64,000 nucleotides of DNA from Oceanitalea stevensii (GTDB taxonomy: Bacteria > Actinomycetota > Actinomycetes > Actinomycetales > Actinomycetaceae): positions 124,001 through 188,000 of the forward strand of contig NZ_JACSPO010000003.1 in NCBI RefSeq assembly GCF_014837105.1, read 5' to 3'. The stretch's first letter is position 1, and every line of letters starts with the position of its first letter. A program made the translations under genes and the position numbers. Positions 1 to 64,000 of this stretch are shown in pieces. The notes under the pieces are model-generated. The model was not told the origin of the DNA and searched no databases. It was given only the letters and a program-made list of their open reading frames with translations.

Positions 1-674
1 ACGGTGACCGGCCGCCACGTCGTGCGGGGACTGAGCCCGAGACCGCGCGACTCCAGTGACTGCGCCATCCGCTCCCCGCGCCGCACGGTGACGACGAGCA
101 GCGTGAAGATCACGCGGCCCACGTGGCGTGGGCCGCGTGGTGGGCGGCCGCCGCGTCCGAGCGGCGCCCGTACGGCGTGGGCGTGCTGGATGGTCGACCA
201 CTCGCGGGGCATGTCCTGGAGCAGGCGGTACCCGGCGAGCACGGCGTAGGCGACCCGGGGGCTGAGCCGGGCGTTCTGCCGCAGGCTGTGCATGAGGGCC
301 ACGGCGTCGGTCGACAGGAGGAAGCCGGCCGCGAGCACCCCGATGAGCAGGGTGCGGATCGCCAGCGCGCCACCCACCGACAGGCCCTCGGCCGTCACCC
401 GCAGCACCCCCGCCTGCCACAGCACCTCACCGGGACGGCTGAGCACGTTGACGACGAGGACCCCGAGGGCGAAGGCCGCGAAGGGCACGTGCGCGAGCAG
501 CAGCGTCCGGGGCGTCGCGCTCGTCGTCGTCGCGACACCGATGACGGCGAGCAGGTAGAGGACGGCCGGCGTCAGCGGGTCGAGGACGAACATCACCACG
601 AGTGAGACGACGAAGACGATCCCGAGCTTGACCGTCGGGTTGCGCCGGTCGAGCGGGGGAGCGGCCGCGCTCAT
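1..674 (-). CDS. ykoC: ECF transporter transmembrane (T) subunit, YkoC/EcfT-like, partial
   Basis: Membrane coupling subunit of an energy-coupling-factor importer, linking the ATPase to the substrate-binding S subunit. The frame opens at an ATG whose ATGA overlaps the stop of the upstream double ATPase, and it runs without a stop to the window edge, so the C-terminus is missing (224 codons seen). The N-terminal half is strongly hydrophobic with several membrane segments. The C-terminal part carries the coupling-helix signatures of EcfT proteins, seen as AHAVRAPLG and, near the edge, SLESRGLG. It is the fourth gene of the TPP-riboswitch operon, so thiamine or its pyrimidine precursor is the likely cargo. 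Confidence 0.85.
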   Translation of the reverse strand, partial: MSAAAPPLDRRNPTVKLGIVFVVSLVVMFVLDPLTPAVLYLLAVIGVATTTSATPRTLLLAHVPFAAFALGVLVVNVLSRPGEVLWQAGVLRVTAEGLSVGGALAIRTLLIGVLAAGFLLSTDAVALMHSLRQNARLSPRVAYAVLAGYRLLQDMPREWSTIQHAHAVRAPLGRGGRPPRGPRHVGRVIFTLLVVTVRRGERMAQSLESRGLGLSPRTTWRPVT

Positions 675-2395
675 CGCACGGCCTCGGTGCGCGGGGACGG
701 CGCCCCCACCGCGGCGTCGAGGGCGAGCAGGGCGCGGCGGACCGCCGCCGGCTCGCCGACCTCCTCCAGCAACCAGGCGACCAGCGGCGGCAGGGTGAGG
801 CCGCCGCGGCGCCGGACCTCGGCGTCCCCGAGCACGGGGACCGTGGGGCCGTCGGCGACCACGCCGCCGTCGCCGAGGACGACGACGCGGTCCGCCACCG
901 TCACCACGGTCCGCAGGTCGTGGCTCGAGACGACGACGGCGCGGCCCCCGTCGGCAGCGGCCCGCAGCGCCGTCGTCGTCGCGATGGTGTCCCGGCGGTC
1001 CAGACCGAGCGTCGGCTCGTCGGCGAGGAGGCAGGGCCGCTCGTGGGCGAGCATCGCCGCGAGGCTGAGGCGGCGCTTCTCCCCGCCGGAGAGCCGGAAG
1101 GGGCTCTGCGCGGCGAGGTGCTCGAGGCGGTGCGCGCGCAGCTGCCGGCGCACCACCTCGTCCACCTCGTCCACCGCGCCGGTGAGGCCGTGGGCGACCT
1201 CCTCGGCGACGGTGTGCGCGACGAACTGGTGCTCGGCGTTCTGGAACACCATCCCCGCCCGCTCGCCCTCCACGCTCCCGGCCGCCGGCGCCAGGAGACC
1301 GGCGAGCGTGAGGAGCAAGGAGGTCTTGCCCACCCCGTTGCGGCCGAGCAGCGCGACCACCTCGCCGGCGCGCAGCTCGAGGTCGATGCCGGCCAGCGGC
1401 GGGGGCGGGCCGGCGGGTCCGGGCGCGCGGCGCCGTCGGCGGAGCGGGGGGTGCCGCGAGACGGCGAGCCCACGCGTGCGGAGCACGACGTCGCCGACCG
1501 GTGGGTCGGCCGGCACCCCGCCGTCGGGTGCCTGCGCGAGCTGTCGGAGCAGGTCCTGGGCCGCCGGGGAGGCGAGACCGCCGTCGCCCCCGCTGAGGGC
1601 GCGCAGCTCGGCGTCCAGCGGGAGCCAGCACCCCGCTCTCAGCAGCGCTCCCGCGTGCTCGCGCAGGATCTGCCCGGTGGCGCCGTCGGCGAGGACGCGT
1701 CCGCCCTCGTCGAGCACGACGGCGCGCCCCGGCAGCGCACCCGCCCCGCCGTCACCGGCGAGCTCGTCGAGCCGGTGCTCCACGAGGACGACTGTCGTGC
1801 CCGGCCGGGTCCACGCCGCGCCGAGGGCGCGCCGCACGTCCGCCACCCCGGCCGGGTCGAGCATCGAGGTCGGCTCGTCGAGGAGCAGGACGTCGGGATC
1901 GGTGACGAGGGCTGCCGCCAGCGCCACCCGCTGCGCCTCCCCGCCGGAGAGCTCGCCGGTGACCCGCTCCCGCAGGTGCACGGCGCCCACGGCCGCGAGC
2001 GCGGAGTCGAGCCGCGGCCCGATCTCCGCCGGGTCGGTCGCGCGGTTCTCCAGGGGCAGGGCCAGCTCCTGGTCGACCGTCGGCAGGCAGACCGCCGCGG
2101 CCGGGTCCTGGGCGACGACCGCGACGTGGCGGGACAGCTCCACGACGGCCGCGTCGGTCGTGCGGGTGCCGGCGACGGTCACCTCACCGTCCAGCCGCGC
2201 CGCCACGGTGTGCGGCACGACGCCGGTGAGGCAGTGCAGGACGGTCGACTTGCCCGAGCCCGACGGCCCGAGCAGCAGGAGGTGCTCGCCGGCTCGCAGC
2301 CGCAGGTCGATGTCGCTGAGGACCGGGGCCGCACGGCGCGGGACCGTGACGGACACGCCGTCGAGCACCACCGGGTCGGCGGGGTGCTCAGGCAC
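671..2395 (-). CDS. ykoD: ECF transporter double ATPase, YkoD-like
   Basis: Two ABC nucleotide-binding domains fused in one 574-residue chain, as in YkoD, which powers a thiamine-precursor importer. Domain 1 has Walker A GPSGSGKS (43-50), signature LSGGE (149-153) and Walker B ending LLDEP (about 170-174). Domain 2 has Walker A LLGRNGVGKT (about 345-354), LSGGEKRR and LADEPTLGLD. An Arg/Pro-rich linker separates them. The GTG start at 2395 overlaps the end of the S-subunit gene by 8 bp and the stop overlaps the T-subunit start, so the genes are probably translationally coupled. Both nucleotide sites look intact. Confidence 0.92.
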   Translation of the reverse strand: MPEHPADPVVLDGVSVTVPRRAAPVLSDIDLRLRAGEHLLLLGPSGSGKSTVLHCLTGVVPHTVAARLDGEVTVAGTRTTDAAVVELSRHVAVVAQDPAAAVCLPTVDQELALPLENRATDPAEIGPRLDSALAAVGAVHLRERVTGELSGGEAQRVALAAALVTDPDVLLLDEPTSMLDPAGVADVRRALGAAWTRPGTTVVLVEHRLDELAGDGGAGALPGRAVVLDEGGRVLADGATGQILREHAGALLRAGCWLPLDAELRALSGGDGGLASPAAQDLLRQLAQAPDGGVPADPPVGDVVLRTRGLAVSRHPPLRRRRRAPGPAGPPPPLAGIDLELRAGEVVALLGRNGVGKTSLLLTLAGLLAPAAGSVEGERAGMVFQNAEHQFVAHTVAEEVAHGLTGAVDEVDEVVRRQLRAHRLEHLAAQSPFRLSGGEKRRLSLAAMLAHERPCLLADEPTLGLDRRDTIATTTALRAAADGGRAVVVSSHDLRTVVTVADRVVVLGDGGVVADGPTVPVLGDAEVRRRGGLTLPPLVAWLLEEVGEPAAVRRALLALDAAVGAPSPRTEAVR

Positions 2396-3002
2396 GGGCG
2401 CTCGCCTCCCGCCCGATCGCGAAGTTGTCGACGACGCCGGTCCGCGCGAGGGCGTCGACGACCACCTTGGCGAGCAGCCCGCCGAGCACGGCGCCGGAGA
2501 GGAGCTGGAGCACCAGACGCAGGGCGAAGACGTCCTGGCCGTACCAGCCGGCGGAGAACGCGACGTAGAAGAAGACGAGACCGGCGCCGAACAGCCCGGA
2601 GGCCGCGAAGACCGCCCACCCGAACCGGCGGTACCGGGTCAGGGCGAATGCGAGCTCGCTGCCCGCGCCCTGGATCGCCGCGGCGATCACCAGGCTCGGG
2701 CCGACCGGGGAGCCGAGGAAGACCACCTCGACGACCGAGGCGATGACCTCGGCCGCCACGCCGGCGCCCGGACGTCGGACGATCGCGAGGACGATGGGCG
2801 CGACGATCAGCCAGCCCCCGAAGAGGACGTGCTGGGCGAGGTCGCCGGCCGGCCCCATGAGGATCGCCAGCCCGTTCCACGCCTGGACGAGGACCCAGTA
2901 CACGAAGCCGAAGACCACCCCGAGGACGACCATGAGCATGAGGTCCTTGAGCTCCCAGAACGGGGCGCGGGCACGGCTCGGTGCCGGCAGCGCGCCGCTC
3001 AC
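2388..3002 (-). CDS. ykoE: ECF transporter substrate-binding (S) subunit, YkoE family
   Basis: Integral membrane S component of an ECF importer, 204 residues with about five to six hydrophobic segments and almost no polar domain. The family match is to YkoE, the hydroxymethylpyrimidine/thiamine-type S component, supported mainly by its place between a YkoF-like protein and a double ATPase under a TPP riboswitch. The GTG start at 3002 sits in a GTGA overlap with the ykoF-like stop. An in-frame extension upstream exists but lies wholly inside the ykoF-like gene and is not credible. Confidence 0.85.
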   Translation of the reverse strand: MSGALPAPSRARAPFWELKDLMLMVVLGVVFGFVYWVLVQAWNGLAILMGPAGDLAQHVLFGGWLIVAPIVLAIVRRPGAGVAAEVIASVVEVVFLGSPVGPSLVIAAAIQGAGSELAFALTRYRRFGWAVFAASGLFGAGLVFFYVAFSAGWYGQDVFALRLVLQLLSGAVLGGLLAKVVVDALARTGVVDNFAIGREASARA

Positions 3003-3676
3003 TGGGCCGCCCCCGCGGTCGGGGAGCCGACCGACACGGTGAGGTGCGAGACGACGTGGGGGATCTCGGTGCCGACCAGGGCCCACGCACTGATGGCGGT
3101 GGCCAGCACCTCGGCCACATCCCCGTTGAGGCGCGTGGCGTAGTGCGTGGCGGAGGTGGCCGTCCCGCGCCGCTGGGCGGCCTCGATGGCGGCCTTGATG
3201 AGCGGCATGTGGTCGGCACCGTCCGACGTGCCCTCCAGCAGCGGGTACAGCGCCCAGTGCGCGACGGCGGGGATCCCCGTCGCCTCGACGTCCACCGGCG
3301 CCGCGCTCGGCAGCTCGGTGGTGGTGACGTCGCAGCTGCGCACGCACGGGCAGCCCCGTGAGAGCAGGATGTGGGCGACGACGTGCCCGCCGTCGCTGCG
3401 GCGGGTGGCTGCCGCGATCACTCCGGTGAGGTAGCGCGCCAGGCGCTCCTCGGCGGGAGTCTCACGGACACCCACGTAGGTGCTGACCTCGTCGGTCTCG
3501 ATCGTCAGGCCGTCGGTGAGGCCGGCCGTTTCGACGTCGTCGAGCGCCCCGACGATCACCTCGACGAAGTCGTCGCAGTGGGGGTGGATGCTCACGCGCG
3601 CCCCGATGCCGTGCTCCTGCGGGCTTGGCACACGGGCGGTGTCGTGGGTGGTGGCGGTCTGCTGGGTGGTGCTCAT
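2999..3676 (-). CDS. ykoF: YkoF-like thiamine/HMP-binding protein
   Basis: A 225-residue soluble protein with two related halves, each resembling the ferredoxin-like thiamine-binding domain of YkoF (first half after GIGARVSIHPHCDDF, second after AVAHWALYPLL). In Bacillus subtilis YkoF binds thiamine and its gene is the first of the ykoFEDC operon; the same order is seen here. It is the first gene after the TPP riboswitch, about 55 nt upstream of the start codon. A role as cytosolic binder of the imported thiamine precursor is inferred. A Cys-rich stretch (SRGCPCVRSC) in the middle is unusual and could be a metal or disulfide site. Confidence 0.85.
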   Translation of the reverse strand: MSTTQQTATTHDTARVPSPQEHGIGARVSIHPHCDDFVEVIVGALDDVETAGLTDGLTIETDEVSTYVGVRETPAEERLARYLTGVIAAATRRSDGGHVVAHILLSRGCPCVRSCDVTTTELPSAAPVDVEATGIPAVAHWALYPLLEGTSDGADHMPLIKAAIEAAQRRGTATSATHYATRLNGDVAEVLATAISAWALVGTEIPHVVSHLTVSVGSPTAGAAQ

Positions 3677-3732
3677 CTGGGCCCTCTCAGGCCCCAGGGG
3701 TACCTCGAAGCCCCACCGACGACATGTCGGCG

Positions 3733-3828
3733 GGTGCCCTGCTCCCTACGCCGGTACGAACCGGATCAGGTTGACGGGTCTGCGGACCTTCCGCACTCTC
3801 AGCGCCTGCTGGCGCTCCCCGGGGGTTG
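3733..3828 (-). promoter_or_regulatory. TPP riboswitch
   Basis: Read on the minus strand this region has the thi-box core: CTGAGAGTG after a GCGCC/GGCGC stem, then ACCTGATCCGGTTC and CCGGCGTAGGGAG. The CGGG/CCCG, GCGCC/GGCGC and CCGG/CCGG helices can all be drawn. It lies directly upstream of the ykoF-like gene and should shut off the ykoFEDC-like operon when thiamine pyrophosphate is abundant. The expression platform probably acts on the ribosome-binding region, because no U-tract terminator is visible before the start codon. Confidence 0.95.
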
Positions 3829-3882
3829 TGGCCCGAGCGTAGACAGCGCGCAGCAGCGGTGTCCACCTCGTCCCACGCCCGG

Positions 3883-5325
3883 TCACCGGGTGGCGACCTC
3901 GCCGGCGAAGGGGTGCGGGGAGAAGACCCGGACCTCCTCGGTGGTGGCGGTGAGCGCCGGGTCGTTGGCGAGGTAGTTCTTCGTCTCCCGCACCACCAGG
4001 CCGGAGAGGATGACGAGGCCGATGAGGTTGGGGATGGCCATGAGGCCGTTCATGACGTCGGAGAAGTTCCACACCGCCTCGAGGGACACGGTGCAGCCGA
4101 CGTAGACGACGAGGGAGAAGACCACGCGGTAGGGCATGACGCCGCGGCGCCCGACGAGCCGCTCGATGCAGCGCTCCCCGTAGTAGGCCCAGCCGAGCAC
4201 CGTCGAGAAGGCGAACATCGCCAGGGCGACCGTCACGATGTAGTGGCCCCAGTCGCCGGGCAAGCCGTGGGAGAAGGCCTCGCCCGTCATCGTGGCCGCG
4301 CCGTCCTCACCGGTGTCCCACACCCCGGTCGTGACGATGACCAGGCCCGTGAAGGTGACGACGACGATCGTGTCGATGAAGGTCTGGGTCATCGACACGA
4401 GCGCCTGGCGCACGGGGTGGGAGGTCTTGGCCGCCGCTGCCGCGATCGCGGCCGACCCCATGCCGGACTCGTTGGAGAACATGCCGCGGGCGGCGCCCAT
4501 CTGGACGGCGATGATGATCGTCGAGCCCACGAAGCCGCCGGTGGCGGCGGTACCGCTGAACGCGTCGGTGAAGATGAGGGCGATCGCGGCGGGCAGGTCG
4601 GTGACGTTGACGATGAGGATGAACAGCGCACCGAGGACGTAGGAGACGATCATGATCGGCACGAAGCCGGCCGTGACGCGCCCGATCGACTTGATGCCCC
4701 CGACGAGGACGATGAGCGCGAAGACGCTGAGCACGACGCCCGTGACCCACGGCGGGACGCCGAAGGAGCGGTCGAGGTTGCTCGCCACCGAGTTGCCCTG
4801 GGTCATGTTGCCGATGCCGAAGGAGGCGATGATGGCGGCGACGGTGAACGCGAGGCCGAGCACCTTGCCCAGCGGGCCGCGGATGCCGCGCTCGAGGTAG
4901 TACTGCGGGCCACCGGACTTCTCCCCGGCCGCGTCGGTGCGGCGGTAGTAGACGCCCAGGAAGGCCTCGGTGTACTTCGAGGCCATGCCCACGAGGCCGG
5001 TGATCCACATCCAGAAGAGCGCCCCGGGGCCACCGATGGCGATGGCCGTGGCGACGCCGACGATGTTGCCGGTCCCGACGGTCGCGGCCAGGGCGGTGGT
5101 GAGCGCCTGGAACTGGGAGACGTCGCCGTCGTCGGCGCCCACGTCGCGGCGCTTGATGATGCCGAGGCGGAGCGCGGCGCCGAGCTTGCGGAACTGCAGG
5201 CCGCGCAGTCGGATCGAGAGGAAGAGACCGACGCCGAAGAGCAGCGGGATGAGGACGAAGGGGCCCCAGACCACTCCGGAGACCTCTCCGAAGAACTCGC
5301 TGAGGTCGGCGCCGAGCTGGTCCAT
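3883..5325 (-). CDS. Sodium:alanine symporter family protein (AgcS)
   Basis: Secondary transporter that imports alanine or glycine with Na+. It is 480 residues with about ten to eleven membrane segments and AgcS family stretches such as TVGTGNIVGVATAI, GGPGALFWMW and FSNESGMGSA. The start chosen is the ATG at 5325, preceded by GGGGAG at good spacing. An in-frame ATG 17 codons upstream lacks a Shine-Dalgarno and adds a non-family Arg-rich piece. A CRP/GlxR-like palindrome lies 44 nt upstream of the start, suggesting cAMP-linked control. Confidence 0.93.
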   Translation of the reverse strand: MDQLGADLSEFFGEVSGVVWGPFVLIPLLFGVGLFLSIRLRGLQFRKLGAALRLGIIKRRDVGADDGDVSQFQALTTALAATVGTGNIVGVATAIAIGGPGALFWMWITGLVGMASKYTEAFLGVYYRRTDAAGEKSGGPQYYLERGIRGPLGKVLGLAFTVAAIIASFGIGNMTQGNSVASNLDRSFGVPPWVTGVVLSVFALIVLVGGIKSIGRVTAGFVPIMIVSYVLGALFILIVNVTDLPAAIALIFTDAFSGTAATGGFVGSTIIIAVQMGAARGMFSNESGMGSAAIAAAAAKTSHPVRQALVSMTQTFIDTIVVVTFTGLVIVTTGVWDTGEDGAATMTGEAFSHGLPGDWGHYIVTVALAMFAFSTVLGWAYYGERCIERLVGRRGVMPYRVVFSLVVYVGCTVSLEAVWNFSDVMNGLMAIPNLIGLVILSGLVVRETKNYLANDPALTATTEEVRVFSPHPFAGEVATR

Positions 5326-5368
5326 GTGATCTCCCCGGGACGTCGTGCGGCAGGTGGCTGGGCGCCAC

Positions 5369-5384
5369 TGTGCCACGGGTCACA
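5369..5384. promoter_or_regulatory. CRP/GlxR-like operator upstream of agcS-type gene
   Basis: The 16-bp site TGTGCCACGGGTCACA matches TGTGA-N6-TCACA at nine of ten defined positions. It lies 44 nt upstream of the symporter start codon, a distance compatible with overlap of the promoter. Actinobacterial CRP/GlxR proteins use this consensus; binding here is inferred. Confidence 0.55.
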
Positions 5385-5418
5385 GACATCGGTGGTGATC
5401 TTGCCCGGGCGAGTTGCG

Positions 5419-6162
5419 TCAGGTGACGGCGAGGACCCCGCGGACGAGGGTCGCCGTCGCCCCGAGGACGACGACGGCGACGGCGACCCGTCGCGCCGTC
5501 GCCGCGGGCACGTGGCGGGCCACCCGGCCCCCGACGAGGACGCCCACCGGCACGGCGGCGACCGCGGCGACGACGAGCGGCCACCCGGGCAGCCCGCCCG
5601 CGGCGGCGCCGGTCACCGTCTTCGTCAGCAGCGAGACCAGACCCATGGTGAGGAAGATCGGTTGGAGCGTGGCGGCGAAGGCCCGCTGCGGCCAGCTGGT
5701 GGCCTGGGCGTAGATGAGGACGGCGGGCCCGCCGACGCCCACCGCGGTGTTGAGGAAGCCACCGGTGAGCCCTGCGACGGGTGCCGCGGCGCGGCCGAGG
5801 TCGGGCAGCTGCCAGGACAGCGCCATCGGGGCGAGGGCGACGAGGAGCGCGGCACCGATGACCACCTCCAGCCAGCCGGCGTCGGCGGCGCGGACGAGCA
5901 GCGCCGCCGGCACCGAGCCGACGACGATCGTCGGGGCGATGCGGAGGAAGCGCGGCCAGTCGATGTCGGCGCGCATGACCACGGTGAGGGCGAGCGCCGA
6001 GACGACCGTCGTGATGTTGGTGAGGACCACCCCGGCCACCGGGCCGATGAGCAGCACGAAGGTGGGGGAGACGACGAGGCCGGTGCCCATGCCGCTCGTG
6101 CGCTGGAGCACCGCGCCGAGCACGACGGCGCCCAGCACGGCAGCGAGCACCCAGACCTCCAC
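5419..6162 (-). CDS. TauE/SafE family sulfite/anion exporter-type permease
   Basis: Membrane permease of about 247 residues with eight predicted hydrophobic segments and the family feature of two related halves (SGMGTGLVVSPTFVLL near the N-terminus, GFLNTAVGVGGPAVLIYAQ in the middle). TauE/SafE proteins move sulfite, sulfoacetate or other small anions; the substrate here is unknown. The GTG at 6162 is the most upstream plausible start after the selO stop (17 nt away). A second GTG at 6150 is possible. The close spacing suggests co-transcription with selO. Confidence 0.82.
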   Translation of the reverse strand: MEVWVLAAVLGAVVLGAVLQRTSGMGTGLVVSPTFVLLIGPVAGVVLTNITTVVSALALTVVMRADIDWPRFLRIAPTIVVGSVPAALLVRAADAGWLEVVIGAALLVALAPMALSWQLPDLGRAAAPVAGLTGGFLNTAVGVGGPAVLIYAQATSWPQRAFAATLQPIFLTMGLVSLLTKTVTGAAAGGLPGWPLVVAAVAAVPVGVLVGGRVARHVPAATARRVAVAVVVLGATATLVRGVLAVT

Positions 6163-6178
6163 GTCCCCGTCCGGGCCG

Positions 6179-7633
6179 TCAGGTGCCGCAGTAGGTGACG
6201 AACGGCGTCTCGGGAGGCGCCGGGAGGGTGTAGCGCTCCAGGCCGGGCCGCTCCTCGTAGGGCCGCGTGACGACGTCGAGCAGCTCGCGCACCGGGCCGA
6301 GGTCCCCGGCGGTGGCGGCGTCGAGCGCCTCCTCGAGGAGGTGGTTGCGCGGGATGTAGACGGGGTTGTGGCGCTCCATGAGCGCGGGGTCGGGGTCCAC
6401 CGCCCGCCACTGCTCGAGCCACCGGCCGAGCCGGGCGTCGAAGCCGGGCAGCGCGCGCACCGCGGCCGTGTCCCCGTGCGCCGCGAAGGTGAGGGCACGG
6501 AAGAACGTCGTGTGGTCGGGACGGGCGGCGACGAGGAGTGCGGTGACGTCGGCGACCAGCCGGTCCGCGCCGTCGTCGTCCTCCGAGAGCCCGAGCTTGG
6601 CCCGCATGCCGGCCGTCCACGCGGCGCTGTACCGGGCGGGGAAGGTGTTGACGAGGTCGGTGAGGACCCGCACGGCCTCGTCCTCGTCGGTGTGCACGAG
6701 GGGGAGGAGCGCCTCGGCGAGGCGGGCGAGGTTCCACTGCGCGATGACCGGCTGGTTGCCGTAGGCGTAGCGTCCGCGGGCGTCGATGGAGCTGAAGACG
6801 GTGTCCGGGTCGACGGCCTCCATGAAGGCGCACGGCCCGTAGTCGATGGTTTCCCCGGAGATCGTCATGTTGTCGGTGTTCATCACGCCGTGGACGAAGC
6901 CGACGAGCATCCACTGCGCCACGAGCGAGGCCTGTGCGTCGAGGACCGCCTCGAGGAGCGCGAGGTAGGGGTTGTCCGCCGTGGCGGCGTGCGGGTGGTG
7001 GCGGGCGATCGCGTGGTCGGCGAGGCGCCGCAGCAGCTCGAGGTCGCCGGTGGCGCGCGCGTACTGGAAGGTGCCCACGCGCAGGTGGCTGGCGGCGACG
7101 CGGGCGAGGACCGCGCCCGGCAGCAGCGTCTCGCGCCGCACCGAGGCGCCGGTGGCGACGACGGCGAGGGAGCGGGTGGTCGGCACACCCAGCGCGTGCA
7201 TCGCCTCGCTGACGACGTACTCGCGCAGCATCGGGCCGACGGCGGCCAGACCGTCACCGCCGCGGGCGAAGGGCGTGGGGCCCGAGCCCTTGAGGTGGAG
7301 GTCGCGGACCGTGCCGCTCGTGTCGGTGAGCTCGCCGAGCAGGAGGGCACGGCCGTCGCCGAGGCGGGGGGAGTAGGAGCCGAACTGGTGGCCCGCGTAG
7401 GCCATGGCGACGGGGGTGGCGCCGTCGGGCACGGTGGTGCCGACGAGCAGGCCCATGCCGTCGGGGGTCCGCAGCGCCTCGGGGTCGAGCCCGAGCTCGG
7501 CGGCGAGCGTCTCGTTGAGGAGGAGCAGCGTGGGGGTCGGCACGCCCGCTGCCTGCCACGGGACGGCCAGCTCGGGCAGCTCGCGGGCGTAGCGGTCACC
7601 GAGGACGTGGCTGGTGGGAGCGGTGGTGCTCAT
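6179..7633 (-). CDS. selO: Protein adenylyltransferase SelO (YdiU/UPF0061)
   Basis: Pseudokinase-fold enzyme that transfers AMP from ATP to protein Ser/Thr/Tyr residues in oxidative-stress responses (family knowledge). It is 484 residues, the usual length. Visible family motifs include [47 protein letters not shown], the catalytic NTDN in [12 protein letters not shown] and the metal-binding DYGP. The C-terminus ends TYCGT, with an ordinary cysteine near the tail where eukaryotic SelO has selenocysteine. It is divergent from the DUF429 gene and probably heads an operon with the TauE/SafE-type permease. Confidence 0.95.
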
Positions 7634-7670
7634 CGTTCGACGATACGTCGGTGGCCGCGAGGCTGCTCGG

Positions 7671-7676
7671 TACGGT
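7671..7676 (+). promoter_or_regulatory. -10 box for DUF429 gene (leaderless)
   Basis: TACGGT ends 7 nt before the GTG at 7684, the spacing expected when transcription begins at or next to the start codon. No Shine-Dalgarno precedes that GTG. Confidence 0.5.
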
Positions 7677-7683
7677 TCGTCAC

Positions 7684-8511
7684 GTGTACATCGGCATCGA
7701 CCTGGCCTGGAGCACCCGTCGTCGCACCGGCCTGGCGGCGGTGGGCGACGCCGGTGCGCTCGTCTCGTCCGGGAGCGCGGTGAGCGACGCGGAGATCGAC
7801 GACTGGCTCGGTGCCCTGTCCTTTCCTGTCGTCACCGTCGCGATCGACGCGCCGCTCGTCGTCACCAACGCCACGGGCATGCGTGAGTGCGAGAAGCAGG
7901 TGGGCAAGGCCTACGGCCGCTACGACGCGAGCTGCCACGCGAGCAACCGCTCGATCCCGTACTTCGACCCGCCGCGTGCGTGGACCCTGGCCGAGCAGCA
8001 CGGGTGGGTGACCGACCCCTCGCACCGGGGGAGCGCGGAGCGTCCCGCGGCGGTCGAGGTGTACCCGCACGCCGCGATGGTGGGGCTGTTCGGGCTCGGC
8101 CGGATCCTCAAGTACAAGAGCGGTCCGGTGCTCGCGCGGCGGGCGGCGCTGGTCGAGCTGCTGGAGCGGATGGAGGGCATCGCGGTGCTCGGGCTGTCCG
8201 GGAACGCCCGGTGGCGCGAGGTCCGGCTGGCGGTCGAAGAGGCCACGCGGCCCATGCACCTGGACCGGGTCGAGGACGAGGTCGACGCCGTCATGTGCGC
8301 CCACCTGGCCTGGCTGTGGCACCGGGTTCCGCAGTCCCTGCACGTGTTCGGCGACGGGGAGACGGGCTGCATCGTCGCGCCGCCGGCTCCCAGCCACCTG
8401 CCGATCCCTCGTACGAGGGCCGGAGCTCCCGCGGACGAGGACGCGGTCGTGGCCGTGGCCGGCCTGCCCGTCTCCGAGAATGCGCCACGGCTGTCGCCGG
8501 ACCGCGGTTGA
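7684..8511 (+). CDS. DUF429 domain-containing protein
   Basis: A 275-residue protein of the DUF429 family, whose fold resembles RNase H/actin-like ATPases and whose reaction is not established. The family opening YIGIDLAW lies right after the GTG at 7684, and AIDAPL and [10 protein letters not shown] are also recognisable. A GTG 11 codons upstream is possible but less likely, because a -10 box falls between the two starts. The C-terminal 50 residues are Pro/Ala-rich and poorly conserved. It is divergently placed from selO. Confidence 0.8.
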
Positions 8512-8556
8512 CCGTGGGGTCCGTGCCCGCCGCGCTCGAATGTCAGACCCCGTCTG

Positions 8557-8562
8557 TAACGT
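8557..8562 (+). promoter_or_regulatory. -10 box for DUF222-HNH gene (leaderless)
   Basis: TAACGT ends 7 nt before the ATG at 8570 and supports that start over the upstream in-frame ATGs at 8480 and 8540, neither of which has a Shine-Dalgarno. Confidence 0.45.
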
Positions 8563-8569
8563 CGATCAC

Positions 8570-10000
8570 ATGGACGACGACGGTGCGGCACCGGGCGGTG
8601 GGAGGGTCGCCTCCGCCGCCGGCAGCGTGCCGGCGGGCCCGCTCACCGTGGCGGTGCTCGAGTCCTGGCGCACGACGCTCGCCGAGGTCGGCCGGTCGCT
8701 CTCCGACGCGGAGCGCGTCGACCAGCTCCGGGCGCTGGAGGAGCTGAAGTCGGCGGCGTGCGCGGCGCAGGCGCGGCTGTCGGTGGACCTCGACGCCTCA
8801 CAGCGCGCGGCGCAGGCGCGGGCCGGTGTGCCGCTGTCCCGGCGCGGCGCTGGGATCGGTGCGCAGGTCGCGTTGGCACGCCGCGAGTCCCCGCACCGTG
8901 GCGGGCGGCTCCTCGGGCTGGCCAAGGCGCTCGTCGTCGAGATGCCGCACACCTACCGGGCCCTGCAGGAGGGGCTGCTCAGCGAGTGGCGAGCCACCCT
9001 GCTCGTCCGTGAGTCGGCCTGCCTGTCCGTCCCGGACCGCACCGCCTTCGACGCCGAGATGGCAGGGGACCCGGCGCAGCTCGAGGGACTCGGTGACCGG
9101 CAGCTGGTGGCCCGGGCCAAGAAGGTCGCCTACCGCCTCGACGCCGCCTCTGTGGTGCGCCGGGCCCGCAAGGCCGAGGGGGAGCGCTGCGTGAGCCTGC
9201 GGCCCGCCCCGGACACGATGAGCTACCTGACCGGACTGCTGCCCGTCGCGCAGGGGGTGGCGGTTCTCGCTGCACTCACCAAGGCCGCAGACTCCGCGCG
9301 CGCCCAGGGGGACCCCCGCAGCAGGGGGCAGGTCATGGCCGACACCCTCGTCGAGCGGGTCACCGGCCAGGAGACGGCAGACGCCGTCCCGGTCGAGGTG
9401 CAAGTCGTCATGACCGAGCGCACCCTCCTCGCCGGCGACGACGAGCCCGCCCACATCCCCGGGTACGGGACCGTGCCGGGCGGCTGGGCGCGGCGCCTGG
9501 TGGCCCGCCGGCTCGGGACGCCGGGCCTTCACGGCGTCAGCCGGTCCACCCGGGTGTGGCTGCGCCGCCTCTTCACCTCACCGACCACCGGGCAGCTCGT
9601 CCAGATGGACTCACGCCGGCGCACCGTCCCACCCGGCCTCGCCCGCTTCGTCGCCGCCCGCGACCAGACGTGCCGCACCCCGTGGTGCGATGCGCCCGTC
9701 CGGCACGTCGACCACGTCGTCCCGTGGAGTGAGGGCGGGAAGACCGAGGCGGGCGGCCTCGAGGGCTACTGCGAGGCTTGCAACTACGACAAGCAGGCGC
9801 CCGGCTGGCGCACCCGCGCCGGACCGCCCGACGGTGAGAGCGGCCACGTCGTCGAGACCACCAGCCCCACCGGGCACCGCTACCGCTCCAGGGCGCCTGC
9901 CCTCCCCGGCCAACCCCCACCGGACGAGCGAGAGCCGGCGGACACCGACCGGGACAGTGCCGCCGAGCGCTACCTCCTCGACCTCCACCGTGTCGCCTGA
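8570..10000 (+). CDS. DUF222 / HNH endonuclease domain protein
   Basis: Actinobacterial DUF222-HNH protein, a family common in multicopy in these genomes (13E12-repeat-like). It is 476 residues: an alpha-helical DUF222 region (about 20-330) rich in Ala/Arg, then a C-terminal HNH module (about 350-420) with CRTPWCDAP, the HVDHV core, and CEACNYDKQAPGW. The paired cysteines suggest a structural zinc. Nuclease activity is inferred, and no restriction or toxin partner is adjacent. Transcription probably starts at the ATG. I see no repeats or transposase beside it, so mobility is not supported. Confidence 0.85.
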   Translation: MDDDGAAPGGGRVASAAGSVPAGPLTVAVLESWRTTLAEVGRSLSDAERVDQLRALEELKSAACAAQARLSVDLDASQRAAQARAGVPLSRRGAGIGAQVALARRESPHRGGRLLGLAKALVVEMPHTYRALQEGLLSEWRATLLVRESACLSVPDRTAFDAEMAGDPAQLEGLGDRQLVARAKKVAYRLDAASVVRRARKAEGERCVSLRPAPDTMSYLTGLLPVAQGVAVLAALTKAADSARAQGDPRSRGQVMADTLVERVTGQETADAVPVEVQVVMTERTLLAGDDEPAHIPGYGTVPGGWARRLVARRLGTPGLHGVSRSTRVWLRRLFTSPTTGQLVQMDSRRRTVPPGLARFVAARDQTCRTPWCDAPVRHVDHVVPWSEGGKTEAGGLEGYCEACNYDKQAPGWRTRAGPPDGESGHVVETTSPTGHRYRSRAPALPGQPPPDEREPADTDRDSAAERYLLDLHRVA

Positions 10001-10082
10001 GCCTGGAACTGAGCGATCCCTCACATCCGGTCCCGTCGGGCCGATGGGACCGGGGAGACCGACCGAGCGGCGAGGAGACATC

Positions 10083-10886
10083 GTGACCACACCCCCCGAG
10101 GGCCACCCGACCAACCCTTACGCCCCGGTCCCGCCGCCGGGTTCGGTGCCTCCTCCCTACGGTGCCGCACCGGTCCCGTCGTACGGGGACCCGGTCGGCG
10201 GCCCCGGGTACCAGCCGTCCTTCCCCGGTGCCCCGCAACCGCCGCGGCGCGGTCTGAAGGGCTGGCAGGTCGCGGCGATCGCCACGACCACCGGCGTGCT
10301 CGGCCTCGCCGTTGGCATCGGCATCGGGAGCGCGGGCGACGACGACGCCCCGGCTGCGACCCCCACCCCCATCGCCCGGACCGAGGAGCCGAGCGCCGAG
10401 CCGGCCGAGGACGGCGCGACCGAGGCCGCGGACGACGAGGCCGCCGAGGGAGCCCCTGCGGACGACGAGGAGGGCACCCGCTCGAACCCCTACCCCGTCG
10501 GCACCCCCGTCACCGACGGCGAGTGGGAGGTGACGCTCGGCGAGCCCCGCGAAGGCTGGTCGGAGATCCAGGCGGAGAACCAGTTCAACGAGGCGCCGGC
10601 CGAGGGCACCGAGTTCTACCTCGTCCCGGTGACCGCCACCTACCTCGGCGACGAGACCGGGCTGCCGTGGATGGACCTGTCCGTCCAGTTCGTCGGGAGC
10701 GACGCCCGCACCTACACCGACAGCTGCGGCGTCATCCCCGGTGACCTCATGGACGTCGACGAGCTCTACGAGGGCGGCGTCGCCGAGGGCAACGTCTGCG
10801 TCGCCGTCCCCGAGGGCGCCGACGGTCTGTGGACGCTCAGCACCGGCTGGGGCGGCAACACCGTCTTCTTCACCGCCGCGGACTGA
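10083..10886 (+). CDS. Proline-rich, membrane-anchored DUF4352-like protein
   Basis: A 267-residue protein of unknown function. Residues 1-55 are Pro/Gly/Tyr-rich and cytoplasmic, one membrane helix follows (WQVAAIATTTGVLGLAVGIG), then a long acidic Ala/Glu/Asp linker, then an exported domain of about 120 residues resembling the DUF4352 immunoglobulin-like fold. That domain has a Cys pair (DSCGVIPGD and GNVCVAVPEG). The GTG start follows GGCGAGGAG. It is convergent with the FadR-type regulator. The topology is typical of actinobacterial cell-envelope proteins; no ligand can be named. Confidence 0.75.
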   Translation: MTTPPEGHPTNPYAPVPPPGSVPPPYGAAPVPSYGDPVGGPGYQPSFPGAPQPPRRGLKGWQVAAIATTTGVLGLAVGIGIGSAGDDDAPAATPTPIARTEEPSAEPAEDGATEAADDEAAEGAPADDEEGTRSNPYPVGTPVTDGEWEVTLGEPREGWSEIQAENQFNEAPAEGTEFYLVPVTATYLGDETGLPWMDLSVQFVGSDARTYTDSCGVIPGDLMDVDELYEGGVAEGNVCVAVPEGADGLWTLSTGWGGNTVFFTAAD

Positions 10887-10892
10887 GGGACG

Positions 10893-11666
10893 TCAGGCGC
10901 GCTCGCGCTCCTGGGCGCGAGCCGCCGCGATCCGCTCGACGTCCACCGGCGAGCGCTGCAGCGGCGGGATGATCTCGTCGTCGGGCGTGATGATGACGAG
11001 GTCGTTGTCCATGTGGTCGGCCATGGCGTGCACCGCGTCGATGAAGTCACCGCGCCGGACGGCGTCGACGATGCGCTCGTGCTCCACCTGCATGGTCTGC
11101 GCGTCACTCCCGTGGGTGAGGCGCTCGACGTGCCCCGGCGCCGAGAGCTTCTCGGTGATCCCGGCGTACAGCGAGGCGAGCAGCCGGTTCTTCGCGGCGT
11201 CGAAGAGGAGGTAGTGGAAGCGGGAGGCGAGCTCCACGCTCGTGTCCCGCGGTCCGACGGCCGGGCACTGCCCGCCGCGCAGCGACTGCGCGACCGAGGC
11301 CTCGAGCGCCGCGATGTCCTCGGGCGTCCGGTGCAGCGCCGCCTGCTGGGCGGCCTCCACCTCCAGCGCGCGGCGGTAGCTGAGCAGCTCCTCGAGCGTG
11401 TAGGCCGTGAGGAACTCCGAGAGCACCGCACTCGTCGGTGCGCTGGAGCGGACGAAGGTGCCGCGTCCCGGCAGCGTCTCGAGCATGCCGATGCTCGCGA
11501 GCGAGCGGACGGCCTCGCGAATCGTCGAGCGGCCCACGCCGAGGGTCTCGGCGAGCTCCGGCTCGATCGGGATGCGCGAGCCGACCTCCCACGCGCCGGT
11601 GGTGATCTGCCGGCGCAGGTAGGCCAGCGTGTTCCGGGCGCGCTCGGTGCCGCTGCTGGTGACCAT
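10893..11666 (-). CDS. GntR-family transcriptional regulator, FadR (FCD) subfamily
   Basis: A 257-residue repressor-type protein. The N-terminal winged helix-turn-helix (about 10-75) includes IPIEPELAETLGVGRSTIREAVRSL cut here to its key part GVGRSTIREAV and GRGTFV. The C-terminal all-helical FCD domain (about 95-230) normally binds a carboxylate effector through a metal held by Asp/His residues; SRFHYLLF, LTHGSDAQTM and EHERIVDAVRRGD fit this. No metabolic operon is adjacent: the divergent neighbour is ferrochelatase, 168 bp away, so its regulon is unclear. Confidence 0.87.
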   Translation of the reverse strand: MVTSSGTERARNTLAYLRRQITTGAWEVGSRIPIEPELAETLGVGRSTIREAVRSLASIGMLETLPGRGTFVRSSAPTSAVLSEFLTAYTLEELLSYRRALEVEAAQQAALHRTPEDIAALEASVAQSLRGGQCPAVGPRDTSVELASRFHYLLFDAAKNRLLASLYAGITEKLSAPGHVERLTHGSDAQTMQVEHERIVDAVRRGDFIDAVHAMADHMDNDLVIITPDDEIIPPLQRSPVDVERIAAARAQERERA

Positions 11667-11834
11667 CCCGCGAGTATAGGAAGGGGTGACCGCTCAGCCG
11701 GCGAGCCGCGGCGCACCCCTCCACGGCACGCGTCATGGCGGACACCTCAGTCGGCGTGCTCGGCCACCGTGGTGCGACTTCATCTGATGTTACGGTGAGC
11801 CCGTTTGCGACGCCGTCCCGAGGAGCCCGCCACC

Positions 11835-12932
11835 ATGTCCCACCCCGCTGCGCCCTACGACGCCCTCCTGCTGTGCTCCTTCGGTGGTCCGAACAGGACG
11901 GAGGACGTCGTGCCCTTCCTGCGCAACGTCGTGCGCGGCAAGGGGATCCCCGACGAGCGGCTCGAGGAGGTCGGTGAGCACTACTTCGCCTTCGACGGCA
12001 AGAGCCCGATCAACGAGCAGAACCTCGCCCTGCGCGCTGCCCTCGCGGCCGAGCTGCGCGAGCGGGGCGTCGAGCTCCCGGTCCTGTGGGGCAACCGCAA
12101 CTGGCACCCCTACACCGTCGACACCCTCCGGGACGCCGTCGCCTTCGGTGCCCGTCGCATCCTCGTCCTCGTCACGAGCGCCTACGCCTCCTACTCCGGC
12201 AGCCGCCAGTACCGCGAGCACCTCGCCGCGGCTGTGAGCGAGCTCGGCGTCGACGCCGAGGGCCTCGAGATCGATGTCCTGCGCCCCTTCTTCAACGACC
12301 CGGGCTTTGTCGACGCCAACACCGATGCCGTCCTCGCGGCCGTGGAGCAGCTGCCCGCGGGCGAGGGCGTCCACATCGCCTACGTCACCCACTCGATCCC
12401 CGACACCATGCAGGACGCGTCGGCCGCCACCGGCCCCGGCTACCGCGAGCAGCACGAGGACGTCCGGGCTGCCATCGACGCCACCCTGCGCGAGCGCGGC
12501 CTGAGCGTCACCTCCTCCCTGTCCTACTGCTCGCGCTCGGGCGACCCGCGTACGCCGTGGCTCGAGCCGGACGTCAACGACCACCTCGCCCAGCTCGCCG
12601 AGGACGGTGTCACGCGCGTCGTCATCGCCCCGATCGGCTTCATCTCCGACCACATGGAGGTGGCCTGGGACCTGGACACCGAGGCGATGGAGACGGCCCG
12701 CGAGCTCGGCATGGACGCGGCCCGCGCCGCGACGGCGGGCATCGCGCCGGTCTTCGTCTCCGGGCTCGTCGACCTCGTCCTCGAGCGCGCCGCGCGCGAG
12801 CGGGGCGAGGAGCCGCAGGTGACCGTGCGCGGGCAGCTCCCGGCCTTCCCCGACGTCGCCCCTCCCGGCAGCTGCCGGATGCGCCACGGTGAGGTCACCG
12901 GCATCCCGGTCCTCGCCGGCACCGCCGACTGA
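11835..12932 (+). CDS. cpfC: Ferrochelatase (coproporphyrin III ferrochelatase)
   Basis: Inserts Fe2+ into coproporphyrin III in the actinobacterial haem pathway. It is 365 residues. Visible motifs are [10 protein letters not shown] at the N-terminus, WGNRNWHPY, the catalytic-histidine motif VTHSIPDTM (His186), and [14 protein letters not shown] containing the acidic metal-path residues. The ATG at 11835 follows GAGGAG; an upstream in-frame start only adds an Arg-rich tail. The next gene, 31 nt downstream, is coproheme decarboxylase, so the last two haem steps are together. The older symbol is hemH. Confidence 0.94.
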
Positions 12933-12963
12933 CCCTGTCCCACCACACCAGGAGGAAGAGCCC

Positions 12964-13647
12964 GTGAGCTCCGCCCAGCCCCAGTCCGCCTACGTCATGT
13001 ACTCCGTGTTCCGGGCGATCCAGCCGCTGCCCGAGGAGGACGACGTGCGCGCCGGCCTCGTCCGCGACGTCCTCGCGGACCTGGCGGACGTCCCGGGCCT
13101 GACCGTGCGCGGCTGGTACGACGTCGCGGGCTTCCGGGCCGACGCCGACCTCATGGTGTGGTGGTGGGCCGAGGACGTCGAGGCCGTGCAGGAGGCCTAC
13201 CACCGGCTCCTCGCGAGCAACCTCGGCGGTGCGCTGGAGCCGGTGTGGTCCCAGGTGGGCACCCACCGCCCGGCGGAGTTCAACCGCGGGCACCTGCCCT
13301 CCTTCATCATGGGCGAGGAGCCGCGCGGCTTCCTCTGTGTCTACCCCTTCGTCCGCAGCTACGAGTGGTACCTGCTGCCCCCGGAGGAGCGCAGCACCAT
13401 GCTCCGTGACCACGGCCTGGCGGCCCGCGACTACGGCGACGTGCGCGCCAACACGATCGCGGCCTTCGCGCTGGGTGACTACGAGTGGCTGCTCGGCTTC
13501 GAGGCCGACGACCTCGGCCGCATCGTCGACCTCATGCGTGACCTGCGCGCCACCGAGGCCCGCCGCCACGTCCGCGAGGAGGTCCCCTTCTTCACCGGCC
13601 CGCGCCGCGAGCTCGGTGAGATCGTGGAGAAGCTGCCCCGCGGCTAG
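12964..13647 (+). CDS. chdC: Coproheme decarboxylase (HemQ, chlorite-dismutase family)
   Basis: Converts Fe-coproporphyrin III to haem b by peroxide-dependent decarboxylation of two propionates. It is 227 residues. The GTG start follows AGGAGGAAG. By spacing against actinobacterial enzymes, His110 (NRGHLP) is the distal base, Tyr127 in [10 protein letters not shown] is the catalytic tyrosine, and His150 in LRDHG is the proximal haem ligand; all are present, so the enzyme looks active. The TAG stop forms one CTAG palindrome with the stop of the convergent SulP gene. Confidence 0.94.
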
Positions 13648-15389
13648 CGAGCCCGCGCGGCGGCGCCCGTGCCGCACTCGAGCACGGCGCCGCCGCGCAC
13701 CTCGAAGCGCACGTGGTTGCGCGCGTGGGCGACGGCGGCCGGCAGGTCGTCGAAGTAGTGGCCCTCGTCCCCGAGCGCGTCGAGGACGCCGACGGCGGCC
13801 GACATCCGCAGCTGCTGCGCGTCCAGGCCCTTGAGCAGCACGGTGATCCCGCGGCGGCGCAGATCGGTGATGATCTCGCCGAGCGCATGGGCACCGGAGG
13901 CGTCCATGACGCGGACCTCCCGCAGCGCGAGGACGACGACGCGCACGTCCTTGACCGCCGTCATCTCGTCGAGGAAGCGCTTCGTCCCGCCGAAGAAGAG
14001 CGCACCGCGGAAGTGGTAGACGGCGACGTGCTCGTCGAGGAGCGCGTCCTCCTCCTCCGGGGCGAGGTCCGGCGGGAGATCGCACCGGGTGAGGCCCGAG
14101 ACGCGCGCCATCGCCCGCAGCGCGAGCAGGGCGGCGACCGCGACGCCGACCTGGACCGCGACGATGAGGTCGAAGACGATCGTCACGACGACGGTCGAGA
14201 GGTAGACGACGGCGTCGGCCCGGGTAGCCCGCAGGATCGCGCGGCCCGTGCGCAGGTCGATCATCCGGAACGCCGTGACGATGAGGACACCGGCCAGGGC
14301 GGACATCGGGATGAGCGCGACCACCGGCGTGAGTGCCAGGACGATGAGGACGAGCACGACGGCGTGGCTCGCGCCGGCCACGCGGGTGCGCGCACCGGCA
14401 CGGACGTTGACGGCGGTGCGGGCGATCGCGCCGGTCGCGGGCATGCCGCCGAAGAGGCCGCTGGCGACGTTCGCCATGCCCTGACCGACGAGCTCGCGGT
14501 TGGCGTCGGTGTCCGGCACGGTCTCGACCATGCCGTCCGCCACCCGCGCCGAGAGCAGGCTCTCCAGCGCCGCGAGGGCGGCGATCGCCATGGCCGAGGG
14601 GAGCATGGCCGCCAGTGCGGAGGAGTCCCAGGCGGGCACCTGGAAGGAGGGCAGCGCGTCGGGCAGCGCACCGATCCGCTCGACGTCGAGGGAGACGAGC
14701 TCGGCGACGACAGTGGCGACGGCGACGGCGATGAGCGAGGCCGGCAGCGACCGCCGCAGCCGGGTGAGCAGGACCATGAGGACGACGACGCCGCCGGTCA
14801 CGGCTAGGGGAGTCACGGCGCGCGCCCAGTCGGTGACGCGCAGGGTCTCCACGGCCGCCGCCGTCGCGTTCTCCACCTGGGGGCGCGCGGTGTCCAGGGC
14901 GAGGGGGACCTGCTGGAGGAAGATGATGACGCCGATGCCGAGGGTGAAGCCCTCGACCACCGGCCACGGGATGACGGACACGAGGCGCCCCATCCCCACG
15001 AGCCCCATGACGATGACGAGGACGCCGGCGAGGATCGACAGCGCGAAGACCGCCTCCGTCCCGTAGCGCGCCACCACGGGGATGAGGACGACGGTCATCG
15101 CGCCGGTCGGTCCGGACACCTGCAGGTGGGAGCCGCCGAGGACGGCGGCGACGAAGCCGGCGACGATCGCGGTGATGAGCCCGGCCGCAGGGCCGACGCC
15201 GGACGCGACGCCGAAGCCCAGCGCCAGCGGGAGCGCGACGACGCCCACCGTCACGCCGGCGACGAGGTCCCCGCGCCAGGAGCGCGACAGGCCCGTGTAG
15301 TCCGAGCGGCGGGGGAGCGTGAGGGAGGCGACGTGGCCGAGGGCCGAGCGCCAGGTCGGGCGCGGGGCGAGGGGAGTGGGGCCGCTCAT
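13644..15389 (-). CDS. SulP-family anion transporter with STAS domain
   Basis: SLC26/SulP permease of 581 residues: a membrane domain (about 25-430, 12-14 segments) with [37 protein letters not shown] and [14 protein letters not shown], then a cytosolic STAS domain (about 440-560). Substrates in the family are sulfate, bicarbonate or dicarboxylates; none can be chosen here. The start ATG overlaps the stop of the ArsR-type regulator (ATGA), so the two form an operon. The stop codon overlaps that of chdC on the other strand. Confidence 0.92.
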
Positions 15390-15730
15390 CGTGCCTGCCC
15401 GTTCGAGCCGAGGGCCTCGGTGGTCCGGCCGTGCGATCCGAGGAGGAAGGTGCGTGCGGCGTCGAGCATGGTGGCGAGCGAGTCGTCGACGAGCGTGTAG
15501 GTGACGGTGTTGCCCTGCCGGGACTTGGCCACCACCCCGGCACGGCGCAGGACCGCCAGGTGCTGCGACAGGTGGGAGGCCTCGATGCCGATCTCCGCGA
15601 GCAGGGTGCTCACCGGCCGGTCGCCGTCGCTCAGGAGCTCGAGGGCCCTGATCCGGACCGGGTGCCCGAGTGCCTTGAAGAGCTCCGCCTTCATGACGTA
15701 GACGGGCGTGTCTATGGCGCGGTCGAGCAC
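15386..15730 (-). CDS. ArsR-family transcriptional regulator
   Basis: A 114-residue winged-helix repressor. The helix-turn-helix is seen in LLAEIGIEASHLSQHLAVLRRA, of which ASHLSQHLAVLR is the recognition part, followed by the wing GVVAKSRQGNTVTY. The GTG start at 15730 follows GGAGG. No CXC metal motif of classical ArsR/SmtB sensors is present, so its signal is probably not arsenite. It is coupled to the SulP gene, and a perfect inverted repeat 30 nt upstream is a likely autoregulatory operator. Confidence 0.9.
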   Translation of the reverse strand: MLDRAIDTPVYVMKAELFKALGHPVRIRALELLSDGDRPVSTLLAEIGIEASHLSQHLAVLRRAGVVAKSRQGNTVTYTLVDDSLATMLDAARTFLLGSHGRTTEALGSNGQAR

Positions 15731-15759
15731 GTGTCCTCCAGGTCGAGGCGGGCGGTGGC

Positions 15760-15783
15760 TTGACGACTCTATCAAGTCGTCAA
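15760..15783. promoter_or_regulatory. Inverted-repeat operator, probably for the ArsR protein
   Basis: TTGACGACT, a 6-bp spacer, then AGTCGTCAA make a perfect 9-bp inverted repeat between the ArsR-type gene and the divergent radical SAM gene. Its size and place suit a dimeric ArsR-family repressor controlling the arsR-sulP operon, and perhaps also the divergent gene. Confidence 0.7.
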
Positions 15784-15837
15784 TCCGCGCCTGTGCGAGT
15801 GGTTGACGTCGACTCGTACACGTGTTCGACTATGTCC

Positions 15838-16872
15838 ATGAGGTGGGACGGGCAGCAGATCGGCACGGAGGACGGCGCCGCGCTCCCCGGGCTGCAGAAG
15901 ATGGCGGGCCTGGTCCGCACCGTCCGCACGCCCGAGTTCGCCGGCATCGTCTTCCACGAGGTGACGGCGCGCTCGGTCCTCAACAAGGTGCCCGCCGCCT
16001 CGCGGATGCCCTTCCGCTGGACGGTCAACCCCTTCCGCGGCTGCAGCCACGCCTGCGTGTACTGCTACGCCCGCTCCACCCACACCTACCTCGACATGGA
16101 CGCCGGCGCGGACTTCGACAGCCAGATCGTCGTCAAGGTCAACGCCCCCGAGGTGCTCGCCCGGGATCTGAGCAAGCCCTCCTGGGGGCGGGAGCAGGTG
16201 GCGCTGGGCACGAACACCGACCCCTACCAGCGCGCCGAGGGCCGCTACCGGCTCATGCCCGGGATCATCGGCGCGCTCGTCGAGTCCGGCACGCCGCTGT
16301 CGGTCCTCACCAAGGGCACCCTCCTGCGCCGCGACCTGCCGCTGCTGGGGGAGGGCGCCGCCCACGTGCCCGTGTCGCTCGGCATCTCCCTCGCCGTCCT
16401 CGACCCCGACCTCCAGCACCTCCTCGAGCCGGGCACGCCCAGCCCGCGTGCCCGCCTCGACCTCGTCCGCGCCATCCGCGAGACCGGGCTGGACTGCCAC
16501 GTCATGGTCGCCCCGGTCCTGCCCTGGGTCACCGACTCCCGCGAGCACCTCGACGCGCTCCTCGCCGCCATCGCCGATGCCGGCGCCACCTCGGCCTCGG
16601 TCATGGCCGCCCACCTGCGCCCGGGCGTCAAGGACTGGTACCTGCAGTGGCTCCAGACGCACCGGCCAGCGCTCGTGCCCGAGTACCAGCGCCTGTACGG
16701 GCGCGGGGCCTACGCCCCGGACGCGTACCGCACGTGGCTGGCCGAGCGGGTGGCGCCGCTGCTGCGCCGCCACGGCCTCTCCCGCGGCGCCGGGCTGCGC
16801 ACCCAGCAGCCACGGGAGCCGGAGGCGCCGGCTCAGGCCCCGGACGCCGTCATGCAGGCCGCCCTCTTCTGA
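15838..16872 (+). CDS. Rv2578c-family radical SAM protein
   Basis: Radical S-adenosylmethionine enzyme of 344 residues, related to Rv2578c and to spore-photoproduct-lyase-like proteins; the substrate is unknown. The 4Fe-4S motif is CSHACVYCYAR (Cys69, Cys73, Cys76). GTNTDPYQRAEGRYRLMPG and VSLGISLAVLD are further family stretches. The C-terminal 40 residues are Pro/Ala-rich. The ATG at 15838 gives the family opening MRWDGQ; ATG 15832 is two codons upstream. It is divergent from the ArsR-type gene and 27 nt before a NUDIX gene. Confidence 0.88.
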   Translation: MRWDGQQIGTEDGAALPGLQKMAGLVRTVRTPEFAGIVFHEVTARSVLNKVPAASRMPFRWTVNPFRGCSHACVYCYARSTHTYLDMDAGADFDSQIVVKVNAPEVLARDLSKPSWGREQVALGTNTDPYQRAEGRYRLMPGIIGALVESGTPLSVLTKGTLLRRDLPLLGEGAAHVPVSLGISLAVLDPDLQHLLEPGTPSPRARLDLVRAIRETGLDCHVMVAPVLPWVTDSREHLDALLAAIADAGATSASVMAAHLRPGVKDWYLQWLQTHRPALVPEYQRLYGRGAYAPDAYRTWLAERVAPLLRRHGLSRGAGLRTQQPREPEAPAQAPDAVMQAALF

Positions 16873-16899
16873 GGGCTGGCACACTGGCACACTGGCCCC

Positions 16900-17382
16900 G
16901 TGCCCGTCCCGGACTTCGTCACCGCCCTGCGTGCCCACGTCGGGACGGCACCGCTGTGGCTCTCCGGCGTCACCGCCGTCGTCCTCGACGGGGACCGGGT
17001 GCTCCTCGGGCGGCGCACCGACAACGGCATGTGGGCCGCCATCAGCGGCATCCTCGACCCTGGTGAGCAGCCCGCCCGCGCCGCCGTGCGCGAGGTGCTC
17101 GAGGAGACGGGCGTCGTCGCCCGCGTCCTCGCGCTCGCCTCGGTCGACAGCGGCGACGTCGTCACCTACCCCAACGGCGACCGGGCCCAGTACCTCTCCC
17201 TCGCATTCCTCTGCGAGTACGTGTCCGGGGAGGCGCACGTCGCCGACGACGAGTCTCTCGCCGTCGGCTGGTTCCCGCTCGACGCGCTGCCGCGGCCGCT
17301 CGCGCCGACGTCGGCCACGCGCATCGCCGACGCCCTCGCCGTCCGGGCCGACCCGGCCGCCGGTCCGCGTTTCGTGCGCTGA
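16900..17382 (+). CDS. NUDIX hydrolase
   Basis: Hydrolase of a nucleoside-diphosphate-linked substrate, 160 residues. The complete NUDIX box spans residues 50-72, from GILDPGEQ to REVLEETGV, with the Mg2+-binding glutamates present. An N-terminal segment before the beta-strand GVTAVVLDGDRVLLGRR resembles actinobacterial NUDIX proteins annotated as ADP-ribose or general NTP pyrophosphatases. The GTG start is 27 nt after the radical SAM gene. The stop is 2 nt from the stop of the convergent CoA-type NUDIX gene. Confidence 0.88.
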   Translation: MPVPDFVTALRAHVGTAPLWLSGVTAVVLDGDRVLLGRRTDNGMWAAISGILDPGEQPARAAVREVLEETGVVARVLALASVDSGDVVTYPNGDRAQYLSLAFLCEYVSGEAHVADDESLAVGWFPLDALPRPLAPTSATRIADALAVRADPAAGPRFVR

Positions 17383-17384
17383 GC

Positions 17385-18095
17385 TCAACCCTCCGGCGTC
17401 GCCGGCGGGAGCGTGTCGCCGCGGGCCTCGGCCATCGACATCGCGTACTCGCGTGAGCGGTCCCACGGGCGCGTCCAGCCGAGCTCGTCGAAGACGCCGT
17501 CGAGGAGGTTGCCGGTGAAGCCCCACACCCAGCCGCCCTGGACGGCGAACCCGGCGCTGCCGTGCCCGTGGATCGTCACCGTGGAGCGCCCGGCGGGGTC
17601 GAGGAGGTCGCTGACCGGCAGCCGCAGCGTGTGGAGCACCTCGCCCACCTCGACGTCCTCGAGCCCGCCGGGGTCAGTCGCCCACCCGACCACGGGCGTG
17701 ACGAGGAAGCGGCTGATGGGCACGGCCACCTGCGGCAGCGTGCCGATGACCTCGACGCGCTCGGGCGCGAGGCCGATCTCCTCGTGGGTCTCCCGCAGGG
17801 CGGTGGCAGCCGGCCCGGCGTCGCCGTCGTCGGCGCGACCGCCGGGCAGCGCGATCTGCCCGGGGTGGTGGCGCAGCAGCGGGGAGCGCTGGACGAGGTA
17901 GAGGTCGAGCCCGGGGAAGACGTCGGGCCGCGCGAGGGTCGGGGTGAAGAGAAGGAGCACGGCCGCCGGCCGGTACTCGGCGCGGGCGACGGCGTCGACG
18001 CGGTGGACCTCGGGAGGCTGCCCCAGATCGCCCGCCGCGCCCCTCGCGACGAGACGTTCGAGGTCGCTGCGCGCCTGCGCCAGGTGCCGGTCCAC
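17385..18095 (-). CDS. CoA-pyrophosphatase-type NUDIX hydrolase
   Basis: A 236-residue NUDIX protein of the NudL/CoAse type, which cleaves coenzyme A to 4'-phosphopantetheine and 3',5'-ADP. The CoA-family motif before the box is seen as QRSPLLRHHPGQIALPGG, and the NUDIX box (86-108) includes RETHEEIGL. The C-terminal part FAVQGGWVWGFTGNLLDG is also typical. Substrate specificity is inferred from the motif. It is the downstream gene of a minus-strand run, 13 nt after the sugar-dehydrogenase lipoprotein. Confidence 0.88.
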   Translation of the reverse strand: MDRHLAQARSDLERLVARGAAGDLGQPPEVHRVDAVARAEYRPAAVLLLFTPTLARPDVFPGLDLYLVQRSPLLRHHPGQIALPGGRADDGDAGPAATALRETHEEIGLAPERVEVIGTLPQVAVPISRFLVTPVVGWATDPGGLEDVEVGEVLHTLRLPVSDLLDPAGRSTVTIHGHGSAGFAVQGGWVWGFTGNLLDGVFDELGWTRPWDRSREYAMSMAEARGDTLPPATPEG

Positions 18096-18108
18096 CGCGC
18101 CACCATAG

Positions 18109-19257
18109 TCACCCCTGGGACGCGAGCCACTCCTCGTCGACGGCGACGACGCGGTCGTCCTCCGGACCCGGCTCCCCGCGGAAGGTGTTGGACGTGAGGA
18201 GCCACAGCCGCCCGTCCGGCGCGACCGTCACGGTCCGCAGCCGCCCGTACTCACTCTCGAGCAGCCGCTGCGGCTCGCCCGCCGCGCCGTCGGCCTCCAG
18301 CGGCACGCGCCACAGCGACTCCCCGCGCAGCGCGGCGACGTACACCGCGTCCTCGGTGACGGCGAGGCCGCTGGGGGAGGCGTCGGCCGGCCGCCACGTG
18401 ACGAGCGGGTCGACGTAGTCCGCGGCGCCCGCGGTCCCCTCGACCTCCGGCCAGCCGTAGTTGGCGCCCGGCTCGATCGCGTTGAGCTCGTCCCAGGTGT
18501 CCTGCCCGAACTCCGAGGCGTACATCCGCCCCTCGGCGCCCCAGCCCAGACCCTGGACGTTGCGGTGCCCCAACGACCACACTGGCGAGCCCGGGTCCGG
18601 GTTGCCGGGCGCCGGCTCACCGTCCTCGTCGACCCGCAGGACCTTCCCGCCGAGCGAGCCCGGGTCCTGGGACGTCGAGGGGACCGCGGCGTCCCCGGTC
18701 GCGACGTAGAGGAAGCCGTCCGGTCCGAACTCGAGGCGCCCGCCCGAGTGGTACGTCTCGCGCGGGATCCCCTCGAGGACGACGACGTCGGGCGCGAGCT
18801 GCTCGCCGTCGTGCACCATCCGCAGCACCCGGTTGTCGGTCGCGGTGGTGAGGTAGACGAAGACGTGGCCGTTGTCGGCAAAGTCCGGCGAGACGGCGAT
18901 CCCGAGCAGGCCGGTCTCGTTCTCCGCGGCCACCCCGGGCACGGTCGCCAGCTCGCGCGGCTCCTGCCCGGCGACCAGCTCGAGGACCCGCGCCGTGTCC
19001 CGTTCGGTGACCAGGGCGGTGCCGTCGGGCAGGAACGCCAGGCCCCAGGGCACGTCGAGCCCGGTGGCGAGCACCTCCGGCTCCTGGGGAGCGGGCTCCG
19101 TCGTCGTCGGCTCGGTCGTCGGCGTCGGCGTCGGCGCCGTCGTCGTCGGGCTGGGTGGCGGGGCGGTGGCCTGCTCCTTGTCTTCCCCGCCCCCGCACGC
19201 CGCGAGGACGACGACGGCGAGCAGTCCCGCCGTCGTCGTCCTCGCGGTGCGGGTCAT
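18109..19257 (-). CDS. PQQ-type glucose/sorbosone dehydrogenase-like lipoprotein
   Basis: Exported six-bladed beta-propeller related to soluble PQQ-dependent sugar dehydrogenases, 382 residues. The start at 19257 gives a lipoprotein signal MTRTARTTTAGLLAVV with lipobox LAAC (Cys21), followed by a Thr/Pro-rich linker. Family motifs include GLDVPWGLAFLPDGTALVTER, GLLGIAVSPDF, YHSGGRLEFGPDG and GHRNVQGLGW. Most actinobacterial homologues have no proven cofactor or sugar. An upstream in-frame ATG would overlap the SDR gene by 29 bp and spoil the signal peptide. Confidence 0.88.
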   Translation of the reverse strand: MTRTARTTTAGLLAVVVLAACGGGEDKEQATAPPPSPTTTAPTPTPTTEPTTTEPAPQEPEVLATGLDVPWGLAFLPDGTALVTERDTARVLELVAGQEPRELATVPGVAAENETGLLGIAVSPDFADNGHVFVYLTTATDNRVLRMVHDGEQLAPDVVVLEGIPRETYHSGGRLEFGPDGFLYVATGDAAVPSTSQDPGSLGGKVLRVDEDGEPAPGNPDPGSPVWSLGHRNVQGLGWGAEGRMYASEFGQDTWDELNAIEPGANYGWPEVEGTAGAADYVDPLVTWRPADASPSGLAVTEDAVYVAALRGESLWRVPLEADGAAGEPQRLLESEYGRLRTVTVAPDGRLWLLTSNTFRGEPGPEDDRVVAVDEEWLASQG

Positions 19258-19258
19258 G

Positions 19259-20125
19259 TCAGAAGACGGGCTTGCCGCCCGTGACACCGAGGACGGTGCC
19301 GGAGACGTAGCTCGCGTCGTCGGTGGCGAGGAAGACGAAGGCCGTGGCGACCTCGATCGGGTGGCCGGCCCGGCCGAGCGGTGCGTTCTTGCCGAACTCC
19401 GGCATCGACTCCGCGGGCTTGGTGGCCGGCTGGAGCGGGGTCCAGACCGGGCCCGGCGCCACGGCGTTGACCCGGATACCCTTGGGGCCGAGCTCGGCGG
19501 CGAGGTTGACGGTGAGGTTGTTAATCGCGGCCTTCGTCGAGGCGTAGTCGAGCAGCGTCTCCGAGGGCTGGAAGGCCTGGATCGACGTGCAGTTGATGAC
19601 GCTCGCGCCCGGCTTGAGGTCGTCGAGCAGGGCCTTGGTCAGCCAGAAGATCGCGAAGATGTTCGTCTCGAAGGTCTGGCGCAGCTGCTCGTCGCTGATG
19701 TCGGCGAGGGAGTCCTGGGCCATCTGGTAGCCCGCGTTGTTGACGAGGACGTCGATCCCGCCGAGTCCCTCGACCGCCGCGCGCGCGAGGGCGATGTTCG
19801 CCTCCTCGGTGCGCTGGTCGGTGGGGATGAGCACGCAGCGTCGCCCGGCGGCCTCGACGTGCTTCTTCGTCTCCTCCGCGTCCTCCTGCTCCTGCTCGAG
19901 GTAGGAGATCGCGACGTCGGCGCCCTCCTTGGCGAAGGCGATCGCCGTCGCGCGCCCGATGCCGGAGTCACCGCCGGTGATGAGGGCACGCTTGCCCTCG
20001 AGCCGCCCACGGCCGACGTAGCTCGTCTCGCCGTGGTCGGGCACGGGGTCAAGACGGTTCGTCCACCCCGGCCAGGGCTGGCTCTGCTCGGGGAAGTCCT
20101 TCATGGCGTTCGTGTCGATGTCCAT
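19259..20125 (-). CDS. SDR family oxidoreductase (YghA/YdaD-like)
   Basis: NAD(P)-dependent short-chain dehydrogenase of 288 residues with the long N-terminal arm typical of the general-stress YdaD/YghA group (QSQPWPGWTNRLDPVPDHGE). The cofactor motif TGGDSGIGRA, NNAGYQ, and the catalytic YASTK are present, and the C-terminus ends VSGTVLGVTGGKPVF. The ATG at 20125 is preceded by GGATGGGGGC. Its stop is 1 nt before the start of the downstream lipoprotein gene, so the two are co-transcribed. The substrate is unknown. Confidence 0.9.
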   Translation of the reverse strand: MDIDTNAMKDFPEQSQPWPGWTNRLDPVPDHGETSYVGRGRLEGKRALITGGDSGIGRATAIAFAKEGADVAISYLEQEQEDAEETKKHVEAAGRRCVLIPTDQRTEEANIALARAAVEGLGGIDVLVNNAGYQMAQDSLADISDEQLRQTFETNIFAIFWLTKALLDDLKPGASVINCTSIQAFQPSETLLDYASTKAAINNLTVNLAAELGPKGIRVNAVAPGPVWTPLQPATKPAESMPEFGKNAPLGRAGHPIEVATAFVFLATDDASYVSGTVLGVTGGKPVF

Positions 20126-20221
20126 GCCCCCATCCTTCGACCCACGCTGCCCGGCCGCATCCGGTGCCGGGCTCAGGCGGCCGCCAAGCAAATCAGGGCC
20201 GGGCACCGACACGCCGTCGCG

Positions 20222-20227
20222 TAGCCT
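20222..20227 (+). promoter_or_regulatory. -10 box for GNAT-MazG fusion gene (leaderless)
   Basis: TAGCCT ends 8 nt before the ATG at 20236, with no Shine-Dalgarno between. It lies in the 110-bp divergent gap after the SDR gene start. Confidence 0.5.
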
Positions 20228-20235
20228 GCGCGGTC

Positions 20236-21294
20236 ATGGAGCCCTTCACCCTGCACGACGGCGAGCTCACGCTCGAGGCGCCCACCCTCGCGGACGTCGA
20301 CCGCATCACCGAGGCCTGTCAGGACCCCGAGGTGCAGCGCTGGACCACCGTCCCCTCGCCCTACCACCGTGAGCACGCGGTGGGCTTCGTCGAGCGCTTC
20401 GTCATCGACGGGTGGGCGCGCGGGGACAACCACACCTGGGCGCTGCGCCACGGCGGTCGGCTCGTCGGCATGGTCGGGGTGACGCGGACCGAGGGCTCGG
20501 GGGAGATCGGCTACTGGCTCGCCCCCGAGGGCCGCGGCCTGGGCCTCATGGACCGGGCCGTCGGTCTCGTCCTCGACGCGGCCTTCGGCCCGCTCGGGAT
20601 GGAGCGGGTGGAGTGGCGCGCCGACGTCGGCAACTGGCCGTCCTGGAAGGTGGTGTGGCGCCACGGCTTCCGCCGCGAGGGCCAGGTGCGGGGGATGGGC
20701 ATGCACGGCGAGCGCCGCGTGGACCAGTGGATCGGCACGCTCCTGCGCGAGGACCCGCGCGAGCCCGCCCACCCGTGGGACGGGCCGGTTGCGGGCGTCG
20801 TCCCCGCGGACCCGCGCGACCCGGACGCGCTCGTGCGCCAGTTCCACGCGCACTTCGGCGTCCCGGTCGCCGACGACGCGCCGTCGGTCGACCGCGACCG
20901 CGTCCACCTGCGCATGGCGCTCGTCGCCGAGGAGCTCGCCGAGCTCGTCACCGCCGTCTACGGCGACGCGGCGGGACAGGAGATGGAGGCGGCCTTCACC
21001 CGCGCCGTCGCCGCCGACGACGGTTCCCGCGACACCGTGGCGGCCGCCGACGCGCTGGCCGACCTCGTCTACGTCCTCTACGGCATGGCCCAGGAGTGCG
21101 GGGTCCCGCTGCCCGAGGTGCTCGCCGAGGTCCACGCCGCCAACCTGTCCAAGCTCGGCGCGGACGGCCGTCCGCTGCTGCGGGCGGACGGGAAGGTCCT
21201 CAAGGCGGCCGGCTACCGGCCCCCGGACGTGGCCGCCGTCCTCGCGCGACGGGCGGCCGACCGCCTCACGGGCAGCGACGCCACGACCTCCTGA
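20236..21294 (+). CDS. GNAT acetyltransferase fused to MazG-like NTP pyrophosphohydrolase
   Basis: Two-domain protein of 352 residues. Residues 1-170 form a RimJ/RimL-type N-acetyltransferase (LTLEAPTLADVDRITEAC, GEIGYWLAPEGRGLGLM, VEWRADVGNWPS). Residues about 195-330 form an all-alpha MazG/PRA-PH-like pyrophosphohydrolase with the metal-binding EELAEL and DALADLVYVLYG, and the typical tail NLSKLGADG then ADGKVLKAAGYRPPD. The reading frame is continuous, so this is a real fusion rather than two overlapping genes. Substrates are unknown. A link between metabolite acetylation and house-cleaning of nucleotides is only a hypothesis. Confidence 0.85.
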   Translation: MEPFTLHDGELTLEAPTLADVDRITEACQDPEVQRWTTVPSPYHREHAVGFVERFVIDGWARGDNHTWALRHGGRLVGMVGVTRTEGSGEIGYWLAPEGRGLGLMDRAVGLVLDAAFGPLGMERVEWRADVGNWPSWKVVWRHGFRREGQVRGMGMHGERRVDQWIGTLLREDPREPAHPWDGPVAGVVPADPRDPDALVRQFHAHFGVPVADDAPSVDRDRVHLRMALVAEELAELVTAVYGDAAGQEMEAAFTRAVAADDGSRDTVAAADALADLVYVLYGMAQECGVPLPEVLAEVHAANLSKLGADGRPLLRADGKVLKAAGYRPPDVAAVLARRAADRLTGSDATTS

Positions 21295-21300
21295 CCGGTC

Positions 21301-23400
21301 TCAGGTGTTCTCGACCGTCCGGTCCTTGGTGTCGCCCTCCTCCGTGCCGAAGTCGTAGGCGGCGTCGACGCCGGGGCCGCCACGGAAGTGGTCCGCGCCC
21401 GTGTCGCCGTAGAGGACGTCGGCGCCGCGACCGCCGTCGAGACCGTCCTCGCCCGGGCCGCCGCCCAGCTGGTCGTTGCCGTTCCCGCCCCGGAGCTCGT
21501 CGTCGTGGCGCCCGCCGTCGAGGTGGTCGTCGCCGTCGTTGCCCGCGAGCCGGTCACGCCCTCTCTCGCCGCGCAGCACGTCGTTCCCGTCGCCAGCCCG
21601 GAGGTCGTCGTCACCGTTGCCGGCGGCGAGTGTGTCCTCACCGTCCTGGCCGCGCAGGACGTCGTCCCCGTCGCCGCCGGCCACGAGGTCGCCGTCGTCG
21701 CCTCCGCGGAGGTCGTCGCGACCGTCGCCACCGACCAGGGTGTCCTCCCCGCCGCCGCCCACGATCCGGTCGTCGCCGAGGCCGCCGCACAGCGTGTCCG
21801 CGCCGTCACGCCCGGTGAGGGTGTCGTCCCCGCGCCCGCCCAGCAGGAGGTCCGCGCCGGGCGTGCCCCTGAGGGCGTCCGGGCCGCTCGCGCCCGCGCG
21901 GACGCTCACGGTGAGTGTGGACGTCCCCGACGGCGCCTCGGCGGTCACCTCCACCGTCGCTTCTCGTACCCCTGCGCCGGGGGAGACGCTCAGGGAGACC
22001 GTCCGGTTCGCGTCCTCACCGCCGAACCTGATGCTCCGGGCGGGGACGACGGACTCATCCGAGGACGTCGCCGAGAGAACGACGTCCTGCCCGGTGGCAC
22101 CGGCCACCGTGAGGGCCACGGTGGCGCCGGCTGCGACGCACTGCCCGCCTCGCCCGGGGGTCGCCACGAGGGGCCCGTCGAGGTCGAGCGCGTGCACCCG
22201 GCTCGGCACGTTGCGGTTCTGCAGCGTGCGGTCGCCCAGCTGGCCGTAGTAGCTGTCCCCCCACGCCCACACCTCACCCGACGTGGTGAGCGCGACCGTG
22301 TGGCCGCCGCCCGCGCTGACGGCCGCAACGTCACCGTCCAGCCCGAGCACCGGCACGGGGGTCAGCACATGGTCCTCCGGGGTCTCGCTGGGGTCCTGGT
22401 CCTCGTAGCCGTTGCCCAGCTCGCCGAAGGTGTTCGACCCCCAGCAGACGACGTCGCCCGCGTCCGTCAGCGCGCACGTGTGGTGCTGCCCGGCGCTGGT
22501 GGCGGTGATCCCGCCGTCGAGCCCCGTCACCGGCACCGGGACGTTGCTGCTGCTCCTGCTGCCGGTCCCGAGCTGACCCTCACCGTTGCGTCCCCAGCAC
22601 AGCACCGCGCCGTCCTCCGTGAGGGCGCACGTGTGCTGACCGCCGGCGCTGACCGCGGCGACGCCTCGGTCGAGCCCGACGACGTGCACGGGCACCGAGG
22701 ATCCGTCGGTGCCGCCGTCGCCCAGCTGGCCGTCCGCGTTGCCGCCCCAGCACAGCACCGCGCCGCCGTCGGTCAGGGCGCAGGCGTGGGCCTGGCCGGT
22801 GCTGAGGGCCGCCACCCCGCGGTCGAGCCCGACGACGTCCCCCGGGACGGGGGAGCTCGGGTTTGCGGGGATCTCGACGTCGACCCCGTTGCCCAGCTGT
22901 CCGCGGCTGTTGCTGCCCCAGCACTGCGCCCCGCCGTCGACGGTGACCACGCAGGTGAACCCGTGGCCGGAACTGACGGCGGCGACACCCTCGCCCAGCC
23001 CGACCACGTCCACCGGCACGGTGGAGCCGGTGCCGTACCCGGTGACGCCGGTGCCGAGCTCCCCGGTCTCGTTGCCGCCCCAGCACTGCACGCCGCCGTC
23101 GTCGGCGAGGGCGCACGTGTGCCTGTCGCCGGCGGTGACGGCGGCGGTCCCGGTGGCCCGCCCGACGACGTCGCTCGGCTCGTGACGGTCGCGGGTCGTG
23201 CCGTCACCGACCTGCCCGTCCTCGTTGAGTCCCCAGCACGTGGCGGCGCCGGCAGCCGTCACCGCACAGGTGTGCAGACCGCCCGCGCTGATCGACGGAG
23301 CTGCGGGCGCGCCGTCGGCTGGGACGGGCGGGCCACCGACGGCCGTCGTGGCCGTGAGGAGCCCCAGGACTACCAGGGACCTGCCGATGATCGCTCGCAT
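21301..23400 (-). CDS. Secreted RCC1-repeat / RTX calcium-binding repeat protein
   Basis: Exported 699-residue modular protein. A Sec signal peptide (MRAIIGRSLVVLGLL...) precedes about seven RCC1 propeller blades (about 35-400), each with the HTCALTDDG-like and CWGxNxxGQLGDG-like pattern; the first six have paired cysteines and the last does not. A beta-sandwich linker follows (about 420-500), then about 15 RTX nonapeptides (GGxGxDxLx, about 510-670) that should bind Ca2+. The start at 23400 follows GGGAG. Adhesion or surface display is inferred. No transporter or sortase signal is seen. Confidence 0.88.
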   Translation of the reverse strand: MRAIIGRSLVVLGLLTATTAVGGPPVPADGAPAAPSISAGGLHTCAVTAAGAATCWGLNEDGQVGDGTTRDRHEPSDVVGRATGTAAVTAGDRHTCALADDGGVQCWGGNETGELGTGVTGYGTGSTVPVDVVGLGEGVAAVSSGHGFTCVVTVDGGAQCWGSNSRGQLGNGVDVEIPANPSSPVPGDVVGLDRGVAALSTGQAHACALTDGGAVLCWGGNADGQLGDGGTDGSSVPVHVVGLDRGVAAVSAGGQHTCALTEDGAVLCWGRNGEGQLGTGSRSSSNVPVPVTGLDGGITATSAGQHHTCALTDAGDVVCWGSNTFGELGNGYEDQDPSETPEDHVLTPVPVLGLDGDVAAVSAGGGHTVALTTSGEVWAWGDSYYGQLGDRTLQNRNVPSRVHALDLDGPLVATPGRGGQCVAAGATVALTVAGATGQDVVLSATSSDESVVPARSIRFGGEDANRTVSLSVSPGAGVREATVEVTAEAPSGTSTLTVSVRAGASGPDALRGTPGADLLLGGRGDDTLTGRDGADTLCGGLGDDRIVGGGGEDTLVGGDGRDDLRGGDDGDLVAGGDGDDVLRGQDGEDTLAAGNGDDDLRAGDGNDVLRGERGRDRLAGNDGDDHLDGGRHDDELRGGNGNDQLGGGPGEDGLDGGRGADVLYGDTGADHFRGGPGVDAAYDFGTEEGDTKDRTVENT

Positions 23401-23584
23401 GCCGTGGATCTCCCGTCCCGCACGAGCCCGACACCTCGACGGTACTCCTGCCGTGCCGGCGTGGCCCGCCCGGATAGGCGGCCGCCCGCGGTCCCGGAAC
23501 GGCCAGATGTGCCCGAGACGTAGCCTGGCCGCAGGCGGCCGCACCGTCCCGCGGCCGGCGTCCCGTCGGCGAGGGGAGCCCCCT

Positions 23585-24229
23585 GTGCCCTCATCAGTTC
23601 ACGTGCCGCGACGCCGCTGGTGGCGCCGCGCCCTCGTCGCCCGGTACGGCGCGCGTGGCCGCGAGCTCGCCCGGGCGGTCGACGCCGAGTACGGCGCGCT
23701 CCTTGCGACGCGTCCACCGTGGGCTGAGGGCAGCCGGGCGCTGCGCTTCCACGTCCGGCAGGCGATCCTCCCGGACCTCGCGGCCTACCGGGTGCTGAGC
23801 CGTGAGCGCGGTGACGCCGCGGTGGCCAGGGGAGTGGTGCGCGACCTCATGACGGCGCAGCTGCTGCCGGTGCTGCGGGTCGTCCGTCTCCTCGACCGGG
23901 TCGGTGTGCCCTTCGGGCGGCTGCGCCGCGTGACGCGGTGGCTGGTCCCGCGTGCGTTCCCGCCGGCGGGGTTCACCATCGGCTGGGGCAAGGACGACGA
24001 CGCCGGCCTGCGGTTCGACGTCACCTCCTGCTTCTACCTCCGGGTGCTGCGTCACTACGGCGCCCCCGAGCTGACGGGGGTGTTCTGCTACGGCGATCAG
24101 GTGGTCCTCGAGCAGATGCCACGCAGCGTGCGCCTCACCCGGGCCGGCACCCTGGCGACCGGTGCCGCTCGCTGCGACTTCCTCCTGCAGCCCGCGCGGC
24201 CTGCGGGCAGGGAGACAATGGCCCCATGA
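23585..24229 (+). CDS. L-2-amino-thiazoline-4-carboxylic acid hydrolase-like protein
   Basis: A 214-residue protein resembling the ATC hydrolase family, whose founding member opens a thiazoline ring to give cysteine derivatives; most members are uncharacterised. The recognisable part is C-terminal: RFDVTSCFYLRVLRHYGAPEL, of which TSCFY carries the conserved Cys, and VFCYGDQVVLEQM. The N-terminus is Arg-rich. The GTG start follows GAGGGGAG. The stop overlaps the start of the M3 peptidase (ATGA), so the two are translationally coupled, a pairing I cannot explain. Confidence 0.7.
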   Translation: MPSSVHVPRRRWWRRALVARYGARGRELARAVDAEYGALLATRPPWAEGSRALRFHVRQAILPDLAAYRVLSRERGDAAVARGVVRDLMTAQLLPVLRVVRLLDRVGVPFGRLRRVTRWLVPRAFPPAGFTIGWGKDDDAGLRFDVTSCFYLRVLRHYGAPELTGVFCYGDQVVLEQMPRSVRLTRAGTLATGAARCDFLLQPARPAGRETMAP

Positions 24230-26286
24230 CCGACACCACCCTCGCCGCGGACAACCCCTTCGCGGGCCCTTCGGACCTGCCCTTCGAGCTTCCCGACTTC
24301 GCCGCCGTACGCCACGAGCACCTGCGTCCCGCCATGCTCGCCGGGCTCGCGGAGCAGCGGGCCGAGTGGGAGGCCATCGCCTCCGACCCGGCCGAGCCCG
24401 ACGTCGCCAACACCCTCGAGGCGCTCGAGCTGTCCGGCAGCCTGCTGCGCCGCGTGGGTCCGGTCCTCAGCACCCTCGTCTCCTCCTGCGCGAACGACGA
24501 GCTGCGCGAGCTCGAGGCCGAGCTCGCCCCGCTCCAGTCGGCGCACTGGGACGCCCTCTACCTCGACCGCCGGATCTTCGACCGGCTCGAGGCGCTCACC
24601 GCGCAGGACCTCGACGCCGAGACCGCGTGGCTGCTCCGGACCTACCGCAAGGACTTCGTCCGCGCCGGCGTCCAGCTCGACGACGAGAGCCAGACCCGCC
24701 TGCGCGAGCTCAACTCGCGCCTCACCACCCTGGAGACGGAGTTCTCCCAGCGCGTGGTCAAGGCGATGGACGCGGGCGCCGTCCACGTCACCGACGCCTC
24801 CCGCCTCGCCGGACTGGACGAGGGCACCGTCGCCGGCCTCGCCCAGGCCGCCGCCGACCGCGGCCGCGAGGGCCACCTCATCACCCTCCAGCTGCCGACC
24901 CAGCAGGCCCTGCTCGCGCAGGCCGAGGAGCGCGCCCTGCGCGAGGAGCTCTTCACCGCCTCCGCGCTGCGCGGCACCGGCGTCGACGAGGCCAGCGACA
25001 CGCGCGCGACGCTCCTCGAGATCACGCGGCTGCGCGCCGAGCGCGCCCGGCTGCTCGGCTACGAGCACCACGCCGCCTACGTCGCCGAGGACGGCACGGC
25101 CGGCACCACCGCCGCCGTCAACGAGATGCTCGCGCGCCTCGCCCCGCCCGCCGTCGCCAACGCCGCGGCGGAGGCCGAGGAGCTGGCCCGGGCCCACGGC
25201 GCGCCGGTCGAGCCCTGGGACTGGTCCTTCCTCGCCGAGAAGGTGCGCCAGGAGCGCTTCAGCATCGACGACTCCGTCCTGCGCCCCTACCTCGAGCTCG
25301 AGCGCGTCCTGCGCGACGGCGTCTTCCACGCCGCCCACCGGCTCTTCGGGATCACGCTCACCGAGCGGCCCGGGCTGGCCGGCTACGCCGACGGCGTGCG
25401 GGTGTGGGAGGTGACCGAGGAGGACGGCAGCCCGCTGGGCCTCTTCGTCGGGGACTACTACGCCCGGGAGGGCAAGCGGGGCGGGGCGTGGATGCACAAC
25501 CTCGTCGACCAGTCCCACCTGCTCGGCCAGCGCCCCGTCGTCGTCAACAACCTCAACATCACCCGCCCGGCGCCGGGGGAGCCCACGCTGCTCACCTGGG
25601 ACGAGGTCATCACTGCGTTCCACGAGTTCGGTCACGCCCTGCACGGGCTCTTCTCCGACGTCCACCACCCCTCGCTGTCCGGCGCCAACGTGCCCCGCGA
25701 CTTCGTCGAGTACCCCTCCCAGGTCAACGAGATGTGGGCGCGCGACCCGGAGGTGCTGGCCCGCTACGCCCGCCACCACGAGACCGGCGAGCCCATGCCC
25801 ACCGAGCTGCTCGACGCGCTGCTCGCCTCCGCCCAGTACGGCGAGGGCTTTGCGACCACCGAGTACCTCGGCGCCGCGCTCCTCGACCAGGCCTGGCACC
25901 AGGTGGGCCCCGACGACGTCCCCACCGACCCTGCGGATGTCGAGGACTTCTCCACCCGGGCGCTGGAGCGCGCCGGCGCGTCGGTGCGGCTCGTGCCGCC
26001 GCGCTACCGCTCGACCTACTTCAACCACACCTTCGGCGGCGGCTACGACGCGGGCTACTACTCCTACATCTGGAGCGAGGTCCTCGACGCCGACACCGTG
26101 CGGTGGTTCGAGGCGGACGCACCCAAGGACGACGGCGGCCTGCCCGGTCGCGCCGCCGGCCAGCGCTTCCGCGAGGTGCTCCTGTCGCGCGGCCACAGCG
26201 CCGACCCGCTGAGCTTCTACCGGGAGCTCCGCGGTCGCGACGCCGACATCCGCCCGCTCCTCGAGCGTCGCGGCCTCACCACCTGA
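24226..26286 (+). CDS. M3-family zinc metallopeptidase (peptidyl-dipeptidase Dcp-like)
   Basis: Cytosolic thimet-type oligopeptidase or peptidyl-dipeptidase of 686 residues, degrading short peptides. The zinc motif HEFGH is at 466-470 inside TAFHEFGHALHGLF, with the distal Glu in YPSQVNEMW. The substrate-binding Gly/Tyr-rich loop TFGGGYDAGYYSYIW near the C-terminus is intact. The ATG lies in an ATGA overlap with the preceding gene. Downstream at 62 nt begins a perfect 46-bp palindrome that may act in 3'-end formation. Confidence 0.94.
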   Translation: MTDTTLAADNPFAGPSDLPFELPDFAAVRHEHLRPAMLAGLAEQRAEWEAIASDPAEPDVANTLEALELSGSLLRRVGPVLSTLVSSCANDELRELEAELAPLQSAHWDALYLDRRIFDRLEALTAQDLDAETAWLLRTYRKDFVRAGVQLDDESQTRLRELNSRLTTLETEFSQRVVKAMDAGAVHVTDASRLAGLDEGTVAGLAQAAADRGREGHLITLQLPTQQALLAQAEERALREELFTASALRGTGVDEASDTRATLLEITRLRAERARLLGYEHHAAYVAEDGTAGTTAAVNEMLARLAPPAVANAAAEAEELARAHGAPVEPWDWSFLAEKVRQERFSIDDSVLRPYLELERVLRDGVFHAAHRLFGITLTERPGLAGYADGVRVWEVTEEDGSPLGLFVGDYYAREGKRGGAWMHNLVDQSHLLGQRPVVVNNLNITRPAPGEPTLLTWDEVITAFHEFGHALHGLFSDVHHPSLSGANVPRDFVEYPSQVNEMWARDPEVLARYARHHETGEPMPTELLDALLASAQYGEGFATTEYLGAALLDQAWHQVGPDDVPTDPADVEDFSTRALERAGASVRLVPPRYRSTYFNHTFGGGYDAGYYSYIWSEVLDADTVRWFEADAPKDDGGLPGRAAGQRFREVLLSRGHSADPLSFYRELRGRDADIRPLLERRGLTT

Positions 26287-26347
26287 CCGCCGTCGCCTTC
26301 CTTCTCACGCCGACAGCTGGATCTCGCCCGCGCCCTCACTCACTCGT

Positions 26348-26497
26348 GCGCCGAGCGCTGAGTTGTTACCCGTAACAACTCAGCGCTCGGCGCAGGAGGA
26401 GGCGACGCCCGTAACAACTCGGCGCTCGGCGCGAGGACGCCGTAACAACTCAGCGCTCGGCGCGAGGGGACGCCCGTCACAACTCAGCGCTCGGCGC
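26348..26497. repeat. Cluster of five 22-bp repeats, the first two forming a 46-bp palindrome
   Basis: A 22-bp unit starting GTAACAACTC and ending GCTCGGCGC occurs at 26372, 26411, 26442 and 26476 on the plus strand, with one inverted copy at 26348-26369. Copies at 26348 (inverted), 26372 and 26442 are identical; 26411 and 26476 each have one substitution. The inverted and first direct copies are 2 bp apart and make a perfect hairpin. Spacers of 9-17 bp are rich in GAGG and CGCCC. The cluster fills the gap between the M3 and M20 peptidase genes. Function unknown. Confidence 0.9.
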
Positions 26498-26524
26498 GAG
26501 AGGGGGTGGGTCCGGTACCCGCGT

Positions 26525-26530
26525 TAGGGT
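26525..26530 (+). promoter_or_regulatory. -10 box for M20 peptidase gene (leaderless)
   Basis: TAGGGT ends 6 nt before the ATG at 26537. The last 22-bp repeat ends 28 bp upstream, so it could overlap the -35 region. Confidence 0.5.
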
Positions 26531-26536
26531 CGGGGC

Positions 26537-27850
26537 ATGACTGCTCCCGCTCCCACTGACGAGGTCGTCGAGATCTGCCGGCGGCTCATCCGGATCGACA
26601 CGTCGAACTACGGCGACGGCTCGGGGCCGGGGGAGCGGAAGGCCGCGGAGTACGTCGCCGAGCTCCTCACCGAGGTCGGCTGGGAGCCCGAGCTCATCGA
26701 GTCCGAGCCCGGCCGCGCGTCGGTCGTCCTGCGCATCGAGGGCACCGACCCCTCCCTGCCCGCCCTCGTCCTCCACGGACACACCGACGTCGTCCCCGCG
26801 CAGGCCGAGGACTGGCAGGTCGACCCCTTCGGGGCCGAGGTGCGCGACGGCATGATCTGGGGCCGCGGCGCCGTCGACATGAAGGACATGGACGCGATGA
26901 TCCTCGCGGTCGTCCGCGACATGGCCCGCACCGGCTGGCGGCCCCGGCGCGACGTCGTCGTCGCCCTCTTCGCCGACGAGGAGGCCGGCGGCGCCAAGGG
27001 CGCGCGCTGGCTCGTCGACCACCGCCCCGAGCTCTTCGAGGGGGCCACCGAGGCGATCAGCGAGGTGGGTGGCTACTCGGTGGAGATCGACGGCCGCCGC
27101 GTCTACCTCCTCCAGACCGCGGAGAAGGGCATCGCCTGGCTCAAGCTGATCGCCGGGGGCACCGCGGGCCACGGCTCCCAGGTCAACACCGACAACGCCG
27201 TCACCCGGCTCGCCGGCGCCGTCGCCCGGATCGGCGCGCACTCCTGGCCCCTGCACCTCACCGGCACGGTGCGCCAGCTGCTCAGCGGCGTCGCCGACCT
27301 CACCGGCACCACTTTCGACCCCGAGGACCCCGAGGGCATCGACCGCCTCGTCCGGGCGCTCGGTCCGGCGCAGAAGTTCGTCGGGGCCACGCTGCGCACC
27401 GGCGCGAACCCCACCCAGCTGAGCGCCGGGTACAAGGCGAACGTCATCCCCGGAAGCGCGGAGGCGGCCGTCGACGTCCGCTTCCTGCCCGGGGAGGAGG
27501 AGGCGGTGCGCGCGACGCTCAGCGAGCTCGCCGGGCCGGGCGTGCGCATCGAGCCGATCCACGGCGACCGCGCGCTCGAGGTGCCCTTCGAGGGCGAGCT
27601 CGTCGACCACATGGTCGCGGCCATCGACGCCGAGGACCCGGGCGCCGTCGTCCTGCCGTACATGCTCTCCGGCGGCACCGACAACAAGTCCCTCGCGCGC
27701 CTGGGCATCACCGGTTACGGCTTCGCGCCGCTCCAGCTCCCGCCCGAGCTCGACTTCGCCGGGATGTTCCACGGCGTGGACGAGCGCGTGCCGGTGGACG
27801 CCCTGCGCTTCGGCGTGCGCGTGCTCGAGCGGCTGCTGCGCACCGCCTGA
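26537..27850 (+). CDS. M20-family metallopeptidase (ArgE/DapE/ACY1 type)
   Basis: Di-zinc amidohydrolase or dipeptidase of 437 residues. Zinc-binding and catalytic motifs are LVLHGHTDVVP, WGRGAVDMKDMDA and ADEEAGG; the dimerisation domain is about 185-330; the last ligand His is in the C-terminal FHGVDERVPV. Family members act on N-acyl amino acids or dipeptides, and no finer call is safe. The neighbours encode small proteins, so it is probably a single transcription unit whose promoter adjoins the 22-bp repeat cluster. Confidence 0.92.
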   Translation: MTAPAPTDEVVEICRRLIRIDTSNYGDGSGPGERKAAEYVAELLTEVGWEPELIESEPGRASVVLRIEGTDPSLPALVLHGHTDVVPAQAEDWQVDPFGAEVRDGMIWGRGAVDMKDMDAMILAVVRDMARTGWRPRRDVVVALFADEEAGGAKGARWLVDHRPELFEGATEAISEVGGYSVEIDGRRVYLLQTAEKGIAWLKLIAGGTAGHGSQVNTDNAVTRLAGAVARIGAHSWPLHLTGTVRQLLSGVADLTGTTFDPEDPEGIDRLVRALGPAQKFVGATLRTGANPTQLSAGYKANVIPGSAEAAVDVRFLPGEEEAVRATLSELAGPGVRIEPIHGDRALEVPFEGELVDHMVAAIDAEDPGAVVLPYMLSGGTDNKSLARLGITGYGFAPLQLPPELDFAGMFHGVDERVPVDALRFGVRVLERLLRTA

Positions 27851-27855
27851 CGCGG

Positions 27856-28101
27856 CTACAGGGTGCTGCGGACCTTGATGATCTTGCGGCGCAGCCACAC
27901 CTTGCGGCTGCCGCCGATGTAGAGGCGGGTGCGGGCGAGCTCCCAGCGGCCGTACTCGGCCTCCTCGGTGAGGAGCTGCCGCACCTGCGAGCGGCTGGCT
28001 GTCGGCGGCAGCGACAGCACGCGGAACTCGTACTGGGAGGCGCTGCGGACATCGGGACGCGGCGAAGTTTCAGGGGTGTACCAGACCATGTCGTAACCCA
28101 T
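27856..28101 (-). CDS. DUF5703 family protein
   Basis: An 81-residue conserved actinobacterial protein of unknown function. The family pattern is clear: MGYDMVWYTPE at the start, YEFRVLSLP, AEYGRWELARTRLY, and the basic end VWLRRKIIKVRSTL. GGGAG precedes the ATG by 5 nt. It is convergent with the M20 peptidase (5 nt between stops) and divergent from the acidic small protein. Adjacency to an M20 peptidase is common for this family. Confidence 0.85.
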   Translation of the reverse strand: MGYDMVWYTPETSPRPDVRSASQYEFRVLSLPPTASRSQVRQLLTEEAEYGRWELARTRLYIGGSRKVWLRRKIIKVRSTL

Positions 28102-28157
28102 TGTCTCCCATCGTCACCGCCGCCCGGGCGGGCTGTGCCCATTCCTACCAGGCGCGA

Positions 28158-28163
28158 TACGGT
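28158..28163 (+). promoter_or_regulatory. -10 box for acidic small protein gene (leaderless)
   Basis: TACGGT ends 6 nt before the ATG at 28170 and supports that start over the in-frame ATG at 28101, which overlaps the divergent DUF5703 start codon. Confidence 0.5.
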
Positions 28164-28169
28164 CATCCC

Positions 28170-28439
28170 ATGTCAATCGACCCGCGCGCCGCTCTGGATC
28201 GCTTCATCGCCGCGCTCGAAGCGCACTTCGAGCTCGCCAGCAGTGCGCAGGACCCTGAGTCCCCCGCCATCGAGGACGCCGCCGCCACGGTGGAGGACGC
28301 GTTCTTCACCTACGACGACGCCCTGTACACCGCCTACCAGGTCGAGGTTCCCCTCGAGGCGTACGGCGACGACGACGACGACCTCGACGAGGACGACGAC
28401 CTCGAGGACTTCAGCCTCGACGAGGCCGAGGAGGAGTAG
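28170..28439 (+). CDS. Small acidic protein of unknown function
   Basis: An 89-residue protein: an amphipathic helical N-terminal two-thirds (DPRAALDRFIAALEAHFELA, VEDAFFTYDDALYTAYQ) and a very acidic tail of Asp/Glu from about residue 62 to the end. Similar small actinobacterial proteins are sometimes labelled primosomal without evidence; I do not adopt that. The DNA-mimic-like tail could contact basic proteins. The stop is 3 nt from the convergent aldo/keto reductase stop. Confidence 0.75.
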   Translation: MSIDPRAALDRFIAALEAHFELASSAQDPESPAIEDAAATVEDAFFTYDDALYTAYQVEVPLEAYGDDDDDLDEDDDLEDFSLDEAEEE

Positions 28440-28442
28440 GGC

Positions 28443-29381
28443 TCACTCGGCACTGACGTCGTCGAGCGCCCGGCGGATCGCGCCGGGCAGCTCGAGGTCG
28501 GTGCCCGCGAGCACCCCGCGCAGCTGCGTGGCGGTCCGCGCCCCGACGATCGCCGAGCTCACCCCCGGCGCGTCACGCACCCAGGCGAGGGCGACCTCCA
28601 GCGGCGTGCGTCCCAGCCCGTCGGCCGCCGTCGCGACGGCCTCGACGATGCCGCGTGAGCGGTCGGTGAGGTAGGGCTCGACGAAGCCGCGCAGGTGCGG
28701 CGACGCCGCACGCGAGTCCGCCGGGATCGTGCTGCGGTACTTGCCCGTGAGCACCCCGCGGCCCAGCGGCGACCACGCGAGCACCCCCGTCCCCAGCGCC
28801 TCCGCGCCAGGGAGCACCTCGTGCTCGACGCCGCGCTCGAGGAGCGAGTACTCGACCTCGACGGCGGCCAGCCCGGTCGCGTCCGCGTCCAGGCTCGCGG
28901 CGGCGTAGCCGAGGTACCAGGCGGGGTGGTTCGACAGGCCGGCGTACCGGGTGCGCCCGGTCGCGACGGCGTGCCGCAGCGCCGAGAGCGTTTCCTCGAC
29001 GGGGACCTCGGGGTCGTGGGACTGGACGAGCCACAGGTCGAGGTGGTCGGTGCCCAGGGCGGCGAGCGTCTCGTCGAGGGTGTCCAGGAGCGTGGTGCGC
29101 GAGGCGTCGAGCCGGTTGCCGCGTGAGGTGCGCCGCACGCCCGCCTTGGAGCACAGGACGACGTCGCGGCGGTCCACCTCCGCGAGGAGGCTCCCGAGTA
29201 GGGCCTCGGCAGCGCCGTCGCCGTAGGACGCGGCGGTGTCGATGAGCGTGCCGCCGGCGTCGAGGAACAGCGAGAGCTGTTCGGCCGCCTCGTGCTCGTC
29301 GGTGTCCCGCCCCCAGGTCAACGTGCCCAGCCCGAGTGACGACACGAGCAGCCCGCTGCGCCCGGCCCTACGAAGTTCCAT
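28443..29381 (-). CDS. Aldo/keto reductase
   Basis: NADPH-dependent oxidoreductase of 312 residues in the AKR superfamily (YajO/Tas-like rather than AKR5). Family stretches are LGLGTLTWGRDTDEHEA, LIDTAASYGDGAAEALLG with catalytic Asp and Tyr, VVLCSKAGVR with the Lys, and DLWLVQSHDP with the His position. The C-terminal cofactor region is seen in SSAIVGARTATQL. It stands alone, divergent from uppP by 43 bp. The substrate is unknown. Confidence 0.9.
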   Translation of the reverse strand: MELRRAGRSGLLVSSLGLGTLTWGRDTDEHEAAEQLSLFLDAGGTLIDTAASYGDGAAEALLGSLLAEVDRRDVVLCSKAGVRRTSRGNRLDASRTTLLDTLDETLAALGTDHLDLWLVQSHDPEVPVEETLSALRHAVATGRTRYAGLSNHPAWYLGYAAASLDADATGLAAVEVEYSLLERGVEHEVLPGAEALGTGVLAWSPLGRGVLTGKYRSTIPADSRAASPHLRGFVEPYLTDRSRGIVEAVATAADGLGRTPLEVALAWVRDAPGVSSAIVGARTATQLRGVLAGTDLELPGAIRRALDDVSAE

Positions 29382-29410
29382 GCGCTCACGCTACCGGCGC
29401 CCGCGGCACG

Positions 29411-29416
29411 TAAGGT
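29411..29416 (+). promoter_or_regulatory. -10 box for uppP (leaderless)
   Basis: TAAGGT ends 8 nt before the GTG at 29425; no Shine-Dalgarno is present in the 43-bp divergent gap. Confidence 0.5.
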
Positions 29417-29424
29417 GATCCCTC

Positions 29425-30288
29425 GTGACGTGGTGGGAAGCAATCGTGCTCGGCGTGGTCCAGGGACTCACGGAGTTCCTCCCCATCTCCTCCAGTGCGC
29501 ACCTGCGCATCGTGGGGGACCTGGTGCCCGGTGGGGGTGATCCCGGGGCGGCCTTCACGGCGATCACGCAGCTCGGCACCGAGACGGCGGTGCTCATCTA
29601 CTTCCGCAAGGACATCTGGCGCATCATCCGCGCCTGGTTCGGGGCCTTGCCGGTGGGCCCGTGGCGCGGCACGGTGCCGCGCAACGACCCCGACGCCCGG
29701 ATGGGCTGGTACATCATCATCGGCTCGGTGCCGATCGTCGTCTTCGGCCTGCTCTTCCAGGACGCGATCGAGACCTCGCTGCGCCACCTCTACATCACCG
29801 CCGCCATGCTCGCGGGCTTCGCGATCCTCCTCGGCGTTGCCGACCGGCTGGGCCGCAAGCGCAAGGAGCTGCGCGAGCTCACCCTGCGCGACGGCCTGCT
29901 CTTCGGTCTCGCGCAGTCCCTCGCCCTCGTGCCCGGGGTCTCGCGCTCCGGCGGCACGATCACCATGGGGCTGCTGCTCGGCTACACGCGTGAGGCCGCT
30001 GCGCGCTACTCCTTCCTCCTGGCGATCCCGGCCGTCTTCGGCTCGGGCTTCTACCAGCTGCTCGGCGCCGACCCCGCCCCGGGCGCACCCGGAGCCGGGG
30101 CGACGGCGATCGCCACCGTCGTCGCCTTCGGCGTCGGCTTCCTCGTCATCATCGCCTTCCTCAAGATCGTCTCGACGTACTCCTACATGCCCTTCGTCGT
30201 CTACCGGATCGTCCTGGCGGCCCTCGTCGTCGCGGGCGTGGCCGCCGGCGTCCTCGACCCGCTGGGGGCCGCGGCCGGCGCCGAGTAG
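29425..30288 (+). CDS. uppP: Undecaprenyl-diphosphate phosphatase
   Basis: Polytopic membrane enzyme (BacA family) that dephosphorylates undecaprenyl pyrophosphate to recycle the lipid carrier for peptidoglycan and polymer synthesis, and gives bacitracin tolerance. It is 287 residues with about eight helices. Both catalytic signatures are intact: [17 protein letters not shown] near the N-terminus and [12 protein letters not shown] in the middle, plus the conserved [15 protein letters not shown]. The GTG start agrees with the -10 box just upstream. Confidence 0.96.
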
Positions 30289-30325
30289 GGGCTCGGACGG
30301 GCGACGTGACCGACCTCTCCCGCCA

Positions 30326-30345
30326 ATAGTTGACGCATCAACTAT
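30326..30345. promoter_or_regulatory. Inverted-repeat operator before VOC gene (MarR-type look)
   Basis: ATAGTTGA-CGCA-TCAACTAT is a perfect 8-bp inverted repeat, the AT-rich TTGA/TCAA layout often used by MarR-family repressors. It overlaps the -10 box of the next gene, so binding would block transcription. No MarR gene is in the window. Confidence 0.7.
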
Positions 30346-30348
30346 GAT
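30343..30348 (+). promoter_or_regulatory. -10 box for VOC ring-cleavage-like gene (leaderless)
   Basis: TATGAT, five of six to consensus, ends 6 nt before the ATG at 30355 and shares three bases with the inverted repeat. Confidence 0.6.
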
Positions 30349-30354
30349 GGGGGC

Positions 30355-31269
30355 ATGAAGAACACCGCGACGCCCTCCCTGCCCGGCACCAACACGCGTG
30401 CAGCCGCCAACCGCGACCTGCTCGCCGCCGACACAGAGATGGGTCCCGTCACCCTGCTCGTCGGTGACCTCGACCTGCTCACCCGCTACTACGTCGAGGG
30501 TCTGGCCCTCACCGTCATCAGCGCGGAGGGCAACGAGACCGTGCTCGGCCGCGGCACGCGCCCCATCGTCGTGCTCCGTCACGACCCCAGCCTGCCGCGC
30601 GGCAGCCGCCGCGACGCCGGCCTGTTCCACACCGCGATCCTCTTCGAGGACCCCGCCGCCCTCGCCTCCGCCGTCGCCTCCCTCGCGCGCCTGGCCCCGC
30701 AGAGCTTCGTCGGGAGCTCGGACCACCTCGTCTCCGAGGCCTTCTACTTCACCGACCCCGAGGGCAACGGCATCGAGCTCTACCTCGACCGCCCCCGCGA
30801 CACGTGGCGCTGGACCGACGGCCAGGTGGCGATGGACACCATCGCCCTGGACCCCAACGCCTACCTCGGCGAGCACCTCGACGCCGGCCGCCTGTCCACG
30901 GCGACGGCGGACCCCGCCGTCGTCGGGCACGTGCACCTCCAGGTGGGGGACACGACGACGGCGAAGCAGTTCTACGTCGACACGCTCGGCTTCGAACCGA
31001 CCTTCGAGATGCCCAGCGCCCTGTTCGTCTCGGCCGGCGGCTACCACCACCACATGGCGATGAACACCTGGAACAGCGCCGGTGCAGGCCCGCGGGTCCC
31101 CGCGCTCGGGCTGGGCGTCGTCGACATCGTCGTGCCCGACGCCGAGGACATCGGTGCGCTCACCGACCGGCTGCGCTCCCGGAAGTGGTCCTTCCGTGAC
31201 GACGGTCGCACCCTCGAGGTCGAGGACCCGTGGCGCAACCTCGTCCGAGTCGTGGCCGCCGCGCGCTGA
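30355..31269 (+). CDS. VOC-superfamily protein, catechol 2,3-dioxygenase-like (CatE type)
   Basis: A 304-residue protein with two vicinal-oxygen-chelate modules (about 20-150 and 180-300). Metal-ligand positions are suggested by the FHTAILF and VHLQVGDT strands and by acidic residues in NGIELYLDRP. The family includes MhqA/MhqO/CatE-type proteins acting on quinones and catechols, often controlled by MarR-type quinone sensors, which agrees with the operator upstream. Quinone or aromatic detoxification is inferred; a simple glyoxalase-like role is not excluded. Confidence 0.85.
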   Translation: MKNTATPSLPGTNTRAAANRDLLAADTEMGPVTLLVGDLDLLTRYYVEGLALTVISAEGNETVLGRGTRPIVVLRHDPSLPRGSRRDAGLFHTAILFEDPAALASAVASLARLAPQSFVGSSDHLVSEAFYFTDPEGNGIELYLDRPRDTWRWTDGQVAMDTIALDPNAYLGEHLDAGRLSTATADPAVVGHVHLQVGDTTTAKQFYVDTLGFEPTFEMPSALFVSAGGYHHHMAMNTWNSAGAGPRVPALGLGVVDIVVPDAEDIGALTDRLRSRKWSFRDDGRTLEVEDPWRNLVRVVAAAR

Positions 31270-31273
31270 CGGT

Positions 31274-31279
31274 TAGGCT
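31274..31279 (+). promoter_or_regulatory. -10 box for mshC (leaderless)
   Basis: TAGGCT ends 7 nt before the GTG at 31287, lying just past the stop of the upstream VOC gene. Confidence 0.5.
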
Positions 31280-31286
31280 GCCCCTC

Positions 31287-32561
31287 GTGCACTCCTGGCC
31301 CGCCCCTGACCTTCCCGATCTCCCCGGACGTGGCCACCAGGTCCACCTCACCGACTCCGGCAGCGGTGAGCTCGTCGCGACGGCGGCGGAGGGACCCGCG
31401 AGCCTCTACGTCTGCGGGATCACCCCCTACGACTCGACGCACATGGGGCACGCGAACACCTACCTCGCCTTCGACCTCCTCGTCCGCGCCTGGCGCGACG
31501 CGGGGCGCGAGGTCCGGTACGTGCAGAACGTCACGGACGTCGACGACCCGCTCCTCGAGCGGGCCACGGCCACCGGCGTCGACTGGCGTGACCTCGCCGC
31601 CGAGCAGACCGAGCTCTTCCGCGGCGACATGACGGCGCTGCGCATCGTCCCGCCGGCCCACTACGTCGGCGCGGTCGAGACGATCCCGCTCGTCGTCGAC
31701 GCCGTGAAGCAGCTGCTCGCGAGCGGCGCCGCCTACCGCGTGGAGCAGCCCGACGCGCAGGGCCACGGCGTGGGCGACGTCTACGCCGACACCGCAGCCG
31801 ACCCGCTCTTCGCCACCGAGAGCGGCCTGGGCGCCGCCGAGATGGCCGAGTTCTTCGCCGAGCGCGGCGGTGACCCCGACCGCGCCGGCAAGCGTCAGCC
31901 CCTCGACCCGCTGCTGTGGCGCACCGCCCGTCCAGGCGAGCCGCAGTGGGACGGTGCGAGCCTGGGCGCCGGCCGTCCCGGCTGGCACATCGAGTGCGCG
32001 AGCATCGTCCGGGAGTACCTCGGGGTCCCCGTCGAGGTCCAGGCCGGCGGCAGCGACCTCGTCTTCCCGCACCACGCGTGCAGCGAGTCCCACCTGCGGA
32101 TGCTCACCGGCCGCGACAGCGCCGTGGGCGTCCACGCGCACGGCGGCATGGTCGCCTACGACGGCGCCAAGATCAGCAAGTCGTTGGGCAACCTCGTCCT
32201 CGTCTCCCAGCTCGTCGCCTCGGGCGTGGACCCGATGGCCGTGCGTCTGGTCATGCTCGCCCACCACTACCGCGAGGACTGGGAGTACACCCACGCCCAG
32301 CTCGAGACCGCCACCGAGCGCCTGGCGCTGTGGCGCCGGGCGATGAGCGCCGAGCGCGGCTTCGACGCCACCGGGATGCTCGAGCAGGTCCGCACGGCCC
32401 TCGCCAACGACCTCGACGCGCCCACCGCCCTCCACGCCGTCGACGCGTGGGTGGCGGCGTCCGAGTACGACGACGGCGCCGCCCACACCGGCCCCGACCG
32501 CGGCCCCGCGCTCGCCGCCCGGACCGTCGACGCCCTCCTCGGCGTGGCCGTCACCCCCTGA
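31287..32561 (+). CDS. mshC: Cysteine:GlcN-Ins ligase of mycothiol synthesis
   Basis: ATP-dependent ligase joining L-cysteine to 1D-myo-inositol 2-amino-2-deoxy-alpha-D-glucopyranoside, third step of mycothiol synthesis. It is 424 residues and related to cysteinyl-tRNA synthetase. The class I signatures are HMGHA (52-56) and KISKS; the zinc ligands include Cys43 in YVCGITPYD, plus WHIEC and HHACSE. There is no tRNA-binding C-terminal extension, which separates it from CysS. The GTG at 31287 gives the family opening HSWPAP; upstream in-frame codons lie inside the VOC gene. Confidence 0.95.
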   Translation: MHSWPAPDLPDLPGRGHQVHLTDSGSGELVATAAEGPASLYVCGITPYDSTHMGHANTYLAFDLLVRAWRDAGREVRYVQNVTDVDDPLLERATATGVDWRDLAAEQTELFRGDMTALRIVPPAHYVGAVETIPLVVDAVKQLLASGAAYRVEQPDAQGHGVGDVYADTAADPLFATESGLGAAEMAEFFAERGGDPDRAGKRQPLDPLLWRTARPGEPQWDGASLGAGRPGWHIECASIVREYLGVPVEVQAGGSDLVFPHHACSESHLRMLTGRDSAVGVHAHGGMVAYDGAKISKSLGNLVLVSQLVASGVDPMAVRLVMLAHHYREDWEYTHAQLETATERLALWRRAMSAERGFDATGMLEQVRTALANDLDAPTALHAVDAWVAASEYDDGAAHTGPDRGPALAARTVDALLGVAVTP

Positions 32562-32565
32562 TCCC

Positions 32566-33825
32566 GTGCTGCCCGTCGCGGTCCTCCTCGTCGGGCTGGG
32601 CGGCGCGGTGCTCGCGCGCCAGCTGGACGCGATCCGCGCGCGGCTGAGCACGGCGTCAACGACGATCCTCGCCCTCCTCGGCGCGGCTGTCGCCGGCCTG
32701 CCGCTGCTCGCCGGCGGTGGCGGATGGTGGGTGCTCGTGCCCGCCGCGGCCGGCACGGCCGCCCTCGTCGCACTCGGCTCGGTCGTCAACGGGCGCTGGC
32801 TCGCGCCGCTGCACGAACGGTCGGCCGAGGGACCGACCCTGGCCGAACGGGCCGAGGCCTGGGCCGGGCGGCACCACGTCGGGCCGCGCGGGACCAACCT
32901 GCTCGCCGTCGTCGTCGGCGCGTCGACGCGCGCGATCGACGTGCGGGTGACCGGGCTCGCCGCGGAGATGACGTACTACGGGCTCATCTCCCTCGTGCCG
33001 CTCCTCACCGCGCTGGGGGCGAGCCTCGGCTTCCTCGAGCGGCTCGTCGGCGCCGAGGCCGTGACGCGGATCGAGGACTCCCTCGTCGACGCCGTCTCCA
33101 CCGTCTTCGCCGAGCAGGTGGCCTCCGACGTGCTCGCCCCGCTCATCGAGGGGCTGCTGCGCGAGGAGCGCGCCGGCGTCGCCCTCGGGAGCGTGCTCGT
33201 GGCCCTGTGGCTCGCCAGCCGCATGTTCCGCGCGGCGATCCGGGCGCTGGACGACGCCTACCGGGTGCCCGAGCGGCGCGGCCTCGTCGGCCAGTACGCG
33301 CTCGGCATCGCCCTCGCGCTGGGCGCCGTCTTCACGCTGCTCGTCATCCTCGCGCTCGTCGTCATCGGCCCGCTGCTCGGCGACGGGCAGCAGATCGCCG
33401 ACCAGCTCGGGCTCGGCGCCTTCTTCCAGGTGTCCTGGTCGGTGCTGCGCTGGCCCGCGCTGGCGGTCGTGACGACGACGTACCTCACCATCGTCTACCG
33501 CTACGGCCCGAACATCACGACGACGTGGCGGCGCTGCCTGCCGGGCGCGGCCGTCGGCACGGTGGGGCTCGTGCTCGTGTCGGTCGGCTTTAGCGCCTAC
33601 CTCCGTCTCGCAGGTCCTGGCGCGCCGGGCGGCGAGAACGTCGAGGGCGCGGCGGTGACCGCCGCGGCGCAGACGATCGGGCTCGTGCTCGCCGGGGTGG
33701 TGTGGCTGTGGCTGAGCAGCATCGTCACGCTGGCCGGCGGCGTGGTCAACGCCGAGCTGGCGGCAGCTCAGCGCACGGGCGGGGGAGGGGTGCCCCCGCC
33801 CTTGTCCTCCCTGCGGCGCAGGTAG
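32566..33825 (+). CDS. YihY/BrkB-family membrane protein
   Basis: A 419-residue membrane protein. Two helices come first (1-80), then a soluble stretch, then the YihY/BrkB core of about six helices (115-400) with YYGLISLVPLLTALG, ALWLASRMFRAAIRALDDAY and YLTIVYRYGPN. The family was once called ribonuclease BN in error; its role may be lipid or envelope related. The start GTG is 4 nt after mshC. The last 58 bp overlap the 3' end of the convergent PAC2 gene. Confidence 0.88.
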   Translation: MLPVAVLLVGLGGAVLARQLDAIRARLSTASTTILALLGAAVAGLPLLAGGGGWWVLVPAAAGTAALVALGSVVNGRWLAPLHERSAEGPTLAERAEAWAGRHHVGPRGTNLLAVVVGASTRAIDVRVTGLAAEMTYYGLISLVPLLTALGASLGFLERLVGAEAVTRIEDSLVDAVSTVFAEQVASDVLAPLIEGLLREERAGVALGSVLVALWLASRMFRAAIRALDDAYRVPERRGLVGQYALGIALALGAVFTLLVILALVVIGPLLGDGQQIADQLGLGAFFQVSWSVLRWPALAVVTTTYLTIVYRYGPNITTTWRRCLPGAAVGTVGLVLVSVGFSAYLRLAGPGAPGGENVEGAAVTAAAQTIGLVLAGVVWLWLSSIVTLAGGVVNAELAAAQRTGGGGVPPPLSSLRRR

Positions 33826-34664
33826 CGCTCGAACTCGCGGGCGATCGCCTCGCCGGTGGCCTCGGGGAGCTCGGCCGTGTCCTTGGCCTCCTCGAGCTGG
33901 CGGACGTACTCGGCGACCTCCGGGTCCTGCTCGGCCAGCTCGTCGACGCCCGCCTGCCAGGCGCGCGCCTCCTCGACGAGGTCACCGAGGGGGAGGGGCT
34001 CGCCGACGAGCTCCTCCAGCGCACCGAGGAGCGCGAGCGTGGCCTTCGGGGACGGCGGCTGGGCGACGTAGTGGGGCACGGCGGCCCACAGCGACATCGC
34101 GTGCATCCCGCGCTCCTGGGCGAGCTGGGCGAGGACGCTGACGATGCCGGCGGCCCCCTCGTACTCCGAGCTCTCCACGCCGAGGAGGGCCTGGACGCCG
34201 GGGTCGTCGCTCGTCACCTGGCAGGGGACCGGCCGGGTGTGCGGGACGTCGGCGAGGAGGGCGCCGATGCTCACGACGCTGCCGACCTTCCACTCCTCGG
34301 CGATGTCGAGGATCTCCTCGCAGAAGTCGAGCCAGCGGAAGGACGGCTCGATGCCCTGGACGAGCACCACCGTGCGGCCGGCCACCGGGGTGCGGGCCAC
34401 GGAGATCGTCGTCGTCGGCCACTTGAGGACGCGCACGCCGTCCTCGTCACGCACGCTCATCGGGCGGTTGACCTGGAAGTCGTGGAAGTCCTGCGGGTCG
34501 AGGTCGTGCACGTCGTGCGCGCCCCACGCCTCGGCGACCACCTGCAGCGTCTGGCTCGCGGAGGAGCCGGCGTCGTTCCAGCCCTCGAACGCGGCGAGGA
34601 GGATGGCAGGGGTGCGCTCGGCGTCCTTCTCGGGCGCCGTGCTGGGCTCGGGCTGCTCGGTCAT
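33768..34664 (-). CDS. PAC2 family protein
   Basis: A 298-residue protein of the PAC2 (proteasome-assembly-chaperone 2-like) family, widespread in actinobacteria next to the Pup locus. Family stretches are LLAAFEGWNDAGSSAS, VVLVQGIEPSFRWLDF and ALLADVPHTRPVP. The C-terminal 90 residues are charged and helical, ending in Pro-rich sequence read through the overlap with the BrkB gene. A direct chaperone role in bacteria is unproven. It is interesting because no proteasome subunit genes are found in this window. Confidence 0.9.
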   Translation of the reverse strand: MTEQPEPSTAPEKDAERTPAILLAAFEGWNDAGSSASQTLQVVAEAWGAHDVHDLDPQDFHDFQVNRPMSVRDEDGVRVLKWPTTTISVARTPVAGRTVVLVQGIEPSFRWLDFCEEILDIAEEWKVGSVVSIGALLADVPHTRPVPCQVTSDDPGVQALLGVESSEYEGAAGIVSVLAQLAQERGMHAMSLWAAVPHYVAQPPSPKATLALLGALEELVGEPLPLGDLVEEARAWQAGVDELAEQDPEVAEYVRQLEEAKDTAELPEATGEAIAREFERYLRRREDKGGGTPPPPVR

Positions 34665-34807
34665 CCCCTCAGCCTATGCGCGCGGCAGGGCAGGGGTGGT
34701 GCACGGTCCGTCCACGCGCGCGTGCTGGGGTCTTGTCCGGGCCGCAGGCCTCCGGGACAGTGTTCCCACGGGCACGCCCGTTCCGCACTGACCCTCGGGA
34801 GACTGGG

Positions 34808-35455
34808 ATGTCCGACCGACGCGCGTGGCAGGGAGAGGCGGACCTGCTCGGCAACGCCGACCCCGCCCACCCGACGGCCTGGTTCGAGCGGCTCTGGTCA
34901 GCCGCGCGGCGCGGGGAGGTGACGACGCCGTGGGACCGGACCGATCCACACCCCGCCCTCGCCTCCTGGGCGAGGCCGCCTGACGGTCCCGGCCGCGCCG
35001 CCGTCGTCGTGGGCTGTGGCCTGGGGGCGGACGCCGAGCACCTCGCGCGGCTCGGGTACGCGACGACGGCCTTCGACGTCTCCCCGTCCGCCGTCGCCGC
35101 CGCGCGGACGAGGAACGTCGGCTCGCCGGTGACGTACGCCGTCGCCGACCTCCTCGACCTGCCGCCCGCCTGGGCCGGCGCCTTCGACCTTGTCGTGGAG
35201 ATCTACACCGTCCAGGCGGTGAGTCGCGACGTCCGCCGCCCGATGGTCGACGGCGTGCGTTCGCTCGTCGCGCCGGGCGGCACCCTCTTCGTCGTCCAGG
35301 CCGCCGTGGAGGAGCCCGACGACGAGGGCCCGCCCTGGCCGCTGACCCGGGCCGAGCTCGAGTCCTTCGGGACGCAGGGACTCACGACCGTCGCGGTCGA
35401 GGAGATCGTCGCCGACGGGCGCCCGTCGTGGCGTGCCGAGCTCCACCGAGCCTGA
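34808..35455 (+). CDS. Class I SAM-dependent methyltransferase
   Basis: A 215-residue Rossmann-type methyltransferase. The SAM-binding motif I is AVVVGCGLGADAEHLA, motif II the acidic FDVSPSAV, and motif IV FDLVVEIYTVQ. The N-terminal WQGEADLLGNADP and WDRTDPHP resemble thiopurine/TehB-like small-molecule methyltransferases. The ATG at 34808 follows CGGGAGACTGG. The substrate is unknown, and no operon partner lies within 130 bp. Confidence 0.85.
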   Translation: MSDRRAWQGEADLLGNADPAHPTAWFERLWSAARRGEVTTPWDRTDPHPALASWARPPDGPGRAAVVVGCGLGADAEHLARLGYATTAFDVSPSAVAAARTRNVGSPVTYAVADLLDLPPAWAGAFDLVVEIYTVQAVSRDVRRPMVDGVRSLVAPGGTLFVVQAAVEEPDDEGPPWPLTRAELESFGTQGLTTVAVEEIVADGRPSWRAELHRA

Positions 35456-35587
35456 GCCCCACATCCGTGCGCTCATGCGATGTGGCCCGGCCTCCTGGCC
35501 GACATGGTCAGCCCAGGTAGCCTGGACGAAGACCTGCCGTGCGACGCAGCGCCGACGACCGGTCGGTCGTGGTGCCGTCGCTGACCG

Positions 35588-36313
35588 ATGGAGCCTCGCT
35601 TGACCCTCGCGAACTCAGCCACGTCCGCACGCCCCGAGCACGCGCTGCGGCTCCCGGCCGCCGTCCTGTGGGACATGGACGGCACCCTCGTGGACACCGA
35701 GCCGTACTGGATCGCCACCGAGACCGCGCTGGCCGCGGAGCACGGTGGGACCTGGACCCACGAGCAGGGCCTGGCGATGGTCGGCAAGCCGATCACCCAC
35801 ACCGCGGCGAAGCTCCGTGAGCTGGGGGTGCCGGGCACCGACGACGAGGTCGCGGCCGAGCTCGTCCGCCGCGTCACCCAGCACATCCGCACCGACGGCC
35901 CGCCGTGGCGGCCCGGTGCCCGCGAGATCCTCACGGCCCTGGTCGAGGCCGGCGTGCCCTGCGCGCTCGTGACGATGTCCTACCGGTCGATGGCCGAGGC
36001 CGTCATCGAGATGCTGCCGGCCGGCACCTTCTCCGCCGTCGTCACCGGGGACGAGGTCACCCACAGCAAGCCGCACCCCGAGCCCTACCTGCGGGCCGCC
36101 GACATGCTCGGCGTCGACATCCGCGAGTGCGTGGCCGTCGAGGACTCCGTGCCGGGCGTCGCCTCGGCGCTGGCCTCGGGCGCCGCGACGATCGCGGTGC
36201 CGCTCATGGTCGAGATCGCGCCGGAGCCCGGGCTCAGCATGCTGAGGACGCTCGAGGGGCTCACTCTCAGCGAGCTCGCGACCGTCGCGTCCGGCGAGCC
36301 GCTCGTCCGGTAG
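35588..36313 (+). CDS. HAD-superfamily phosphatase (beta-phosphoglucomutase-like)
   Basis: A 241-residue haloacid-dehalogenase phosphatase. Motif I WDMDGTLVDTEP holds the nucleophile Asp29 and acid/base Asp31; motif II is VTMSYRS; motif III Lys is in HSKPHPEPY; motif IV is VAVEDSVPGV. The cap domain is the small helical type seen in sugar-phosphate phosphatases. HAD genes at this place, between PAC2 and the Pup genes, recur in actinobacteria (family knowledge). The physiological substrate is unknown. Confidence 0.92.
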   Translation: MEPRLTLANSATSARPEHALRLPAAVLWDMDGTLVDTEPYWIATETALAAEHGGTWTHEQGLAMVGKPITHTAAKLRELGVPGTDDEVAAELVRRVTQHIRTDGPPWRPGAREILTALVEAGVPCALVTMSYRSMAEAVIEMLPAGTFSAVVTGDEVTHSKPHPEPYLRAADMLGVDIRECVAVEDSVPGVASALASGAATIAVPLMVEIAPEPGLSMLRTLEGLTLSELATVASGEPLVR

Positions 36314-36328
36314 CAGCGGTCGCGCGTC

Positions 36329-36715
36329 TCACCGGCCGTCGTCGACGATGATGTTGGTGATGTCGGCGTCGCCGGTGTCCTCGAGGGGGATGTTCGGAAC
36401 CTCTGGGAGCGGGATGTCGTGTACCCCCTGCGGGAACATTCGCTCGGCCTCGAGCAACGCGGCCAGCTCCCTGTCGACGTCCTCCTGGGTGTACGGCTCG
36501 CCACCCTGGATCATGAGGTTCTCGATCTCGATGCGGCGGTAGGCGACCTGCTCCTCCGGGGAAAGGTCGTCCATGAAAACGAAGTCATCGTCGCGCGGGA
36601 CATCGCGAGAGAGATCGCGGGGAACGTCACCGCCTCCCACCGCGATCGCGGCACCTGCGCCGACGACGACGACGGATGCAGCACCAACGGCCACCAACCA
36701 GTGCCTTCTGTCCAT
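36329..36715 (-). CDS. Hypothetical membrane-anchored or secreted protein
   Basis: A 128-residue protein I do not recognise. The start at 36715 gives a short basic N-terminus and one hydrophobic helix (WLVAVGAASVVVVGAGAAIAV), then an acidic region with repeated DVPRD-type units (about 32-48) and a C-terminal part with EEQVAYRRIEIENLMIQ and IPLPEVPNIPLED. The two C-terminal IPL segments look like a short internal repeat. It is convergent with the HAD gene (15 nt between stops) and has no partner. The codon choice seems less GC-extreme than in the flanking genes. Confidence 0.6.
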   Translation of the reverse strand: MDRRHWLVAVGAASVVVVGAGAAIAVGGGDVPRDLSRDVPRDDDFVFMDDLSPEEQVAYRRIEIENLMIQGGEPYTQEDVDRELAALLEAERMFPQGVHDIPLPEVPNIPLEDTGDADITNIIVDDGR

Positions 36716-36942
36716 GCCCGACCCCCTCACGAGGCCCCGTCGTCCTCGCGACCCCGGGGAAGTGGGCCAAGGCTATGGGCGAGGGGTGAGGAGAGGGACG
36801 GTTTTCGACGAGCTGAGGCGCTCCGCGCCGAGAGCGTTCCGGACCTGGTCCCGGCATGCCGAGGACACTCGCGGGGCCGACACTGACGGGGCGTGCCACC
36901 GTCGTGGCCTGAGATCCGCTCCCCGACAGTCCAGGAGGACCC

Positions 36943-37776
36943 ATGACCGTTCCCGCCCTCACCCTCGACAACGGCGTCCAGATCCCCCAGGTCGGCTTCG
37001 GCGTGTTCCAGGTGCCGTCCGAGGAGACGCAGCGGGCCGTCGAGACCGCCCTCGAGGCGGGCTACCGCCACATCGACACCGCTGCGGCGTACCGCAACGA
37101 GGAGGGCGTGGGAGCCGCGCTGCGTGCGGTCGGACTGCCCCGTGAGGACGTCTTCGTCACGACCAAGGTCCGCAACAAGGACCACGGCCTGGAGGAGACC
37201 CTCGCCGCCTTCGACGCCTCCAGCCGCGCGCTCGGGCTCGACGTCGTCGACCTCTACCTCATCCACTGGCCGGTGCCGAGCCAGGACCGCTACGTCGAGA
37301 CCTGGCGCGCCCTCGAGAAGCTCCACGCCGACGGCGCCGTCCGGGCGATCGGCGTCTCCAACTTCCTGCCCGAGCACCTGGAGCGGCTGGGTGCGGAGAC
37401 CGACGTGCTCCCTGCCGTCAACCAGGTCGAGGTGCACCCCGGGTTCCAGAACCGCGCCGTGACCGAGGCGTCCGAGCGGGCCGGCATCGCCGTGGAGGCG
37501 TACTCGCCGCTGGGCCGGGGCGCCGCGCTGGACAAGCCGGAGGTCACGCGCACGGCGAAGGGCCTCGGTGTCACGCCCGCCCAGGTGGTGCTGCGGTGGC
37601 ACCTGCAGCGTGGGCGCATCGTCATCCCCAAGTCGGCCACGCCCGAGCGGATCCAGCAGAACATCGACCTCTTCGGCTTCGAGCTCGACGAGGACCAGCT
37701 CGCGGCGATCGACGCCCTCGACGCCGGTGAGCGCACCGGCTGGGACCCCGCGACGATGGACCTGCCGCAGGCCTGA
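36943..37776 (+). CDS. Aldo/keto reductase (2,5-diketogluconate reductase type)
   Basis: NADPH-dependent carbonyl reductase of 277 residues in the AKR5-like group. Motifs are GFGVFQVP, YRHIDTAAAYRNEEGVG with Asp and Tyr of the tetrad, FVTTKVRNKDHG with Lys, and YLIHWPVP with His. The tail has IVIPKSATPERIQQNI, the phosphate-binding part for NADPH. The start ATG follows CAGGAGGAC. The upstream 227 bp hold the promoter of this gene and of the divergent hypothetical protein; I see no strong operator there. Confidence 0.92.
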   Translation: MTVPALTLDNGVQIPQVGFGVFQVPSEETQRAVETALEAGYRHIDTAAAYRNEEGVGAALRAVGLPREDVFVTTKVRNKDHGLEETLAAFDASSRALGLDVVDLYLIHWPVPSQDRYVETWRALEKLHADGAVRAIGVSNFLPEHLERLGAETDVLPAVNQVEVHPGFQNRAVTEASERAGIAVEAYSPLGRGAALDKPEVTRTAKGLGVTPAQVVLRWHLQRGRIVIPKSATPERIQQNIDLFGFELDEDQLAAIDALDAGERTGWDPATMDLPQA

Positions 37777-37798
37777 GCGGCGGCTCGCGGCGGCGGCG

Positions 37799-38731
37799 CT
37801 ACGCCGTCGTCGCGCCCGCGCCGGCAGGGACGGCCGTCGCGCCGGCCGCCGTCCGCCCGACGGCGGCGAGCAGGCGGTCCATGCCCTCCTCGGGCGGCTG
37901 CGGGGGCGTGCCGCCGAAGGACGGGCACTTGTCCCGGAAGCTGCACCAGTCGCACAGCCGCGAGACGCGCGGGCGGAAGTCACCGGTCTGCGCGGCGCGG
38001 GTGATGGCACCCCAGATCGACTCGACCTGGTCCTCGGTGGCGAGGAGCTCGTTCTCGGTGGGGTCGAGCGTGAGGACCTGACCGTCGGCCAGGTAGACGA
38101 GCTGGAGGCGCCGCGGCGGGGTGCCGGTGAGGCGCCACAGCATGAGGCCGTAGAAGCGCATCTGGAACAGGGCGTCCGCGGCGTACTGCGGCCGCGGGGA
38201 GCGGCCGGTCTTGTAGTCGACCACCCGCACCGCGCCGTTCGGCGCGACGTCCATCCGGTCGACGAAGCCGCGCAGCATGATGCCCGAGCCGAGCTCGACC
38301 TCGAGGAGCTTCTCCCGCTCCGCCGGCTCCAGCCGCTGCGGGTTCTCCACCTGGAAGTACCGCTCGACGAGCTCGCGCGCCGAGACGAGCCACGCCTGGA
38401 GCTCCTCCGGCGTCCCGAACATCTCCTCGACCTCGGGCCGCTCGGCGCGCAGCTCCTCCCACGCCGGGGCGAGGAGCTCGACGCCGGCGGCCGGGTCCCG
38501 CTGCGCGGCGGGCAGGTCGTAGAGCCGCTCGAGGACGCTGTGGACGAGGGTGCCCTTGACCGCGGCGGGGCTCGGCGGCTCGGGCAGACGGTCGACCAGC
38601 CGGAAGCGGAAGAGCAGGGGGCACTGCATGAAGTCCTTGGCGCGCGAGGGCGACAGGGCCACCGGGCGCAGCGCCGCCGGCTCCGCCGCGGGGGCGGCCT
38701 GGGCGGGGGACTCGGTGCTGCTCACTGCCAT
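37799..38731 (-). CDS. RecB-like PD-(D/E)XK nuclease with putative Fe-S staple
   Basis: A 310-residue RecB-family exonuclease-like protein. The nuclease core is seen in KGTLVHSVLERL, the catalytic GFVDRMD and VVDYKTG, and QMRFYGLML. Four cysteines, Cys37 (DFMQCPLL) and Cys260, Cys263 and Cys269 (LCDWCSFRDKC), have the spacing of the 4Fe-4S staple of AddB-type nucleases. This gene sits regularly near TrmI and ARC in actinobacteria. The start at 38731 gives a Ser/Ala/Pro-rich N-terminus; longer upstream frames run into the divergent M50 gene. Confidence 0.88.
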   Translation of the reverse strand: MAVSSTESPAQAAPAAEPAALRPVALSPSRAKDFMQCPLLFRFRLVDRLPEPPSPAAVKGTLVHSVLERLYDLPAAQRDPAAGVELLAPAWEELRAERPEVEEMFGTPEELQAWLVSARELVERYFQVENPQRLEPAEREKLLEVELGSGIMLRGFVDRMDVAPNGAVRVVDYKTGRSPRPQYAADALFQMRFYGLMLWRLTGTPPRRLQLVYLADGQVLTLDPTENELLATEDQVESIWGAITRAAQTGDFRPRVSRLCDWCSFRDKCPSFGGTPPQPPEEGMDRLLAAVGRTAAGATAVPAGAGATTA

Positions 38732-38806
38732 GGCGCCACTGTATGTCGAGGGTCCGACACGGCCGGGAAGCCCCGCCCACGCTGTGGGGAAGGTCGCGTG
38801 GGGACA

Positions 38807-38812
38807 TAAGGT
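38807..38812 (+). promoter_or_regulatory. -10 box for M50 protease gene (leaderless)
   Basis: TAAGGT ends 6 nt before the ATG at 38819, in the 87-bp divergent gap with the RecB-like gene. Confidence 0.5.
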
Positions 38813-38818
38813 GCAGGA

Positions 38819-39943
38819 ATGGCACGGCTGGGGCAGCGCACATCCTCGGGCTGGGTGATCGGGCACGTCCGCCGCGTCCCGGTCGTCTTCGCCCCGTCCT
38901 GGTTCGTCATGGCGATCGTCCTCGGCGCGCTCGTCGCGCCGACGATCACCCGCGTCGTCCCGGGCGCCGGGACCGCAGCCACCGTGCTGGCGGCCGCCAG
39001 CGTCCCGCTCATGCTCCTGCTCGGCGTGCTCGCCCACGAGCTCGCCCACGGCATGGCCGGCCACGCCGTCGGCTCGCCGCCGCGCGAGTACGTCCTCACG
39101 CTGTGGGGCGGGCACACCCAGTTCACCTCCGACATGCGCAGCCCCGGCGCCTCCGCGCTCGTCTCCGTCGTCGGTCCCCTCGCCAACGCGGTCCTCGCGG
39201 GCCTCTCGTGGATCGCTGTCCTCCAGGTGGACTCCCCGCTCGCCTCCGTCGTGTGGCAGATCGCCGCGCTGAGCAACGCCGTCGTCGCGATCTTCAACCT
39301 CCTGCCCGGCTACCCGCTCGACGGCGGCCGCATCCTCGAGGCGATCGTCTGGAAGGTGACGGGGGACCGCCTCACCGGGACGAGCGTCGCCGGCTGGGGC
39401 GGGCGCGTCGTCGCCGTCCTCGTCGTCGTCGTCGGGCTGGGACGCCCCCTCATGGTGGGTCTGCGCCCGACGATCTTCACCGTCCTGTGGGTGGTGCTGC
39501 TCGCCGGCTACCTGTGGACCGCCTCCAGCCAGGCCGTCAACCTCGCGCGCGCCCGCCGCAACGCCGCGCACATCGACCTGCGTCTCATCGCCGAGCCCGC
39601 CCTCGCCCTGCCCGCCTCCGCCCCCGTCGCGGCCGCCGACACGGTCAGACAGCGGCGCATCGTCCTGCTCGACGACGGCGGGCGGGTCAGTGGGCTCGTC
39701 GACCCCTCGGTCCTCTCCCAGGTCCCGCCGCACGCCCGCCCGACGACGCCGCTGTCGGCCGTCGCGTCCGTGCTCCCGGCCGAGAGCGTCGTCACCGAGC
39801 TCCTGGGGGCCGACGGCGTGGGCGCCGCCGCCCGGGCCGCCCGCACGAGCCCCGTCGTCGTCCTCGCCGACGGGCCGGCCGGGATCGTCGGCGTCCTCAC
39901 CGTCGACCGCCTCGAGGAGGCCCTGCGCCACGCCCCGCGGTGA
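38819..39943 (+). CDS. Site-2 protease-type M50 zinc metallopeptidase
   Basis: Intramembrane protease of 374 residues with about six helices. The zinc motif HELAH (73-77) lies in a helix, and the second motif NLLPGYPLDGGR supplies the Asp ligand. The C-terminal 130 residues resemble a degenerate CBS-type regulatory region (VLLDDGGRVSGLVDPSVL, GIVGVLTVDRLEEAL). Such proteins cut membrane anti-sigma factors or other transmembrane substrates; no target is encoded nearby. The gene belongs to the conserved neighbourhood of trmI and arc. Confidence 0.92.
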   Translation: MARLGQRTSSGWVIGHVRRVPVVFAPSWFVMAIVLGALVAPTITRVVPGAGTAATVLAAASVPLMLLLGVLAHELAHGMAGHAVGSPPREYVLTLWGGHTQFTSDMRSPGASALVSVVGPLANAVLAGLSWIAVLQVDSPLASVVWQIAALSNAVVAIFNLLPGYPLDGGRILEAIVWKVTGDRLTGTSVAGWGGRVVAVLVVVVGLGRPLMVGLRPTIFTVLWVVLLAGYLWTASSQAVNLARARRNAAHIDLRLIAEPALALPASAPVAAADTVRQRRIVLLDDGGRVSGLVDPSVLSQVPPHARPTTPLSAVASVLPAESVVTELLGADGVGAAARAARTSPVVVLADGPAGIVGVLTVDRLEEALRHAPR

Positions 39944-40000
39944 ACCGGCCCGCGATGTCGGTGGCCGGTCCTACTCTCCCGTCATGAGGAGGTGGTGACA

Positions 40001-40438
40001 GTGCCGCACCCGCGGATGTACGACGACGACGATCCCTACCTCGCCCGGCTGCGTCCCCTCGCGCTCGGCTTCCCCGCCGCCACGGAGGTCGAGACCTTCG
40101 GGCGGCCCACCTTCCGGGCGCGCAAGATGTTTGCGATCTACGGCGGCGGCACGAAGGGGCCGGCCGGCACCCGCCGGCAGTACGAGCACGGTCTCATCGT
40201 GGTCCCGGACGGGGAGGAGGAGCTCGCCGCCCTCCAGGAGGACCCGCGCGCCTTCGTGCCCGCGTACTACGGGCCCTTCGGCTGGGTGGGGATCGACCTC
40301 GCTGCCGCCGCGCCGGAGGAGGTCGACTGGCAGGAGGTCGCCGAGCTGCTCGACGGCTCCTACCGGCAGGTCGCCGGGCCGCGCCTCGTGCGGCGCCTGG
40401 ACGAGGACGGCGGACCCGCCGGGAGAGGAGGCGCCTGA
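40001..40438 (+). CDS. MmcQ/YjbR family protein
   Basis: A 145-residue protein of the MmcQ/YjbR fold (CyaY-like, a DNA-binding role suggested for some members). Typical stretches are FPAATEVETFGRPTFRARKMFA and YYGPFGWVGIDL. The GTG at 40001 lies 8 nt after AGGAGG; GTG codons at 39992 and 39995 overlap that Shine-Dalgarno and are unlikely starts. It is followed by the DUF2277 gene 39 nt downstream. Confidence 0.87.
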   Translation: MPHPRMYDDDDPYLARLRPLALGFPAATEVETFGRPTFRARKMFAIYGGGTKGPAGTRRQYEHGLIVVPDGEEELAALQEDPRAFVPAYYGPFGWVGIDLAAAAPEEVDWQEVAELLDGSYRQVAGPRLVRRLDEDGGPAGRGGA

Positions 40439-40477
40439 GGTCTTCCCGGTGGACCCGCGCGGTGCCACCCTGGAGGC

Positions 40478-40759
40478 ATGTGCCGCAACATCCACCCCCT
40501 GCACAACTACGCGCCGCCCGCCACGGACGACGAGGTCCACGCCGCCGCCCTGCAGTACGTGCGGAAGGTCGCCGGCATGACCAAGCCCTCGCAGGCCAAC
40601 GCCGAGGCCTTCGAGCACGCGGTGGAGCACGTCGCCGCCGCCACCCGCGAGCTCCTCGACTCGCTCGTCACCCACGCCCCGCCCAAGGACCGGGAGGTCG
40701 AGGCCGCCAAGGCGCGCGAACGCAGCCGGCTCCGCTTCCCCGAGCAGCAGACCGCCTGA
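40478..40759 (+). CDS. DUF2277 family protein
   Basis: A 93-residue conserved actinobacterial protein of unknown function, helical, with the hallmark start MCRNIHPLHNYAPPAT and the central ALQYVRKVAGMTKPS. The N-terminal CRNIH with a further His could bind a metal. GGAGG precedes the ATG. It lies 44 nt before trmI. Confidence 0.88.
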   Translation: MCRNIHPLHNYAPPATDDEVHAAALQYVRKVAGMTKPSQANAEAFEHAVEHVAAATRELLDSLVTHAPPKDREVEAAKARERSRLRFPEQQTA

Positions 40760-40789
40760 CCGCCCGGAAGGCCCTCCGGTCACGGCCCG

Positions 40790-40795
40790 TAGACT
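40790..40795 (+). promoter_or_regulatory. -10 box for trmI (leaderless)
   Basis: TAGACT ends 8 nt before the GTG at 40804. No Shine-Dalgarno is seen, so trmI probably begins its own transcript. Confidence 0.5.
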
Positions 40796-40803
40796 CGTCG
40801 ACC

Positions 40804-41865
40804 GTGACTTCCGAACCCGCCACCGACCGCCCGCTCGGCCCCGCACGCCGTCGCGGACCCCTCATGATCGGGGAGCGGGTGCAGCTGACCGACCCGAAGG
40901 GCCGCCTGCACACGATCACCCTCGACCCCCAGGCCACCTTCCAGACGCACCGCGGCTACCTGCGCCACGACGCGATCATCGGCGGGGACGAGGGCGTCGT
41001 CGTCGCCACCACCGGCGGGGTCGAGTACCTCGTGCTGCGCCCGCTGCTGGCCGACCACGTCCTGTCGATGCCGCGCGGCGCCGCCGTCATCTACCCCAAG
41101 GACGCGTCGCAGATCGTCGCGATGGCCGACATCTTCCCCGGGGCGCGGGTCGTCGAGGCGGGCGTCGGCTCCGGTGCGCTGAGCATGTCCCTGCTCCAGG
41201 CCGTGGGCCCGCAGGGGCGGCTGCTGTCCATCGAGCGGCGCGCCGACTTCGCCGACATCGCCCAGTCCAACGCGCGGGCCTGGTTCGGGGAGGACCACCC
41301 CGCGTGGGAGGTCGTCATCGGTGACCTCGCCGACGTCCTGCCCACCGCCGTCGAGCCCGGGTCGGTGGACCGCATCGTCCTCGACATGCTCGCCCCGTGG
41401 GAGAACCTCGCCGTCGCGGCCGACGCGCTCGCGCCGGGCGGCGTCCTCATCGCCTACGTCGCCACGACCACCCAGCTCTCCCGCTTCGTCGAGGACGCCA
41501 AGGCCACCGAGCAGTTCACCGAGCCGCGCGCGTGGGAGACGCTCCTGCGCGGCTGGCACCTCGAGGGCCTGGCCGTGCGCCCGGACCACCGGATGATCGG
41601 CCACACCGGCTTCCTCGTCACCACGCGGCGGATGGCCCCGGGCGTCACGCCTCCGCTGCGCAAGCGCCGCCCCGCCAAGGGCTCCTACCCGGTGGAGGAG
41701 GACTGGGCCGAGGACCTGGGCGAGCGCACCGTCTCGGACAAGAAGCTGCGCCGCGTGCGCCGCGACCAGGACCGCGCCGAGCAGCTGCGGGCCTCCGGGC
41801 AGCCCGGGGACACCGCACCGGTCGAGGACCTCGGCCAGGACGAGGCCGCGCCGCCCACCCTCTGA
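40804..41865 (+). CDS. trmI: tRNA (adenine-58-N1)-methyltransferase
   Basis: Makes m1A58 in the T-loop of tRNA using SAM; active as a tetramer. It is 353 residues. An N-terminal beta domain (GERVQLTDPKGRLHTITL, FQTHRGYLRHDAIIG) precedes a Rossmann domain with VVEAGVGSGALSMSLL, SIERRADFADIA and the catalytic-region LDMLAPW. The C-terminal 60 residues are basic then acidic and disordered-looking. It is the gene normally found directly before arc in actinobacteria, as here. Confidence 0.95.
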   Translation: MTSEPATDRPLGPARRRGPLMIGERVQLTDPKGRLHTITLDPQATFQTHRGYLRHDAIIGGDEGVVVATTGGVEYLVLRPLLADHVLSMPRGAAVIYPKDASQIVAMADIFPGARVVEAGVGSGALSMSLLQAVGPQGRLLSIERRADFADIAQSNARAWFGEDHPAWEVVIGDLADVLPTAVEPGSVDRIVLDMLAPWENLAVAADALAPGGVLIAYVATTTQLSRFVEDAKATEQFTEPRAWETLLRGWHLEGLAVRPDHRMIGHTGFLVTTRRMAPGVTPPLRKRRPAKGSYPVEEDWAEDLGERTVSDKKLRRVRRDQDRAEQLRASGQPGDTAPVEDLGQDEAAPPTL

Positions 41866-41876
41866 CCCGCGCCTGC

Positions 41877-41909
41877 GGCCCCCACGGTGGGTGACCTACC
41901 GTGGGGGCC
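41877..41909. promoter_or_regulatory. Strong palindrome between trmI and arc (terminator and/or operator)
   Basis: GGCCCCCACGGT and its exact complement ACCGTGGGGGCC are separated by 9 nt, and the inner GGT/ACC also pairs, so the whole 33 nt can fold. It lies 11 nt after the trmI stop and 24 nt before arc. No T-tract follows, so intrinsic termination is uncertain. The right arm contains TACCGT, a possible -10 for arc, so the palindrome could equally be an operator. Confidence 0.6.
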
Positions 41910-41933
41910 GTACCGAGCAGGGAAGGGGCCGAC

Positions 41934-43571
41934 ATGGCCGAGGCTGGGATGGACGACTTCCGCGCGAACCGCGTGCGCGAGCTGGAGCAGCAGGCGATCA
42001 GCCTCGCGACGAAGAACGAGCGGCTCGCCACGGCGCTCCAGGGCGCGCGCGACCAGCTCGCCACCATGCAGGAGCAGCTCGACGCCCTCTCCCGCCCGCC
42101 CGCCAGCATCGCCACCGTCCTGTCGGTCCACGTCACCGAGCGTGAGCTCGAGGTGCTGTCCTCCGGCCGCCGCCTGCGCGTGGCCGCCGCACCCTCCCTG
42201 CCGCTGGGTGCGCTGCGTCCTGGGCAGCACGTGCGCCTCAACGAGTCGCTCGTCGCCGTCCAGGCGGGCGGCTTCGAGGACACCGGCGAGCTCGTCGCGA
42301 TCAAGGAGGTCGTCGACGACACCCGCGTCCTCGTCGTCGCCCGCTCCGACGACGAGCGCGTGCTGCGCCTCTCGGCACCCCTGGTCGCCGCGGGCGTACG
42401 GGTGGGGGACACCGTCCTCGCCGACCTGCGCAGCGGCTTCGCGCTCGAGCACGTCGAGCGCTCGGAGGTCGAGGACCTGCTCCTCGAGGAGACGCCGGAC
42501 GTCGACTACGGCGACATCGGTGGCCTCGGCACCCAGATCGAACAGATCCGCGACGCCGTCGAGCTGCCCTTCCTCCACCCCGAGCTCTACCGCGAGCACG
42601 GCCTCAAGCCGCCCAAGGGCGTCCTGCTGTACGGCCCGCCCGGGTGCGGCAAGACCCTCATCGCCAAGGCGGTGGCCACCTCCCTCGCCGACGCCGCCGG
42701 CCAGGCCGACGGGCACCGCCCCGGCAGCTACTTCATCAACGTCAAGGGCCCCGAGCTCCTCAACAAGTACGTCGGGGAGACCGAGCGCCAGATCCGCGTC
42801 ATCTTCGCCCGTGCCCGGGAGAAGGCCGCCCTCGGGCTGCCCGTCGTCGTCTTCTTCGACGAGATGGACTCCCTGTTCCGCACCCGCGGCACCGGCGTGT
42901 CCAGCGACGTCGAGACGACGATCGTGCCCCAGCTGCTCAGCGAGATCGACGGCGTGGAGAAGCTCGAGAACGTCGTCATCATCGGCGCCTCCAACCGCGA
43001 GGACATGATCGACCCCGCGATCCTGCGCCCCGGCCGCCTCGACGTGAAGATCAAGATCGAGCGCCCCGACGCCGACGGCGCCCGGCAGATCCTCGCCAAG
43101 TACCTCACCCCCGACCTCCCGATCCACCCCGAGGAGATCGAGCGCCACGGCGACGCCGCCGCCGCGGTCGCCGCGATGGGCGAGGCCGTCGTCGAGCGCC
43201 TGTACGCCACCACGCACGACAACCGCTTCCTCGAGGTCACCTACGCGAGCGGGGACAAGGAGGTCCTGTACTTCAAGGACTTCGCCTCCGGCGCGATGAT
43301 GGCCAACATCGTCGACCGCGCGAAGAAGGCGGCGATCAAGGACCTCATCGCCACCGGCGAGCGCGGTCTGCGCACCGCGCACCTCCTCGCCGGCTACTCC
43401 GCCGAGATGCGCGAGAACGAGGACCTGCCCTCGACGACCAACCCCGACGACTGGGCGCGGGTGGCCGGCAAGAAGGGCGAGCGGATCGTCTTCATGCGCA
43501 CCCTCGGGATGTCGGGCATGACCGACGGCGCCGAGCCCACGCGGGTCGTGGAGACCCGCGACTACCTGTGA
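41934..43571 (+). CDS. arc: Proteasome-type AAA ATPase ARC/Mpa
   Basis: Hexameric unfoldase that recognises Pup-tagged proteins. It is 545 residues: N-terminal coiled coil (about 12-60) that binds Pup, OB-type domains (about 75-185), then the AAA domain with Walker [10 protein letters not shown] (about 235-243), Walker [13 protein letters not shown] and sensor/Arg-finger regions (GASNRED, RPGRLD). The C-terminus ends RDYL, which keeps the penultimate Tyr of the GQYL motif Mpa uses to dock on the 20S proteasome but not the Gly-Gln. It is 13 nt before dop and co-transcribed with it. Confidence 0.95.
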
Positions 43572-43584
43572 GCGGAGCGGGCCG

Positions 43585-45162
43585 ATGACCGTGCACCGGA
43601 TGATGGGCATCGAGACCGAGTACGGGGTCCTGCAGCCCGGCCAGCCGATGGCCAACCCGATGGCCCTGTCGGCCGCCGTCGTCGTCGCGTACGCGCAGAC
43701 GGTGGGCGAGGGCGCGACGGCGCGGTGGGACTACGAGGGGGAGGACCCGCTCGCCGACGCGCGCGGCTTCCGCCTCGACCGCGCCGCGGCGCACCCCGAC
43801 CAGCTCACCGACTCCCCGGCCGAGCGCGCCGCGACGCTGGGACGCTTCCACCGCCGTCGCCCGGGCGTGGACGAGCCGGCCTCCGCGGCGACGTCGCTCG
43901 TGCTCACCAACGGTGCGCGGCTGTACGTCGACCACGCCCACCCGGAGTACTCCAGCCCCGAGGTCACCGGCCCGCGCGACGCGGTGCGGTGGGACCGGGC
44001 GGGGGAGGAGGTCATGCGCCGCGCCGCCGCCGCGCTGGCCGCCGAGCCCGCGATGCCGGACGTCGCGCTGTACAAGAACAACGTCGACGGCAAGGGCCAG
44101 TCCTACGGGACCCACGAGAACTACCTCATGGACCGCGACGTGCCCTTCGGGGACGTCGTCCGCTACCTCACGCCCTTCCTCGTCACCCGCCAGGTGTTCA
44201 CGGGCGCGGGCCGGGTGGGGCTGGGGCAGCGCTCGGAGGTGCCCGGCTTCCAGCTCTCCCAGCGCGCGGACTACATCGAGAACGACGTCGGCCTCGAGAC
44301 GACCTTCAACCGGCCGATCATCAACACCCGCGACGAGCCGCACGCCGACGCCGCCCGCTACCGGCGCCTGCACGTCATCGTCGGGGACGCCAACCTCCTC
44401 GAGGTGGCGACCTGGCTCAAGCTCGCCACCACCTCACTCGTGCTGTGGCTGCTCGAGCAGGACGCCGTGCCGCTGGCCCTGGACGCGATGGCGCTGGACG
44501 ACGCCGTGGCGGAGACGCGGCTGGTCAGCCACGACACGACCCTCACCCACCGGCTCACGCTCGCCGACGGGCGGCAGATGACGGCGTTGGAGATCCAGCG
44601 GGTCTACCTCGACGTCATCCGTGACGCCCTCGGTGACGACGTCGACGCAGAGACTCGCGCCGTCCTCGACCGCTGGGACTCCCTCCTCACCCGGCTGGGG
44701 AAGGACCCGATGTCCTGCGCCGCGGAGGTCGAGTGGGTCGCGAAGCTCCGGCTGCTCGAGGGCATGCGCCGGCGCGACGGCATCGGCTGGGACGACCCGC
44801 GCCTCGCCGCGCTCGACCTCCAGTGGTCCGACGTGCGCCCCGAGCGCAGCATCTACCAGCGCCTCGCCGCGTCCGGCGCCGTCGAGATCCTCGTCAGCGC
44901 GGACGAGGTCGCCGAGGCCGTCCACGCCGCACCGGTGGACACCCGTGCGTGGTTCCGCGGGGAGACGATCCGCCGCTACGGCGCCGGCGTCGCGGCGGCC
45001 GGCTGGGAGTCGGTGGTCCTCGACGTGCCCGGTGAGGAGCACCTCGTGCGCCTGCCGATGGCCGAGCCGGCGCGGGGCAGCCGCGAGCACGTGGGGGAGG
45101 CGCTGGACGCCAGCGCCGACGTCGCGACGCTCCTCGAGGAGCTGCGCCGCCGCCACGGCTGA
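43585..45162 (+). CDS. dop: Pup deamidase/depupylase Dop
   Basis: Glutamine-synthetase-like enzyme that converts the C-terminal Gln of Pup to Glu and removes Pup from targets. It is 525 residues. The ATP/metal motif MGIETEYGV is at the N-terminus, and the catalytic Asp116 lies in LYVDHAHPEYSSPE. The Dop-specific insertion is the long segment between about 35 and 100 (WDYEGEDPLADARG and following), absent from PafA. SYGTHENYL and PIINTRDEPHAD are further shared motifs. Dop activity is needed here because Pup ends in Gln. Confidence 0.95.
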   Translation: MTVHRMMGIETEYGVLQPGQPMANPMALSAAVVVAYAQTVGEGATARWDYEGEDPLADARGFRLDRAAAHPDQLTDSPAERAATLGRFHRRRPGVDEPASAATSLVLTNGARLYVDHAHPEYSSPEVTGPRDAVRWDRAGEEVMRRAAAALAAEPAMPDVALYKNNVDGKGQSYGTHENYLMDRDVPFGDVVRYLTPFLVTRQVFTGAGRVGLGQRSEVPGFQLSQRADYIENDVGLETTFNRPIINTRDEPHADAARYRRLHVIVGDANLLEVATWLKLATTSLVLWLLEQDAVPLALDAMALDDAVAETRLVSHDTTLTHRLTLADGRQMTALEIQRVYLDVIRDALGDDVDAETRAVLDRWDSLLTRLGKDPMSCAAEVEWVAKLRLLEGMRRRDGIGWDDPRLAALDLQWSDVRPERSIYQRLAASGAVEILVSADEVAEAVHAAPVDTRAWFRGETIRRYGAGVAAAGWESVVLDVPGEEHLVRLPMAEPARGSREHVGEALDASADVATLLEELRRRHG

Positions 45163-45229
45163 CGCCTCCCGCCCCTCGCCCGCTCAGCGTTCGTGGGTGG
45201 GAGTGAGGCGCCAGGCCACCGTCGGCTTG

Positions 45230-45235
45230 TACGCT
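45230..45235 (+). promoter_or_regulatory. Possible -10 box for FUSC gene
   Basis: TACGCT lies 32 nt before the TTG at 45268 and would give a short leader carrying GTGGGAG as Shine-Dalgarno. No clear -35 is visible. Confidence 0.3.
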
Positions 45236-45267
45236 GGCTCCCTCCGACCAGCGTCGTGGGAGTTGCC

Positions 45268-46620
45268 TTGCCCGAGTCTGCTCGCAAGCGGCGCGTGACG
45301 CTGCGCCGGTTCCGCCCCGGTCGAGGGCTGCTGGCGGCGTCCTGGTTGCTGCCCCGGCCGGTTCGACCGCTCCTGGTGTGGGTGGCCCGGCTGACAACGG
45401 CCTCGGTCGTCGCCTACCTGCTGACGGTGGGGCTGATCGAGGGGCCCGTCGACCTGACGGGTGCGCTCACCGCTCTCCTGGTGGTGCAGGCGTCGGCGGC
45501 GGCGAGTCTGCAGATGGGCGTGGTCCGCGTGGGAGCCGTCCTCACCGGCGTGCTCGTTGCGGTCACGCTGTCCTCGTGGGTGGGCCTGAGCTGGTGGACC
45601 CTTGGTGCGGCGGTCGCCCTGGCGCTGCTGCTGGCTGCGGTCCTGCGTCTGGGCGACCAGAGGCTGGAGACAGCGATCAGCGCGATGCTCATCCTGGGCA
45701 GCGGGGGACAGGAGATCGCGGCGGAGACCCGCGTGTTCACCACCCTCATCGGTGCGGGCGTGGGGATGGCGTTCAACCTGCTGCTGCCACCGCCCGTTCC
45801 CGTCCGGGCCGCGGTGACCGACGTGCGCAACGTGGCGAGCAGGCAGGCTGCATGCCTGCGGGCAGCGGCATCATCGATGAACGAGAGGCCGGTCACCAAG
45901 GGCGCGGTGGGTGCCTGGCTGGACGAGGCACGTGTCATCGCCGGGACCGTGGAGCGCGCGGAGGCGGCGATCACCACGGTCACCGACCTGCGCCGGCTCA
46001 ACCCCCGAGCGATCGGCGCCCCTGAGGTCGAACCGGTCCTGCGGGCGGGCCTCGACTCCCTCGAACGCTCCTTGCTCGCGATTCGCGCCCTCTTCGCGAC
46101 CATGTTCACCGAGGCTCCTGAGCACGAGACGCCCGACGACGGCTACGGCGAGCAGGTCCGCCCCGCGTTCGCTGTCCTGCTCGGTCATGTCGCGGACTGC
46201 CTCGACGCCTTCGGCGCGCTCATCGAGGCCGAGGCGGAGAGCTCTGAGGCAGAGGTCGAGCGGCACCTGACGGAGACGCTGGGCGTCGCGGGCGAGGCGC
46301 GGGCCGTCCTCACCGAGCTGCTCCTGGTCGACCCGCGCGAGGAGACCAGCCTCTGGCTGCTGCGCGGCTCGATCCTCTCCGCGGTCGACCAGGTGCTGGG
46401 CCCGATGCAGCTGGAGGACCGTGCCCGGCTCCGGATGCAGCGTCAGCCGCGCAAGGCACGCGCGACCGGCCCAGGCAGGGTGCACACCCGTGACATCCTC
46501 ATGGCGCAGTCAGCCGACCGCCTTCGTTCGCTTGCCGCGCGTCCCGCCCACGTCTCACGCACGGCCCGCCTCGCGCTCCGGCGAGGCACAGACCGGCGCT
46601 CGTGGCGGCGTCGGGAGTAG
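45268..46620 (+). CDS. FUSC/aromatic-acid-exporter-type membrane protein
   Basis: A 450-residue protein with an N-terminal membrane half of about five to six helices (about 30-185) and a cytosolic helical half, the build of ArAE/FUSC efflux proteins. Family-like stretches are VARLTTASVVAYLLT, LTGALTALLVVQAS and AISAMLILGSGGQE. The C-terminus is Arg-rich. The TTG at 45268 sits 5 nt after GGGAG and gives a basic start; a GTG at 45193 would add 25 residues. It lies between dop and pup, outside the core pupylation set. Confidence 0.8.
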   Translation: MPESARKRRVTLRRFRPGRGLLAASWLLPRPVRPLLVWVARLTTASVVAYLLTVGLIEGPVDLTGALTALLVVQASAAASLQMGVVRVGAVLTGVLVAVTLSSWVGLSWWTLGAAVALALLLAAVLRLGDQRLETAISAMLILGSGGQEIAAETRVFTTLIGAGVGMAFNLLLPPPVPVRAAVTDVRNVASRQAACLRAAASSMNERPVTKGAVGAWLDEARVIAGTVERAEAAITTVTDLRRLNPRAIGAPEVEPVLRAGLDSLERSLLAIRALFATMFTEAPEHETPDDGYGEQVRPAFAVLLGHVADCLDAFGALIEAEAESSEAEVERHLTETLGVAGEARAVLTELLLVDPREETSLWLLRGSILSAVDQVLGPMQLEDRARLRMQRQPRKARATGPGRVHTRDILMAQSADRLRSLAARPAHVSRTARLALRRGTDRRSWRRRE

Positions 46621-46652
46621 CAGGTGTCGGCGCGCCGCCGCGGCGGCAGCGG

Positions 46653-47480
46653 CTAGCGCAGGCCGAGGAGGCGTGCGCCGACGGCGTCGTTGACCCGCGT
46701 GGGCAGGACCGCGTTCATGGTGACCATCGCCGTCGCCTGTGCCCCGGCCGTGTAACGGGCGCGGGGGCGTCGGGCGGTGAGCGCTCGCTCGACGACCCGG
46801 GCGACGACGTCGGGCGGGACGGTCCGCGTCTGGAGCGTGCCGACGAGCTTGAGCATGCCGCTGATGTGCCGGGCGTACAGCTCGCGGTGGGCGCTCGTCA
46901 TGCCGTCCTCCATGGCGGCGAGCATCGACTGGATCTCGCGCCACGGGCCGGTGTCGGTGGGGCCCGGCTCGACGACGGAGACAGCGATGTGCCAGGGCCG
47001 GAGCTCGACCCGAAGCACGTCCGCGAGTGCCTCGAGCGCGGCCTTGGACGCGCAGTAGGCACCTTCCATCGTCACCGGGGCCCGGCCGCCGGTCGAGGAG
47101 ATGACGACGATCCGGCCGCCCGCGGCGCGGATCCGGGGGAGCGCCGCCTGGGTGACGGCCACCTGCCCGAAGAGGTTGACCTCGAACTGACGGCGGAGGT
47201 CGGCGATGGTGACGGCCTCGACGGGGCCCAGCACGCCGATGCCGGCGTTGTTGACCAGCGCGTCCAGCTGCTCCGGCAGCTGGTCGGCCAGCGCGGCGAC
47301 GTGCGCCTCGTCAGTGATGTCGAGCTGGACCGGCGTGACCCGGCCGTCGACCGCCCCGAGGCGGTCTCGGCCCGCGGCGTCCCGGACGCCGGCGATGACG
47401 GTCCACCCGGCACGTGCGAGGCGGACCGTGATGGCCTCCCCGATGCCGCGGCCGGCTCCGGTGACGAGTACTGACGGCAT
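46653..47480 (-). CDS. SDR family oxidoreductase
   Basis: NADP(H)-dependent short-chain dehydrogenase of 275 residues. Cofactor motif TGAGRGIGEA, NNAGIG, catalytic Ser in VVISSTGGRAP and YCASK are all present. The GGAGG Shine-Dalgarno is well placed. It is divergent from a TetR gene, and the shared 89-bp gap holds promoter elements and palindromes, so the TetR protein is its likely repressor. The substrate would be the inducer or a related carbonyl compound, which is an inference. Confidence 0.9.
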   Translation of the reverse strand: MPSVLVTGAGRGIGEAITVRLARAGWTVIAGVRDAAGRDRLGAVDGRVTPVQLDITDEAHVAALADQLPEQLDALVNNAGIGVLGPVEAVTIADLRRQFEVNLFGQVAVTQAALPRIRAAGGRIVVISSTGGRAPVTMEGAYCASKAALEALADVLRVELRPWHIAVSVVEPGPTDTGPWREIQSMLAAMEDGMTSAHRELYARHISGMLKLVGTLQTRTVPPDVVARVVERALTARRPRARYTAGAQATAMVTMNAVLPTRVNDAVGARLLGLR

Positions 47481-47522
47481 GATGACCGCCTCCCTGGAGG
47501 AACGAGTCGCCCGGTGGCGCTC

Positions 47523-47551
47523 ATACTACGTCCGTAGTGCGCTGGTGTCAC
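47523..47551 (-). promoter_or_regulatory. Promoter of the SDR gene
   Basis: On the minus strand GTGACA (-35, 47551-47546) and TAGTAT (-10, 47528-47523) are separated by exactly 17 bp. The palindrome at 47525-47538 covers the -10. Confidence 0.6.
47525..47538. promoter_or_regulatory. TetR-type operator 1
   Basis: ACTACG-TC-CGTAGT is a perfect 6-bp inverted repeat covering the -10 of the SDR promoter. It shares ACTA/TAGT ends with the second palindrome at 47549-47564. Confidence 0.65.
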
Positions 47552-47564
47552 TACTCCTATAGTG
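47549..47564. promoter_or_regulatory. TetR-type operator 2, overlapping the tetR -10
   Basis: CACTA-CTCCTA-TAGTG is a perfect 5-bp inverted repeat. It contains TATAGT (47558-47563), the likely -10 of the tetR-type gene, which ends 6 nt before its ATG. Autorepression is the simple reading. Confidence 0.6.
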
Positions 47565-47569
47565 GCGAG

Positions 47570-48112
47570 ATGACGTCGTCCCGTGACCGAGCGCTGGGCG
47601 CCGCCATCGAGCTGGTGGGCACCCAGGGGCTCAAGGCGCTGACGCACCGCCGGATCGACGAGCGGGCGCAGCTGCCCCCGGGGTCGACGTCGAACTACTT
47701 CCGGACGCGTGGCGCGCTGATCAGCGCGGTCGCCGAGGCGATTCTCGAGCGGGAGCTCGCGGGGATGGGCGCCACGTTCGCCCCGCGGTCGGCGGAGGAC
47801 CTCATCGAGGCGCTCGTCGCACTCCTCGTCCGCACGACCGAGGACCAGCGGGTCCAGACCACGGCGAGGCTCACCCTCTTCATGGAGGCCAGCCATGACC
47901 CGGCGCTGCGCCAGACCCTCGGGGAGGGCCGGGCGGTCCTCGAAGCGGCGCTGAAGGAGGCGCTGGGCACCCTCGGCGCGAGCGATGCCGGCGCGTCCGC
48001 CCGAGCCATCATGGCGTGTGCCGAAGGGCTGATCCTGCACCGCGTCGCCCGCCACGACGACGCCGACGTCCGGCCCGTCGTCGAGCTCGTCGTCCGCGCC
48101 GCGCTGAGGTGA
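47570..48112 (+). CDS. TetR/AcrR-family transcriptional regulator
   Basis: A 180-residue regulator. The helix-turn-helix is at about 20-45 (LTHRRIDERAQLPPGSTSNYF, key part PPGSTSNYFRTR), and the C-terminal helical domain binds an unknown ligand. The ATG at 47570 agrees with the -10 box 6 nt upstream; an in-frame start at 47537 would lie within the operator region. It is divergent from the SDR gene, with two palindromes between them, so local control is likely. Confidence 0.9.
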   Translation: MTSSRDRALGAAIELVGTQGLKALTHRRIDERAQLPPGSTSNYFRTRGALISAVAEAILERELAGMGATFAPRSAEDLIEALVALLVRTTEDQRVQTTARLTLFMEASHDPALRQTLGEGRAVLEAALKEALGTLGASDAGASARAIMACAEGLILHRVARHDDADVRPVVELVVRAALR

Positions 48113-48120
48113 GCCGCGAC

Positions 48121-48420
48121 CTAGCGGTGGGGCTCGACGCGCAGCAGCTGGGTCCGCGCGACGACCGCGTCCCTGTCGTGAACGTCCGCGAGCCGCTGCC
48201 TCTCCGGGGCCCGCATGTACCCGTCGAGCGCGTCCTCGCTCGGCATCTCGATCATCTGCACCTCGAGCGGGTCACCGTCCTCCCGGTCGCTGACGACGTG
48301 CCGCGACACGAGGCGGCCACCGTGCTCGGGCAGCAGCGCCAGCACCTCGTCCTCGAAACGGACGAGGTCGCGGTCCCGTCCGGGCCGTTCCCACAGCAGG
48401 ACGCACAGGTGGATCGACAT
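48121..48420 (-). CDS. Small EthD/DUF1330-like protein
   Basis: A 99-residue protein resembling dimeric alpha-beta-barrel proteins of the DUF1330/EthD kind: MSIHLCVLLWERPG, LALLPEHGGRLVSRHVV, VQMIEMPSEDALDGYM and AVVARTQLLRVE fit the two beta-alpha-beta halves. Function unknown; such folds can be mono-oxygenases or isomerases. The ATG at 48420 is preferred by the family start; ATG 48429 is three codons upstream. It is convergent with the TetR gene (8 nt) and divergent from pup. Confidence 0.7.
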   Translation of the reverse strand: MSIHLCVLLWERPGRDRDLVRFEDEVLALLPEHGGRLVSRHVVSDREDGDPLEVQMIEMPSEDALDGYMRAPERQRLADVHDRDAVVARTQLLRVEPHR

Positions 48421-48551
48421 GGGCGGCATCCTGCCACCGCAGGGCGCCCCCGGGAGCTCCCGAGGGTGAGGTCGTCGGCGACCACGGTCCCCGAGCGGCC
48501 GCGTCCCGTCCGCGCGACGGTCCCGCTGCTCGCACCGCTGCCGATGCGAAC

Positions 48552-48557
48552 TAGGAT
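48552..48557 (+). promoter_or_regulatory. -10 box upstream of pup
   Basis: TAGGAT lies 28 nt before the pup ATG, leaving a leader of about 22 nt with AAGGAGG as Shine-Dalgarno. It would drive the pup-pafA unit separately from arc-dop. Confidence 0.45.
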
Positions 48558-48585
48558 CGACTGGTAGTCGAGAAGGAGGCACACC

Positions 48586-48783
48586 ATGGCCCGTCAGGAG
48601 CAGCAGCGCCGCAGCGAGCGCGAGCCGGAGGAGCCGACGCCGCCGCCGCTGCCCGCACCCACCGGGGCGAGCGCGCAGGCGCAGAGCGCCGAGCTCGACG
48701 ACCTCCTCGGGGAGATCGACTCCGTCCTCGAGACGAATGCCGAGTCCTTCGTGCGCGGGTTCGTGCAGAAGGGCGGGCAGTGA
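48586..48783 (+). CDS. pup: Prokaryotic ubiquitin-like protein Pup
   Basis: Disordered 65-residue modifier attached to lysines of target proteins by PafA. The C-terminal half holds the conserved helix region (AELDDLLGEIDSVLETNAE) and the end FVRGFVQKGGQ. The last residue is Gln65, so Dop must deamidate it to Glu before ligation. The N-terminus is Glu/Gln/Pro-rich, the segment ARC-type unfoldases engage. AAGGAGG precedes the ATG. The TGA stop overlaps the GTG start of pafA, with no prcB/prcA between. Confidence 0.97.
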   Translation: MARQEQQRRSEREPEEPTPPPLPAPTGASAQAQSAELDDLLGEIDSVLETNAESFVRGFVQKGGQ

Positions 48784-50162
48784 GCCTCGCTCCCCGCATC
48801 GTCGGCGTCGAGACCGAGTACGGGATCACCGTCGACGGCGCGCGCCGTCCGGAGAGCGGCCCGCCGATCGGTGCCGACGAGGCCGCGCGGTACCTCTTCC
48901 GCAAGGTCGTCGAGTGGGGCCGCTCGTCCAACGTCTTCCTCCGCAACGGCGGCCGGCTCTACCTCGACGTCGGCTCGCACCCCGAGTACGCGACGGCGGA
49001 GTGCGACGACGTGCGCGACGTCGTCGTCCAGGACCGTGCCGGTGAGGCGATCCTCAACGACCTCGCCGAGGACGCCACCGCGCGGCTGGCCGAGGACGGC
49101 ATCGGCGGGCGCGTCCACCTGCTGAAGAACAACGTCGACTCCGAGGGCAACGCCTTCGGCTGCCACGAGAACTACTTGCTGCGCCGGCGCCGCGACTTCC
49201 AGCGGACCGTCGATCAGCTGGTCCCCTTCTTCGTCACCCGCCAGATCCTCACCGGGGCCGGTGCTGTGCGCCAGACCACGGGAGGGGCGACGTACTGCTT
49301 CTCCCAGCGCTCGGAGCACCTGTGGGACGCGATGAGCTCGGCGACCACCCGGTCCCGCCCGATCATCAACTCCCGCGACGAGCCGCACGGCGATCCCGAC
49401 CTCTACCGCCGTCTCCACGTCATCTCCGGTGACTCCTCGGTCGCCGAGACGACGACGCTCCTCAAGCTCGGCATGACGGCCCTGCTCCTCGACCTCGTCG
49501 AGTCCGGCAAGCGGGTGGACGACCTCCTCCTCACCGACCCGATGCGCGCGATCCGCGACGTCTCGCGCGACCTCACCGCGACCACCCCGCTCGAGCTCGT
49601 CTCCGGTCGCCGCCGCAGCGCCCTGGAGATGCAGGAGGAGTACCTCGAGCGGGTGCTCGCCCACACCTCCGGCATGACCCTGCGCCCCGTGGAGCAGCAG
49701 GTCCTCGAGCTGTGGGAGCGCGGCCTGCGCGCCCTGCGCACCGGCGACCACTCGCTCGTCGACACCGAGCTCGACTGGGCCATCAAGGAGCGCCTCGTCG
49801 AGCGCTACCGCACGAGCAGCGGCGCGGGGCTCGCCGACGTGCGCGTCGAGCGGCTCCTCCTCGCCTACCACGACATCTCGCCCACGGACGGCCTGGCCGA
49901 GAAGCTGCGAGCCCGCGGCCTCATGGCGCGCGTGGCCACGGACGAGGAGATCGAGACGGCGCGGACCACGCCGCCGCAGACCACCCGCGCGAAGCTGCGC
50001 GGGGACTTCGTCGCCGCCGCGCAGGAGCGCCGCCGCGACCACACCGTCGACTGGGTGCACCTCAAGCTCAATGACGCGTCCCAGCAGACCGTGCTCTGCA
50101 AGGACCCGTTCGCGAGCAGCGACGAGCGGGTGGCCGCCCTCATCGCGGCGATGGGGGCCTGA
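48780..50162 (+). CDS. pafA: Pup-protein ligase PafA
   Basis: Glutamine-synthetase-like ligase that phosphorylates the C-terminal Glu of Pup with ATP and joins it to substrate lysines. It is 460 residues. Motifs are VGVETEYGI at the N-terminus, catalytic Asp63 in LYLDVGSHPEYATAE, CHENYLLRR and PIINSRDEPHGD. It lacks the long insertion seen in Dop. The GTG start lies in a GTGA overlap with pup, so the modifier and its ligase are translationally coupled. Confidence 0.96.
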   Translation: MSLAPRIVGVETEYGITVDGARRPESGPPIGADEAARYLFRKVVEWGRSSNVFLRNGGRLYLDVGSHPEYATAECDDVRDVVVQDRAGEAILNDLAEDATARLAEDGIGGRVHLLKNNVDSEGNAFGCHENYLLRRRRDFQRTVDQLVPFFVTRQILTGAGAVRQTTGGATYCFSQRSEHLWDAMSSATTRSRPIINSRDEPHGDPDLYRRLHVISGDSSVAETTTLLKLGMTALLLDLVESGKRVDDLLLTDPMRAIRDVSRDLTATTPLELVSGRRRSALEMQEEYLERVLAHTSGMTLRPVEQQVLELWERGLRALRTGDHSLVDTELDWAIKERLVERYRTSSGAGLADVRVERLLLAYHDISPTDGLAEKLRARGLMARVATDEEIETARTTPPQTTRAKLRGDFVAAAQERRRDHTVDWVHLKLNDASQQTVLCKDPFASSDERVAALIAAMGA

Positions 50163-50163
50163 G

Positions 50164-51036
50164 GTGCTCCGCGTGCGCGCGTTCGTCGCCGCCCTCCTCG
50201 CCGTCCTCGTCCTCGCCGGCTGCTCGGAGGAGCCCGAGGCCCCTGTCGAGGAGCCGCCGACCATCGCCGTGACCGGCGCCTTCGGCCGCCCACCCGTCGT
50301 GAGCTTCGAGGCGCCGCTGGAGCTGACGGAGGAGGACACCGAGGTGCTCGTCGATGGGGAGGGGCGCGAGCTGCGCGACGGCGGGCCCGCGCTCATCGCC
50401 CTGAGCGCCTACGACGGCGACACCGGCGAGCCGCTTCCCGACCGCGGCACCGGCACCGCCCGCACCCTGCTCCTCACCCCCGAGCAGGTCGGCGAGGACG
50501 TCCACCCGCTCCTCGTCGGCACCCCCGAGGGCAGCCGCCTCCTCGTCACCCAGCCGGTGAGCAGCGACGACGGCGAGCGGATGCTCGTCCTCGTCATCGA
50601 CGTCCTCCACACGGTCGCGCAGGGCGAGGAGCTCGAGCCGGAGGAGGGGATGCCCGCCGTCGTGCAGGACAACGACGGCGTCACCATCACCCTGCCCGAC
50701 GCCGACCCGCCCGCCGCGCTCGAGGTCGACACCGTCATCCGCGGTGACGGCCACCAGGTGGCACCCGGGCAGGCGATCACCGTGCAGTACCAGGCCGTCA
50801 CCTGGCCCGGCGGGGACATCTACGACTCCACCTGGGCCGACGGCCAGGTCCCGCGCACGATCCTCGTCAACGACACCTTCACCGGCCTGCGCGACGGGCT
50901 CGTCGACCAGACGGTCGGCTCCCGCGTGCTCGTCGTCGTCCCCCCGGAGCTGGGCAACGGGACGCAGACGCTCGTCTTCGCCGTCGACATCCTCGCCGCC
51001 TCCGACGTCGAGGAGCGGGACGAGGCGACCGACTAG
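50164..51036 (+). CDS. FKBP-type peptidyl-prolyl isomerase lipoprotein
   Basis: Exported prolyl isomerase of 290 residues. The signal peptide ends in lipobox LAGC (Cys20) and is followed by an acidic/Pro spacer. Two FKBP-like halves are visible: a degenerate one (about 40-165) and a C-terminal one (about 190-280) with ITVQYQAVTWPGGDIYDST, GLRDGLVDQTVGSRVLVVVPP. An FKBP lipoprotein downstream of pafA is a usual actinobacterial arrangement. The GTG at 50164 is 1 nt after pafA; a GTG at 50173 would also leave a signal peptide. Its stop shares CTAG with the next, convergent gene. Confidence 0.9.
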   Translation: MLRVRAFVAALLAVLVLAGCSEEPEAPVEEPPTIAVTGAFGRPPVVSFEAPLELTEEDTEVLVDGEGRELRDGGPALIALSAYDGDTGEPLPDRGTGTARTLLLTPEQVGEDVHPLLVGTPEGSRLLVTQPVSSDDGERMLVLVIDVLHTVAQGEELEPEEGMPAVVQDNDGVTITLPDADPPAALEVDTVIRGDGHQVAPGQAITVQYQAVTWPGGDIYDSTWADGQVPRTILVNDTFTGLRDGLVDQTVGSRVLVVVPPELGNGTQTLVFAVDILAASDVEERDEATD

Positions 51037-51410
51037 CCGGCTCCTCCTGCGTCGAGCGGGCTGCCGATCCGGAGCAGGTTGCCGCTGCGGTCGACGACTG
51101 CCATCTCGCGCATGCCGTGCTCGGTGGACGTCGGCGGGACGACCCGGCTCCCGGTGGCGGGGTCTGCCTGGATGAGCGGTGCCCACGCGCGGTACAGGGC
51201 GTCGGCGTCCTCGACGTAGACGTAGCAGCTGCCGGCCGAGGAGAGCGGGTCGACGTCGGGCTGGTGGGCGAAGTGGAGGCGGACGGTGCCGCGCCCGAGG
51301 ATGAGGTAGTCCCAGCCCTCCTCGCCGAGGCTCTCGAAGCCGAGCGCCGCGTAGAAGGCGAGCGTCTCGCCGAGGTCGCGGCTCGGGAGGATCGGGACGG
51401 CGTGCTCCAT
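51033..51410 (-). CDS. VOC family protein, bleomycin-resistance-like
   Basis: A 125-residue single vicinal-oxygen-chelate unit pair (VPILPSRDLGETLAFYAALGFE, YVYVEDADALYRAW, REMAVVDRSGNLLRIG). The layout is that of bleomycin-binding resistance proteins, which sequester rather than cleave; actual ligand unknown. The ATG is at 51410. The TAG stop is palindromic with the FKBP stop. Confidence 0.85.
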   Translation of the reverse strand: MEHAVPILPSRDLGETLAFYAALGFESLGEEGWDYLILGRGTVRLHFAHQPDVDPLSSAGSCYVYVEDADALYRAWAPLIQADPATGSRVVPPTSTEHGMREMAVVDRSGNLLRIGSPLDAGGAG

Positions 51411-51515
51411 GGCGGCAACACACTCGTCCCGTCCGGAGCCTGAATCGCAAAGGCCGTGCCTGCGGCGTCCCGGCACGGCAGGCTGTGACCGGCCTGCCAT
51501 CGATCGGAGGACGAC

Positions 51516-52331
51516 GTGGATCGACCACCGCCCCCTGACGTGCTCGCCGCCTTCGGCGCGACCGCGTCGCCCGAGCCGCTGCCGGGTGGGCAGCACCGCG
51601 CGTGGCGGTCGGGCGACGTCGTGCTCAAGCCCCTGGACGTGCCGGAGGAGGAGCTGCGGTGGCGGGCGGCCGTGCTCGCCGAGCTCGACGGCGCTGCCGG
51701 CCTGCGCGTGGCACCGCCCGTGCCGTCCGCGGACGGCGGGCTCGTCGTCGGCGGCTGGACGGCGTGGCGTTACGAGCCGGGCGCACCCCCGCGCGCCGAC
51801 CAGTACGAGGACGTCATCGCCGCCGGCCGCGTCCTCCACGACCACCTGGCCCGCCACCCGCGGCCCGCGTTCCTCGACGGCCGCGACCACCCGTGGGCGG
51901 TGGCCGACCGAGTCGCCTGGGGCGAGCAGGACGTGGACGACGACGACGGTCGCCTGCCCCACGTCCGCACCCTCCTCGAGGCGCGACAGCCGGTGGCGCA
52001 GCAGGCCCAGCTCGTCCACGGGGACCTCACGGACAACGTCCACCTCCACCCGGAGCTGGCGCCGCTCGTGCTCGACCTCACCCCGTACTGGCGACCACCG
52101 TCGTACGCGACCGCGATCGTGGTGGCTGACGCCCTCGTCTTCCGCGGCGCGGGGCTCCACCTGCTCGAGCGGGTCCGCGCCGATGAGGACGAGGACTTCC
52201 CGCAGCTGCTCGTGCGGGCCCTGCTGTTCCGTGCGGTGGCCGACCACCTCCTCGCGCCCGACAAGGACGAGGAGTGGCCCGACTGGTTCGGGCCCGTGTC
52301 GCGCTACGTCGCGGACATCGTCCGGGGCTGA
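51516..52331 (+). CDS. TIGR02569 family protein (aminoglycoside phosphotransferase-like fold)
   Basis: A 271-residue actinobacterial protein with a degenerate kinase-like fold. Recognisable are PLPGGQHRAWRSGDVVLKPL with the ATP-site Lys, WTAWRYEPGAPPRADQYEDV, the catalytic-loop-like VHGDLTDNVHL and the DFG-like LDLTPYWRP. Members are annotated only as conserved; the substrate is unknown. The 3' end overlaps the convergent GNAT gene by 28 bp. Confidence 0.85.
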   Translation: MDRPPPPDVLAAFGATASPEPLPGGQHRAWRSGDVVLKPLDVPEEELRWRAAVLAELDGAAGLRVAPPVPSADGGLVVGGWTAWRYEPGAPPRADQYEDVIAAGRVLHDHLARHPRPAFLDGRDHPWAVADRVAWGEQDVDDDDGRLPHVRTLLEARQPVAQQAQLVHGDLTDNVHLHPELAPLVLDLTPYWRPPSYATAIVVADALVFRGAGLHLLERVRADEDEDFPQLLVRALLFRAVADHLLAPDKDEEWPDWFGPVSRYVADIVRG

Positions 52332-52858
52332 CTCGGCACCGGCGCTGTCAGGGCGAGGCGGCGGCCCTCCGGCACCGGGTCGGAGCGCAGCCGGCCGTAG
52401 ATGAGGACGTCGACCCGCTCGCCGTCGACGAGGAACTTCGCCCGCTCCCGTCCCTCGAGGACGAAGCCGGCCGCTGCGGCCACCCGGCCGGAGGCGGGGT
52501 TGTTCACCCGGTGTCCCAGCTCGAGCCGTTCGCAGCCCCCGGGACCCAGCGCCCAGTCCGCGACCGTCGCCGCGGCCGCGGCGGTCCAGCCACGCCCACG
52601 CCAACCGGCGTGCATCCAGTACCAGAACCACCCGTTGTGGTTCGCCTCGTCCAGCATGATGCCGACGGCCCCCACGAGCCGGTCGTCCGCCACGACGGCG
52701 AACACGGGCTGTGTGGCATGGCGCGCGACGTACGCCTCCGCGCCCGCGAGGGTCGTGACGTCCCCCTGCCGGGCCATGTCCACGCTCGAGGTGAAGGCGT
52801 CGAGGACGGCGGGGGCATCGGTCTGTCGCAGAGGGCGCAGGAGCGGAGGAGGTGCCAC
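52304..52858 (-). CDS. GNAT family N-acetyltransferase (RimJ/RimL type)
   Basis: An acetyl-CoA-dependent acetyltransferase of 184 residues. Motifs are LLRPLRQTDAPAVLDAF at the start, VGAVGIMLDEANHNGWFWYW, the acetyl-CoA loop GWRGRGWTAAAA, and HRVNNPASGRVAAAAGFVLEG. The GTG at 52858 is 10 nt after the upstream membrane-protein gene, so they may share a transcript. The C-terminal tail after RLRSD is Pro-rich and overlaps the TIGR02569 gene. Confidence 0.85.
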   Translation of the reverse strand: MAPPPLLRPLRQTDAPAVLDAFTSSVDMARQGDVTTLAGAEAYVARHATQPVFAVVADDRLVGAVGIMLDEANHNGWFWYWMHAGWRGRGWTAAAAATVADWALGPGGCERLELGHRVNNPASGRVAAAAGFVLEGRERAKFLVDGERVDVLIYGRLRSDPVPEGRRLALTAPVPSQPRTMSAT

Positions 52859-52868
52859 GAGCGGAAGG

Positions 52869-53570
52869 CTACGGCGTGTCGGGGAACAGCTCCCCGTAGA
52901 GGGGCACCAGCTGCGGCAGCGTGTTCCCCAGCATGAGGGCGAGGAGGAAGGCCCAGCCGCCGGTGAGCCTGCGCGTGGCCGGCAGGGCGCCGCTCCTCCA
53001 CAGCGGGACCGGCTCGACGAGCACGAACACCAGCGCGGCGGGCGGCACGGACCAGAGCAGCCAGAACCACGCCCACCGCGTGGCGAGGCGTGGCGCCCTC
53101 CCGCCGACGAGGAGGAAGAGGGCCACGAGGGCCCCGATCCCGTGGAGGTTCCACGTGGTCCCGCCGATCGGGTTGTAGCCCATGACCTCGACCCGGGCTC
53201 CCGAGCTCTCGGCGGCGCGGATGATCTCGGCACCCTCGTCCACGCGCGGGCCCGTCTCCGTGGAGTAGTCGTAGTAGGCGTAGCCCGGCCGGCCCTCGCC
53301 CTCCCACCTCACCGGGTAGCTGCCGCTGCCGATGCCGGCGGTCTCGGGCCGTTCGACCGTCACCTGGGTGACCTCTCCGGCGTCGAGTGCAGCGAGGAGG
53401 TCGTCGACCGTCCGGTGTGCGGGTGTCTGGTAGAGAGCGACCCATCCCACGACGATCGAGATGGCCGCGGCGACCCGGACGACGAGCACCCACGTGCGCT
53501 GCTGGGCGGTGCCGAGAGCCTCGACGCCGGTCCATGCCGGGTCCGTCAGCTCCGCCTCGCGCCGCCCCAT
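52869..53570 (-). CDS. Hypothetical membrane protein
   Basis: A 233-residue protein I do not recognise. One helix near the N-terminus (VAAAISIVVGWVALY) is followed by an extracytoplasmic domain of about 80 residues, then about three C-terminal helices (LHGIGALVALFLLVGG, WFWLLWSVPPAALVFVLV, WAFLLALMLGN). The region AALDAGEVTQVTVERPE and the Tyr-rich YAYYDYSTETG are distinctive. It lies in a minus-strand group with the GNAT gene downstream. Confidence 0.7.
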   Translation of the reverse strand: MGRREAELTDPAWTGVEALGTAQQRTWVLVVRVAAAISIVVGWVALYQTPAHRTVDDLLAALDAGEVTQVTVERPETAGIGSGSYPVRWEGEGRPGYAYYDYSTETGPRVDEGAEIIRAAESSGARVEVMGYNPIGGTTWNLHGIGALVALFLLVGGRAPRLATRWAWFWLLWSVPPAALVFVLVEPVPLWRSGALPATRRLTGGWAFLLALMLGNTLPQLVPLYGELFPDTP

Positions 53571-53614
53571 GCCGACACCCTAGCGGCCGGGCACGCCGGT
53601 CCGCCGGTGGCGGG

Positions 53615-53830
53615 TCAGTCCCGGCTCTCGTCGGGATCCGCGGGATCGTCGCCGCCCTTGGACCAGGCGTTCGCCGGGATCGCTCCGAAGGCGGCACCGA
53701 AGGCGACGCCCACGCCGATCAGCGCCCAGTTGTCCAGGAGCAGGGAGAGCACGACACCCACGGGCAGGCCGAGGGCGATGCCGATCGCCATCCGGTTGTC
53801 GGTCGCCTCGGGCTGGTCGTCGTCGTCCAT
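53615..53830 (-). CDS. Small membrane protein
   Basis: A 71-residue protein: an acidic N-terminus (MDDDDQPEATDN), two short glycine-rich hydrophobic segments (IGIALGLPVGVVLSLLL and GVGVAFGAAFGAI) and an acidic C-terminus. The pattern fits small actinobacterial two-helix membrane proteins of unknown role. The start ATG at 53830 has GGTACGGAC upstream but no strong Shine-Dalgarno. Confidence 0.65.
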   Translation of the reverse strand: MDDDDQPEATDNRMAIGIALGLPVGVVLSLLLDNWALIGVGVAFGAAFGAIPANAWSKGGDDPADPDESRD

Positions 53831-53942
53831 GTCCGTACCCTGCCACGGCGGGTCAGGCGAGGCTCACCGAGGACTCGAGCTAGCGCGCGGGTCTTGGAGA
53901 CGCTCAGCGTCCACCCGCCGGGGCCGCCGGTCTCCTCCACGT

Positions 53943-54614
53943 CTACGCGGTGCCCTGCCGGCGGACGATCTCGGCGATCCACACGGGGGCGTAGGGCGAG
54001 GTGCAGTTCGGGGGAGTGGGGTAGTCCTCGAGCACCCGCAGCCGCTCACCGATCGCCACGGCGCGCGCCCTGTGCTCGGCGTGCGTGATACCGATCTGCG
54101 CGAGGCACTCGTTCATCGCCCACTGCAGCCGGGCCGGTGCGTCCTTCATCTCGCGCTCGATGACGTCGAGGAGGCCCGGGAGGTCCAGCCCGTCGGGCTG
54201 CTTGGTCACGCGGTGGGTCGTCAGTGCCCAGCCCGCGCTCGCCACCACCGGGTCGGGGTCCTCGAGCCAGGCCCGGCGCAGGTCCTCGACGTGAGGGCTC
54301 TTGCGCACGACGTAGGACACCAGCCAGTCGTGGACCTTGGGGCTGCGTGCCTCGCGGAGCATCGTGTCGAGCTCGTCCCGCCCGTAGGCCTTGGGCCGGC
54401 TCACGAGGACAGCGAGCAGCCGCGCGGCCGTGTCGTCCGTCCGCCACAGTGCCCGCGCCAGGTCCGGCTGGGTCTTGAGCCGCTTGGCGACGGCGCGCAG
54501 CTGGCCGAGGTTGACGCCGTGGTCGTCACCGCGCCGCGCGTTGGCCTCGCGCACCCGGGGGTCCTCGAGGGTCGCCAGCTCGGCCATCACGTCGTCCACG
54601 GTCACGTCGCTCAT
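53943..54614 (-). CDS. DNA alkylation repair protein, AlkD-like
   Basis: A 223-residue helical-repeat (HEAT-like) protein of the AlkD/DNA-alkylation-repair family, glycosylases that remove N3- or N7-alkylated purines. Stretches seen are NARRGDDHGVNLGQLRAVAK, ALWRTDDTAARLLAVLV, DWLVSYVVRK and AMNECLAQIGI. Family-level activity is not proven for this subgroup, which often lacks parts of the catalytic set. The ATG follows CAGGAGGCGC. It stands alone. Confidence 0.82.
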   Translation of the reverse strand: MSDVTVDDVMAELATLEDPRVREANARRGDDHGVNLGQLRAVAKRLKTQPDLARALWRTDDTAARLLAVLVSRPKAYGRDELDTMLREARSPKVHDWLVSYVVRKSPHVEDLRRAWLEDPDPVVASAGWALTTHRVTKQPDGLDLPGLLDVIEREMKDAPARLQWAMNECLAQIGITHAEHRARAVAIGERLRVLEDYPTPPNCTSPYAPVWIAEIVRRQGTA

Positions 54615-54675
54615 CTGCGCCTCCTGCTCGGGTGGCGCCAGCCTAAGCCGTCCGTCGCTCAGCAGGCCCTGACGG

Positions 54676-55065
54676 TCATGACGGTCCCGCGTCCGGCGCG
54701 CTGTCGTCCTCCAGGTAGACGAGACCGTTGCCGTCCGGGTCGGTGAAGGAGAACATGGGCGGCACGCCGTCCATCCGGACGAGCTCCTCGTTGTGGAGCG
54801 TCACCCCGGCCTCGCGGATCCTCGCGTGCGCCGCGGCGGCGTCGGGCGTGCCGAGCCGCACGGCCACGGGGATCTCGCTGTCGGGCGGCAGCAGGACGAG
54901 GGCGACCGTCGAGCCCGGCGGCACCACCTCGACGTACCTCGCCCCGGGCCAGACCTCGACGTCCGCGACCAGCTCGCAGCCGAGCACCTCGGTGTAGAAC
55001 CGCAGGGCAGCGTCCTGGTCGGCCACCGGGACCGACACGCTCAGCACTCTCGTCGTCATGCTCAT
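54676..55065 (-). CDS. VOC family protein (glyoxalase-like)
   Basis: A 129-residue protein of the glyoxalase/dioxygenase superfamily: VSVPVADQDAALRFYTEVLGCELV, YVEVVPPGSTVALVLLP, FSFTDPDGNGLVYLEDD. The C-terminal Glu of LVYLED is the metal-ligand position. It could start at ATG 55065 or ATG 55059. The ligand is unknown. Confidence 0.85.
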   Translation of the reverse strand: MSMTTRVLSVSVPVADQDAALRFYTEVLGCELVADVEVWPGARYVEVVPPGSTVALVLLPPDSEIPVAVRLGTPDAAAAHARIREAGVTLHNEELVRMDGVPPMFSFTDPDGNGLVYLEDDSAPDAGPS

Positions 55066-55108
55066 GCCCGATCAGACCGGGACCGAGCACGGAAGTGAGC
55101 GCGGGACC

Positions 55109-55750
55109 TCAGCCCATCGCGGAGGTGAACGCGGCGACGACGTCCGGCCGGCCCTGGACCTCCACCTCGGCGCGCTCACCACGGCCCATGAGGTACAGCG
55201 CGAGGTCCACCGGGTCGCCGACGACGGCCACCGAGTCGGCGCCGCGCTTCACCACGGCACGCGGACCGGATGTGCTCACGAGGACCACCCCCACCGGCGA
55301 CTTCCGCGCCGCCATCCGGCCCATGAGTGCCAGCTGCTTCCACACGGCGTCGCGCATCTCCTCCGGGAGCCGGCGGGGCGGACGCGGGGAGTCCCCGGCA
55401 CGGCGCAGGTCCTCGTGGTGGACGACGAACTCGATGAGGTTGGCGGCGTCCCCGAGGAAGCGGGTGGGGCGGAGGCCGTCGGTGCCGAGGAGCTCGTCGA
55501 CGAGCGCCGCGTAGCCGCCCGGCGTGCTCGCCGCGCGCGACACCTGCGACTGGCGCGGCTCCTCGCTGGGCGCCGGCTTCCTCGTCATGTCGAGGGCGAT
55601 GACCCAGGGCCGGGTCTCGCGCAGGACGAGGTGGGCGAGCAGGTCCTCACTGCGCCAGCCCTCGCACAGGGTCGGTGCGCCCGGCCCGACCTCCCGGAAG
55701 GTCGCGGCCAGCGCCTGGCGCTCCGCCTCGCTCCACCTGGCACGTGACAC
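55109..55750 (-). CDS. TIGR03085 family metal-binding protein
   Basis: A 213-residue actinobacterial member of the DinB/maleylpyruvate-isomerase-like fold. Landmarks are LCEGWRSEDLLAHLVLRE, FVVHHEDLRRA with the metal-binding His pair, and the sterol-carrier-like end VVGDPVDLALYLMGRGERAEVEV. The GTG at 55750 gives the family start SRARWSEAERQAL. It lies 66 nt after hisF on the same strand, a pairing common in Micrococcales. Function unknown; a thiol-dependent isomerase role is possible. Confidence 0.87.
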   Translation of the reverse strand: MSRARWSEAERQALAATFREVGPGAPTLCEGWRSEDLLAHLVLRETRPWVIALDMTRKPAPSEEPRQSQVSRAASTPGGYAALVDELLGTDGLRPTRFLGDAANLIEFVVHHEDLRRAGDSPRPPRRLPEEMRDAVWKQLALMGRMAARKSPVGVVLVSTSGPRAVVKRGADSVAVVGDPVDLALYLMGRGERAEVEVQGRPDVVAAFTSAMG

Positions 55751-55816
55751 GTGGGTACTCCGTCCGTTCGAGGGTGGCCTCCGAGGGCCGGGTCTCACGC
55801 TAGGTGCAGGGCGCGG

Positions 55817-56587
55817 TCAGCGCACCGCCACGCCCGCGTCGCGCATGGCGGCCTTGACGTCGTGCACCGTGAGCGTGCCGAAGTGGAACACCGAGGCGGC
55901 GAGCACCGCGTCGGCCCCCGCCTGCGCGGCCTCGGTGAAGTGCGCGGCGCTGCCGGCGCCGCCGGAGGCGATGAGCGGCACGTTCACCCGGCCGCGGACG
56001 GCCGTGAGCATCTCGATGTCGAAGCCGTCCTCGGTGCCGTCCGCGTCGATGGAGTTGAGGAGGATCTCCCCGGCGCCCCGCTCGGCGGCCTCGACGGCCC
56101 ACGCGACGGCGTCGATCCCGGTGCCGCGGCGCCCGCCGTGGGTGGTGACCTCGTAGCCCGACGGCGTGGTCGCGCCGTCGCGGCAGCGGCGCGCGTCCAC
56201 GGACAGGACGATGACCTGTCGCCCGAAGCGCTCGGCGACCTCGCTGAGCAGCTCGGGGCGGGCGACGGCGGCCGTGTTGATGCCCACCTTGTCCGCGCCG
56301 GCCCGGAGCAGACGGTCGACGTCCTCCACCGCGCGCACCCCGCCGCCCACGGTCAGCGGGACGAAGATCTCCTCGGCGGTGCGCGAGACGACGTCGAGAG
56401 TCGTCGCGCGGTCCTCGGTCGAGGCGGACACGTCGAGGAAGGTGATCTCGTCGGCGCCCTCGGCGTCGTAGCGGCGCGCCAGCTCGACGGGGTCACCCGC
56501 GTCCCGCAGGTTCTCGAACTTCACGCCCTTGACGACGCGTCCTGCGTCGACGTCCAGGCAGGGGATCACGCGCACGGCCACACTCAT
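55817..56587 (-). CDS. hisF: Imidazole glycerol phosphate synthase cyclase subunit
   Basis: Cyclase half of the HisFH complex, making IGP and AICAR from PRFAR and ammonia in histidine synthesis. It is a 256-residue TIM barrel with the catalytic Asp12 ([10 protein letters not shown]) and Asp131 (LSVDARR), the phosphate loops PLTVGGGV and PLIASGGAG, and [17 protein letters not shown] precedes the ATG. In related genomes it is usually close to hisI and trpE on the same strand; here it is inverted and 5.3 kb away. Confidence 0.96.
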
Positions 56588-56645
56588 CGTTCCTCCAGAA
56601 TCACGGCTGCGCAGAGCGTATCCGCCCGCGCCCGGCGCCGGCCGG

Positions 56646-56651
56646 TACCGT
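56646..56651 (+). promoter_or_regulatory. -10 box for P-loop kinase-like gene (leaderless)
   Basis: TACCGT ends 7 nt before the GTG at 56659, in the 71-bp divergent gap from hisF. Confidence 0.45.
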
Positions 56652-56658
56652 TCGCGGG

Positions 56659-57204
56659 GTGACCCCCCTCGAGTGCGTCCTCGCCCTGCTCCCGGCGAGC
56701 CCGACGCCCGAACGGCCCTTCGTCCTGGCCGTCGACGGCCGGTCCGGCTCGGGCAAGACCGGCCTCGCCGCCGCCGTCGCCGAGCGGGTGCCCGGCGCGC
56801 AGGTCCTCGCCCTCGAGGACGCCTACCGCGGCTGGCAGGGGCTGCGGGAGGGCGTGGAGGAGATCGCCACCGGCGTGCTCGCCGAGCTGCGCGCCGGACG
56901 CGCCGGCACCTACCGCCGCTACGACTGGGTGCGCGGGGAGCTGGGCGGGACGGTGCGGGTGGAGCCCACCGCCGTCGTCGTCCTCGAGGGGTGTGGCGCC
57001 GGCTCGCTGCCCTGCGCGCCCTACGTCGACGCGCTCGTGTGGCTCGATGCGCCCGAGCACGAGCGCCACCACCGCGCCATGGCCCGCGACGACGGCACCT
57101 GGCTGGACCAGTGGTCGACCTGGGCCGCCCAGGAGAGCGCGCTGCTCGCCGAGCGGGACGCGCGCGCAGCGGCCGACCTGGTCCTCGACACGTCGACGGA
57201 GTAG
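56659..57204 (+). CDS. P-loop (uridine-kinase-like) nucleotide-binding protein
   Basis: A 181-residue P-loop protein resembling small uridine/cytidine kinase-like proteins of actinobacteria. Walker A is [10 protein letters not shown] near the N-terminus, then [13 protein letters not shown] with the acidic substrate loop, VVLEGCGAG as the Walker B-like strand, and a lid region with [13 protein letters not shown] kinase reaction is inferred; the phosphate acceptor is unknown. The start is GTG. Confidence 0.82.
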
Positions 57205-57235
57205 CGGAACGGGCGCGCTCGGCCTCCCGCGTCGA

Positions 57236-57241
57236 TACCCT
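57236..57241 (+). promoter_or_regulatory. -10 box for SHOCT gene (leaderless)
   Basis: TACCCT ends 6 nt before the ATG at 57248. Confidence 0.45.
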
Positions 57242-57247
57242 GGCCCC

Positions 57248-57490
57248 ATGTCCACCGTCGGTGAGAACGCCCTCCTGCCCGCGACCTATGACGCGGTGTG
57301 GTCCCTCGTCCTCGTCGCGGTCCTCGTCGCCGTCACGCTCGTCGCCACCGCCGCGATGCGCGCACTGCGGCAGCGCACCGCCGGGGACACGGTGGCCCGG
57401 GTGCAGGCGCTGGCGGCGCTCCACGCGTCCGGAGCGATCAGCGACGAGGAGTACGAGAGTCGCCGCGAGCGGCTGCTCGACCAGCTCTGA
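57248..57490 (+). CDS. SHOCT-domain small membrane protein
   Basis: An 80-residue protein with one membrane helix ([20 protein letters not shown], 18-37) and a C-terminal SHOCT motif ([19 protein letters not shown], then ERLLDQL). SHOCT domains are short C-terminal modules of unclear function, often in oligomerising membrane proteins. It lies 90 nt before the ABC exporter pair. Confidence 0.8.
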
Positions 57491-57579
57491 GCCCCAGAGG
57501 GTGCGCCGAGGGGCGCTGTGCGAGGATTGTCCGCGGCCTTCCTGGCCCGATCGCCGTGTGACCTGAGGAGCAGACCGCC

Positions 57580-59469
57580 GTGCCGGAGACCACCACCCGG
57601 ACGCGGCGCTTCGAGCCCGGCCCCGGACCGCGGCCCTACCGCCTGCCCGGCGGGACGCTGCGCCGCTCGCTCACCCTCATGGGCCGCGGCATGCGCGACT
57701 CCCCGCGCACCTCGACCCTCGCCGTCGCCAGCTCGGTGCTCTACGGGCTCGGCACCGTCGGGTCGGGCCTGCTGCTCGGCCAGGTGACCGACCGCGTCAT
57801 CACCCCCGCCCTCACCGGCGACGACGTGCCCACCTCCCACATCTGGCTCGCCGGCCTCGGGCTGCTCCTCGTCGGTCTCGTCACCGCCGCCGCGGTCGCC
57901 GGGCGGCGCGTGTGGGCCGGCGCCGCCGTCTACGAGATCCAGGCCGCGCACCGGCTGCGCGTCACCCGCCAGTACCTGCGGCTGCCGATGGCCTGGCACC
58001 GCCGCCACCCCGCCGGCCGACTCCTGTCCAACGCGAACGCCGACGCCGAGGCGGCCTCGGGCGTCTTCATGCCGCTGCCCTTCGCCATCGGTGTCGCCGT
58101 CATGCTCGTCGTCGCGGGCGGCGCGATGCTCGTCGCCGACCCGCTCATGGGCGTGATCGGCGTGTCCGTGCTGCCCGTCGTCGTCCTCGTCAACGCGGTC
58201 TTCCGGCGGCAGATGTCCCCGCGCGTGGCCGCCTCCCAGCGGCTGCGGGCCGAGGTCTCCGACGTCGCCCACGAGTCCTTCGAGGCCTCCCTGCTCGTCA
58301 AGTCCCTCGGTACCGAGGCGGTCGAGGAAGAGCGCTTCTCCGCGGTCACCAAGCGGCTGCAGGACGCGAACATCGAGATGGGCAAGGTCCGTGCGGTCTT
58401 CGACCCCATCATCGAGTTCCTGCCCTCGGTGGCCACCCTCGCCGTCGTGGCCGTCGGCGCCGGGCAGGTCTCCCGTGGCGCGGCCGACACCGGCGACCTC
58501 GTGATGATCGCCTACCTCCTCACGCTCATGACCTTCCCGGTGCGCGCCATCGGCTTCGTCCTCGCCGAGCTGCCCCGCTCGACCGTGGGCCACGACCGCC
58601 TCTCCTACGTCGTCGACGCGACGGGCTCGATGCCCGAGGGCGGCGGGCGGCTGGACGGGCAGGGCGGGCTCACGCTCGACGTCGAGGACGTCACCCTCGA
58701 GGTGCCCGCACGTCTCGTCCCGGGCGAGATGGGCGAGCAGGCCGGTCCCGACAGCGGCGGGACCGTCGCCCTGCTGCGCGACGTGAGCCTGCGGGTGCCC
58801 GCGGGCCGGACCGTCGCCGTCGTCGGCCCCACCGGCTCGGGCAAGTCCACGCTCACCACCCTCGTCGCCCGCCTCGTGGACCCCACCGCCGGGCGCGTGC
58901 TGCTCGACGGCGTCGACGTCCGCGAGCTCAGCCACGCCGAGCGCACCCGCCAGGTGGCCCTCGTCAGCCAGTCGACGTTCGTCTTCGACGACACCATCCG
59001 CGGCAACGTCGCCCTCGACGATGCCGGCGACGTCACCGACGAGGAGGTGTGGGCCGCGCTGCGCACCGCCCGCGCCGAGGGCTTCGTCCGCGCGCTGCCC
59101 GCCGGCCTCGACACGGTCGTGGGGGAGCGCGGCGCCACCCTCTCCGGCGGCCAGCGTCAGCGTCTCGCCATCGCGCGCGCCCTCGTGCGCCGCCCCCGCC
59201 TGCTCGTCCTGGACGACGCGACGAGCGCCGTCGACCCCGTCGTCGAGCAGGAGATCCTCGCCGGCCTCGGCGCCGGCAGCGGGGTGAGCGTCCTGCTCGT
59301 CGCCTACCGCACCGCGACGATCGCACTGGCCGACGAGGTGGTCCACCTCGAGCGCGGCCGGGTGGTCGACGTCGGCACCCACGAGGAGCTCATGGCCCGC
59401 GACCCCGGCTACGTCGAGCTCGCCTCGAGCTACGCCCGCCGCAGCGCCGAGCAGGAGGAGGCCCGATGA
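57580..59469 (+). CDS. ABC exporter subunit 1 (degenerate-site half)
   Basis: Half-transporter of 629 residues: six-helix membrane domain (about 40-340) then an ATPase domain. Walker A is GPTGSGKST (about 416-424), signature LSGGQRQR is canonical, but after Walker B the catalytic Glu is replaced by Asp ([11 protein letters not shown]). That is the mark of the degenerate subunit of heterodimeric exporters such as BmrCD or TM287/288. A linker insert follows the membrane domain ([16 protein letters not shown]). The GTG start follows GAGGAG; its stop overlaps the next gene by 4 bp. Confidence 0.92.
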
Positions 59470-61295
59470 GCTCGACGATCTCCGCGTCCTCCGAGCTGGG
59501 CGTCGTCGCGACCGTCCGCCGCGGCCTGCAGCTGTCCCCGGCGATGCTCCAGGGCATCGGGTGGACCCTCGCGCTGGCGGTGGTGGCGACCGCGGGCCGC
59601 GTCGTCGTGCCCGTCGTCATCCAGCAGGTCACCGACAACGCGATCATGGCCGACGACGGACCGGACGTGCCCGTCGTCGTGCGCGTGGCGCTGCTCGCCC
59701 TCGCGTTCATCCTCCTCGCCGGGCTCGCCAGCTCCGCCGTCAACATCCGGCTCTTCCGGGCGAGCGAGCGCGGCCTGGCCCAGCTGCGTACGCGCACCTT
59801 CCGCCACGTCCACGACCTCTCGGTGCTCACGCAGAACGCCGAGCGGCGCGGCTCGCTCGTCTCGCGCGTCACCAGCGACGTCGACACCGTCTCCCGCTTC
59901 GTCCAGTTCGGCGGGCTCCAGCTCATCCTCAACATCGGCCAGCTGCTCATGGCGACGGTCGCGATGCTCGTGTACTCCCCGCTGCTCGCGCTCGTCGTGT
60001 GGCTGTGCTTCACGCCGATGTTCGTCCTGGCCCCCCGGGCGCAGCGGATCATCTCCCGCGCTTACGGCGCGGTGCGGGTCAAGGTGGGCGTCATGCTCGG
60101 GGCGATCTCCGAGTCGATCGTCGGCGCCGAGACGATCCGGGCCTACGGTGCCTCCGAGCGGACCCAGCGCCGCATCGACGACGCCGTCCAGGACCACCGG
60201 GCCGACGCGATCAAGGCGCAGACCTTCACGGCCCTCGCCTTCTCCACCGGCATGGCCTTCTCCGCGCTGGCGCTCGGCGCCACCGTGGTGACCGGGACCT
60301 TCCTCGCGCTGAACGGGCACCTCACGCTCGGGCAGCTGCTCGCGTTCCTCTTCCTCGTCCAGATGTTCACCGGGCCGGTCCAGAACGCGACCGAGATGCT
60401 CAACGAGCTGCAGAACGCCGTCGCCGGCTGGCGCCGCGTCATCGCCGTCCTCGAGACCCCCCTCGAGATCACCGACCCGGCAGCCCCCACCCCCGGCGGA
60501 ACCCCCACCCCCGCCGACAGCCGGATCTCGCCCGCCGGCCGGGACGCCGACGGCGGTCGGGCGGCGTCCGTCGAGTTCCGCGACATCCGCTTCGCCTACC
60601 CCGGCGGCCCGGAGGTGCTCCACGGCATCAGCCTCACCATCCCGCCGGGCACCTCGGTGGCGATGGTCGGGGAGACCGGCTCGGGCAAGACGACCCTCGG
60701 CAAGCTCCTCACCCGGCTCATGGACCCCACGGACGGCCAGGTGCTGCTCGACGGCACCGACCTGCGCGAGCTGCCCCTCGCCACGCTCCGCAGCCGGGTG
60801 GTGCTCGTCCCGCAGGAGGGGTTCCTCTTCGACAGCACGATCGCCGAGAACATCGCCTACGGGCGCACGCCCCACCCCCGCGCGGAGGTCGAGGCCGCCG
60901 TCTCCGAGCTCGGGCTCACCGACTGGCTCGCCACCCTCACCGACGGTCTCGACACGCACGTCGGGCAGCGCGGGGAGTCGCTGTCGGCCGGGGAGCGGCA
61001 GCTCGTCGCCATCGCGCGGGCCTACCTGGCCGACGCGGACCTGCTCGTCCTGGACGAGGCGACCTCCGCCGTCGACCCCGCGACGGAGGGCCGCATCAGT
61101 CGGGCGCTGTCGCGCCTGCAGGCGGGCCGCACGTCCGTGGCGATTGCGCACCGGCTCTCGACGGCGGAGGCGGCGGACCTCGTCGTCGTCGTGGACGCGG
61201 GGCACGTCGTCGAGGTCGGGCACCACCGCGAGCTCGTCGCCCGCGGCGGTGTCTACGCCCGGATGCACGCGAGCTGGGTCCGCCAGACCCGCTGA
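59466..61295 (+). CDS. ABC exporter subunit 2 (consensus Walker B half)
   Basis: Half-transporter of 609 residues, partner of the preceding subunit (ATGA overlap). Six membrane helices (about 25-330) and an ATPase domain with Walker A GETGSGKTT (about 402-410) and a normal LVLDEATSAVD. Its signature is LSAGERQ rather than LSGGQ. In a heterodimer this altered signature faces the altered Walker B of subunit 1, leaving one intact site. A Pro-rich linker is near residue 340. A drug or lipid substrate is likely but unknown. Confidence 0.92.
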   Translation: MSSTISASSELGVVATVRRGLQLSPAMLQGIGWTLALAVVATAGRVVVPVVIQQVTDNAIMADDGPDVPVVVRVALLALAFILLAGLASSAVNIRLFRASERGLAQLRTRTFRHVHDLSVLTQNAERRGSLVSRVTSDVDTVSRFVQFGGLQLILNIGQLLMATVAMLVYSPLLALVVWLCFTPMFVLAPRAQRIISRAYGAVRVKVGVMLGAISESIVGAETIRAYGASERTQRRIDDAVQDHRADAIKAQTFTALAFSTGMAFSALALGATVVTGTFLALNGHLTLGQLLAFLFLVQMFTGPVQNATEMLNELQNAVAGWRRVIAVLETPLEITDPAAPTPGGTPTPADSRISPAGRDADGGRAASVEFRDIRFAYPGGPEVLHGISLTIPPGTSVAMVGETGSGKTTLGKLLTRLMDPTDGQVLLDGTDLRELPLATLRSRVVLVPQEGFLFDSTIAENIAYGRTPHPRAEVEAAVSELGLTDWLATLTDGLDTHVGQRGESLSAGERQLVAIARAYLADADLLVLDEATSAVDPATEGRISRALSRLQAGRTSVAIAHRLSTAEAADLVVVVDAGHVVEVGHHRELVARGGVYARMHASWVRQTR

Positions 61296-61306
61296 CCCTG
61301 CCGACG

Positions 61307-61795
61307 TCAGGCGGCCTGGACGACCCAGGTCTCCTCGATCGGCACGCCCGCGTCGCGGACGAGGTTGAACAGCGGGCAGCGGCGCAGGACCTGGGCCTTG
61401 AGCTCGCCGAGCTCCTCCTCGGGGACGGCGGTCGTCAGCGTGATGGTGAGGGTGAGCGTCTGGAAGTGCGGGGAGACGTCGGCGGTGCCGGCGAAGCCGC
61501 GGATGTCCAGGGTCCCGGTCGCCTCGGTGGCGACGCCGTCGACGGCGATCCCCAGCTCGGCGGCCACCGTCTCGACGACGACCGTCACGCACCCGTCGAG
61601 CGCGCCGAGGACGTACTCGATCGGGTTGGCGCCCTCGTCGGTGCCACCCAGCGAGGGCGGCTCGGCGACGACGAAGCCGAACTGGCGGGCCGAGACGGCG
61701 GTGGACAGCGAGCCGGCCGAGCGGCCGGTCGCGGTGAAGGACGCGAGCCGGGGCGTCGGGTCGGTGGTCGGCGTGGTGGCGGTGGTCGTGGTCAT
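61307..61795 (-). CDS. OsmC/Ohr family protein
   Basis: A 162-residue member of the OsmC superfamily, peroxide-reducing or stress proteins. The two reactive cysteines are Cys69 in GALDGCVTVV and Cys140 in LRRCPLFNL, matching the YhfA-like OsmC group more than Ohr. The N-terminus is Thr-rich. AGGGAG precedes the ATG. The stop is 12 nt from the convergent ABC subunit stop. A peroxidase role is inferred from the cysteines. Confidence 0.88.
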   Translation of the reverse strand: MTTTTATTPTTDPTPRLASFTATGRSAGSLSTAVSARQFGFVVAEPPSLGGTDEGANPIEYVLGALDGCVTVVVETVAAELGIAVDGVATEATGTLDIRGFAGTADVSPHFQTLTLTITLTTAVPEEELGELKAQVLRRCPLFNLVRDAGVPIEETWVVQAA

Positions 61796-61933
61796 CGTGC
61801 TCTCCCTGTGGTCGGTGCTGGTCCTCGGACGCTAGGAAGCGCCCGCCCCGGCCACCCGCGCGCACCGGCCACTGAGACCCGCGCCCCACCCCGTCCCGCC
61901 CGGTGAGACGTCCTTGTCTGGCAAGATCGACGG

Positions 61934-62311
61934 GTGTCCAGCCTCGATCCCACCATCGCCGCCCGGCTCAAGCGCGACAGCACCGGTCTCGTCTGCGCCG
62001 TCGTCCAGGACGACTCCACCGACCAGGTCCTCATGGTCGGGTGGATGGACGACGAGGCCCTCGCCCGCACCCTCACCACCGGCCGCGCCACCTACTGGTC
62101 GCGCTCCCGCCAGGAGTACTGGCGCAAGGGCGACACCTCCGGCAACGTCCAGCACGTGCGCTCCGTCGCGCTCGACTGCGACGGCGACGCGCTGCTCGTA
62201 CGCGTGGAGCAGGTCGGTCCGGCGTGCCACACCGGCACCCGCACGTGCTTCGAGGCGGGCGGCGACCTCGGCGCTGTCGTCGGCGACACCGCCGCGGGGG
62301 ACCCGGCGTGA
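61934..62311 (+). CDS. hisI: Phosphoribosyl-AMP cyclohydrolase
   Basis: Third step of histidine synthesis, opening the purine ring of PR-AMP. It is 125 residues, the cyclohydrolase domain alone (no HisE part). Zinc and catalytic motifs are [30 protein letters not shown] cut to [19 protein letters not shown] and CHTGTRTCF. The GTG start gives a family-like N-terminus. Its TGA overlaps the GTG of trpE, coupling a histidine gene to the tryptophan operon. Confidence 0.95.
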
Positions 62312-63864
62312 GCGCCCCCGAGTGGGGCACGACCTCGCCGGACCTGCCCACCTTCCGCGAGCTCGCCACCGACCGCCGCGTCATCCCGGTCGTCCGCCGG
62401 CTCCTCGCCGACGACGTCACGCCCGTGGGCCTGTACCGCCAGCTCGCCGCCGGCCGACCCGGCACCTTCATCCTCGAGTCCGCCGAGCACGGCGCCTGGA
62501 CCCGGTGGTCCTTCGTCGGCGTCCGGTCCCACGCCACCCTGCTGTCCCGCGGCGGCCGCGCGTCCTGGCTCGGTGAGGTCCCGGTGGGCGTGCCCACCGA
62601 GGGCCCGGTCCTCGACGTCCTGCGCGAGACGCTGCGCGTCCTGCACACCCCGGCCCTGCCCGGCCTGCCGCCGCTCACCGGCGGGCTCGTCGGCTCGCTC
62701 GGCTGGGACGTCCTGCGCCAGTGGGAGCCGCGGCTGCGCGCCAACGCGCCCACCGAGCTCGACGCCCCCGAGGTCGCGCTGTGCCTCGCCACCGACCTCG
62801 CCGCCGTCGACCACTCCGACGGCTCCGTCTGGCTCATCGCCAACGCCGTCAACTTCGACGACACCGACGAGCGGGTCGACCAGGCTCACGCCGACGCCGT
62901 CGCCCGGCTCGACGCCATGCAGGCCGCGCTCCTGGAGCCCGTCACCAGCCACGCCGCCGTCACCGCGCCCGACGCGCAGGAAACCGCGGAGCTGCGCTAC
63001 CGGACCACCCGCGAGGACTTCGAGAGCGGGGTCCAGGCGGCCAAGCAGGCGATCCGGGACGGGGAGGTCTTCCAGCTCGTCCTGTCCCAGCGCGTGGACG
63101 TCGACTCCCCGGCCGCCCCGCTCGAGGTCTACCGGGCGCTGCGGACGATCAACCCCAGCCCGTACATGTACTACCTCGAGCTGCCCGACGAGCCGGCCGA
63201 GGGGCGATCAGCAAGCTTCGCCGTCGTCGGCTCGAGCCCCGAGACGCTCGTCAAGGTCACCGACGGCACCGTCGTCACCTTCCCGATCGCCGGCTCCCGC
63301 CCGCGCGGCGCGCACGCGGAGGAGGACCACGCGCTGGCGGAGGAGCTCCTCGCCGACCCGAAGGAGCGCTCGGAGCACATCATGCTCGTCGACCTCGCCC
63401 GCAACGACCTCGTCAAGGTCTGCGAGCCCACCACCGTGGAGGTCGTCGAGCTCATGGAGGTCAAGCGCTACAGCCACATCATGCACATCTCCTCCACGGT
63501 GACCGGCCGTCTGCGCGAGACGTCGACGGCGTTGGACAGCCTCGTCGCGACCTTCCCCGCGGGCACGCTCTCCGGCGCGCCCAAGCCGCGTGCCATCGAG
63601 CTGATCGACGACCTCGAGCCCGCCCGCCGCGGCATCTACGGCGGCACGATCGGCTACCTCGACTTTGCCGGCGACGCCGACATGGCCATCGCGATCCGCA
63701 CGGCCTACATCCGCGACGGCGTCGCGAGCGTCCAGGCCGGGGCCGGGATCGTCGCCGACTCCGTGCCGGAGCTCGAGTACGAGGAGTCCCGCAACAAGGC
63801 CGCCGCCGCCCTCCGGGCCGTCCAGGTCGCCTCGGCCCTGCAGCCCCTCGCGGAGCAGGGATGA
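62308..63864 (+). CDS. trpE: Anthranilate synthase component I
   Basis: Makes anthranilate from chorismate with ammonia from TrpG. It is 518 residues. The tryptophan feedback motif LES (56-58 in FILESAEHG) is at the N-terminus. The chorismate-binding domain (about 255-510) has [39 protein letters not shown] and [13 protein letters not shown]. The GTG start lies inside the hisI stop, so there is no room for a leader-peptide attenuator directly before it. The ATGA end overlaps the next gene. Confidence 0.96.
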
Positions 63865-64000
63865 CGACGGCGGAGGGCACGACGCGGGGCCGGCCCCCGG
63901 TGAGCCGGGGACGCGCCGTCGTCGTCGTCCTCGTCCTCGGAGCCGTCACCTTCGGCCTGGCGCTGCTGCCGTGGGCGAGCGCGACGGTGCCCACGGTGCT
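63861..64000 (+). CDS. Trp biosynthesis-associated membrane protein (TIGR02234), partial
   Basis: The first 46 codons are seen before the window ends. A basic N-terminus (TRGRPPVSRGR) is followed by a membrane helix (AVVVVLVLGAVTFGLALLPW) and the start of an outer loop. The position directly after trpE, with an ATGA overlap, is that of the TIGR02234 membrane protein of actinobacterial trp operons. The call rests mainly on place and topology. Confidence 0.75.
   Translation, partial: MTTAEGTTRGRPPVSRGRAVVVVLVLGAVTFGLALLPWASATVPTV

What the first reader, a model, noticed from the sequence alone, without database searches (positions are those of the whole stretch)
26348..26497. Cluster of five 22-bp repeats with a perfect 46-bp palindrome between two peptidase genes
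Four direct copies and one inverted copy of the same 22-bp unit fill a 150-bp gap; three copies are identical and two differ at one base. The inverted copy and first direct copy are only 2 bp apart and form a perfect hairpin 62 nt after the M3 peptidase stop; the last copy ends 28 bp before the -10 of the M20 gene. I see no other copy in the window. It may be a REP-like mobile intergenic repeat, a transcription-end structure, or a multi-site operator for one DNA-binding protein.
Basis: seen in the sequence. Interest (0 to 1): 0.66.

Follow-up and report, generated by a model that had tools for sequence, protein, structure and literature searches.

The report
Georgenia gene-end repeats, REP-like, no transposase
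The five short repeats are one stop of a genus-wide family of several hundred short DNA repeats that sit just after the ends of unrelated genes in Georgenia bacteria, stay at the same gene ends from species to species while their sequence changes, and have no recognisable enzyme that could have spread them.

Summary
In detail: five copies at 26348-26497, none expected by chance. It is not a local slippage product. The genome holds about 140-155 copies of this unit (type A) in about 45 clusters, plus about 140 copies of a sister type (GATCC/AATCC, type B). All share a constant half, GC[GT][CG]TCGGCG, with a variable half. Georgenia species differ in their dominant variable half. The family is absent as a repeat from about 390 other genomes of the order, and no other genus appears among 84,980 species. 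Copies lie just after stop codons of unrelated housekeeping genes, are enriched between convergent genes, and are mostly head-to-head pairs or direct arrays. At sites whose orthologue could be read, 35/36 (sister species 1) and 23/24 (sister species 2) still carry an element, often with another copy number or type; part of this set was chosen because it held elements. It works like REP/BIME elements but is not one by test: no Y1/RAYT transposase, no GTAG/CGTC tag, and most unit variants are not palindromic. Most likely it is a vertically kept gene-3'-end element (hairpin or protein-bound barrier to transcription) homogenised within each species; the mechanism is inferred. New variant of a known kind.

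The parts
26308..26328 (-). divergent GATCC-type (type B) member of the same superfamily: GGCGAGATCCAGCTGTCGGCG
   Evidence: sequence; type B has 142 matches genome-wide
26348..26369 (-). type A unit, inverted copy, identical to consensus
26372..26393 (+). type A unit, identical; with the inverted copy forms the 46-bp palindrome 26348-26393 (21-bp stem)
26411..26432 (+). type A unit, one mismatch (CAACTCGG)
26442..26463 (+). type A unit, identical
26476..26497 (+). type A unit, one mismatch (GTCACAAC), followed by the usual G-rich tail GAGAGGGGG
24226..26286 (+). upstream gene, peptidase family M3 (PF01432)
26525..26530 (+). TAGGGT, -10-like core of the M20 promoter, probably leaderless; conserved in five Georgenia species irrespective of the repeats
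   Evidence: reading of promoter type from general knowledge of actinobacteria
26537..27850 (+). downstream gene, peptidase family M20 (PF01546)

Best explanation
The cluster is one site of a Georgenia-wide family of gene-3'-end repeats that works like REP/BIME elements without being REPs. Shown: a unit of about 21 bp (constant half GC[GT][CG]TCGGCG plus a variable half that differs in prevalence between species) occurs in hundreds of copies, singly, as head-to-head pairs or as direct arrays, just after stop codons and especially between convergent genes. The sites are inherited, while copy number, orientation and variable-half type turn over and are similar within each cluster. Inferred: the element is kept because it acts at the end of transcription units, on both strands in convergent gaps, as a barrier to read-through and/or a 3'-end stabiliser. 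Head-to-head pairs would do this as a long RNA hairpin; arrays without a pair would have to act through a bound factor. Copies are homogenised within a genome by an unknown copying process (template switching or conversion between copies, or an unidentified enzyme).
For: Genome-wide 140 matches in own genome at <=2 mismatches, about 160 in sister species 1, 17 in sister species 2; about 142 type-B copies. Outside Georgenia only scattered single matches, for type A about as many as the reversed-pattern control, and only Georgenia in 84,980 species. Elements in 20% of convergent gaps against 1% of tandem and 0% of divergent gaps in an unselected 144 kb of the own genome (p=0.003), 11/5/0% in G005 (p=0.02); in tandem gaps the cluster is nearer the stop than the start in 13/13, 19/20 and 12/13 cases. 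Neighbour order -+ 48 against +- 10 in the cluster loci of G000 and G001. Orthologous sites still carrying an element: 35/36 in G001, 23/24 in G003, with type exchanged at 5 and 7 (alignments). Flanking genes: FtsK, DXS, DapB, M1/M3/M16/M20 peptidases and others, with no shared function and no transposase. Hairpin energy.
Against: No U-tract follows the hairpins, and canonical U-tract terminators are rare in this genus with or without the element, so terminator function could not be tested by substitution. Only 17 of 45 own-genome clusters hold a tight head-to-head pair (count made); G002 and G005 mostly have direct 18-bp arrays. Arms of inverted pairs are hardly more alike (1.8 mismatches) than direct neighbours (2.2; random pairs 5.2), so arm matching is local homogenisation, not proof of hairpin selection. 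Nearness to stops could also result from selection against insertions in promoters. No RNA data.
Confidence: 0.5

Rival explanations
1. The unit is a double-stranded DNA site for an unidentified sequence-specific protein that binds in phased arrays at gene ends, as a roadblock or chromosome-organising protein. The variable half co-evolves with the protein, so the type changes genome-wide in each species.
For: Works for singles, direct arrays and pairs alike. Gaps between head-to-head type A copies fall at 1-4, 9-13, 20-22, 31-35, 43-46 and 50-54 bp, about one helical turn apart; with gaps above 6 bp, own genome n=12 R=0.70 p=0.002, one value per site over three species n=22 p=0.006 by a jitter test. 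Direct-array periods peak at 31-32, 42 and 51-53 (own genome p=0.002).
Against: No candidate protein; periods of 34, 36 and 18 bp are also common; G003 direct periods are not phased; type B pairs do not show the phasing (13, 15, 17, 29 bp); the one-per-site list was pruned by hand; neighbouring genes share no function.
Confidence: 0.23
2. A purely selfish or neutral repeat: an ancient mobile element spread it, purifying selection cleared it from genes and promoters, and slippage, template switching and conversion now reshuffle the survivors. It has no host function.
For: Hundreds of near-identical copies next to unrelated genes; copy number differs at most orthologous sites; arrays with homogeneous spacers look like slippage; apparent gain or loss at a few sites.
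Against: High retention at readable orthologous sites despite exchange of the sequence type; convergent gaps and the stop-proximal side preferred; no transposase of the REP kind in the genus.
Confidence: 0.22
3. Promoter operator or regulon site for the M20 gene (multi-site regulator).
For: The last copy ends 28 bp before the -10-like TAGGGT.
Against: Only stop-proximal bias elsewhere; no common function of neighbours; TAGGGT is conserved in G002 and G005 without repeats at that site.
Confidence: 0.03
4. Local slippage duplication only.
For: None beyond local homogeneity of arrays.
Against: About 140-155 dispersed copies and conservation in sister species.
Confidence: 0.01

Closest known systems
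REP elements / BIMEs / REPINs (GTAG-tagged, RAYT-associated)
   Same: Short (about 20 bp), hundreds of copies, intergenic, mostly downstream of genes, head-to-head dimers and mixed arrays, lineage-specific sequence families.
   Different: No Y1/RAYT gene in any of six Georgenia genomes; no GTAG/GTGG foot; most single-unit variants do not fold. GTAG repeats were reported in Proteobacteria, Cyanobacteria, Chloroflexi and the PVC group (PMC3733652).
CGTC-tagged palindromic repeats (PMC3733652)
   Same: Dispersed short repeats, HH dimers predominate, no dedicated transposase known.
   Different: Those have 8-9-bp stems with 4-5-nt loops, a CGTC tag, and rare clusters; here most units are not palindromic, clusters are common, and the host is an actinobacterium.
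Bidirectional (convergent-gene) hairpin terminators
   Same: Position between convergent genes; long hairpins from head-to-head pairs.
   Different: No U-tract, and most clusters lack a tight inverted pair.
Abundant intergenic TAACTGA direct repeats of Beggiatoaceae (PMC4679880, title and abstract only)
   Same: Genome-wide sets of short intergenic direct repeats of unknown mechanism.
   Different: 7-bp unit and an unrelated lineage; the paper itself was not read here.

Membership tests
REP / REPIN (RAYT system) | RAYT (Y1 tyrosine transposase, PF01797) in the genome | tested here: not met
   0 of 6 Georgenia genomes, while the control search rings in 6 of 14 reference genomes
REP / REPIN (RAYT system) | 5' GT[AG]G tetranucleotide at the foot of the unit | tested here: not met
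   units start GTAAC, GGAAC, GGAGG, GGCGG or TGCGG; definition from PMC6006769
REP / REPIN (RAYT system) | each unit is itself an imperfect palindrome | tested here: not met
   single-unit folding -4.0 kcal/mol for the CGCT variant, -0.5 to -2.5 for other variants, not better than shuffles
REP / REPIN (RAYT system) | many dispersed extragenic copies, often paired head-to-head | tested here: met
CGTC-tagged repeats | terminal CGTC, 8-9-bp stem, 4-5-nt loop | tested here: not met
   unit sequences and folds against Table 1 of PMC3733652
Intrinsic terminator | GC-rich hairpin followed by U-tract | tested here: not met
   hairpin met but 0 U-tract terminator-like sites in 26150-26700
Intrinsic terminator | RNA 3' ends map to it | not testable with these tools
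   no transcriptome data
Rfam-described RNA element | match above gathering score | tested here: not met
   only sub-threshold microRNA-model hits caused by the hairpin
Phage- or plasmid-borne repeat | multi-copy in viral contigs | tested here: not met
   1 single type A hit; 38 contigs with one type B hit each; plasmid collection not searched

The most novel reading that the evidence does not exclude
Georgenia has a fast-evolving, sequence-specific protein that binds helically phased unit arrays at gene 3' ends as a bidirectional transcription roadblock; its binding sites stay in place while their recognition half switches genome-wide from species to species.
Probability: 0.17. Interest if true: 0.82.

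Novelty: new variant of a known kind. Interest (0 to 1): 0.52.

Why it matters
REP-like elements are usually explained by RAYT transposases. Here is a comparable gene-end repeat family in actinobacteria with no Y1/RAYT transposase in the genus, non-palindromic units in most variants, sites that stay put across species and sequences that switch type. It gives a tractable system (six species genomes, dozens of orthologous sites) to separate functional maintenance at gene ends from selfish spread, and it bears on how transcription ends in GC-rich bacteria in which U-tract terminators are rare.

Tried and rejected
RAYT/Y1 transposase: none in the genus. DUF222/HNH '13E12' proteins as the mobiliser: 6-14 copies per near-complete genome (1 in the 57%-complete genome), but no repeats beside them. 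Viral origin: single scattered hits. Rfam: nothing above threshold. Substitution for canonical terminators: such terminators are rare with or without elements, so uninformative. Common function of flanking genes: none among 22 proteins scanned. Arm matching of head-to-head pairs as proof of RNA selection: rejected, since direct neighbours are about as alike. Helical phasing: found for type A, not for type B pairs nor for direct periods in G003. Cellulomonas-like genus of G137: one 17-bp array in one genome, no genome-wide family.

Full report
Observation. The window holds five copies of a 22-bp unit at 26348-26497, exactly as described, with none expected by chance and no further copy within three mismatches. 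The inverted and first direct copies make a perfect 46-bp palindrome (21-bp stem, DNA -28.7 kcal/mol, z -11.2). The gap lies between an M3 peptidase (stop 26286) and an M20 peptidase (start 26537). A sixth, divergent relative, GGCGAGATCCAGCTGTCGGCG on the minus strand, lies at 26308-26328.

A genome-wide family. The window's genome (3.53 Mb) has 140 places matching the 18-bp core with at most two mismatches; about 155 copies in about 45 clusters are seen with a looser search of the fetched loci. The reversed-pattern control gives 0-1. A pattern scan of 84,980 species found the 21-mer only in Georgenia, although records near the window's own genome may be left out there. In 396 genomes of the order only Georgenia has more than 2 hits to the 17-bp degenerate pattern.

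Superfamily and species types. The copies share a constant half, GC[GT][CG]TCGGCG, and differ in the other half: G000/G001 mostly GTAACAACTCA (type A), G003 also GGAATCCA/G (type B), G002 GTAAGTCG and ACAAGTCG in 18-bp tandem, G005 18-bp tandem arrays of about TGCGGAAGTCGGCTGTCG plus a few GTGCACGATCCA pairs. G000 also has 142 type B copies, at other gene ends of the same kind. Clusters comprise singles, head-to-head pairs (GTAAC heads meeting), and direct arrays of period 18, 30-36, 42 or 51-57 bp. Several assembly contigs begin or end in arrays.

Position. In an unselected 144 kb of the own genome, 20% of convergent, 1% of tandem and 0% of divergent gaps carry an element (Fisher p=0.003, convergent against others); in unselected G005 sequence 11%, 5% and 0% (p=0.02). 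In tandem gaps the cluster is nearer the stop than the start in 13/13, 19/20 and 12/13 cases. Neighbouring copies of opposite orientation are ordered -+ 48 times and +- 10 times in the G000 and G001 cluster loci. Flanking genes are unrelated housekeeping genes without transposases.

Conservation of sites with turnover of sequence. With both flanks matched, 36 G000 sites could be read in G001 and 24 in G003; 35 and 23 carry an element, with other copy numbers at most sites and another type at 5 and 7 of them. Part of the G001 and G003 loci had been fetched because they hold elements, which favours presence. A less biased test used flank sequences of 20 further sites to find their orthologues irrespective of repeats: among the sites resolved there, all readable G001 ones and all but one G003 ones carry an element (counted by eye). 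In G005, sampled without regard to repeats, 2 of 3 readable sites hold its own 18-bp type. Clear examples of type exchange are the L052 site (type A pair in G000; CGCCGAGAGCCGGATTCC..GGAATCCGGCTCTCGGCG pair in G003), L047 and L064 (same exchange), and L045 and L046 (18-bp AAGTGC arrays in G001). At the M3-M20 site itself, G001, whose upstream gene differs, has a head-to-head pair of the CTGT variant, G003 one type B copy, and G002 and G005 none, while the -10-like TAGGGT is present in all five.

What it is not. Not REP by membership: no PF01797 protein in six Georgenia genomes, no GT[AG]G foot, and most single-unit variants do not fold. Not a canonical terminator: no U-tract. Not viral as far as searched, not an Rfam family, not linked to DUF222/HNH genes, and not a promoter regulon.

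Mechanism. The position after stops, the excess between convergent genes, the -+ order and the retention of sites despite sequence turnover point to something useful at the end of transcription units; this step is inferred. Two ways to act remain. (a) RNA: tight head-to-head pairs give 20-21-bp hairpins, but only 17 of 45 own-genome clusters have such a pair, and arm identity is explained by local homogenisation (inverted pairs 1.8 mismatches, direct neighbours 2.2, random 5.2). (b) DNA: type A gaps between head-to-head copies fall near multiples of one helical turn (1-4, 9-13, 20-22, 31-35, 43-46, 50-54 bp; jitter test p=0.002 in G000, p=0.006 with one value per site, that list being pruned by hand), which suggests a bound protein, but the signal is absent in type B pairs and in G003 direct periods. 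Within-genome uniformity needs a copying process; conversion or template switching between copies fits fixed sites better than ongoing transposition, but this is inference.

Verdict. A real, genus-specific, REP-like gene-end repeat family without a REP transposase; a new variant of a known kind, with an open and testable question of function.

Noticed in passing
window 26308-26328 (-): A GATCC-type (type B) relative of the unit sits between the M3 stop and the cluster; type B has 142 exact pattern matches genome-wide.
   Followed up: yes
L034 (G000:C9 end), L037 (C11 start), L294 (C8 end): Contigs of the draft genome begin or end inside repeat arrays, so arrays break the assembly and true copy numbers are higher than counted.
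   Followed up: no
window 26524-26536: TTAGGGT directly before the M20 ATG is conserved in five Georgenia species although the upstream DNA is not: probably a leaderless promoter.
   Followed up: partly
L137:3773-3862 and the G003 orthologue of L043:12763 (L193): Convergent gaps without this family can hold another long palindrome with CATATG near its foot (CGCATATGCGGGAAAAGCGCAG...), flanked by C-rich and G-rich tails; possibly a second gene-end palindrome family.
   Followed up: no
L158:8278-8340 (G137, another family of the order): A 17-bp tandem array (GGAACTCAGCKGTCGGC) right after a gene end resembles the Georgenia unit, but is the only such array seen among 59 genomes of that genus.
   Followed up: partly
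L063:3036-3087 and L113:7757-7809: At this orthologous pair the CTCT and CGCT variants are on opposite arms in the two species, as if the palindrome had been inverted in place.
   Followed up: no
L042:3003-3046: G000 has an extra perfect GGATCC-type hairpin beside a type A pair that G001 and G003 share without it: a candidate recent gain of a whole pair.
   Followed up: partly
all six Georgenia genomes: DUF222 (13E12/HNH-type) proteins occur in 6-14 copies per near-complete genome.
   Followed up: yes
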